36,254 nucleotides of DNA. It comes from an uncultured Ardenticatenia bacterium (lineage in GTDB: Bacteria > Chloroflexota > Anaerolineae > 4572-78 > NAK82). The notes under the pieces are model-generated. The model ran no database searches. It worked only from the letters and a program-made list of their open reading frames with translations, and was not told where the DNA came from. The stretch is taken from NCBI GenBank assembly GCA_937127125.1, contig CAKZLO010000014.1:1-36254 (forward strand). The letters run 5' to 3'. Below are positions 1 to 36,254 of this stretch, one piece after another (positions within the stretch are counted from its first letter, which is position 1; each line of letters begins with the position of its first letter). A program made the translations under genes and the position numbers.

Positions 1-1826
1 CCTTTGAGAAACGCGGTGCGCACGTAAGCCGCTTTCATGACTTCCACCGTGCTCGCACGGGTGATGCGCAGCACATAGCCCAACTCGACTAGGGTGAGTG
101 TGAGAACAGGTAGGATCAGCATGTCTGGTCTTGTCCAGGGAGCTTGCTCGCCGAATACAGTGGCCCCCGGTACCAGCTTGAGCCAAAAAGCGAAAATGAG
201 AATCAAGAAAATGCCAGTAGCAAACTCTGGGGTCACGGAGAAAACCATACCACCAACGGAAAGAGCGCGATCTAACCACTTGCCTTCGTTGAGACCTGCC
301 AATAGTCCCAGGAACAGCGAAAGGGGCATAACTACCACGAAGGCAATACCAGCCAACACGAGTGAATTGCGCAGGCGGACGAAGAGCAAATCTGCCACTG
401 GCCTTCCAGTGCGCAGAGACATTCCTGGATCTCCCCGGATTAATCCTTTTTGGAGAGGGATGTATTCGACCGGGCCACCAGCAAAAGCTTTCCAGCCAGT
501 GCCCACAATGAAGACCCACGTTTCTTTTCCGCTGCCTTTCTCCCAGCGGACGGCGTGATTCTGTGTGTCCACACCCCAGAACATCCTGGCGACGCGCGCT
601 TGACTGGCCAGGCGGGTGCGCACAATGGTGGCGCTGCTCTTGGCAAATATGTCCGCTGCCCGAGCAATGGTCTGGCGCGCTGCAGGAACATCTCCTTCTT
701 TTAATTTGTCCGCTGCAAGTCCCAGCTCTTTGGACAGAGCAACATCGGCTGCTTTGAGCGCTTTGGCGACCCGCTTTAGACTCACAGCGAGCACGAGCCG
801 CTGATCTTCATCCAATGGGGTCTTTTGCTCATCTGCAATGTCTCGCAGCACATCAATCGCTCGCGTGTAGTCGTCGCTCTCCAGAGCTTTAGCTAAGACA
901 CTCAGCCCCGCTGTAAGTGCCTCGAGACGCGGCATCACATTGTCCATTACAAGACGAGCTGTATCCGGGTCACCTCCTTCTAAGCTGCTAACCGCCTGCT
1001 GCATCTGACCAGCTAGGTCTTCATCCACTTTCTTAATGCGCTCGGCCGCCTTCGCCACGCGTCGGGCCATCGCCCTCAGCTGAGCAGTCTGATATTCAGC
1101 ACCTACCGACTGGGAAAGTTCTTGTGCTACTGCCATTGCCTGAAGGATTTCATCACCTTTGATCTCGGCTGCCGCTTGCTCGAACACGTCTTGTTTGCGC
1201 AATGCACCCGTGTCGATAATGGTCTCAAGAGCGGCTTCAGGCTGTGCCAGAGCAGCTGTCAGTTCTTCTGTGCTTCCCTTCCACTCACGCAACAAACGGA
1301 GAATTTGGTCCAGCGGCTCGAGGATGGCACCACGGTCGGTCTCTTCAAAGTAAGTGTTGGAAATCAATTCGACACGCAAGGCTTCGAGACGCTCGATCTC
1401 TGCTGCGGGATCTCTGATTTGCCATCTTGCGTTATCTTTCGTCTCGAGTATCGTTCCGTCCGGTTGTCGCCGCTGCGCGATGAGATCGTCTCCTTGTAGC
1501 TTCCAGCGGATCAACGTGCCATCTGACTCGACTGCCCACCATTCCTGAAAACCTTCTGGCGTCACAATTCGCGTGAGTGGCATACCGATGCGTACAGATG
1601 CACGCCAGTCGCTTCCGAGCAGCCAATTGACATAACGTTCCAACAAAGGACGATCAAGGCCGGTCTGCGCAAGGAATGAAGCTTCTTGTTCTGGGGTGAT
1701 ATGAATGCCCAACACATTGCGCGCCACGTTGCCAGGCGAAGCTTCTGTGATTAGAAACACTGTCACCGAGACTATCAGCATTGTGAGCAACATCAGAAGC
1801 ACGCGGCGCACAATGAACTTAGCCAC
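1..1826 (-). CDS. ABC transporter permease, DppB/OppB type, with large periplasmic insertion (partial, 3' end off window)
   Basis: Membrane permease of a peptide/nickel-type ABC importer, paired with the solute-binding protein gene just upstream. The frame is open from a GTG at 1826, preceded by AGAGG about 8 bases away, to the window edge (608 codons), with no stop. Residues about 8-28 form the first membrane helix, followed by the family N-terminal segment ending in GSDWRASVRIGMPL (about 73-86). From about residue 88 to 465 there is an Ala/Glu/Lys-rich, mostly helical insertion that normal DppB proteins (about 310-340 aa) lack. At about 469 the permease resumes with GDPGMSLRTGRPV, helices, and an EAA-loop-like segment (RITRASTVEVMKAAYVRTAF) near the window start. 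The motif on both sides of the insertion looks duplicated. The frame was followed through the insertion without a break, so this is not a frameshift artefact. The family is secure; the role of the insertion and the substrate are unknown. Confidence 0.86.
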   Translation of the reverse strand, partial: MAKFIVRRVLLMLLTMLIVSVTVFLITEASPGNVARNVLGIHITPEQEASFLAQTGLDRPLLERYVNWLLGSDWRASVRIGMPLTRIVTPEGFQEWWAVESDGTLIRWKLQGDDLIAQRRQPDGTILETKDNARWQIRDPAAEIERLEALRVELISNTYFEETDRGAILEPLDQILRLLREWKGSTEELTAALAQPEAALETIIDTGALRKQDVFEQAAAEIKGDEILQAMAVAQELSQSVGAEYQTAQLRAMARRVAKAAERIKKVDEDLAGQMQQAVSSLEGGDPDTARLVMDNVMPRLEALTAGLSVLAKALESDDYTRAIDVLRDIADEQKTPLDEDQRLVLAVSLKRVAKALKAADVALSKELGLAADKLKEGDVPAARQTIARAADIFAKSSATIVRTRLASQARVARMFWGVDTQNHAVRWEKGSGKETWVFIVGTGWKAFAGGPVEYIPLQKGLIRGDPGMSLRTGRPVADLLFVRLRNSLVLAGIAFVVVMPLSLFLGLLAGLNEGKWLDRALSVGGMVFSVTPEFATGIFLILIFAFWLKLVPGATVFGEQAPWTRPDMLILPVLTLTLVELGYVLRITRASTVEVMKAAYVRTAFLK

Positions 1827-2134
1827 GCGATAAACCTCTTTCGTTACGCATTCACTAACCTCTAATGGTCCAACATCACAATATTACTGCGTTCCACCTG
1901 ATATGCCGGGTGAAATGGCATCGATGAAGATGTATCAGCAGAATGGCTGCTGCCCGCTGTCGCAGATCCCGGAACACAGGGTGGACGGGGTATAAGAGGG
2001 AAAATAGGGGAACCAATCTCGCAATTAATGATTCTGTTGTTACATCCACTTTACGTACTCGGTTACCCTCATTCATATCGAAGGCCGGCGGTGCGACAGG
2101 CGCCGCGCCGCCGGCAACCAGTTAACAAACGAGC
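1827..2134 (-). other. Spacer between solute-binding protein and permease genes
   Basis: This 308-base gap within the presumed importer operon holds a GC-rich hairpin at its SBP-proximal end (2084-2115) and the permease ribosome-binding site at its other end (about 1834-1838). I see no convincing promoter, RNA gene or protein-coding frame. A 66-codon minus-strand frame at 1876-2076 has no recognisable features and is probably spurious. Confidence 0.5.
2084..2115 (-). terminator. GC-rich intercistronic hairpin after the SBP gene
   Basis: The arms GCCGGCGG (2084-2091) and CCGCCGGC (2108-2115) are a perfect 8-bp inverted repeat. The stem continues inward through a wobble pair and three more pairs. 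It starts about 20 bases after the SBP stop codon. No T-run follows on the minus strand, so it is more likely an mRNA-stabilising or attenuating hairpin that keeps the binding protein more abundant than the permease than a full intrinsic terminator. That role is inferred from position. Confidence 0.4.
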
Positions 2135-3820
2135 TTATGCCTTCTCCTTCCACACTTGGTTATAAAGGGCATACGCTGTGGGATGAGCGGGTACCCCGTG
2201 CACGATCTTGCGGAACGGAAGATGAATGTTCTGCCACCACGCAATGCCGATCGGCCCCCTGTCCATCATGATCTGCTCAATCTGGCAGAAGATCTTACGT
2301 CGCTCCTCTACATCCAGGGTTCCGTTTGCCTGAGTAAGCAGCTGGTTAAATTCATCATCCACCCAGCGCGTCTCATTCCACGGCACGGGATTGCCGTCTG
2401 CATCAGCGGTGTAGCCCAGATTGAGCACCATCGTGCCCAGGGGACGATGTGTCCATGGGGTGATTCCCAGATCGACCTCTGTCCACTTCTCCCAGTATTG
2501 GGCATTGGGCATCGTGTTGATGTTAATCTTAAAGCCAGCTGCTGCAGCGTCTTCCTTAAGTACCTCGGCATAGGAGACCACGTCTGGCCAACCGGTGCCA
2601 ACGGCCAAATTAACCTCCAACCCATCCGGATACCCAGCCTCGGCAAGCAGCTGCTTGGCCTTTTCGGGGTCATACTTGGGAATGGGTTTCTCGCAGTACT
2701 CAGGATGCTTGGGATAGACGTGAAAATCAGCGCCCAGGAGACCCTGTCCAAAGTAGGCCAGATTCATAATCTTCTCGCGGTTCTGGCACAGCTTCAGCGC
2801 CATACGGACGTTATTGTCGCTCCAGGGCTCCATATCCACCCGCATACGCAGCACGCGCACCTGAGCCGTAGCAGCCTGCCATAGCGTGATATCCGGCGAG
2901 TCTTTTAGGCCGAGATAGGCATCAATGCCACCCAGGTCACCCATGTCCAGCACGTCCACTTCGCCGGCGCGGATAGCGGCCATCCAGGCGGTGAAATCCT
3001 CACCCATATCAATCCATTCCATAGCGTCCAGGTAGGGCAGTGGCTCGCCATCCTCGCCCTTCTGCCAGTAATCCTCTCGTCGCTTGAGCAGTACACGACC
3101 GCCTTCGCTGTACTCCACGAGCGTGTACGGTCCTGTTCCGTGTGGTGCCTTGAGGAAATCTCCTTCGAAGGTGCGATGGTTCAGTACCAAGGCAGGATAA
3201 TGGAACAGATGCTCAGGCACCGCGATTTCTGGGCGCTCGAGGTGAAGCTTGACCGTATAATCGTCCACCTTTTCCACATTCTCGGGTTTCAAATAGCTCA
3301 TCAACCCAAGCATGGAGGAGCCAACATCCTCGTTCAGCCACTGTCCGAAGGTGAAGACGACATCATCCGCATTGAATTCATCCCCGTTGTTGTGCTTGAT
3401 CCCCTTGCGCAAATAGAGCGTCCAAGTCTTTAGGTCTTCGCTTGCCTCCCATTTTTCCAGCAACAAGGGATGGGTGATGTTGTTCTCATCGGTTTGGGTG
3501 AGATATTCGGCAACCTGACGCAGCTGATTTGAGGGAGCAACCCAAGAAAACTGAGCAGGATGGGTCACCTTATGGACGCGACTGGCGATTTTCAGCGTGC
3601 CACCACGCACCGGAGCAGCTTCCCTGCGTGGCACAGGCTTAAAGGTGGTCTCAGGGAGAACATCGGTCGTGGGCTGCGGTATGGCAGCCATAGTGCTAGC
3701 CGCGGCGACTGAGGTGCCCAACAAAACTGCATAACGAATAAACTCGCGCCTCGAAATCTTACCTTTCCACAGTTGATCCTGAAGATATGGTACAGCGGGA
3801 TGTACTTTCCTGTCTGGCAT
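2135..3820 (-). CDS. ABC transporter substrate-binding protein, family 5 (peptide/nickel type), Tat signal
   Basis: Extracytoplasmic solute-binding protein of the SBP_bac_5 family, expected to deliver an oligopeptide-like ligand to the permease encoded downstream. The ATG at 3820 is chosen over a GTG at 3850 because AAAGGGG lies about 7 bases upstream of it; this gives 561 aa. The N-terminus carries a twin-arginine motif (SRREFIRYAVLLG, about residues 24-36) followed by a hydrophobic, Ala-rich stretch, so Tat export is likely. Family features follow: an LTQTDENNITHPLLLEKWEAS-like segment, LRKGIKHNNGDEFNADDVVFTF, and the C-terminal lobe motif YDPEKAKQLLAEAGYPDG. It is first in the importer operon. 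Ligand specificity cannot be read from sequence; ATPase subunits are not in the window. Confidence 0.92.
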   Translation of the reverse strand: MPDRKVHPAVPYLQDQLWKGKISRREFIRYAVLLGTSVAAASTMAAIPQPTTDVLPETTFKPVPRREAAPVRGGTLKIASRVHKVTHPAQFSWVAPSNQLRQVAEYLTQTDENNITHPLLLEKWEASEDLKTWTLYLRKGIKHNNGDEFNADDVVFTFGQWLNEDVGSSMLGLMSYLKPENVEKVDDYTVKLHLERPEIAVPEHLFHYPALVLNHRTFEGDFLKAPHGTGPYTLVEYSEGGRVLLKRREDYWQKGEDGEPLPYLDAMEWIDMGEDFTAWMAAIRAGEVDVLDMGDLGGIDAYLGLKDSPDITLWQAATAQVRVLRMRVDMEPWSDNNVRMALKLCQNREKIMNLAYFGQGLLGADFHVYPKHPEYCEKPIPKYDPEKAKQLLAEAGYPDGLEVNLAVGTGWPDVVSYAEVLKEDAAAAGFKININTMPNAQYWEKWTEVDLGITPWTHRPLGTMVLNLGYTADADGNPVPWNETRWVDDEFNQLLTQANGTLDVEERRKIFCQIEQIMMDRGPIGIAWWQNIHLPFRKIVHGVPAHPTAYALYNQVWKEKA

Positions 3821-3981
3821 GGCTTTTCCCCTTTCTTTTTCACTTGTCACACCGTTTTCTCAACCGACCATGCACAATTCCCAGGATGTCATTCTTCTAA
3901 GTACCGATAGCATCCCCCCTTTCCTTAGCAAGAAAATGGATGAAATGTACCCTGTCCGTTGTAAAGTCGCTGATGGGCCAC

Positions 3982-4009
3982 ATTTTATCACAACCTTGTT
4001 TCTATGCAA
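3982..4009 (-). promoter_or_regulatory. Sigma-70-type promoter for the SBP/permease operon
   Basis: Read on the minus strand: TTGCAT (4009-4004), a 16-base spacer, TAAAAT (3987-3982). It lies about 160 bases upstream of the SBP start codon. Both boxes match four or five of six consensus positions. No experimental start site is implied. Confidence 0.5.
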
Positions 4010-4312
4010 CTGCATAACCAGGAAGTTTGTCAGTGGAGTTTGAGTTAAACGTTGGATCGTCCCTCATAGATGATGGATGATAGGCATCCCGGTGACTACT
4101 AGGTGGCGTGCATCACAAGGCCTACCGCTCGTTGTGGAACCCTTCAAGGTTGAGATTACCCACCTTCACCAAACTCCTCTCCCGCTCACCAATGCTCGAC
4201 TGAGTTCTTGAGACCCTAGAAACACCCTTATCAAGGGGGGTTGCAGCTGCTCATCTTCTTGCAACAATGCCAACAACAGGGGATTTTTCCGCATTCCGTC
4301 GTAATATGAAAG

Positions 4313-4341
4313 TTGACTTTTATTGTCGGAAGAGGTAGTGT
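4313..4341 (+). promoter_or_regulatory. Candidate promoter for the M23 peptidase gene
   Basis: TTGACT (4313-4318), a 17-base spacer, then TAGTGT (4336-4341), ending 54 bases before the ATG. The -35 box is good; the -10 box is poor (three of six), so this is tentative. Confidence 0.27.
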
Positions 4342-4395
4342 CCGGGATAGATAGGACTAAAAAGCTGAAAGTATGGGTGAAAGGTGGTGTCTGGT

Positions 4396-6198
4396 ATGCG
4401 ATCCCATTACTTTTTCGGGAAACCCTCTGTTCTGAGATTGGCGGTTGCTTGTAGCTTGCTTATCGTGGCGGTCGTTGGAACAGCGCCTGCAGTAGGAGCA
4501 CAGTCGCCCTTGCTAGATCGGCCGTTCATTCTCCCTTTTCAAGGAGAAGCAGGACCCTCTACCTGGTTGCTTGCGCAACCCTACGGCAACACTGTCGGGG
4601 CGTTTCGACAGCGTTACATGACCTATGCGGGTAGCGGCGGCATCCACTTTGGGGTTGATCTGGCTGCACCATGTGGCACACCTGTGGTCGCTATGGCGGA
4701 CGGCGTGGTGTTTGCCGTGGATGCGCTACGTTTTGGGTCAGCTCCGCACAATCTTATGATTGATCACCCGCAGCTGGGTTATGCTACCTTTTATGGTCAT
4801 CTGCTGGAAAGACCCCAGTTAAAACCGGGACAGTTGGTGAAGGCAGGGGATGTGGTCGCGCTAAGTGGCGATCCAGCTGAGACGTGTGCTGGGCGGCCAC
4901 ATCTTCATTTCGAAATTCGCGATTTGGCTCACGTGCGCAAGTACAATCCAGTGATGCTCGTCCAGGCAGATTGGGACAACCTGGCCCTGGCAGGCGCGTT
5001 CAGCCAAGCATTCCAGTACGACTTGGATGAACCGCGCAAATGGCAGCACCTAGATGATCAACCTGAGGCCAGCGCTGGTGGTCCATTACTCAACGATTTT
5101 GTCAACCCGTGGCCACCTGATTTTCCGGTGGACAGGCGCTTAATGATGCCACTGCCATCTGATTCCATTACCAGCTGCACTCAGCCACCCCACCTAGCAC
5201 GTGAAGGAACCATATCTGCGGAGACGGTGGCTTGGAGCAGTACTAATGCTGCCTCGCTAAGGATGCTCACCACTGATGGATGTTGTACACAGCCTTTTTG
5301 GTTGCCCGATGCACGACAGGTGCTGTTCATTGATCGACCCTCGCTGAAACGTCCGGCAGCAATCTGGGCTGTGAGTGTGGAAGCGCCCGAGACTGGACCG
5401 TATTTGTTCAGTGAATACATTGGCTTCTATACGTCTGACCTGAACTATCGCATTGTGCCGCAGGGCAATACTACTTTCATTGAGGAGCTGATGTGCCCTG
5501 CTGGCCCGGCACGTACGCGCTGGGCAGTCCCGGCCGGCGGACGGCTGGTAACCATTTCACCTGGGCGTATGCATATTGCTTGGCAGGTCAGCAATGAAGA
5601 GCTTCCCATCGAGCGTCGTATGGCCGAGATATGGGTTGCAACTCTAGACGGCAGCCAAGCACGCCGGGTTACGCGTTTGGCGCGCGGCAGTATTTTGGGT
5701 TGGGCGAGCGACGAAGTATTGATTGTCAGCGGACGCGAACGTTTGTCTGACCCTGAGCAGGTGTTCTGGGCTTTGTCACTCACAGATGGCAGACGTCTTG
5801 AGCTGGCGCGGTCAGATCGTCTGCGCGGGGGAAGTATATCGCCTGACGGTACATGGCTAGCATATTCAATTGCTCTCAGTAAGGAGCGCAATCAGAACGG
5901 GATCTGGGTTGTACGCACTGATGGGTCTCAGCGCCGCCAGCTGCCCCTTGCGCTATTCGGCTCATATCGCTGGCGGGACGGTCATCGTTTGCTCATCATC
6001 CCTCTTCGCTCAGCAGCACTATCACACGAGCTATGGGAGTTTGATGCACAGGATGGTGCAGCGCGAGCGCTGACCGACCCAGCGACAACATCTTTCAAGG
6101 TTACTAACAATGACTGGGCAGTGGCTCCTGACGGTCGCTCCATTGTCTTCGTGAGTGCACTGGACCACAACCTATGGTGGCTTCCCCTGCCGGAGTAA
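4396..6198 (+). CDS. Exported M23 metallopeptidase fused to a TolB/WD40-like beta-propeller
   Basis: Likely a cell-wall-active or wall-binding LytM-type endopeptidase outside the membrane. The ATG at 4396 is preferred over a GTG at 4384 because AAAGGTGG sits upstream at normal spacing; this gives 600 aa. A signal peptide spans residues 1-36 (hydrophobic core about 12-30, cleavage near VGAQS). The M23 domain (about 55-180) keeps the zinc ligands and catalytic residues: HFGVD (His84, Asp88), YGH (His135) and HLHF (His169, His171). From about residue 260 onward, repeated segments such as SISPDGTWLAYSIA and VAPDGRSIVFVSA mark a PD40/TolB-like propeller, probably a ligand- or wall-binding module. 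It is monocistronic, convergent with the downstream endonuclease gene. The peptidase assignment is strong; the propeller role is inferred. Confidence 0.88.
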   Translation: MRSHYFFGKPSVLRLAVACSLLIVAVVGTAPAVGAQSPLLDRPFILPFQGEAGPSTWLLAQPYGNTVGAFRQRYMTYAGSGGIHFGVDLAAPCGTPVVAMADGVVFAVDALRFGSAPHNLMIDHPQLGYATFYGHLLERPQLKPGQLVKAGDVVALSGDPAETCAGRPHLHFEIRDLAHVRKYNPVMLVQADWDNLALAGAFSQAFQYDLDEPRKWQHLDDQPEASAGGPLLNDFVNPWPPDFPVDRRLMMPLPSDSITSCTQPPHLAREGTISAETVAWSSTNAASLRMLTTDGCCTQPFWLPDARQVLFIDRPSLKRPAAIWAVSVEAPETGPYLFSEYIGFYTSDLNYRIVPQGNTTFIEELMCPAGPARTRWAVPAGGRLVTISPGRMHIAWQVSNEELPIERRMAEIWVATLDGSQARRVTRLARGSILGWASDEVLIVSGRERLSDPEQVFWALSLTDGRRLELARSDRLRGGSISPDGTWLAYSIALSKERNQNGIWVVRTDGSQRRQLPLALFGSYRWRDGHRLLIIPLRSAALSHELWEFDAQDGAARALTDPATTSFKVTNNDWAVAPDGRSIVFVSALDHNLWWLPLPE

Positions 6199-6301
6199 AA
6201 GATGTGATAATGTGTTGGTCGCCGAATCTCTCCGTTCTTTCGTAGAATGACGATATGCAGGGATACGAGAATAGGGTGCTCATCCACAGAGAATAGAATC
6301 T

Positions 6302-7024
6302 CTAATCCGATGTGGAAGGAACAGGGGAAGCGGATTGCGCTGCTGTCATTTGGGCGTTATAGTAATCGCACCAATTCTGCAACACACAGATGGAGCAGCG
6401 AGGATTGCGCGCCTGGCATATTTCACGCCCATGTCGAATGACATTCAGGTGAAATGGATAGTACATCTCTGGATCGAGCAATGCCTCTAATGCCTCATGT
6501 GCTTTTTCCACTGATATATGTGCATCCACCAGTCCTAGGCGGCGGGTGACACGGTAAATGTGTGTGTCCACCGGAAAAGCGGGCCGGCCCAACGCAAAGA
6601 GAAGCACGATCGCTGCTGTCTTTGGGCCAATGCCCTTGATCTGCATCAGCCACTCTTTAGCTTCCTGCACGGGTACATCTTTAAGGAAGTCGAGATTAAG
6701 GGCGCCGCACTGAGCAGTAATAAACTGCAGAGCTTGCTTAATGCGGGGCGCCTTCTGAGGTGCTAAGCCGGCAGGACGTATGGCGGCGGCGATCTCCTCG
6801 ACTGGGGCATCGCGCACCATCTCCCAAGTAGGAAAAGCAGCCCGCAGTCGATTGAATGCCAGATCGCGATTCCCATCATTGGTGTTCTGGCTCAAGATAG
6901 TGCTCACTACTTCGGAAATGGCATCCAAGTGAGGTCGCCAAGTGGGGTGGCCATATACCTGCACCAGCTTTTCGTGAATGGCGTGTGCCTTGGCCCGCGA
7001 ATCAGCTACACCCTTCGCGCTCAT
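6302..7024 (-). CDS. Endonuclease III-like DNA glycosylase (HhH-GPD, [4Fe-4S])
   Basis: Base-excision-repair glycosylase/AP lyase of the endonuclease III superfamily, 240 aa. The helix-hairpin-helix is at about residues 129-138 (IKGIGPKTAA), with catalytic Lys135 and the conserved Asp153 in PVDTHIYRV. Cys203, Cys210, Cys213 and Cys219 give the C-x6-C-x2-C-x5-C pattern of the iron-sulfur cluster. The N-terminal half carries SQNTND where E. coli Nth has a different lesion-recognition loop, so it belongs to the Nth-like subgroup rather than clear-cut Nth, and substrate preference is uncertain. No good ribosome-binding site precedes the ATG at 7024. The pgk terminator lies between pgk and this gene, so expression probably depends on its own promoter or on read-through. 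Confidence 0.9.
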   Translation of the reverse strand: MSAKGVADSRAKAHAIHEKLVQVYGHPTWRPHLDAISEVVSTILSQNTNDGNRDLAFNRLRAAFPTWEMVRDAPVEEIAAAIRPAGLAPQKAPRIKQALQFITAQCGALNLDFLKDVPVQEAKEWLMQIKGIGPKTAAIVLLFALGRPAFPVDTHIYRVTRRLGLVDAHISVEKAHEALEALLDPEMYYPFHLNVIRHGREICQARNPRCSICVLQNWCDYYNAQMTAAQSASPVPSTSD

Positions 7025-7110
7025 CGTAGCAGATCTTACCTAGAAGTAATCTCAGTATGCTCCAGTCTGAATGCGTACGCAAGATGTCTCCGCATCCCTA
7101 TTCAAGAACA

Positions 7111-7142
7111 AACACCCCGCCTGCGTGCAAGTGCGGGGTGTT
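7111..7142 (-). terminator. Intrinsic terminator after pgk
   Basis: A perfect 10-bp inverted repeat, AACACCCCGC (7111-7120) and GCGGGGTGTT (7133-7142), lies 34 bases past the pgk stop. On the minus strand it is followed by a T-rich tail (TTGTTCTTG). It separates pgk from the endonuclease gene. Confidence 0.72.
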
Positions 7143-7176
7143 CGAGGTCATTCGATCGATCGGAATCACGGATTCG

Positions 7177-8355
7177 CTACTTATCCTGCAGCGCTGCCAC
7201 ACCAGGGAGCACACGACCTTCGAGGAACTCCAGTGAGGCTCCACCGCCGGTGGAAATGTGACTGAACTTGTCGGCTAGGCCGCTCTTCTCTACAGCTGCT
7301 GCCGAGTCACCGCCACCAACAATGGTGGTGGCACCTTGCAAGCCGGCCAGCACCTTGGCAATGGCGAAAGTACCCTCGGCAAAGCGCGGAAACTCAAAAA
7401 CTCCCATTGGTCCATTCCAGACGACTGTCTTCGCGCCCTGCAAGTGATTACCAAAGTGAGCCACCGTCGCCGGCCCAATGTCCAGAATGCGCCAGCCGGC
7501 GGACACTTCATTTACCGGTACCACTTTAGACTGAGCATCTGGCTCGAAGCGGTCTGCTACCACACAATCCACTGGCAAGACCAGCTTGTCACCCCCTTCG
7601 CGGAGCAGCTCGCGTGCGGTGTCTAATGCCTCGTCCTCAACCAGGGAGTCGCCCACATGGTAGCCCTGAGCTTTGAAGAAAGTATTGGCCATCCCGCCGC
7701 CGATCAGCAGTGTGTCCACTTTGCTCAGGAGGTTACGGATGACAGCGATCTTGTCGGAGATCTTGGCACCGCCCATAATGGCTACGAATGGTCGCTCCGG
7801 AGAAGCTAGTGCCTTGCCCAGATAGTTGAGCTCCTTTTCCATAAGGAAACCTGCCACGGCTGGCAGGAAGCGAGCAACTCCTTCTGTGCTTGAATGCGCC
7901 CGATGGGCAGAACCAAACGCGTCATTGACGTAGACGTCCGCCAATCGTGCCATACCTTTTGCCAGCTCCAGGTCGTTTTTCTCCTCACCCGCGTGGAAAC
8001 GGGTATTCTCCAGCATGATCACCGTTCCGGGTGCAGCGGAAGATACTACCTTCTCCACCTCTGGTCCCACACAGTCATCCAGCTGGACAACTGGTCGCTT
8101 GAGCAGCTCACTTAAGCGTGCGGACACCGGTTTCATGCTGAATTCAGGCGAGGGACCACCTTTGGGTCGTCCCAAATGGCTCATTAAGATGACCGTTTTG
8201 GCACCGTGATCGAGCAGATATTGAATGGTGGGCAAGGCAGCGACAATACGGCGATCATCGGTAACCACTCCATTTTTCAGCGGGACGTTGAAATCCACGC
8301 GTACCAGGACACGCTTATCCTTCACATCGATGTCTCGAATGGTCTTCTTGTTCAT
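7177..8355 (-). CDS. pgk: Phosphoglycerate kinase
   Basis: Cytoplasmic glycolytic enzyme: 1,3-bisphosphoglycerate + ADP to 3-phosphoglycerate + ATP. At 392 aa it is a typical bacterial length. RVDFNVPL at residues 19-26 and MSHLGRPKG are substrate-binding motifs of the N-terminal domain. [22 protein letters not shown] and the C-terminal [13 protein letters not shown] and [13 protein letters not shown] are nucleotide-domain signatures. The ATG at 8355 has a GGGG stretch about 9 bases upstream. It lies 89 bases after gap, with a long hairpin between them, and is followed by a terminator, making it the last gene of the yvcK-gap-pgk cluster. No anomalies seen. Confidence 0.98.
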
Positions 8356-8390
8356 TGGTATACCCCACGTGAAAAACCTATAGACTTAGT

Positions 8391-8423
8391 GTACTCCCTC
8401 TCCACGAAATGGAGAGGGAGTAC
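8391..8423 (-). repeat. Perfect 14-bp intercistronic hairpin between gap and pgk
   Basis: GTACTCCCTCTCCA (8391-8404), a 5-base loop, and TGGAGAGGGAGTAC (8410-8423). It begins 22 bases after the gap stop codon. There is no T-run immediately after it on the minus strand, so it is better read as an RNA-processing or stabilising stem, or a partial terminator that lowers pgk relative to gap. The effect is inferred. Confidence 0.6.
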
Positions 8424-8444
8424 AGAGAGAAAGCAATCAGCAGC

Positions 8445-9509
<1,065 letters not shown>

Positions 9510-9549
9510 TTACTAGTTTTTATCCGCTGACATGTCCCCAGTGGAGTCG

Positions 9550-10872
9550 TCAGCTGTTGGTCAGATTGCGAGATTGCCTTTCGTACCAATTCATAAGTAC
9601 ACGTGCCAGCTTGTCAGGGTGATGGCGCCAGGGACGCTGCTCGTCCACTACATCTGCAGCGATCACCTGATATTCCGTCCCCAACGGCTTGCGCATCACC
9701 ACCTGTTGGAAATTCCAGCTAGGCGGTGGAGTATCCACCAGATTGGTATTGACCAGCACACAAGGGAACAAACATGGTCCGGTGTGTCGCTCCAGCGCTA
9801 TGACATGATCACACACCTCGAAACCTTCTGTCTCACCTGCCTGTGTTGCCACGTTGCAGATATATACCTTGAGGGCAGTGCTGGCACGGATCGCGCTTAC
9901 AATGTCATCCACCAGCAGATTGGGCAACACACTGGTAAATAGACTGCCAGGGCCTGCCACGATCAAATCGGCCTCTAGAATGGCACGCACTGCAGGGGGA
10001 TAAGCGGACACATTATCCGGCTGCAGATACACCCGTTCGATTGGACGACGTGCTTCTGGAATGGCGCTTTCTCCCGACACAGTTCGGTTAGCGGAGTCCT
10101 CGCCCGCTAGCTCGGCGCAGAGCGTGACGTCCTCCAGGGTCGAGGGGATGATCTGGCCCCGAATGGCAAGCACCCGTCCGGACTCTACAAGTGCCCTCTC
10201 GAAACTGCCCGTAACTCCTGTCATGGCCGTTATAAACAGATTACCAAAGCTATGACCGTCCAGTGCACCTGTACTGCCAGCTTCTCCGACGCGCGAAGGG
10301 AAACGATACTGAAAAAGCTGGGTGATTAATGCTTCGTCATCAGCCAACGCCGCGATACAGTTCCTAAAATCTCCCGGTGGGGGCACACCCAGTTCGCGGC
10401 GCAGCTGTCCAGAGCTGCCACCGTCATCTGCTACGGTGACGATAGCGGTGATGTTCTCTGTGTAGTGTTTCAGGCCACGCAATAGCGTGTTGAGCCCGTT
10501 ACCGCCCCCGATTACCACCACCTTGGGACCACGTCGCTTTAGGCGATGGCGATAAAGCACATCCACTACGCTGGCGCTACCCGGAGGCACGAAGGCGCCC
10601 AGCAAGGAGTGGTTAAACTGGTATATGGCAATCGCTGCCAGGCTCAAGCCGACAAAGGCTATGCTCAGTGGGCGTGCCCAACTTGGCAGAAACGCTAAGG
10701 TGAGCACTTGCCACGCTGACCGTGAGAGCCATCCAGAAGTGTAAAGGTCATACAACAAATGTGCAAATGCCAGGCCCAGGAAGGCTATGCCAACCAGCAA
10801 TAACACCAACCAACGTTTGACGCCCAGGCCTGGATAGAGCCACTTCTGGGCAGAGCCCACTTTGCGGCCCAT
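9550..10872 (-). CDS. yvcK: YvcK/CofD-family protein with N-terminal membrane segments
   Basis: YvcK (GlmR-type, CofD fold) proteins bind UDP-GlcNAc and link central carbon flux to envelope synthesis; this is family knowledge. The ATG at 10872 is supported by GGGGAG about 7 bases upstream, giving 440 aa. Two hydrophobic segments lie near residues 20-43 and 60-95, so unlike B. subtilis YvcK this version is anchored in the membrane. The soluble domain begins near residue 115 with KVVVIGGGNGLNTLLRGL and continues with IVTVADDGGSSGQLRRELG and PPGDFRNCIAALAD, the family hallmark motifs. It is first in a cluster with gap and pgk, behind a strong promoter, which fits a role tied to glycolytic state. 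YvcK-type is strongly preferred over CofD because no F420 genes are nearby. Confidence 0.9.
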   Translation of the reverse strand: MGRKVGSAQKWLYPGLGVKRWLVLLLVGIAFLGLAFAHLLYDLYTSGWLSRSAWQVLTLAFLPSWARPLSIAFVGLSLAAIAIYQFNHSLLGAFVPPGSASVVDVLYRHRLKRRGPKVVVIGGGNGLNTLLRGLKHYTENITAIVTVADDGGSSGQLRRELGVPPPGDFRNCIAALADDEALITQLFQYRFPSRVGEAGSTGALDGHSFGNLFITAMTGVTGSFERALVESGRVLAIRGQIIPSTLEDVTLCAELAGEDSANRTVSGESAIPEARRPIERVYLQPDNVSAYPPAVRAILEADLIVAGPGSLFTSVLPNLLVDDIVSAIRASTALKVYICNVATQAGETEGFEVCDHVIALERHTGPCLFPCVLVNTNLVDTPPPSWNFQQVVMRKPLGTEYQVIAADVVDEQRPWRHHPDKLARVLMNWYERQSRNLTNS

Positions 10873-10915
10873 AGTCACTCCCCTGAGGAGCACACCACTG
10901 TTTGATCACCAACGG

Positions 10916-10944
10916 ATTATATGCTGGCAGCGAGCTTAAGTCAA
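10916..10944 (-). promoter_or_regulatory. Sigma-70-type promoter for yvcK-gap-pgk
   Basis: On the minus strand: TTGACT (10944-10939), exactly 17 bases, then TATAAT (10921-10916), 44 bases upstream of the yvcK start codon. Near-consensus boxes with ideal spacing. Confidence 0.72.
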
Positions 10945-11124
10945 AGAAAGACTCGACAAGGGGATGGAATGAGGGTACGCAAGCAGGAAGCATAAGAGCC
11001 ATTCTTCGAACAATTAGTGTACGGCCACACAGTGCCCCCGGGTCACTTCTTATGGTTAGTGGGACGAGGTGACGGCTGGTTGCTATTCATCATCTCATTA
11101 TTCCACTCCATCTGTCAATGGTAC

Positions 11125-11153
11125 TTGCCATAAATAAACTATTGTGATATAAT
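11125..11153 (+). promoter_or_regulatory. Sigma-70-type promoter for the receiver/MFS genes
   Basis: TTGCCA (11125-11130), 17 bases, TATAAT (11148-11153), 33 bases upstream of the receiver ATG. It diverges from the yvcK promoter about 180 bases away. Confidence 0.72.
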
Positions 11154-11186
11154 TGTAAAGAGGATTTAACGTAGGGGAGACCTGTA

Positions 11187-11630
11187 ATGCCCAACATACT
11201 TTGCACGGAATACGACCGGGACTGTCGTGAATTTGTCGCCTTTGTGTTGCGGCAAGCTGGCCATCAAGTGTTTGAGGCATCGAACGGTGCTCAGGCAGTA
11301 CAGATCGCGCGTGAGGAGCCCATCGACCTAGTTCTGCTTGAGGTGCGCCTGCCGATGCTTACCGGCTATCAGGCTGCCCGTCTGATTTGCAAAAGTTCGC
11401 CCCGCACACTTATCATGTTTCTCAGTGCGCGTGGGCTCTCTTATGAGGTGGAAAAAGCGTTCGATTGCGGCCCCACAGTGGTGGATTATCTCGTCAAACC
11501 AGTCACTGCAGACCAGCTGGTACAGCGTGTCGAATCGGTCTTGCGCGTGGCACGTTCCTACGGTACCTGTGTGGTGCGCCAAGAGAGCCTTGCACGGCCT
11601 GATCTAGTACACATACGCCTGCGTCCCTGA
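11187..11630 (+). CDS. Stand-alone receiver-domain protein with Glu in place of the phosphoacceptor Asp
   Basis: CheY-like response regulator fold without an output domain, 147 aa; the receiver covers about residues 3-120. The beta-3 motif reads LVLLEVRLPMLTG, so the normal phosphoacceptor Asp is Glu52; the codon is GAG. The N-terminal acidic pair is altered to E8-Y9-D10, while Ser80 (FLSARG) and Lys104 (YLVKPV) of the switch machinery are kept. This pattern suggests a pseudo-receiver that cannot be phosphorylated normally or mimics the active state. The C-terminal 30 residues are basic and not recognisable. A clean promoter and GGGGAG ribosome-binding site precede it. The two MFS genes follow 121 bases downstream on the same strand; no histidine kinase is nearby. 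The partner is unknown. Confidence 0.85.
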   Translation: MPNILCTEYDRDCREFVAFVLRQAGHQVFEASNGAQAVQIAREEPIDLVLLEVRLPMLTGYQAARLICKSSPRTLIMFLSARGLSYEVEKAFDCGPTVVDYLVKPVTADQLVQRVESVLRVARSYGTCVVRQESLARPDLVHIRLRP

Positions 11631-11751
11631 GAACGGCGTGTCATAATGCCTGCCTCGTACCGGGCTTCATAGTTGTTTGATTCAATGCGCGAAGAAGCCG
11701 CGGGTGCTCCTTCATCCAGCACTTGTCCGTCGTGGAACCTGAGTCTCGTCA

Positions 11752-13044
11752 ATGGAAACAAGCACTTTAGCAACTGACGCAAAAATCCTTTCGTCTTTAG
11801 CTTCCCCGCGACAGAAGCTGATAGTTACTGGAGCATACTACGCCGCGTTCATTGGGCTTGGGTTGGGGGTCGCTGCCATCGGTCCGACTCTTCCTGGCCT
11901 GGCGCAACACACCCATACTGACCTGGGTGGGATCAGCTCCCTGTTTACAGCTCATAGCATGGGCTATCTACTGGGATGCTTGCTTGCCGGACACATTTAC
12001 GACCGTGTGCGCGGACATCCGGTTATGGTTGCCATGCTGGTTGTGATGGCAGCCACAATGTTTCTGGTTCCACTGATGCCACTCTTATCCCTTTTGACAA
12101 CGGTGGTTTTCCTTCTGGGTCTCTCGGGTAGCATCCTGGACGTAGGCGGGAATACCTTGCTCGTGTGGGTGCACCAAGACAAAGTAGCTCCCTACATGAA
12201 TGGACTGCATGCCTTTTTTGGAGTCGGCACCGTCATCGCCCCAATTGTCATTGCCTTGTTGGTGCAACTCAGCGGAGATATTATATGGGCCTATTGGACG
12301 TTGGCCCTTTATCTGATCCCGATTGCAATATGGTTAACGCGCCTGCCCTCGCCGACTCACAGACATAACCACGACAACGCTCCCGCTCAGATCTCGGATT
12401 ATCCACTGGTTATACTGATCGTGCTGTTGTTTATTCTTTATGTTGGCGCTGAATTCGCGATGGGAGGTTGGCTGTATTCATATGCTGTGACGCTGAAGCT
12501 GGCGGACAAGGTCACAGCAGCCTACTTGACCTCAGTATTTTGGGGAGCGTTTACCTTTGCTCGCCTGATGGGAGTGCCGATCAGTATGCGTGTTCGACCA
12601 CGTTACATCCTGTTGGGCGATTTTGCTGTTGCTATGCTAGGCATTGGGCTGATTCTGCTCTGGTCTGGATCCAGCACTGTTTTATGGATTGGTAGCGTTC
12701 TGACCGGTTTCGGAATGGCCTCGATTATCCCTGTTATCCTCTCTCTAGCAGAGCGGCGCATGGTAATCACTGGGCGTGTCACCAGCTTTTTCTTCGCCGG
12801 CGGTTCGGTGGGTGGTATGATTTTGCCTTGGCTTATCGGCCAATTCTTCGAACCGCTTGGCCCGTCGGTCGCGATGTGGGGTATCTTGCTCAGCCTGGCT
12901 ACAGCAACAGCAGTGCTCCTGGTGATCCTCAAAACTACCCCGGTGAGGGCTGCACCGGTTCATGCTCTCCCGTCCGAAGCGATTTCACAGCCGTCCTCCC
13001 TCTCTGGCAGCCAATCCGGAGCATCGAGCTGTGGATCGGGGTGA
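11752..13044 (+). CDS. MFS transporter (first of tandem pair), sugar-porter-like
   Basis: Twelve-helix major facilitator superfamily permease, 430 aa. Helices start near residue 24; the loop 2-3 signature is GHIYDRVRGHP (about 82-92), and the equivalent in the second half is PISMRVRPRYILLGD. The motif GPTLPGLAQHT in helix 1 and the overall layout recall the FucP/MFSD4 (NaGLT1-like) branch, but this resemblance is from memory and the substrate is not determinable. The central loop (about residues 200-215) is His/Asn-rich (THRHNHDN), absent from the neighbour. The ribosome-binding site before the ATG is poor. The gene overlaps the next one, its paralog, and the two align along their length. Confidence 0.85.
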   Translation: METSTLATDAKILSSLASPRQKLIVTGAYYAAFIGLGLGVAAIGPTLPGLAQHTHTDLGGISSLFTAHSMGYLLGCLLAGHIYDRVRGHPVMVAMLVVMAATMFLVPLMPLLSLLTTVVFLLGLSGSILDVGGNTLLVWVHQDKVAPYMNGLHAFFGVGTVIAPIVIALLVQLSGDIIWAYWTLALYLIPIAIWLTRLPSPTHRHNHDNAPAQISDYPLVILIVLLFILYVGAEFAMGGWLYSYAVTLKLADKVTAAYLTSVFWGAFTFARLMGVPISMRVRPRYILLGDFAVAMLGIGLILLWSGSSTVLWIGSVLTGFGMASIIPVILSLAERRMVITGRVTSFFFAGGSVGGMILPWLIGQFFEPLGPSVAMWGILLSLATATAVLLVILKTTPVRAAPVHALPSEAISQPSSLSGSQSGASSCGSG

Positions 13045-14266
13045 TTTGTTTGCACCGCGCCGCCAGTCTGCCCGTACGATAGCCATCGCTCAGACAGTCG
13101 GCTACTACGGGGGATATCTGGTCATTGGCATGTTCGTGGCCTCATTGGGGCCAACCTTGCCGTGCCTGGCGCAAAACACGGGTAGCTCGGTCAGCAGCAT
13201 CAGCTCCCTATTCCTGACACGTTCATTTGGCTACCTACTAGGCTCTTTACTGTGTGGCCGCTTGTACGATCGTGTACCGGTCCACACGCTGATGGGGAGC
13301 ATGCTGATTGTCATCGCTGTACTACTAGCTGTGACCCCTCTCGTCCCAGTGCTCTGGGTGCTCACTCTTGTGCAGCTTGTCCTGGGGTTGAGCGTGAGCA
13401 CACTCGACGTAGGCGTCAACACCTCTCTAATGTGGGTGCACCGTGCCAGCTCAGGCGCGTTTATGACTGCCGGACATTTCTTCTTCGGCACTGGTGGACT
13501 GTTGACACCGGTGTTGGTCACCTACCTAGCTCAGATCAGCGGAGGGATCTACTGGTCGTACTGGGCCTTAGCCCTGCTAGTGTTGCCTGTTGCCCTCTGG
13601 GTGTTCAGCCAGCCAAACCCGACGCGCACGGTCGAGCGAATGGAATCTGGCCAACCAGTTCGAATCAATCGAACTTTGGTCTTCCTGGTCACGCTGTTCC
13701 TCTTTCTCTATGTAGGTGTGGAGAGCAGCTTCGGAGGATGGATTTTCACGTATGCTCGTACCCTGAAGATGGGAGATGATACCCTCATCTCTTACCTGAA
13801 CTCAACCTTCTACGCTGCGTTCACGGTGGGTTGCCTGATCGCTACTCCTCTGGCAATGCGTTTTAGACCGCGCCATATCCTGTTGGGCGATTTGCTCGGT
13901 TGTCTGACTGGCCTGATTGTGATTCTAATGCAGCCCGAATCGCTTGTCGCACTGTGGATTGGCACACTTATTGCAGGTCTGGCGATTGCGTCCGTCTTCC
14001 CTGTGACCTTGGGGTTTGCGGAACGTCGCCTTGCGATTACAGGAAGTGTCACGGGCTGGTTCTTCGCTGGCGCCGGTGCAGGGGGAATGTTGCTGCCATG
14101 GCTGATCGGTCAGCTCTTCGAGGTCGTCGGACCAATGGTGGCTATGTACGGGATGGTACTTGATCTCCTAGTCGCTTTGCTGACGTTGTTCATTCTGATG
14201 CGGTTCGAGCCAACACGTTACGTTCAACACGTGCCGGCAGCTGCCAGCGGCGGAAGTGAAGACTGA
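13031..14266 (+). CDS. MFS transporter (second of tandem pair), paralog of the preceding gene
   Basis: Major facilitator permease of about 411 aa. The open frame allows an ATG at 12962, which would overlap the preceding gene by 83 bases. I prefer the GTG at 13031 (GGAG about 8 bases upstream, 14-base overlap), which starts about 17 residues before helix 1 much like its partner. Shared signatures with the first copy include GPTLPCLAQNT, SFGYLLGSLLCGRLYDRV, DVGVNTSLMWVH, MRFRPRHILLGD and the C-terminal FAGAGAGGMLLPWLIGQLFE. This is a local tandem duplication that has diverged considerably. The overlap implies translational coupling, so the two may act together or as a heteromeric pair; that is inference. 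Substrate unknown. Confidence 0.85.
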   Translation: MDRGDLFAPRRQSARTIAIAQTVGYYGGYLVIGMFVASLGPTLPCLAQNTGSSVSSISSLFLTRSFGYLLGSLLCGRLYDRVPVHTLMGSMLIVIAVLLAVTPLVPVLWVLTLVQLVLGLSVSTLDVGVNTSLMWVHRASSGAFMTAGHFFFGTGGLLTPVLVTYLAQISGGIYWSYWALALLVLPVALWVFSQPNPTRTVERMESGQPVRINRTLVFLVTLFLFLYVGVESSFGGWIFTYARTLKMGDDTLISYLNSTFYAAFTVGCLIATPLAMRFRPRHILLGDLLGCLTGLIVILMQPESLVALWIGTLIAGLAIASVFPVTLGFAERRLAITGSVTGWFFAGAGAGGMLLPWLIGQLFEVVGPMVAMYGMVLDLLVALLTLFILMRFEPTRYVQHVPAAASGGSED

Positions 14267-14283
14267 GCATTTCCGGCGAGAGC

Positions 14284-14314
14284 AAAAAGAGAGGCAGGCC
14301 CATGGCCTGCCTCT
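14284..14314 (-). terminator. Intrinsic terminator of the gcv operon
   Basis: AGAGGCAGGCC (14290-14300), a 3-base loop, GGCCTGCCTCT (14304-14314): a perfect 11-bp stem. On the minus strand it is followed by CTTTTTGC, 45 bases beyond the gcvPB stop. It also lies just after the convergent MFS gene and may stop that transcript too, though the plus-strand side lacks a T-run. Confidence 0.85.
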
Positions 14315-14358
14315 GTGGTTCATATGGCGCTTGCACGCGAAAACAATATAGCAGACCC

Positions 14359-15786
14359 TTATCCTCTGTAACACAGAATAGGGTTACGTGCTGCCTTCAC
14401 CTCATCTAGACGCGAGACCGGAGTAGTATGAGGCGCCTCATGCAACAACGCAGGATTGGTTCGGGCTTCTTCCACGATTGTTGCGATGGCCCGGGCGAAC
14501 GCATCAAGCGTTCGTTTGCTCTCTGTCTCGGTCGGCTCGATCATTAGCGCTTCACGGACGATCAACGGGAAGTAGTAGGTAGGCGGATGGAAACCGTAAT
14601 CAATAAGACGCTTGGCCACGTCCAATGCACGCACATCGGTGCCGGGCACATCGCCTTTCACAACAAACTCGTGCATGCAGGTGCGTTCCACTGCCACGGG
14701 AAAATGAGGCGATATCAGAGCTTTTAGATAGTTGGCGTTGAGCACAGCGTGCTCGGCCACGGAGCGCAGTCCTTCAGGCCCATGCATTCGGATGTAAGTG
14801 TACGCTCGGACGAACATACCATAGTTGCCAAAAAAGGATCTGACTCGGCCAATCGACTTCTCCGGGGTCATAAGATAAAACCGGTCGCCTTCCCTGGCGA
14901 CAATTGGCCCCGGCAGGAAAGGCACCAAACGTTCGGACACGCCTACCGGCCCACTCCCGGGTCCTCCACCTCCGTGGGGCGTAGAGAACGTTTTGTGCAG
15001 GTTGAAATGCATCACGTCAAAACCCAAATCACCCGGTCGCGCAATTCCCAATAGGGCATTCAGATTGGCACCATCGCCATACATCAGCCCACCACACGCG
15101 TGCACTGTCTCGCACACCTCGAGCACATGTTCCTCGAACAGTCCAAGTGTGTTGGGATTAGTGAGCATCAAGCCAGCTACTGTATCATCACAAGCTTGTT
15201 TAAGCGCTACTAAATCCACATTGCCGCGGCTGTCGGAGGGCAATTGCACAACAGTAAACCCGGCCATAGCGGAGGAAGCAGGATTAGTGCCGTGAGCCGA
15301 GTCGGGAATGAGAATTTTCCGACGCTGCGCCTGTCCTCGGCTGCGATGATAGGCGCGCATCATCAGTACACCAGTCAACTCTCCATGAGCACCCGCTGCA
15401 GGTTGGAGTGATACTCCGGCAAATCCAGCAATCTCTTTAAGTGCTTCCTGGAGCTGGTACATCAGCGCCAAGCTACCCTGCAACGTCTCCTCTGGCTGCA
15501 AAGGATGTACCTGTATGAGGCCCTCGATGGAAGCAGCTTTTTCATTCACCTTGGGATTGTACTTCATCGTACATGATCCCAACGGATAAAAGTTTGTGTC
15601 AATGCAATAGTTCAGCTGGCTAAGCCGTGTAAAATGGCGTACCAGATCTAGCTCGCTCACCTCTGGTAAAGGTAGCTCGGAGCGCACATAACCATCAGGC
15701 AACGGTGTAGCTGGAACATCTAATTGTGGTAGGGTAAAAGCGGTGCGACCCGGCGTGGAGATCTCGAACAACAATGGCTCGCTCAT
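14359..15786 (-). CDS. gcvPB: Glycine dehydrogenase (decarboxylating) subunit 2
   Basis: PLP-bearing subunit of the two-subunit P-protein of the glycine cleavage system; it decarboxylates glycine and passes the aminomethyl group to lipoyl-GcvH. The ATG at 15786 (AAGGAGG about 7 bases upstream) overlaps the gcvPA stop as ATGA, giving 475 aa, the usual subunit length. The PLP lysine is Lys265 in FNLHKTFSTPHGGGGPG. Other signatures are YPLGSCTMKYNPK (about 67-79), QPAAGAHGELTGVLMM (128-143) and PDSAHGTNPASSAMAG (161-176). It is the last gene of the gcvT-gcvH-gcvPA-gcvPB operon and is followed by a terminator. Intact. Confidence 0.97.
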   Translation of the reverse strand: MSEPLLFEISTPGRTAFTLPQLDVPATPLPDGYVRSELPLPEVSELDLVRHFTRLSQLNYCIDTNFYPLGSCTMKYNPKVNEKAASIEGLIQVHPLQPEETLQGSLALMYQLQEALKEIAGFAGVSLQPAAGAHGELTGVLMMRAYHRSRGQAQRRKILIPDSAHGTNPASSAMAGFTVVQLPSDSRGNVDLVALKQACDDTVAGLMLTNPNTLGLFEEHVLEVCETVHACGGLMYGDGANLNALLGIARPGDLGFDVMHFNLHKTFSTPHGGGGPGSGPVGVSERLVPFLPGPIVAREGDRFYLMTPEKSIGRVRSFFGNYGMFVRAYTYIRMHGPEGLRSVAEHAVLNANYLKALISPHFPVAVERTCMHEFVVKGDVPGTDVRALDVAKRLIDYGFHPPTYYFPLIVREALMIEPTETESKRTLDAFARAIATIVEEARTNPALLHEAPHTTPVSRLDEVKAARNPILCYRG

Positions 15787-17132
15787 TTGACCGCCTCCTT
15801 CAACGCGGCGACCAGGCGATCGATTTGTTCGCGCGTGTTCATCTCGGTCACGCATACCAACATCTCACGTTCTAAATGGGGATAGTCTTTCTCTAGATCA
15901 TAGCCGCCCAAGATGCCCTTCTCTAGAAGCATTTGATTCAGCTCAGCCACTGGCATAGGACATCGCACTCGAAACTCATTGAAGAAAGGACGAACGGTTG
16001 TCACAGCGAAACCAGGCAGTTGAGCGATCTCTCGGGCTGCGTAGTGTGCCTTGTGATAACACAGCTCAGCGACAGAGCGCAGCCCCTGCGGACCCATATA
16101 GGCCAGATAGATCGCAGCGCGCAAGGCGATTAAGCTCTGGTTGGTACAAATATTGCTGGTCGCCTTCTCGCGTCGTATGTGCTGTTCCCGCGGGGTGAGT
16201 GTCAACACATAACCACGCCGTCCCAGCCTGTCCGTCGTCTCGCCCACCAGCCGGCCAGGCATACGCCTTACATACTCTTCGCGGGTGGCGAAAACACCAA
16301 GATATGGTCCGCCACAGTTTAGGCCAGCGCCCAGTGGTTGTCCTTCGGCTGCTACAATATCAGCACCATAATCACCTGGGGGTGTCAGGAGGCCTAAGCT
16401 GATGATCGGATTGCTCACAACCACTAGCAAGGCCCCTCGGGAATGCACATGCTCTGCCAGGCCTTGTACATCCTCAAGTTCACCCAAAAAATTAGGGTTC
16501 TGGATGATCAGACAGGCGGTCTCCTCGTCAAGTGCAGCAACAAGGTCAGAAAGCCCTAGTGTCAAATCCTCATCGCCGGTGACGTGGGCCAGCTCACTGT
16601 CCGCAGGCAAGTAGGTGCGCAGTGTCTGGCGATACTGAGGATGGACCATCGGAGAGATCAGCACCTTCTTTCGCTGGCCACGTACTATGCTAAGAGCCAT
16701 CAAAGCCGCTTCTGCCATCGCGGTTGCACCATCATAGTGGCTGGCGTTGGCTACTTCCATTGCTGTGAGCCGAGCGATCATACTCTGGTACTCGAACATC
16801 GCTTGCAGAGTCCCCTGGCTCACCTCAGGCTGGTAGGGCGTATAGGATGTAACAAATTCGCCACGGCTGGCCAGATGATCCACCACACTGGGGACGAAGT
16901 GGTGATACGCACCAGCCCCAAGAAAGATAGCAAAGTGCCCAGCAGAACGATTCCTACGTGCCAGTACGTTCAGCTCTTCGAGTATCTCCATCTCGGAAGC
17001 CGCTGGGGGCAAATTGAGGCGAGGGAAACGCACTTGTGCCGGCACATCCTGGAACAAAGCTTCCAGCGATGAAACTCCTATAGTTTCCAACATCGCGCGC
17101 CGATCAGCGTCTGTATGCGGAATATAGGGCAT
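15783..17132 (-). CDS. gcvPA: Glycine dehydrogenase (decarboxylating) subunit 1
   Basis: First subunit of the heteromeric glycine decarboxylase, 449 aa; same fold as GcvPB but without the PLP lysine. Characteristic segments are MPYIPHTDADRRAMLETIG at the N-terminus, FLGAGAYHHFVPSVVDHL, FVTSYTPYQPEVSQGTLQAMFEYQ-type wording in the first third, and CTNQSLIALRAAIYLAYMGPQGL further on. CAGGAG precedes the ATG by about 10 bases. The gcvH stop is 4 bases upstream, and the stop overlaps the gcvPB start by 4 bases, so translation of the three genes is likely coupled to keep stoichiometry. Confidence 0.97.
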   Translation of the reverse strand: MPYIPHTDADRRAMLETIGVSSLEALFQDVPAQVRFPRLNLPPAASEMEILEELNVLARRNRSAGHFAIFLGAGAYHHFVPSVVDHLASRGEFVTSYTPYQPEVSQGTLQAMFEYQSMIARLTAMEVANASHYDGATAMAEAALMALSIVRGQRKKVLISPMVHPQYRQTLRTYLPADSELAHVTGDEDLTLGLSDLVAALDEETACLIIQNPNFLGELEDVQGLAEHVHSRGALLVVVSNPIISLGLLTPPGDYGADIVAAEGQPLGAGLNCGGPYLGVFATREEYVRRMPGRLVGETTDRLGRRGYVLTLTPREQHIRREKATSNICTNQSLIALRAAIYLAYMGPQGLRSVAELCYHKAHYAAREIAQLPGFAVTTVRPFFNEFRVRCPMPVAELNQMLLEKGILGGYDLEKDYPHLEREMLVCVTEMNTREQIDRLVAALKEAVK

Positions 17133-17136
17133 AACT

Positions 17137-17520
17137 TTATGCTCCTGTGACAGATTTTTCGTATTCTTCCGGGGTAAGCAAGCTGTCCCACTCGGCAGGA
17201 TTGGAGGGTTTGATCTTGATCATCCATCCTTTGCCGTAAGGATCTTTGTTCACCAGCTCGGGGGAATTTAACAACTCTTGGTTCACAGCGAGAATCTCCC
17301 CACTCACAGGCATATACAAATCGGAAGCTGCTTTGACCGATTCGATGACTCCGAACTGGTCACCCCTGTTGAACGAAGCACCTACCTCTGGAAGCTCTAC
17401 GTACACCACGTCGGACAGCTCTTCCTGGGCGTGATCTGTGATCCCGCACACCATAGCGTCTCCCTCCAGGCGGACCCACTCGTGGCTCTCAGTATAACGA
17501 GCGTTGGCATCTAGCTTCAT
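17137..17520 (-). CDS. gcvH: Glycine cleavage system H protein
   Basis: Lipoylated shuttle protein that carries the aminomethyl group between the P, T and L proteins. The ATG at 17520 is preferred over one at 17526, because AGGAGG abuts the first but sits 8 bases from the second; this gives 127 aa. Lys63 in VIESVKAASDLYMPVSG is the lipoylation site. YTESHEWVRLEGD at the start and DPYGKGWMIKIKPSNPAEWDSLL near the end are family-typical. It lies 115 bases after gcvT and 4 bases before gcvPA. Confidence 0.97.
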   Translation of the reverse strand: MKLDANARYTESHEWVRLEGDAMVCGITDHAQEELSDVVYVELPEVGASFNRGDQFGVIESVKAASDLYMPVSGEILAVNQELLNSPELVNKDPYGKGWMIKIKPSNPAEWDSLLTPEEYEKSVTGA

Positions 17521-17635
17521 CTTCATACCTCCTAATTTGTTGTGTAAAAATCAATTGCGAATACTATGACCCAGTGATCTCCATAACGTTGGTATCACGT
17601 GCAGACCGTTCGTCCATAGACCTACTTTTCCAGAG

Positions 17636-18769
17636 TCATGATCGATAGGTCGGCACGTAAAATGGCCGAGGGACAATCCGAGCCCTGCGCGGTCGGTCGC
17701 GAATGACGATCTCAATCTCAGCACCCATATGCGCTATTCCTGGAGGCACATAGGCCATGCCAAGATAACGACCAGTGCTCGGAGAATACATACCTGTTGT
17801 AACCTCCCCGACATCAACGCCATTGTATCTTACGGTATATCCATGGCGCGGCACACTTCGGTCGCTCATCTCAAAGCCGATCAGCGTTCTAGTAGTCCCT
17901 TCCAGTTCTTGCTTCAAAAGCGCATCGCGTCCAACAAAGTTCTTGTGCAGGCTTAGAGCAAATCTCAGGTTTGCTTCGATAGGGGTATAGTACGGACTAA
18001 TTTCCCGCCCATAAAGAGGCATACCCGCCTCGAAACGCAAGCTATCGCGCGCAGCCAACCCTGCAGGTTTAATCCCTACTGGGGCTCCCTCTGTCAAGAT
18101 ACGCTCCCAGACCTGTTCCGCATATTCACTCGGAAAGAAGAGCTCGAAACCGTCTTCTCCAGTATATCCAGTACGAGAGAAAAGAGTTGGCACCTCGTCC
18201 CATAGCGTACCCCTCACCACACCGAAACGTGGTAAATCAGCGAGGTCCACGCTGGTGAGGAGGCTCAGAATCTCTAGTGCGCGGGGCCCCTGCACGGCAA
18301 GCATATAGATCTGTTCTGAAACATCACGTAATGTGACCTCGAACGAGTTGATATGGGCACGCATCCATGCCAGTGCTTTTTCCCCGTTCGCTGCGTTCAT
18401 GACAAGAAGGTAGTATGGTGTTCCCTCACTTTCGTTGTCCTCAGCCAGCCGATAGACAAGAGGATCGTCCACAATGCCACCATCATGATAGCATAGGCAA
18501 GTATAATGTGCTGTAAAAGGTTTCAGCCGTCGCACATCGTACGTCAGAAGCTGGTTCAGATAGCTCTCCGCTTGAGAGCCACGAACCTCGATTTGTACCA
18601 TATGGTCAATGTCGAACAGCCCAGCTGTACGACGGGTAGCATGGTGCTCCTCCAGCGGGCCATCAGCATACTGCACAGGCATTTCCCACCCTGCAAAGGT
18701 GGTCATACGCGCACCATGCTTTATATGCCAATCGTAGAGAGCGGTTCTTCTGGGCTGGCCAGCCATCAT
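17636..18769 (-). CDS. gcvT: Aminomethyltransferase (glycine cleavage T protein)
   Basis: Transfers the methylene group from aminomethyl-lipoyl GcvH to tetrahydrofolate, releasing ammonia; 377 aa. Family features are HGARMTTFAGWEMPVQY (about 18-34), FDIDHMVQIEVRG, the folate-site region SRTGYTGEDGFELFFP, IKPAGLAARDSLRFEAGMPLYG, and the C-terminal GEVTTGMYSPSTGRYLGMAYV. GGGGAG lies 6-9 bases before two adjacent ATGs (18769 and 18766); either could be used. It is the first gene after the glycine riboswitch and its terminator, so glycine directly controls its transcription. Assigned as gcvT rather than another folate-dependent T-fold enzyme because of the operon. Confidence 0.97.
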   Translation of the reverse strand: MMAGQPRRTALYDWHIKHGARMTTFAGWEMPVQYADGPLEEHHATRRTAGLFDIDHMVQIEVRGSQAESYLNQLLTYDVRRLKPFTAHYTCLCYHDGGIVDDPLVYRLAEDNESEGTPYYLLVMNAANGEKALAWMRAHINSFEVTLRDVSEQIYMLAVQGPRALEILSLLTSVDLADLPRFGVVRGTLWDEVPTLFSRTGYTGEDGFELFFPSEYAEQVWERILTEGAPVGIKPAGLAARDSLRFEAGMPLYGREISPYYTPIEANLRFALSLHKNFVGRDALLKQELEGTTRTLIGFEMSDRSVPRHGYTVRYNGVDVGEVTTGMYSPSTGRYLGMAYVPPGIAHMGAEIEIVIRDRPRRARIVPRPFYVPTYRS

Positions 18770-18792
18770 CTCGCACTCCCCTTAGTCTTGGC

Positions 18793-18822
18793 CAACAAAA
18801 ATAGGCGCATACCCTATGCGCC
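18793..18822 (-). terminator. Riboswitch expression-platform terminator upstream of gcvT
   Basis: GGCGCATA (18804-18811), a 3-base loop, TATGCGCC (18815-18822), followed on the minus strand by TATTTTTGTTG. It is a textbook intrinsic terminator placed directly after the second aptamer and 24 bases before the first gcvT ATG, as expected for transcriptional control. Confidence 0.88.
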
Positions 18823-19037
18823 CTCTGCCCTGTTCTGTACCTGAGAGTTTCGCCTGTCGCGCTTCTTGGGCTGCGACAAGCTTGCTCCTTCGGTGCGGCA
18901 TCAATGCCGACTCTCCAGAGTGTCGTCAGCGAGCGATCCTTTTGCCTGAGAGTATCGTCGTGCGAGTCTGGGCCAGCTCACACGCTTGCACCTTCGGCGC
19001 CTCGGGATAGGAGGTCTCTCCCGCTCGCCTCACTCGA
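18823..19037 (-). ncRNA. Tandem glycine riboswitch with leader-linker kink-turn
   Basis: Two glycine aptamers in series, read on the minus strand. Aptamer 1 (about 19030-18936) has GGGAGAG, then CCGAAGGTGCAAGCG, then ACTCTCAGGCAAAAGGA. Aptamer 2 (about 18920-18825) has TGGAGAG, CCGAAGGAGCAAGC, and ACTCTCAGGTACAGAACAGG. These are the family's conserved core blocks. A leader-linker helix is visible: leader CACTC/CGCTCG on the plus strand at 19031-19035 and 19022-19027 pairs with linker GAGTG/CGAGCG at 18918-18922 and 18930-18935, with an asymmetric internal loop containing CTGACGA, the known kink-turn between leader and linker. It controls the downstream gcvTH-PA-PB operon; glycine-induced read-through is the usual outcome for gcvT leaders, but the direction here is inferred. 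Confidence 0.95.
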
Positions 19038-19066
19038 CTATTCAATCTGGTCTCGATTCAAAAGTG

Positions 19067-19095
19067 ATTCTATTATTCTATGGGCTGATTGTCAA
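19067..19095 (-). promoter_or_regulatory. Strong sigma-70-type promoter for the riboswitch-gcv operon
   Basis: On the minus strand: TTGACA (19095-19090), 17 bases, TAGAAT (19072-19067). Transcription would begin near 19060, about 25 bases ahead of the riboswitch leader helix. An overlapping second -10-like hexamer lies at 19075-19080. Confidence 0.75.
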
Positions 19096-19500
19096 TCGCC
19101 TAGCCCAAAGAATGCCCGCCTTGGGTGTGGAGACAACATCTCTTTGCCATAGTGTGTTGCCGAATATTTGAGCAAGGACCTGCAAGGTTCCGATTATGTC
19201 CCGTGCTATAGCGATTCATTTAGTTTTTCAGTCCTTTGTGTTTTGCCCTCGCAACGTGAAGGCAGAGCTTTGAGCCGCATTTTATCACAGAGCGGACCTT
19301 CGTCGGAGAAGACAATTGCTGCTCATCTCATCTTGTCCCCCATTTGCGGTTGTATATAATAAAGAAACTGAGATTTTGCCTGAAAGTGGACCTGGCAACA
19401 AGGCAACCGAGGAGTAGAACTCTGCCTGTCTTGCTGACTTTGCAGATCCATCAAAGCCCATAAACCCAACAGTCGCCGGCAAGGAGTCCACTAGAAAACT
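19096..19500. other. Divergent intergenic region between gcv and PDH operons
   Basis: About 405 bases without a gene. It contains the gcv promoter at its left edge and a candidate plus-strand promoter at 19333-19360. From the predicted start site the plus-strand mRNA would have a leader of about 130 bases. This leader contains AAGGAG (about 19481-19486), which is rather far (14 bases) from the ATG at 19501. I see no recognisable riboswitch, hairpin-plus-T-run or RNA gene in it. Confidence 0.5.
19333..19360 (+). promoter_or_regulatory. Candidate promoter for the GH-like/aminotransferase/PDH operon
   Basis: TTGTCC (19333-19338), 16 bases, TATAAT (19355-19360). Perfect -10, fair -35. It lies 140 bases upstream of the first gene of the plus-strand operon. 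Confidence 0.5.
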
Positions 19501-21375
19501 ATGGAATTGCACCAATTCCCTCGACCTCCTCAAGACAACGGACGCGGCGTCCATTGGAGTCTAAGCGTCTATGAATGGGGCAAGCGCAATTGGGACTTCT
19601 GGCGTGATCAGCTGTTGGCGATGAAAATCAAGTGGGTCAAGATTATGGATGACGGAGGTGGATCCGGTCTGCGTCTGGCGCGCCAGTTGATCGATATGGA
19701 GATTATGCCGGTCGTGCGACTCTATCGCCCCCAGCAAAATCCTGGTAACATTGGCCAGCGCGGACGAGAGACCGTGCGTCGTTACATTCAAGCGGGCGCC
19801 GTATACTTTGAGACCAACAATGAGCCAGATCTGGATTTGGAATGGCGAGCTCCCAAACCGCCCAACTGGCTGGACATCGTAGTGGATAACTTCATTATCG
19901 ACGCCGACATCATTTTGGAGGAAGGTGGGTATCCCGCAGTGCCTGCCTTCGGGGTGGGATCGCAGAAAGACCCTTTTGCGAAGATCGTCCAGCGTGGTCG
20001 ACGTGACATCCTGGATGGTGGAGCTTGGGCTGCGATTCACAACTATTGCCTGGGTCGGCCGCTCGAATACCCCAACGACCCTGTTAACCTCGAGGGCGTG
20101 CCTATTACTCAGGAAGAATGGGAAGCTATGGGTGGCATGTGGGCATGGGAGATGGGCGTGGACGCAGTCAATGAAGCACGCCGGCGGATGGCTAATCCCA
20201 ACGCCAGCATTATGACCGACAGTACTTGTTTCCGCGGGTTCGAGTATCTTAACCACCTTATCGTGCAGGCGGTGGGGCATTCTATTCCTATTATGATGAC
20301 CGAGGGAGGTTATAACGTGGGACAGCGCGCCGGCACAACCTTCGGCGATGATCCGCGCTATCCTAAGCCGACCCCAGTGGTTGCCAGCCAGATGAACTTG
20401 GAAATGTTCCGATATATGCAAGGCGATCGAGAGATATTGGGTCAGAAAGTACCTGACTATTTCTTCGCCGCAATGCCATGGCTGATCGCCGCGTACCGTA
20501 TTGGCGTGTATTCCCCCGTCGCAGAGAGCCAGGGACCATGGTTCACCCATCAGTTCGATCAGCAGTTCGGACTGCGTGGTGAGCTACCTCTAGTGCAAAT
20601 GCTCAAAGACCTGCCGACGCGCGTGCGTCAGGATGGTCCTGTGCCTCCCCAGTGGGCTAAATCACCCTACCATCAGGAGTTAGGACGCAATTGGGACTGT
20701 CGTCTAAAATATCTGGGGGTTCGGCTGGAACCAGTAACTGATAATAGTGGCCCCTATTGGAAGTTGGTAAGAGCACAGTGGTTCGACGAAGACGAAGTGG
20801 TCGGCGCAGGGTATATTTTTGTCAAAGCGCTTGACGAAAAAGGGAATCCTATTGAAAATGCTACATTCATCGTGGCTCGCAAGGATGCCAGCGACCAGGT
20901 TCCCACTAAAGGTTCCATAGACGGCTACTGGGGCAATTACCCAATGTACGGCTGCTTAGGTACTTACAAAGTGCGTATGAACCATCTGGGTTATCCATCT
21001 GAGACGGTCGCCGGCCTTGGTCTGGGATTGGAAGATGCGCCACGCCTGTGGACGCGTACCGCCTTTCGACTAACTTTCCAGCTGGTCAAGCCAGATCGAT
21101 CAAACGGTAGTGGCAAGCCGTTAGACGAAACAGAACGTCAGGCTGCTCTGCGTAGAGCAGTGATTAACGCTGCAAAACCCCACTTGATCCCGCTGGATCC
21201 CAGCACCCCATTTCATCAGTACGCACGCCGACACGGGTTAGGAGAGCGCCTTTCCACTGAGTTTACCCTTGAGCACGAAGGGGTGCAGTACAAAGCGCAA
21301 GCGTTTGTTAAAGGCGTCGTCTATGCGCCGATCAATGCACCTGATCAAGTGGCCCACGTGCCCTATACGGGGTAA
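19501..21375 (+). CDS. TIM-barrel, clan GH-A-like protein of unknown function
   Basis: Not recognised as a named family. It is 624 aa with no signal peptide, so cytoplasmic. Residues about 15-360 look like a TIM barrel. GVHWSLSVYEWG starts the first strand; FETNNEPDL at about 103-111 has Asn107-Glu108, as in the acid/base position of clan GH-A glycosidases; AIHNYCLG (His180-Asn181) follows; IPIMMTEGGYN holds Glu268, where a GH-A nucleophile would sit. Residues about 420-530 look beta-rich (AGYIFVKALDEKGNPIENATF), resembling an accessory Ig-like or carbohydrate-binding domain. An upstream in-frame TAG limits the start to the ATG at 19501. The gene is 42 bases before the aminotransferase, apparently co-transcribed with PDH genes, an odd context for a glycosidase. 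Catalytic function is inference; loss of activity is possible. Confidence 0.7.
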   Translation: MELHQFPRPPQDNGRGVHWSLSVYEWGKRNWDFWRDQLLAMKIKWVKIMDDGGGSGLRLARQLIDMEIMPVVRLYRPQQNPGNIGQRGRETVRRYIQAGAVYFETNNEPDLDLEWRAPKPPNWLDIVVDNFIIDADIILEEGGYPAVPAFGVGSQKDPFAKIVQRGRRDILDGGAWAAIHNYCLGRPLEYPNDPVNLEGVPITQEEWEAMGGMWAWEMGVDAVNEARRRMANPNASIMTDSTCFRGFEYLNHLIVQAVGHSIPIMMTEGGYNVGQRAGTTFGDDPRYPKPTPVVASQMNLEMFRYMQGDREILGQKVPDYFFAAMPWLIAAYRIGVYSPVAESQGPWFTHQFDQQFGLRGELPLVQMLKDLPTRVRQDGPVPPQWAKSPYHQELGRNWDCRLKYLGVRLEPVTDNSGPYWKLVRAQWFDEDEVVGAGYIFVKALDEKGNPIENATFIVARKDASDQVPTKGSIDGYWGNYPMYGCLGTYKVRMNHLGYPSETVAGLGLGLEDAPRLWTRTAFRLTFQLVKPDRSNGSGKPLDETERQAALRRAVINAAKPHLIPLDPSTPFHQYARRHGLGERLSTEFTLEHEGVQYKAQAFVKGVVYAPINAPDQVAHVPYTG

Positions 21376-21417
21376 AATAGTTAAGAAATTCACGAATCGC
21401 TTTGCCAGGGAGATTTC

Positions 21418-22713
21418 ATGGACGCACAGACAATTCTCGAGAAAGAAAAGCAATACTTGTGGCCCAGCCATATTCACTACTACCAACAGCCTCTGCCATT
21501 GACGCGTGGTGAGGGAATGTATGTATACGACGTTGAGGGCAATCGCTACCTGGACTTTTTCGGGGGTATTCTCACGATCAGTGTGGGGCATTGCCACCCG
21601 AAGGTGACAGAAGCGATCAGGCAACAAGTGGGTACTCTGGTGCATACATCCACCCTATACCCTCATGAGAACCATGTCCGGCTGGCAGAGAAGCTCGCTG
21701 AGATAACACCCGGTCGTCTCCAGAAGTCCTACTTTTGGAACAGTGGCACCGAGGCAAACGAAGCAGCCGTCTTGTTGGCGCGCGAGGCGACTGGCTGTCA
21801 GGACGTGATCGCGCTGCGCTATGGCTATAGCGGTCGCTCGGCTCTTACTACCACCTTGACTGCTCAATCCCCATGGCGCGTGGGGGGAGCGCAAGTGTTA
21901 GGCATACACCATGCCCTGAATCCGTACTGCTATCGCTGTCCTCTCAAGGCCACCTATCCCCAATGTGGGGTGGCGTGCGCGGAGGACGTGGAACAGGTGA
22001 TCAAGACAGTCACCACAGGGCGTGTTGCTGCTTTCCTTGCGGAGCCCATCCAAGGTGTAGGGGGGTTCATAACCCCACCTCCCGAATACTTTGAGATTGC
22101 TGTTGGCATTGTGCGCAAATATGGGGGACTATTCATCTGCGATGAGGTTCAAACTGGTTTCGGGCGCACAGGCAAGTTCTGGTTTGGCATCCAGCATTGG
22201 CGAATAGAGCCGGATATTATGACGATGGCAAAAGGAATCGCTAACGGTACACCATTAGGCGCCACCATCGCCATACCAGAGGTAGCGGACAAGCTGAAGG
22301 GTCTGATGATTTCCACCTTTGGGGGCAATCCTGTTTCCTGTGCTGCAGCGCTGGCAACAATCGAGGTTATAGAAGAGGAGAAACTACCTCAACATGTAGA
22401 TCAAATGGGGACTCTCCTGCGCAATGGATTGGAGACCCTGAAGGAAAAATATCCTGTGATCGGCGATGTGCGAGGCAAGGGACTGATGCAAGGCATCGAA
22501 ATGGTGCGTGACCGCCAGACCAAGGAGCCGGCCACGCGCGAAATTGCTCATCTATTTGAGGCGACGCGCCAACGGGGTCTGCTGATCGGCAAAGGCGGCC
22601 TGTACGGTAACGTGGTACGTGTTACACCTCCTCTGATCGTGTCCCAACAGGAGATCGAGCAAGCGCTTGAGATACTTGATCACGCGTTCGGGGAGGTACA
22701 GGAGACACTCTAA
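21418..22713 (+). CDS. Class III aminotransferase, alanine-glyoxylate aminotransferase 2-like
   Basis: PLP enzyme of fold type I, class III, 431 aa. Conserved positions: NSGTEANEAA (108-117), CDEVQTGFGRTG with the PLP-pyridine Asp242, and the Schiff-base Lys272 in TMAKGIANGTPLG. The N-terminus (WPSHIHYYQQPLPLTRGEGMYVYD wording, residues 15-38) is like AGXT2 and 4-aminobutyrate-type enzymes rather than ArgD. A cysteine cluster at about 171-187 (C171, C174, C183, C187) could bind a metal. AGGGAG precedes the ATG. Immediately followed (26-35 bases) by PDH genes, and divergent from glycine cleavage genes, so alanine + glyoxylate to pyruvate + glycine is an attractive reaction. Beta-alanine, GABA or acetylornithine as donor cannot be ruled out from sequence. 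Confidence 0.88.
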   Translation: MDAQTILEKEKQYLWPSHIHYYQQPLPLTRGEGMYVYDVEGNRYLDFFGGILTISVGHCHPKVTEAIRQQVGTLVHTSTLYPHENHVRLAEKLAEITPGRLQKSYFWNSGTEANEAAVLLAREATGCQDVIALRYGYSGRSALTTTLTAQSPWRVGGAQVLGIHHALNPYCYRCPLKATYPQCGVACAEDVEQVIKTVTTGRVAAFLAEPIQGVGGFITPPPEYFEIAVGIVRKYGGLFICDEVQTGFGRTGKFWFGIQHWRIEPDIMTMAKGIANGTPLGATIAIPEVADKLKGLMISTFGGNPVSCAAALATIEVIEEEKLPQHVDQMGTLLRNGLETLKEKYPVIGDVRGKGLMQGIEMVRDRQTKEPATREIAHLFEATRQRGLLIGKGGLYGNVVRVTPPLIVSQQEIEQALEILDHAFGEVQETL

Positions 22714-22748
22714 TTGGGATTCGAGACTCTTGACTGGAGATGGAGAAC

Positions 22749-23732
22749 ATGCCAGACGAACTGTCGCGCGAGGAATTGCTGGAGATGTATCGCCAGATGG
22801 TACTTATCCGGCGTCTTGAGGAGAAAGCGGCCGAACTCTATACCGCTGGTCTGATCGGCGGCTTTCTCCATTTGTACATCGGTGAAGAAGCCATCGCCGT
22901 TGGCGCGTGTAAGGCGCTGCGGCCTGATGACCACTTGTTAACTGCATACCGTGACCATGGCTGGGCCATTGCACGCGGACTCGATCCCAAGCGGGTGATG
23001 GCTGAGCTGCTCGGCAAGGCAACCGGGGTCAGTGGTGGCAAAGGAGGTTCTATGCATCTGGCGAGCGCCGAACACAATTATTGGGGCGGCCATGCCATTG
23101 TGGGTGGTCACCTGCCGCTGGCCACCGGCGTGGGGTTAGCGATCCGCTATCGGGAGGAGGACAAAGCAGTACTGTGTGTGTTTGGTGAAGGTTCAACCAA
23201 CATTGGTTACTTTCATGAGTCGCTCAACTTGGCAGCGGTGTGGAAACTACCGGTCGTCTATTTAGTTGAGAACAACCAGTATGGGATGGGTACCGAGGTC
23301 AGTCGTGCTTCCTCGCGCTCTAACATTTTTGAAAAGGGGTGTTCCTATGACGTGGCCAGCGCCCCAGTGGATGGACAGGACGTGCTGGCTATGTATCGAG
23401 CAATGCGCGAGGCACTGGATTACGCGCGAGAGCATGGGCCATTCCTTATGGAAGCCAAAACCTACCGTTATTCTGGGCATTCCATGGGTGACCCAGAGCG
23501 TTATCGGAGCAAGGCCGAAATTGAGCAATGGCGTGCCCATCATGATCCTATTGATCGTCTAGCAAACTTGTTGACCTCGCAGGCGCTGGCCAAGGAAACA
23601 GATTTGCAGAAAATCAACCGGGATGTTGAGGAAGAAATGGAAGAAATAGTGCGTTTCGCTAAAGAGAGCCCCGAACCCGAGGATGATGCTCTCTATGAGC
23701 ATGTTTATGTTCAACCAGTCCCGGTGCAATAG
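22749..23732 (+). CDS. pdhA: Pyruvate dehydrogenase-type E1 component, alpha subunit
   Basis: Thiamine-diphosphate-dependent decarboxylase alpha subunit, 327 aa from the ATG at 22749. That start is preferred because GGAG lies 9 bases upstream; an ATG at 22740 is too close to it. ThDP-binding residues sit in VFGEGSTNIGYFHESLNLA and VVYLVENNQYGMGTEVSR. LHLYIGEEAIAVG and the TYRYSGHSMGDPERYR segment (phosphorylation-loop region in eukaryotic homologs) are typical. Followed 14 bases later by the beta subunit. Acetoin dehydrogenase E1 (AcoA) is very similar in sequence; no acetoin-specific genes are present, so PDH is favoured. Confidence 0.92.
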   Translation: MPDELSREELLEMYRQMVLIRRLEEKAAELYTAGLIGGFLHLYIGEEAIAVGACKALRPDDHLLTAYRDHGWAIARGLDPKRVMAELLGKATGVSGGKGGSMHLASAEHNYWGGHAIVGGHLPLATGVGLAIRYREEDKAVLCVFGEGSTNIGYFHESLNLAAVWKLPVVYLVENNQYGMGTEVSRASSRSNIFEKGCSYDVASAPVDGQDVLAMYRAMREALDYAREHGPFLMEAKTYRYSGHSMGDPERYRSKAEIEQWRAHHDPIDRLANLLTSQALAKETDLQKINRDVEEEMEEIVRFAKESPEPEDDALYEHVYVQPVPVQ

Positions 23733-23746
23733 GGAGGTGAACTGGT

Positions 23747-24739
23747 ATGGCACATATTACTATGCGGGAAGCCATCAGTCAGGCGCTGCGCGAAGAAATG
23801 TATCGCGACGAACGTGTGTTTATCATGGGCGAAGAGGTCGGCGTATGGGGTGGTACGTATGCAGTGACGCGTGGTTTTCTAGACGAGTTTGGAGAGAAGC
23901 GGGTGCGCGATACTCCCATTGCTGAAGGGGTTATCGTCGGCGCTGCTATCGGTGCCGCTATTGCTGGTCTACGCCCAGTTGCCGAACTTATGACCATCAA
24001 TTTCGCTTTCTTGGCGATGGACCAGATCGTGAACCATGCAGCCAAGCTCCATTACATGTTCAATGGACAAATCCGTTGCCCTCTGGTGATTCGCACAGTG
24101 GGTGGCGGAGGCCGTCAGCTCGCTGCGACGCATTCACAAACACCAGACGTGGTGTTTGCCCACTTTCCCGGGCTGAAGGTAGTGGCGCCCGGGACACCTG
24201 CAGATGCAAAGGGTCTGCTCAAGGCGGCTATCCGTGATGAGGACCCTGTCTTTTTCATTGAGCATGCCACCCTCTATCAGCTGCGAGGTGAAGTGCCAGA
24301 CGACGAGGAATATCTGGTGCCCATCGGGGTCTCGGATGTGAAGCGAGAGGGAAAGGACGTGACCATCGTCTCCTACTCTAAGATGCTGCAGACCTCTTTG
24401 CAGGCAGCAGAGCAGCTGGCCAAAGAGGGGATCGAGGTTGAAGTCGTTGATCTGCGTACGCTGCGCCCACTTGATATGAGACCCGTGCTAGAATCTGTGC
24501 GGAAAACCAACCGCTTAGTGGTGGTAGAGGAGGGTTGGCGATCCTACGGCATAGGTGCCGAGGTAGCCACACGCGTTATGGAACAGGCGTTTGACTACCT
24601 GGACGCTCCAGTACGGCGCGTTGCCCAGGCAGAAGTGCCACTGCCATATAACAGAAGGTTGGAACAGATGGCATTGCCCCAAGTTGAGGATGTTGTGCAT
24701 GCCGTCAATGATGTGCTATATCGGAAAGTAAGTAGCTAA
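23747..24739 (+). CDS. pdhB: Pyruvate dehydrogenase-type E1 component, beta subunit
   Basis: Completes the alpha2beta2 E1 enzyme, 330 aa. MREAISQALREEMYRDERVFIMGEEVG at the start, the ThDP-site region TPIAEGVIVGAAIGAAIAGLRPV, GGGGRQLAATHSQ, and the C-terminal transketolase-like domain with VVDLRTLRPLDM and VVVEEGWRSYGIGAEV are all family hallmarks. AGGGAGGTG gives a strong ribosome-binding site. The E2 gene begins 12 bases downstream. No irregularities. Confidence 0.94.
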   Translation: MAHITMREAISQALREEMYRDERVFIMGEEVGVWGGTYAVTRGFLDEFGEKRVRDTPIAEGVIVGAAIGAAIAGLRPVAELMTINFAFLAMDQIVNHAAKLHYMFNGQIRCPLVIRTVGGGGRQLAATHSQTPDVVFAHFPGLKVVAPGTPADAKGLLKAAIRDEDPVFFIEHATLYQLRGEVPDDEEYLVPIGVSDVKREGKDVTIVSYSKMLQTSLQAAEQLAKEGIEVEVVDLRTLRPLDMRPVLESVRKTNRLVVVEEGWRSYGIGAEVATRVMEQAFDYLDAPVRRVAQAEVPLPYNRRLEQMALPQVEDVVHAVNDVLYRKVSS

Positions 24740-24751
24740 GGAGGCGTTTCG

Positions 24752-26005
24752 GTGGCTGAACTGCTCACAATGCCCAAAATGGGCTTTGACATGGCAGAAG
24801 GAACGTTGGTACAGTGGGTCAAGAGAGAAGGCGATCCAGTGGCCGAGGGTGATGTGGTCGCCATCATTGAAACAGATAAAGCAAATGTGGAAGTGACCTC
24901 CTTCAGGTCAGGGGTGTTGCGTAAGACCCTAGTAGAAAGCGGGACGGTTGTGCCAGTCGGCAAGCCCATTGCCATTATTGGAAGCGCTGATGAGGATATT
25001 CAGGGATTGCTTGGTGAAACGGTAGAGGTGCCCGCTGGGAAGGTACCTGCAGTGACTGCGGCTGAAGCAGAAGCTCCTCTTGCGGTAAGTGTCACTGAGG
25101 TGCCAGAGGTTGAGGCTGGTCGTGTGCTGGCCTCCCCGTTAGCACGTCGCATGGCCTCTGAGCTGGGCATCGATTTGTCCCAGGTGCGTGGCAGCGGCCC
25201 CGGAGGGCGTGTCACCAAGGCAGACATTGAAGCCTTTGTACGCGAGTCAGCACAACGGGTGCCTCAACCTGTTGCGGTACCTGTGACGGTGGCGCCACCC
25301 CTGCCTTCCGTTGGTGTGGAATACGCCGTAGAGCTTGTCTCACCCATGCGCAAGACCATCTCGCGCCGAATGACTGAGAGCAAGCAACAGGCACCTCACT
25401 TCTATATTACGGTGGAAGTGGACATGGAAGCTGCCGTTGCGCTGCGGCAACAATTAAATGCATTGCTGCCTGAGGAGGAAAAGATCTCAATCAACGATCT
25501 GGTGATCAAGGGATCGGCCATCGCACTGCGGCAGTTTCCGCGCCTCAATGCCTCGCTAGCTGGCGACGAGATTCATCTCCACCGTCGCGTGAACATAGGC
25601 ATTGCGGTAGCGCTTGACAATGGGCTTGTCACACTGGTGGTTAAGGACTGCGATCAGAAATCGCTGAGCCAGATCGCCAGTGAAACACGTGCCATGGTCA
25701 CCCGTGCACGTGAGGGACGGTTTCAGGCAGACGACATGGTCGGTGGCACGTTCACGATCAGCAATCTAGGTATGTACGGCGTAGAAGACTTTGCTGCTAT
25801 TATCAATCCGCCTCAGGCAGCGATTCTCGCCGTCAGCGCTGTGCGCCGCGTGCCAGTAGTCGATGATGCAGGGCAGCTAGCTGTTGGCACGCGCATGAAA
25901 ATGACCCTGTCGGCTGATCATCGTGTGACAGATGGAGCAGAAGCCGCCTTGTTCTTGCAGGCACTCAAGGCAGCGCTTGAGCAACCTATGCGACTGCTGC
26001 TGTAA
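24752..26005 (+). CDS. pdhC: Dihydrolipoamide acetyltransferase (E2), single lipoyl domain
   Basis: Core of the 2-oxoacid dehydrogenase complex; moves the acetyl group from lipoamide to CoA. It starts at a GTG with AGGAGG about 8 bases upstream; 417 aa. The domains are compact: lipoyl domain about 1-78 with Lys43 in ETDKANVEVTS; an Ala/Val/Glu linker; peripheral-subunit-binding domain about 124-163 (SPLARRMASELGIDLSQVRG); a Pro/Val-rich linker; and a catalytic domain from about 190 with His390 and Asp394 in SADHRVTDG. One lipoyl domain is fewer than in enteric E2. No E3 gene follows; a dihydrolipoamide dehydrogenase must come from elsewhere and could be shared with the glycine cleavage system. 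Confidence 0.94.
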   Translation: MAELLTMPKMGFDMAEGTLVQWVKREGDPVAEGDVVAIIETDKANVEVTSFRSGVLRKTLVESGTVVPVGKPIAIIGSADEDIQGLLGETVEVPAGKVPAVTAAEAEAPLAVSVTEVPEVEAGRVLASPLARRMASELGIDLSQVRGSGPGGRVTKADIEAFVRESAQRVPQPVAVPVTVAPPLPSVGVEYAVELVSPMRKTISRRMTESKQQAPHFYITVEVDMEAAVALRQQLNALLPEEEKISINDLVIKGSAIALRQFPRLNASLAGDEIHLHRRVNIGIAVALDNGLVTLVVKDCDQKSLSQIASETRAMVTRAREGRFQADDMVGGTFTISNLGMYGVEDFAAIINPPQAAILAVSAVRRVPVVDDAGQLAVGTRMKMTLSADHRVTDGAEAALFLQALKAALEQPMRLLL

Positions 26006-26093
26006 TAACAATTACATAAAGGGCTTCGTGCTGACAACCACTTCATTTTGCTGATCAACCTGCTAAGCGACGAAGTGGCATTGGAAGGAGCAA

Positions 26094-26834
26094 TTGTCCG
26101 CCTGTAGTGCGATACTTGGGAAAGTGCTAAAGTGGCTGGAGCCTTTGAGCAGTGTGGGACACTTCCGTTTTCTGTTGTGTGATCTAGATGACACCTTATA
26201 CCCCGCCGACGCTGGCATTATGAAGATGGTAGGGGAACGTATCAGCCGGTTTATGATTGAGAATCTGGATGTTCCACCAGAAATCGCTCCCCAGTTACGT
26301 CGACACTTTCGCGAACGCTATGGCACCACTATGCGTGGCCTGATTCTGCACTACGGCATCAATCCAGAGCACTACCTAGAGTATGTCCACGATATTCCCC
26401 TAGCCGACTTTATTCAACCCAATCCTGTCCTGAGCAGAGTATTGGCGGAGATCGACCTGACAAAGGTGATTTTCACCAATGCTAGTCGCGAGCACGCGTT
26501 GCGGGTACTTACCATTCTGGGCGTGCAACACCATTTCAGGCACATTATTGACGTGCGAGACTTCGGGTACCACAGCAAGCCGCACCGTTACGCCTATCAG
26601 CGCGCTCTTCAGATCTTGGAGGCTCGGCCGGAAGAATGCATTTTGGTCGACGACATGCCCCGTAATCTTGTTCCAGCCAGAACAATTGGTATGTTGGGGA
26701 TCCTGGTGCGTAATACTTACTCGGGCATCCAAGAGGATGGGAATAACACAGCAGATTTATTTGTGAACAGCATTTTGGAACTGGCAAACACGCTGCAGCC
26801 CGTGATGATGCACAGTGGACCGGCTAGCAAGTGA
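26094..26834 (+). CDS. HAD-family hydrolase, pyrimidine 5'-nucleotidase-like
   Basis: Cytoplasmic HAD phosphatase, 246 aa from a TTG at 26094 that has AAGGAG about 5 bases upstream; a GTG at about 26154 is the alternative. All four HAD motifs are seen: CDLDDTLYP (nucleophile Asp30, acid/base Asp32), VIFTNAS (motif II), SKPHRYAYQ with the motif III Lys, and ILVDDMPRNL (motif IV). A helical cap inserted after motif I and the motif wording match the SDT1/pyrimidine 5'-nucleotidase group. It lies 88 bases after E2 and may be the last gene of that operon or independent; an imperfect inverted repeat (26038-26044 with 26072-26078) sits between them. Substrate uncertain. Confidence 0.82.
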   Translation: MSACSAILGKVLKWLEPLSSVGHFRFLLCDLDDTLYPADAGIMKMVGERISRFMIENLDVPPEIAPQLRRHFRERYGTTMRGLILHYGINPEHYLEYVHDIPLADFIQPNPVLSRVLAEIDLTKVIFTNASREHALRVLTILGVQHHFRHIIDVRDFGYHSKPHRYAYQRALQILEARPEECILVDDMPRNLVPARTIGMLGILVRNTYSGIQEDGNNTADLFVNSILELANTLQPVMMHSGPASK

Positions 26835-26880
26835 ACAATGAATGCATGAGAGATATGGGATCAGGTTCAAGTAGAAAGGC

Positions 26881-28179
26881 CTACAGGTTTTCCAGCACAG
26901 CAAGGAGACGTTCTACCTCTTCGATGGTGTTGTAGTGAACAATTCCGACTCGCACCATACCCCCATCTTCTTCTACACCCAACCGTTCCGTCACTGAAAT
27001 AGCATAGTAATTTCCATCCCATACAAAGATACCTTCATCCCCAAGTCGTTGAGCGATCTCTTGAGGAGTGTAACCTTTCATACGGAAGGATACTGTGGGT
27101 ACACGTTCATCGAAGCGCTGTGTGTCAGTAATGCCATAGATCGTGATACCCGGGATGGCTTGTAACCCTCGCATCAGATGCTCGAACACGGGACGTTCGT
27201 AAGAGCGAATGGTTCATAGAGCTGCTTTTAGATTGCGGCGTCGTCCTTCCAGCTGGGAATACTGAGAGGCGAAACCCGTTCCGTAGCGGCTGCCTATTTC
27301 AGCCAAGTAGTCCACCGCTGCCATAGCACCCGCGATTCCCTCGTGATTCTTGGTGCCCGTTTCGAACTTATCGGGCGGCCGATCTTCTACTGGACGCACC
27401 TTGTAGGCTTGTAGGCGCTCCAGAACCTCATACCGCCCCCATAACACCCCGACATGGGGACCGAAAAACTTGTACACCGAACACACAAGAAAATCACAGC
27501 CGATCGCTTGTACGTCGATCGGCCCGTGCGGCGCGTAGTGCACAGCGTCCACATAGAGCCAGGCGCCTGCAGCGCGTGCCCACTCCGCAATCGTGCGCAC
27601 GTCATTGATGGTTCCTACAGCGTTCGATGCATATCCCACTGCGATTAGTCGCGTGCGTTTGCCAATGAGACGCTGAAAACCCATCATATCAAGGGTGCAA
27701 TCCTCAGGGTTAAAGTCTACGTAGCGGACCACCACACCAAGCTCTTGCAGAGCTGCCCAGGGAGCAATGTTGGCATCGTGATCCAGTCGTGTCACGATAA
27801 TCTCATCACCCGGACGCAACATTCGTCCGATAGCCCGGCTTATGGTGAACGTCAGGGTGGTCATATTAGGGCCGAAGACTATTTCATCCGCTGATGGCGC
27901 GTTCAGAAAATCAGCCATTGCCTGACGCGCCTCCTCAATTATGTGATCTGTGCGCCGACTAGTCTCATACAGTCCGTGGGTGTTAGCGTTCGAGCGCTTT
28001 AGATAATCGCTCACAGCGTCTATGACTGACTGTGGCACCTGTGTTCCACCCGGGCCGTCGAAAAAGACATAAGGTCTGCCACGCGAATCCGTCCGTTGCA
28101 GAGCAGGAAACTGGGCGCGTACCGAAGTCAGATCAGGCACAGAGGGGAAAAGAACGCGCTTGCTGGAAAGAGTATCCAT
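26881..28179 (-). pseudogene. Cysteine desulfurase-like class V aminotransferase interrupted by an in-frame TGA
   Basis: PLP-dependent class V aminotransferase of the cysteine desulfurase-like group. The reading frame runs from the ATG at 28179 (TAGGAG about 6 bases upstream, overlapping the mltG stop) to a TGA at 27216-27214, then continues in the same frame to a TAG at 26881. Conceptually it is a 432-codon protein, the normal family length. The front part holds FFDGPGGTQVPQSV, HDANIAPW, YVDAVHYAPHG and the PLP lysine Lys237 in VCSVYKFFGPHVG. The back part has VPTVSFRMKGYTP, FVWDGNYYA and VRVGIVHYN, needed for the small domain. The TGA replaces codon 322, at the helix joining the two. No frameshift is present. 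A recent nonsense mutation or base-calling error is likelier than recoding. Confidence 0.85.
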
Positions 28180-28188
28180 GAGCTGCTC

Positions 28189-29355
28189 CTACCGACCCCC
28201 CATGTATGTTTGCACGTTGCTTTCGTGTTCCTCCATTGTTGTGGCAAACACGTGTCCACCATCTCCACGCGCCACGAAATAGAGGTAATCGGTATTTGCT
28301 GGTTGCAAAACCGCCATTATCGCACTGATACCAGGGCTGCAGATCGGGCCGGGGGGCAATCCGGGATTCAAGTAGGTATTATATGGCGAATTGACACCTT
28401 GATATTCTTCGATGGTCACCGGTGTTTTCCACCATTGGCCGCTATCCGGTTGGTAACCCATTGCATACTGCACGGTTGGATCAGCGTTGAGATACATCCC
28501 ATGTTTCAGGCGATTGAGGTACACACTCGCGATAACAGGACGCTCATCAGGGATCACTGCCTCGCGCTCCACAATGGAAGCAAGTGTTAATACCTGATGG
28601 AAGCTCAACCCCTGAGCAGTAGCCATACGCTCCCATTCCACTGGCAAACGCGCCTGCAGTGTATTTAACATGCGGATCAGGAGATCCTCAGGAGCAGGTT
28701 GCACTGGTAGACGGTATGTCTCAGGAAACAGGTACCCCTCATAGCCCATCCCTGCCGGCTTGCTGGCCAGCAACGCGTGTTGTACAGCTTCCCCTTGTCG
28801 CACCACAGCCAGCAACACGCTGCCATCCATGATCCCTTGTTTTGAGAGCATATCTGCAACTTGCTCCGCGCGCCATCCCTCAGGAATGGTAACCGTAACC
28901 TCCTCAACCTTACTGTGCTGAAGTGCTTCCCCGATCTCACGCATGCTCATATTGCGACGGAGAATATATTCACCAGCTTCAAGGGAAGCATCCAGTCCGT
29001 TGTACTGAAGAAAGCGCCGAAAGAGATTAACGTCTGTGATTAGTCCCATCTCTTGCAGGCGGTTGCCCACACTGGCGGCGGTCTCTCCGACCTCTACTTT
29101 GAAATGAATCGGGGTAGGATCATCACTGAGAGGCCTGTTGATGCGATCGGCGTTCAACTGTAAATACAAACTGAGCGCCCAGTCTTCTACACCCTGCGGC
29201 CGTCGCTCGCCAGGTACATCGTTAAGGGCAATTGACACTTCACCACCACCTTGCGAGCGCAGGTACCAGACACCCACGCCAAAAACTGCGATGAGTGAAG
29301 CCAACGCAACCACGAAGAAAAACCCCCGAAGAAAAAGCCACAATTTCTTACGCAT
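28189..29355 (-). CDS. mltG: Endolytic murein transglycosylase MltG (YceG)
   Basis: Membrane-anchored lytic transglycosylase that cleaves nascent glycan strands and sets their length. The ATG at 29355 is chosen (AGGGAGG about 11 bases upstream); a TTG at 29385 would overlap ruvX. It gives 388 aa with one membrane helix (about 10-31). LysM-like subdomain VEVGETAASVGNRLQEMG starts near 88; IPEGWRAEQVADML near 157; the catalytic Glu263 is in LASIVEREAVIPDERP; then SVYLNRLKHGMYLNADPTVQYAMG and NPGLPPGPICSPG. It lies 26 bases after ruvX, a pairing common in bacteria, and the desulfurase-like gene follows 9 bases on. Intact. Confidence 0.95.
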   Translation of the reverse strand: MRKKLWLFLRGFFFVVALASLIAVFGVGVWYLRSQGGGEVSIALNDVPGERRPQGVEDWALSLYLQLNADRINRPLSDDPTPIHFKVEVGETAASVGNRLQEMGLITDVNLFRRFLQYNGLDASLEAGEYILRRNMSMREIGEALQHSKVEEVTVTIPEGWRAEQVADMLSKQGIMDGSVLLAVVRQGEAVQHALLASKPAGMGYEGYLFPETYRLPVQPAPEDLLIRMLNTLQARLPVEWERMATAQGLSFHQVLTLASIVEREAVIPDERPVIASVYLNRLKHGMYLNADPTVQYAMGYQPDSGQWWKTPVTIEEYQGVNSPYNTYLNPGLPPGPICSPGISAIMAVLQPANTDYLYFVARGDGGHVFATTMEEHESNVQTYMGGR

Positions 29356-29381
29356 GGGGTCTTGTACCTCCCTGTAGACAG

Positions 29382-29783
29382 TCAAACGTGATGGTCTAAA
29401 TACTCCTGCAAAATAACCGCTGCTGCCGCCGCGTCAACAGGAACACGATTCTTGCGGCCTGCTTCGGCCAGCAGATCTTGTGCTATAGCGGTCGAATAGC
29501 GCTCGTCCACCGTCTCCACAGGCACAGGGAGCACGCGTGCCAGCGCTCTAGCGTAGCGCGCCACCTTACGCGCCTGCGCTCTGATTTCTCCGTCCAGCGA
29601 GACAGGCAATCCTACAATTACACGCTGAGCTTCCAATCTTTGCACCAGCTCAGCCACTGTTGCGAAGTCCTCGGCGCGTGAGCGACGCTCGATAATCGTA
29701 TATGGTCTGGCAAGGGTACCACTCGGATCACTGACTGCTACCCCGATGCGGCGCTCACCTATATCTAATGCGATGATCACCAT
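29382..29783 (-). CDS. ruvX: RuvX/YqgF Holliday junction resolvase-like protein
   Basis: RNase H-fold nuclease implicated in pre-16S rRNA 5' end processing and possibly Holliday junctions, 133 aa. It opens with MVIIALDIGERRIGVAVSD (first acidic residue Asp7), then VIVGLPVSLDGE, VDERYSTAIAQ and the C-terminal acidic site VDAAAAAVILQEYLD. The ribosome-binding site is weak; the stop of the upstream baseplate-J-like gene is 23 bases away, so expression is probably from the alaS-led transcript. alaS-ruvX-mltG synteny is familiar from Firmicutes and others; here two envelope-type genes are inserted between alaS and ruvX. Confidence 0.95.
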   Translation of the reverse strand: MVIIALDIGERRIGVAVSDPSGTLARPYTIIERRSRAEDFATVAELVQRLEAQRVIVGLPVSLDGEIRAQARKVARYARALARVLPVPVETVDERYSTAIAQDLLAEAGRKNRVPVDAAAAAVILQEYLDHHV

Positions 29784-29805
29784 GGAGACATCATACAGAC
29801 AGCCA

Positions 29806-31488
29806 CTACTCCACCACAGTCACGCGAATCCGGAATGGCAGCCACGGCAGTCGCCCCAACCAGTCCGGTTCGACCGATATAGAGGGAGGCTCCGCCAGCG
29901 GCAAATGCTGAGCCAGCAATTGTTTTGCTTGCTCGAGTGGAAGTCCACGCACGATCCCAACAACCTGATCTCCATCTATTTGTGCTACTGCCTCAGCCGA
30001 AGCCTGCATCGCGAACGTAACCGAGCGGTCATCCGCCACACTTAGCACCTGACCAATCTCAAACTGGAGAGTGCGCGGATCCAGCTTGTGCCCTGAGGGA
30101 AGCTCCAACTGTAAAGCGGCCAATGCCAGTTGATTAGCATACTGGCCGGCAATAACTGTTCCACGCACCACTGCACGCATATCCAAGGAGAGCTGATCTG
30201 CCTGTTCCCCGTCCAAGCTAGGCGTGAAAATTCCCTCTAGTGGCAACACTACTACTGATTCAGGTGGCAAGAACTCTTGCTCACCCAACTCTCCTTTGAG
30301 GCGATTGAAACCCTCTTGATACATCTTTTGCAACACTATGGACCACAGACGATCCTTGTCCTCTCGCGTGACCACACCTGCTTGCTTAACTGCTCCCCCA
30401 CTTGTTGGTGTCTCATTTATCACGGCCAGCTGACGCGCAAGGATGGGGTTCTCAATACGGTTGATCTGGCCGGCTGCCACGTTGCCGATGGGGCCGGGAT
30501 CTACTGCGGTTATAGTTACAGCTGCCGTGGCGTTCAAAGCGGCTGGCACCGTCGCCGTGATATTGGTAACAAAACGCACGTTCAGGCCGCGTGAGGTACT
30601 AACAGTTGTGCTCATCGGCACCGTTACTTCCTGCAACGTGCGGTTGATAAATGTAACAGAGCCAACAGCGCGTTCCGTAGGCAAGGCACTGGCTCCAGAA
30701 GGCGCGATCACACCAACATCTCTTAGCTCCACCTGCGCCAGACGGGCCGGTATATCTAATGTCTGGTAATTGACCTTTTCTGCTTGCGGGTCAGCGCGCA
30801 AGGTCAACTCGGTTCGCACAGGGACACGCTTTGGTCTTAGATGAATTGAGCCTTCGGGGTAGAGGAGCAGTACCACCACACCAATCATAGCGGTCAAAAT
30901 TGCCAGCAAGACCAAGAAACCTGCAGCTTTGAGAAGACGTCGTACGATGACTTGTGAAGGGGTCAAACGGCGTCTACCCTTGATTTGAAAAGTGGGCAAC
31001 CACTCAGGACGCGCTACCCTTCGGTAAGGACGTTCTGGCAACGACACCCCCGGCACCTTGTCCGGTTCGATTACATCTTCGTGTGCTGTGACCAGCTCCT
31101 TTGGGCTGACTGGCTTTGCCTCTTCACCAGTAGATATTAACCATTGGGAACGGCGCGCCTGGTCAAGCGAGCCAAAAGTAGTCAGGCCAGCTTCAGCAGC
31201 GAGCTCGCTCACTCGCGGGTCCGGAGTGACCAGAGCCACTGTGCGTCCTGTGCTGCCAGCATAGCGTGCTATGAGCTTCAAGCTGACAAGGTTTCTCAAC
31301 ACGCGATTCCGAGATGGAAGCACAAGCAGCACTCGGGTTGCCTCAGCCCACTCCAGTCGATCTCGGACAATTGCAGCGTCGTCCCCCGGCTCAAGATAAA
31401 TCACCTGCGCCACCTCGTCCTGAGCAGACCGTTGAGCTCTGGGCACTGATCCGGCAACCTTCCTTGGACGTTGCGCCTGTTTCACCAT
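29806..31488 (-). CDS. Single-pass membrane protein with baseplate J/gp47-like extracytoplasmic region
   Basis: 560 aa in three parts. Residues about 25-112 form a Rossmann-like cytoplasmic domain (IYLEPGDDAAIVRDRLEWAEATRVLLVLP wording, then VALVTPDPRVSELAAEAG). A basic linker leads to one membrane helix at about 187-210. The rest, outside the membrane, is beta-rich with VGSVTFINRTLQEVTVPMST, TAAVTITAVDPGPIGNVAAG and other segments like Baseplate_J proteins. No phage genes are near, so this is a chromosomal envelope protein, not a tail part. Its ATG lies inside the end of the preceding ATPase gene (7-base overlap, no ribosome-binding site), pointing to coupled translation and a possible complex. 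Cytoplasmic domain, one helix and external domain next to a PilM/FtsA-like ATPase recalls PilM-PilN. Function unknown. Confidence 0.75.
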   Translation of the reverse strand: MVKQAQRPRKVAGSVPRAQRSAQDEVAQVIYLEPGDDAAIVRDRLEWAEATRVLLVLPSRNRVLRNLVSLKLIARYAGSTGRTVALVTPDPRVSELAAEAGLTTFGSLDQARRSQWLISTGEEAKPVSPKELVTAHEDVIEPDKVPGVSLPERPYRRVARPEWLPTFQIKGRRRLTPSQVIVRRLLKAAGFLVLLAILTAMIGVVVLLLYPEGSIHLRPKRVPVRTELTLRADPQAEKVNYQTLDIPARLAQVELRDVGVIAPSGASALPTERAVGSVTFINRTLQEVTVPMSTTVSTSRGLNVRFVTNITATVPAALNATAAVTITAVDPGPIGNVAAGQINRIENPILARQLAVINETPTSGGAVKQAGVVTREDKDRLWSIVLQKMYQEGFNRLKGELGEQEFLPPESVVVLPLEGIFTPSLDGEQADQLSLDMRAVVRGTVIAGQYANQLALAALQLELPSGHKLDPRTLQFEIGQVLSVADDRSVTFAMQASAEAVAQIDGDQVVGIVRGLPLEQAKQLLAQHLPLAEPPSISVEPDWLGRLPWLPFRIRVTVVE

Positions 31489-32795
31489 ACTACACTAGCC
31501 GCTGACCCTATCGCTGAGGCTAAAAGATCCCCCATAGGCCGGGGAGGTACATTCAACAGAAAAGAGGATTGGCCCGATCGGCACGAGCTTAGACAGCTTC
31601 CCAAGGACTGAACCTCTACAGCACGATCAAAGTGCAGCCCTGGTACTGTTGCCACACTGCTCGCCGTGGACATAAGATCCGGTAGCAAGCTCCCGCCCCC
31701 AGTGACGAACACGCGACCTGGGAGGATACCCTCATCGTTTCCCGTAGTGTACGCTAATGATGCATCACTTTCTGGTCTCGCTGATCTACTATTGTGATGC
31801 TCGGCCGTCAGATTGCGGAGTGCAGATACAAACGATTCGAACCAGCTGCTCAGTGGTTTTTCCAATGCACGCTTTACCAGGAAGACATCCTCCCGTGACA
31901 GAGTATTGTCTACATAGGCGCGTTTCAGCGCCTCTGCGCGTTCTGGTATGCATCGAAACTTCTGAGCCAGACTCGATGTAAAGAGCTCACCTCCCTGAGG
32001 CCACCACACAGTCGCTACCAAGGCATTGTGGCGGATCAAGTTGAGGTTGGTGCCTTGCCCACCCACATCGAGCAAGATCGCGTCGCGTTGTGGCACCAAC
32101 GTCGCCAGAGACTGGGGACCAGCCACTACTGCATAGACAGATACTTCCAACCTCTTGGCGATCGTCGCCACAACGTCCACAATTCTCGACGGCGCAGCAA
32201 AGCCAAAGATAGATGCGCTCAGCATTTTACCTTTGAGACCGATCGCATCGCTGACGGGATGGCCGTCTATCGCGAGCATCAAACTGGTGGCCGAAGCAAG
32301 CGGCTTCCATGTTTCATTCTGGTTGTGATGGTCGATTAGCTGTTCGTGAAGTAGCTTCTCTACACGTTCGCGCAGTCTCGCTACCTCGCGCGCTGAGACA
32401 GGAGCTGCTGGATCAAGGCGTCTTTGGTGTAAAGTGACAAGCCTACTGCGAATAAAACGTGCCGGCAGGCAGAAGACTGCATCATCTGGGACTACTTTAT
32501 GAGCTACATCTGACGCTGTACGATCCTCTGCAGTTGTCAGGGCTTCGTCTGCAGCAACAGCGAGCGTAAGGATTGACGTGCGATCACCGTCAAGCGCGCA
32601 AGCATGCACCGAGGCAATGCCGTAGCCCAGAATCCGCACGGCGCCATTTTCCCGTTGTGCCACTATCGCTTTCAGTGAATCAGCACCGAGATCAAGCAAA
32701 CTAAGATGCTTGAAACGCCTGTAGTTAGCTTTCTTCGGAGAGCTCCTGAGGGTGGCTGGATAATAGGTTCTGATCGAATCAAATAAGTTGCGCAT
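31482..32795 (-). CDS. FtsA/PilM-like actin-fold ATPase
   Basis: Cytoplasmic protein of the FtsA/PilM/MreB ASKHA fold, about 437 aa. Seen are the phosphate-1 loop LLDLGADSLKAIVAQ near the N-terminus, phosphate-2 LLDVGGQGTNLNLIRH in the middle, WWPQGGELFTSSLAQKF as in PilM-type proteins, and the adenosine motif VFVTGGGSLLPDL. The start is uncertain: the ATG at 32795 looks natural, while a TTG at 32822 would overlap the alaS stop by 4 bases and extend the protein by 9 residues; neither has a clear ribosome-binding site. Type IV pilus genes are absent from the window. Overlap with the downstream membrane-protein gene suggests that they form a complex. Divergent from classical FtsA, so pilM or ftsA is not assigned. 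Confidence 0.75.
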   Translation of the reverse strand: MRNLFDSIRTYYPATLRSSPKKANYRRFKHLSLLDLGADSLKAIVAQRENGAVRILGYGIASVHACALDGDRTSILTLAVAADEALTTAEDRTASDVAHKVVPDDAVFCLPARFIRSRLVTLHQRRLDPAAPVSAREVARLRERVEKLLHEQLIDHHNQNETWKPLASATSLMLAIDGHPVSDAIGLKGKMLSASIFGFAAPSRIVDVVATIAKRLEVSVYAVVAGPQSLATLVPQRDAILLDVGGQGTNLNLIRHNALVATVWWPQGGELFTSSLAQKFRCIPERAEALKRAYVDNTLSREDVFLVKRALEKPLSSWFESFVSALRNLTAEHHNSRSARPESDASLAYTTGNDEGILPGRVFVTGGGSLLPDLMSTASSVATVPGLHFDRAVEVQSLGSCLSSCRSGQSSFLLNVPPRPMGDLLASAIGSAASVVW

Positions 32796-32818
32796 CACAA
32801 AACGCGGTGGGCATTCGT

Positions 32819-35533
32819 TCAATCGTGCAATGCCTGTCGCACCAACTCCGGCACCACTTCCAACGCCTCGTCCATCCGTGTCACATCATGACCACCTGCC
32901 TGAGCCAAGGTGGGTTTGCCGCCGCCGCTTCCCCCCACCTTTTGTGCCACAGCACGCACGAGATTGCCTGCGTGTACTCCGCGTTGGACTAGGTCGGGAG
33001 TTACAGCTGCTACGAAATTTGGCTTGCCACTTAGCACTGCGCCCAAAACTATCACACCAGAACCAACTCGTTCGCGAAACCAGTCGCTCATCTCACGCAA
33101 TATGGTGATGTCGCTCACGTCCACTTTGACGGATAGAACATTCACACTGTCGACTCTCTTAACCTCACTCAGGATGCGCTCGAAATCTCGACGAGCCAGC
33201 TCACGTTGCAAAGTGGCAATCATCTTCTCTTTAGCCTGTAACTGATCCAGAAGGCTTAGGACCTTGCGATCTGTCTCCTCAGGAGCACAGCCCAGGAAAG
33301 CAGCTGCGGCGTCAAGCACCATCATTCGCTTCTGCACCAGCTGGTAGGCATGACGACCTGTCACAGCTTCAATGCGTCGGATACCAGCGGCGACGCCACT
33401 TTCCGATATGATATGAAATAGCCCAATGTCGCCAGTGTACTCCACATGGGTCCCGCCACACAGCTCCTGGCTGAAGATCTCACTATCCTCGCCGATTTTC
33501 ACCACACGAACCAAATCGCCATACTTCTCACCAAAAAGTGCTATCGCTCCCTCAGCTACAGCCTGACGATATTCCTCTTGCTCGATACGCACGGCATAGT
33601 TGGCCAGAATAGCTTCATTCACCAAGCTTTCAACTGTGCGCAGTTCCTCTTGAGTCAACATAGTGGGATGGGTGAAATCAAAGCGCAGACGATCTGGCGC
33701 CACGAGAGATCCCGCCTGCTGGACATGCTCGCCCAGCACATAACGCAACTCACTGTGCAGCAAATGCGTGGCAGTGTGGTTGCGCATTATGTCCCAACGA
33801 CGATCCAGGTCTACCGAAGCCAAAACAGTATCATCTACGCGCACAGTGCCTGTTTTCACTTGGCCAACGTGAACGACTAACCCGGCCACAGGCTGCCTCG
33901 CGTCTTCTACATGGACTTCCCAGATTGGAGGCTCGTCTGGATTGTGATAGTGCGCTATCGAGCCAGTATCGCTAACTTGACCTCCTGATTCTACGTAAAA
34001 GACAGTATCGGCTAACACTATCTCAACTTGTTCCCCGGCCCGAGCCTCGCGGACGGGTGTCCTGTCCCGCAGGATCGCCACGACTTTTGTCTCGACCTGG
34101 GCATTCTCATAAGGGTTATAGTTGACACCACGCGCGCCCAGCTTGTGTTCCGTTTTCAACCGCTCAAGCAGTTCAGCGTAAAAGGTCAGGTTATCCAGCT
34201 CAGCCAATCTGAAACGCTCCGATGAAGAGACCCTTTCGTGCTCAGCCATTGCCTCACGATAGCCAGCCTCGTCAACAAAAAGGCCATTTTCCGCAGCAAT
34301 GTCACGCGTGAGCTCAAAGGGGAATCCGTAAGTCGCATGCAGTTTGAAAGCTTCAGCGCCTGAGATTGTAGTCTGACCTTCGCTCTTCAGTTGATCCATC
34401 AGCTCGGTCAGCATATTCAATCCGATTTCGTAGGTCTGGTAGAAACGCTCTTCCTCTTGGGTGATAACGTTCAGTATGAAATCGGCGCGTGTGCGCAGCT
34501 CGGTGTAGTGATCGGACATTTGGTCGATCACCACACGCGCGACCTCGGCCAGAAAAGGTTCCGTGAAGCCCGCAATGCGGCCGTAGCGCGCGGCGCGTCG
34601 TAAGATCAGGCGCAACACGTAGCGTCGTCCCTCGTTACCAGGTATAACGCCATCCCCGATCATAAAGGTTATGGCGCGCCCATGATCAGCAATGACACGA
34701 TATGCTACCAAATGCTGTTCCCTTTGTGTCTCAGTGTGGCCAAGCAGCTGCTGGACCCTATCCATAATGGGTGTGAAAAGATCGGTATCGTAATTGCTCC
34801 GTTTCCCTTGAATGACTGCTACGAGACGTTCCAGACCCATGCCGGTATCCACACCAGTTTTGGGGAGTGGTACGCGTGTGCCATCTGGCTTCTGGTTGAA
34901 CTGCATGAAAACCAGGTTCCATATCTCCAACCAACGCTCGCAGCCGTTGTCCAGGGCAACACTGCAATCGGGTTGACCACAGGTGCAATACTCTGCGCCC
35001 CAGTCATAATGTACTTCGCTGGTAGGGCCACACGGGCCAGTATCGCCCATCATCCAGAAGTTGGTCTTATCACCCATGCGGTACACACGGGCAGGATCAA
35101 CACCAATGTCACTGATCCAATAGCCCAATGCTTCGTCATCGTCACAATGTACCGTGTAGTACAGCCGTCTGGGGTCAAGGCCATACACTTGGGTCAGGCA
35201 CTCGTAGGCGTAGCGAATAGCTTCTTTCTTGAAATAATCCCCGAAGGAAAAGTTGCCTAGCATCTCAAAGAAGGTATGATGTCGAGGAGAAGGGCCTACG
35301 TTTTCCAGGTCGTTATGCTTGCCAGAGACCCGCATGCACTTTTGCACCGTCGCCGCACGCTGGTAGTCGCGCTTTTCGAGGCCCAGGAATACATCTTTGA
35401 ACTGTACCATGCCCGCATTAGTGAATAGCAACGTGGGATCGTTGCCCGGTACCAGCGATGCGCTTGGTACAATTACGTGCCCGTTTTGGCGGAAATAATC
35501 GAGAAACGCCTGGCGAATTTGGGCACTATTCAT
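32819..35533 (-). CDS. alaS: Alanyl-tRNA synthetase
   Basis: Charges tRNA-Ala in the cytoplasm; 904 aa, slightly longer than the 875-880 typical. It has the N-terminal class II core (FLDYFRQNGHVIVPSASLVPGNDPTLLFTNAGM), motif 2-like TFFEMLGNFSFGDYFKKEAI, and motif 3 GMGLERL. The editing domain has the HxxxH in NHTATHLLH and the CGGTH zinc-binding pair. The C-Ala domain ends in a Gly-rich GGSGGGKPTLAQAGG. A Cys-rich stretch in the core (CTCGQPDC ... GCERW) may bind zinc, as seen in some lineages. It heads a long minus-strand operon (alaS, ATPase, baseplate-J-like, ruvX, mltG, desulfurase-like). No T-box was seen upstream. Confidence 0.98.
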   Translation of the reverse strand: MNSAQIRQAFLDYFRQNGHVIVPSASLVPGNDPTLLFTNAGMVQFKDVFLGLEKRDYQRAATVQKCMRVSGKHNDLENVGPSPRHHTFFEMLGNFSFGDYFKKEAIRYAYECLTQVYGLDPRRLYYTVHCDDDEALGYWISDIGVDPARVYRMGDKTNFWMMGDTGPCGPTSEVHYDWGAEYCTCGQPDCSVALDNGCERWLEIWNLVFMQFNQKPDGTRVPLPKTGVDTGMGLERLVAVIQGKRSNYDTDLFTPIMDRVQQLLGHTETQREQHLVAYRVIADHGRAITFMIGDGVIPGNEGRRYVLRLILRRAARYGRIAGFTEPFLAEVARVVIDQMSDHYTELRTRADFILNVITQEEERFYQTYEIGLNMLTELMDQLKSEGQTTISGAEAFKLHATYGFPFELTRDIAAENGLFVDEAGYREAMAEHERVSSSERFRLAELDNLTFYAELLERLKTEHKLGARGVNYNPYENAQVETKVVAILRDRTPVREARAGEQVEIVLADTVFYVESGGQVSDTGSIAHYHNPDEPPIWEVHVEDARQPVAGLVVHVGQVKTGTVRVDDTVLASVDLDRRWDIMRNHTATHLLHSELRYVLGEHVQQAGSLVAPDRLRFDFTHPTMLTQEELRTVESLVNEAILANYAVRIEQEEYRQAVAEGAIALFGEKYGDLVRVVKIGEDSEIFSQELCGGTHVEYTGDIGLFHIISESGVAAGIRRIEAVTGRHAYQLVQKRMMVLDAAAAFLGCAPEETDRKVLSLLDQLQAKEKMIATLQRELARRDFERILSEVKRVDSVNVLSVKVDVSDITILREMSDWFRERVGSGVIVLGAVLSGKPNFVAAVTPDLVQRGVHAGNLVRAVAQKVGGSGGGKPTLAQAGGHDVTRMDEALEVVPELVRQALHD

Positions 35534-35812
35534 AACTTTTGAAGCCCCCGTTCAAATGTAGATAAGATAGATTGTAGATGAGCATAGAAAATTAGCGTTC
35601 CATAGATCTCGGGACATCGAGAAGTGTCAAAAAAGACTCTACATAGGTAGAGAGATTGTAATGGTACAGAAAGAGGATGTCAAAAGGGATATGGCTGAAC
35701 TCGGATGTCGCCGGATCACACTGTGCTGATACGGACAAACCACATTGTGTAGCCTTCCTCTCCCACAGCCTGCTCAAGAACTTGGGAGAGGAAGGCTTTG
35801 TGTGGCTACCTC
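35534..35812 (-). promoter_or_regulatory. alaS upstream region with candidate -35 element
   Basis: On the minus strand TTGACA lies at 35630-35625 after a T-tract, but no good -10 box is at 16-18 bases from it, so the promoter is only suggested. A short dyad CTCTAC-ATAG-GTAGAG (35636-35651) adjoins it and could be an operator. The right part contains a long hairpin described separately. No tRNA-Ala T-box or other riboswitch is recognisable. Confidence 0.3.
35751..35797 (-). terminator. Perfect 15-bp hairpin after the alpha-2-macroglobulin gene
   Basis: AGCCTTCCTCTCCCA (35751-35765) pairs with TGGGAGAGGAAGGCT (35783-35797), with a 17-base loop. It begins 16 bases past the stop codon of the upstream gene. 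It is followed on the minus strand by a GT-rich, not T-only, tail, so termination is likely but not textbook. Confidence 0.6.
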
Positions 35813-36254
35813 TTATGGCGTGATAGTGAACACTGCACCATCTGTGTGTCCGAACACCTCGGGGAAGTACATCTGATAACCATGTGTCGGGATGACATGG
35901 AATTCGCCCGGCAAGCTAGCACGAATGAGATAGGTGTACTCGTAGGTACCGCGTGGGAGATAAGTGGCAAATAGCACAGCTTTCTCATCGCGCATTTCGC
36001 TGTGGCTGAACCACCACCAACCGTATTCTCCACCCCACGGGTTACGGCGGTCAGTGCGCTTCAGTTCTGGCGCCTGACCCACTACGCTGGTTGTTTTGAG
36101 ACTCTGATCCACACCCTCAGCACCAGCGGGGAAGGGATCCTCTACTACCACGTGGTGCAGGTCGTTAGGGGCGACGATGGTTAGTTTGACACGAATTACA
36201 TCACCCACCTTGGCACGATCGATCGCGGGACACTGCTCTCGGGCTGGATCACAA
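35813..36254 (-). CDS. Bacterial alpha-2-macroglobulin-like protein, C-terminal end (partial)
   Basis: The frame is open from the window edge (147 codons) to a stop at 35813. The segment VGDVIRVKLTIVAPNDLHHVVVEDP, PAGAEGVDQSL, the RDEKAVLFATYLPRGTYEYTY wording and the end GYQMYFPEVFGHTDG match the last (MG10-like) domain of bacterial alpha-2-macroglobulins, which are secreted or lipid-anchored proteinase traps; the terminal 'pill' domain contacts the thioester region. The bait region and any thioester CxEQ motif lie outside the window, so its type cannot be stated. A GTG at 36208 is internal, not the real start, because homologous sequence continues upstream of it. Confidence 0.75.
   Translation of the reverse strand, partial: CDPAREQCPAIDRAKVGDVIRVKLTIVAPNDLHHVVVEDPFPAGAEGVDQSLKTTSVVGQAPELKRTDRRNPWGGEYGWWWFSHSEMRDEKAVLFATYLPRGTYEYTYLIRASLPGEFHVIPTHGYQMYFPEVFGHTDGAVFTITP

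Follow-up and report, generated by a model that had tools for sequence, protein, structure and literature searches.

In Firmicutes, the cluster alaS-yrzL-ruvX-mltG carries IreB, a substrate of PASTA-domain kinases, in the slot equivalent to that of the membrane protein described here. How the Chloroflexota envelope is built is little understood and contested (monoderm or not, multilayered). FtsA and PilM bind their respective partners, FtsN and PilN, in the cleft between subdomains IA and IC (PMC7613929). The PASTA kinase IreK of E. faecalis phosphorylates a homologue of the transglycosylase MltG (PMC12369325). No paper on the gene pair reported below was found in the literature searched.

We analyzed a stretch of 36,254 nt (hereafter, the window) from an uncultured Ardenticatenia bacterium, in which an ATPase gene and a membrane-protein gene are arranged with their neighbors as follows.

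32819..35533, minus strand: alaS, upstream neighbor, part of the conserved cluster (profile search and relatives' loci)
31482..32795, minus strand: gene for an actin-like ATPase of the FtsA/PilM fold, 437 aa (ORF call, profiles, and structure search)
31482..31488, minus strand: 7-bp overlap of the ATPase and membrane-protein genes, ATGGTGA (sequence)
29806..31488, minus strand: gene for a single-pass membrane protein with a Baseplate_J ectodomain, 560 aa (ORF call, Pfam, and AlphaFold)
29382..29783, minus strand: ruvX, downstream neighbor (profile search)
28189..29385, minus strand: mltG, encoding an endolytic transglycosylase, downstream (profile search)

Both ORFs of a preliminary description of this DNA (29806-32795, minus strand) were present, as was their 7-base overlap, which becomes 4 bp with a GTG start. 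Their tight position between alaS and ruvX-mltG was also as described: the alaS stop at 32819 lies 23 bp before the ATG of the ATPase gene, ruvX lies 22 bp downstream of the membrane-protein gene and overlaps mltG, and this order is conserved in the phylum. The rest of the window consists of housekeeping and metabolic genes, and profile searches found no phage, tail, or pilus genes in it, in agreement with the earlier account. A class-V aminotransferase gene of the window (cysteine-desulfurase-like; 26881-28179, minus strand) is broken up into an ORF at 27214-28179 and another at 26881-27189; since the gene is intact in a relative of the same genus (432 aa, L262), the split is due to a frameshift or an assembly error, or marks a pseudogene. 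On the plus strand, an ORF of 624 aa (19501-21375) had no Pfam match.

The two proteins were modeled singly with AlphaFold, with mean pLDDT values of 82 and 85. The model of the ATPase and the structure search revealed a complete FtsA/PilM fold including subdomain 1C. The Z scores were 34.5 for E. coli FtsA (356 of 383 FtsA residues aligned), 30.8 and 30.5 for PilM (3jc8 and 2ych, respectively), and 23.8 for EutJ, which has no 1C, and they bear out the FtsA/PilM-like actin fold proposed earlier. In profile searches, the ATPase stayed below the cut-offs for Pfam FtsA (PF14450; 1.5e-6, 29.1 bits vs 31.8), TIGR ftsA (TIGR01174; 7e-11, 41.8 bits vs 175.85), and pilM (TIGR01175; 13.2 bits vs 133). 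Canonical FtsA was ruled out as its identity by the true ftsA beside ftsZ elsewhere in the genome, where contig C10 holds a ddl-ftsQ-ftsA-ftsZ cluster of the regular kind. Against an FtsA profile, FtsA proteins scored 437-655 bits (297-320 for two fragments of one broken copy), and the ATPases scored at most 118 bits. A tree of 96 sequences, which took in 57 ATPases and 29 FtsA proteins, contained three separate clades, namely the ATPases, FtsA, and PilM-like proteins including PilM-PilN fusions (support 0.82, 1.0, and 0.76, respectively). Proteins of about 500 aa that resemble PilM-PilN fusions were observed in small-genome, MraY-less Chloroflexota (L284-L292), whose genomes contain neither the module nor MraY.

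The identity of the ATPase as a type IV pilus PilM was ruled out by profile, tree, and context. The pilM cut-off was passed by 0 of 121 genomes and no pilus cluster was found, which disposes of the possibility, considered in the preliminary description, that the ATPase belongs to a normal type IV pilus cluster. An exapted alignment platform for export or pili, resembling PilM-PilN and serving an appendage encoded elsewhere, for example Tad pili or an archaellum, could be argued from the PilM fold, from two T2SSE-family ATPases encoded elsewhere in the window's genome, and from the fact that Chloroflexota use PilN and PilO, not PilM, around archaella (PMC13319060). We consider such a platform very unlikely, because no pilus genes lie nearby, none of the 121 genomes scored passed the pilM cut-off, and a module found in almost every good genome of the class is hard to reconcile with a role in a single appendage. 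We saw no sign of export or injection, and the export device envisaged earlier is not supported.

The nucleotide motifs of the window's ATPase read LLDLGADS, LLDVGGQGTNL, and VTGGGSLL. Deep lineages have them in canonical form (DIGTE, DVGGGTTD, and GGGS), and several Anaerolineae lineages have lost them. The ATPase is the fastest-evolving gene product of the cluster, with 58% identity to that of a congener, compared with 80%, 83%, and 90% for the J protein, MltG, and AlaS, respectively. In the alignment, its final residue (437) falls on FtsA residue 388, with no residues beyond; as it stops where the FtsA core stops, it is devoid of the FtsA-type C-terminal membrane helix. These features bear on a division or elongation scaffold, in which the ATPase would polymerize under the membrane like FtsA and bring the membrane protein and MltG to sites of growth. 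No fold is closer than that of FtsA, deep lineages retain intact motifs, and the membrane protein co-occurs with MraY and MltG (see below), but we judge a scaffold of this kind decidedly unlikely in view of the missing membrane helix, the loss of the motifs in several lineages and of the gene in about half, and the normal ftsA-ftsZ pair elsewhere in the genome. In many lineages the ATPase is dispensable and in decay, and it is therefore better described as an adaptor than as an engine.

The membrane protein was divided into the following parts.

31123..31419, minus strand: cytoplasmic alpha/beta domain, residues 24-122 (AlphaFold; STAS-like fold, Z about 8)
30961..31122, minus strand: disordered juxtamembrane cytoplasmic linker, residues 123-176 (AlphaFold)
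30862..30960, minus strand: membrane-spanning helix, residues 177-209 (AlphaFold)
30382..30687, minus strand: core domain of the baseplate-J type, residues 268-369, more conserved than any other part, with PGPxGNV ... GG ... D (Pfam, alignments, and structure search)
29809..30366, minus strand: C-terminal helix and two alpha/beta domains, residues 375-560 (order as in phage J proteins)

The AlphaFold model supports the single-pass topology with a cytoplasmic domain and a beta-rich external part that had been predicted from the sequence; the beta-rich ectodomain comprises residues 212-560, and a beta region precedes the J core. The protein matched Baseplate_J (PF04865) at residues 269-366 with 3.4e-7 and 30.3 bits, above the gathering score of 21.1, and the structure search aligned the J core with phage J proteins over 99 residues (Z 14.7). 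A domain of the Streptomyces oxidase GlxA is a further structural match to the core (Z 12.8). The idea of close phage relatives was dropped: in IMG/VR, four contigs matched the protein at the J core alone (residues 290-370). STAS homology of the N-terminal domain drew no support from sequence: the resemblance is in fold only, and hhalign gave a profile-profile probability below 1%, no better than controls. In view of this lack of profile support, the domain is called a plain alpha/beta domain here.

The homology between the J core and phage J proteins is genuine, as would be expected of a domesticated prophage or a remnant of a contractile injection system. Such an origin is nevertheless highly improbable for a single-copy core gene that encodes a membrane anchor, is widespread in one phylum, and sits in a fixed housekeeping slot; there are no tail genes, and the membrane protein is the sole Baseplate_J match in the window's genome. 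Core status, slot, and absent tail genes led us to reject this candidate.

The membrane protein was found in 231 of 301 Chloroflexota genomes, in 224 of 235 good genomes from the class to which the window belongs, and in 55 of 61 relatives, nearly always in the slot between alaS and ruvX-mltG. It is an undescribed single-copy core protein of the envelope, near-universal in walled Chloroflexota. The gene order alaS-(ATPase)-J protein-ruvX-mltG is repeated across classes and deep lineages, and a contig scan with a narrow alignment yielded 17 named loci, all from Chloroflexota (Anaerolineae, Ardenticatenia, or Chloroflexi MAGs). Since the membrane protein is 80-81% identical in congeners and occupies the same slot phylum-wide, the pair is not a product of chance. 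Homologues of the module may be present in Patescibacteria; an approximate consensus for homologues of this type had no match in viral contigs.

The neighborhood survey of the pair across Chloroflexota gave a divided picture: the ATPase gene lies directly before the membrane-protein gene in 31 of the 33 class relatives that have both, whereas about half of the genomes have the membrane protein alone. One of the two exceptions is at a contig edge (G045), and the other, with the two genes on different contigs (G015), is the only clear unlinked case. In the latter (L066), the solitary ATPase gene has a prfB-like gene as its neighbor, and the J-protein gene is located by a VapC-like gene. About half of the lineages lack the ATPase, and in many of them alaS is followed directly by the J-protein gene. 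No ATPase was seen in the absence of the membrane protein among the surveyed genomes, and lineages with neither gene still have alaS-ruvX-mltG. We infer that the ancestral cluster consisted of five genes and that the ATPase gene, or both genes, were later lost cleanly and repeatedly. The gene pair is an old, conserved fixture of walled Chloroflexota. Local variants of the cluster were also observed: a DUF4058 gene is inserted between ruvX and mltG (L064:6420-7232), an extra DUF1292 (YrzB-like) gene is present as in Firmicutes (L180:9314-9559), and in five of nine sister-family genomes (L063:9843-10283, L100:10040-10468, L252, L255, and L256) the position downstream of ruvX, where mltG is expected, is taken by an RsbW-like HATPase_c_2 gene.

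The form of the membrane protein depends on the ATPase. Among the 39 ATPase-bearing copies, no linker between the N-terminal domain and the membrane helix is shorter than 40 residues, whereas 15 of 38 ATPase-less copies fall below this length (p 4e-6, phylogeny ignored). The N-terminal domain is kept in 39 of 39 copies with the ATPase and in 38 of 44 without it (p 0.03, phylogeny ignored), and its loss was found solely in ATPase-less copies. In a distance-correlation test of co-evolution between the ATPase and its partner, the ATPase distances were saturated. The dependence of the linker and the N-terminal domain fits an adaptor that would hold the membrane-proximal segment in the way that FtsA and PilM bind their partners in the IA-IC cleft. 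The parallel with PilM-PilN and with FtsA and its partners, drawn in the preliminary description, finds support in the fold and in the two-protein layout across the membrane. As about half of the lineages lack the ATPase, its role is not essential.

Co-occurrence with cell-wall genes was analyzed by Fisher test in one set of 301 genomes, using a table compiled by hand from match lists. An MraY-type match was absent in 0 of 231 carriers of the membrane protein and in 31 of 70 non-carriers, a correlation that represents few independent events because the MraY-less genomes, largely small genomes of related families, mostly form one clade. All 31 genomes without MraY also lack the membrane protein. 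MltG was absent in 5 of 231 carriers and in 34 of 70 non-carriers. The module is not required for a wall, as 39 genomes have MraY and lack the module. The alaS-ruvX-mltG cluster persists without the pair, and adjacency to mltG alone is thus weak evidence. The suggestion that MltG ties the pair to peptidoglycan growth holds as a link to the wall, which now draws on MraY/MltG co-occurrence and no longer on gene adjacency alone. The pair probably senses or organizes the cell wall.

In one family of large-genome Chloroflexota, Ser/Thr kinase, membrane helix, and J ectodomain are fused in one protein, sometimes in tandem (L170, which is G123, L265, L266, and L268); the J ectodomains occupy the place of PASTA domains. 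The fusions raise the alternative of wall-stress signaling, in which the J ectodomain would be a PASTA-like sensor and a kinase or partner-switching signal would be passed to MltG. The slot beside mltG, together with the phosphorylation of the E. faecalis MltG homologue by IreK (PMC12369325), argues for such signaling, as do the RsbW-like kinase gene 3′ of ruvX in five of nine sister-family genomes and the STAS-like fold of the N-terminal domain. This domain, however, has no sequence link to STAS, a conserved phospho-serine was not seen in the alignments, the kinase fusions are confined to one family, and the RsbW-like neighbor is local. We regard signaling of this type as rather unlikely.

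The best reading, which we hold tentatively and at slightly less than even confidence, is a receptor or scaffold in the wall zone, with an accessory adaptor of the FtsA/PilM type holding its cytoplasmic tail. The adaptor is called accessory because many lineages lost or inactivated the ATPase. The J-type ectodomain would lie in the peptidoglycan zone and bind wall material or itself, with one helix crossing the membrane and the alpha/beta domain reaching into the cytoplasm on the flexible linker. The ATP-bound adaptor may grip this juxtamembrane linker directly, in the manner of FtsA-FtsN and PilM-PilN, and, gated by its nucleotide, cluster or gate the receptor, by which wall growth would be tuned via neighbors such as MltG. 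A more specific proposal, which we regard as unlikely, is a phylum-specific complex for wall sensing and control, in which a domesticated baseplate-J domain would replace PASTA as the outer sensor and a protein of the FtsA/PilM class, instead of a kinase, would read the cytoplasmic tail, so that the FtsA/PilM/EutJ superfamily would have a third functional branch. The ATPase partner is traceable and was lost many times, providing a natural experiment on the function of FtsA/PilM-type adaptors, and the membrane protein shows that cells, too, put the phage J fold to use. The predictions on the interface, the wall ligand, and the deletion phenotype are directly testable.

Compared with phage baseplate J/gp47 (PF04865), the membrane protein has a J core above the Pfam cut-off, followed by alpha/beta domains in the same order, but it is membrane-anchored and cellular, and is encoded by a single gene outside any tail context. 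The PASTA-domain Ser/Thr kinases (IreK/PrkC) with IreB and MltG are matched by the kinase-membrane helix-ectodomain fusions and by the location in the mltG cluster; the J domain stands where PASTA stands, and a kinase domain is missing from the window's protein. PilM-PilN of type IV pili shares the fold of the ATPase and the two-protein arrangement across the membrane. In contrast to that system, the locus has alaS, ruvX, and mltG as neighbors and no pilN/O/P/Q or other pilus genes, the tail of PilN is about 30 aa and PilN has no J domain, and the Chloroflexota PilM-PilN fusions form a clade apart from the ATPase. Like FtsA, the ATPase has an actin fold with the FtsA-type extra subdomain, and like FtsN, its partner is bitopic with a cytoplasmic tail and an external domain. 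The ATPase differs from FtsA in belonging to a separate clade, lacking the C-terminal membrane helix, and being encoded away from ftsZ, and the partner differs from FtsN in that its cytoplasmic domain is folded and its ectodomain is of the J type. All parts are members of known superfamilies, and what is new is their arrangement, within the theme of an actin-fold adaptor and a bitopic partner.
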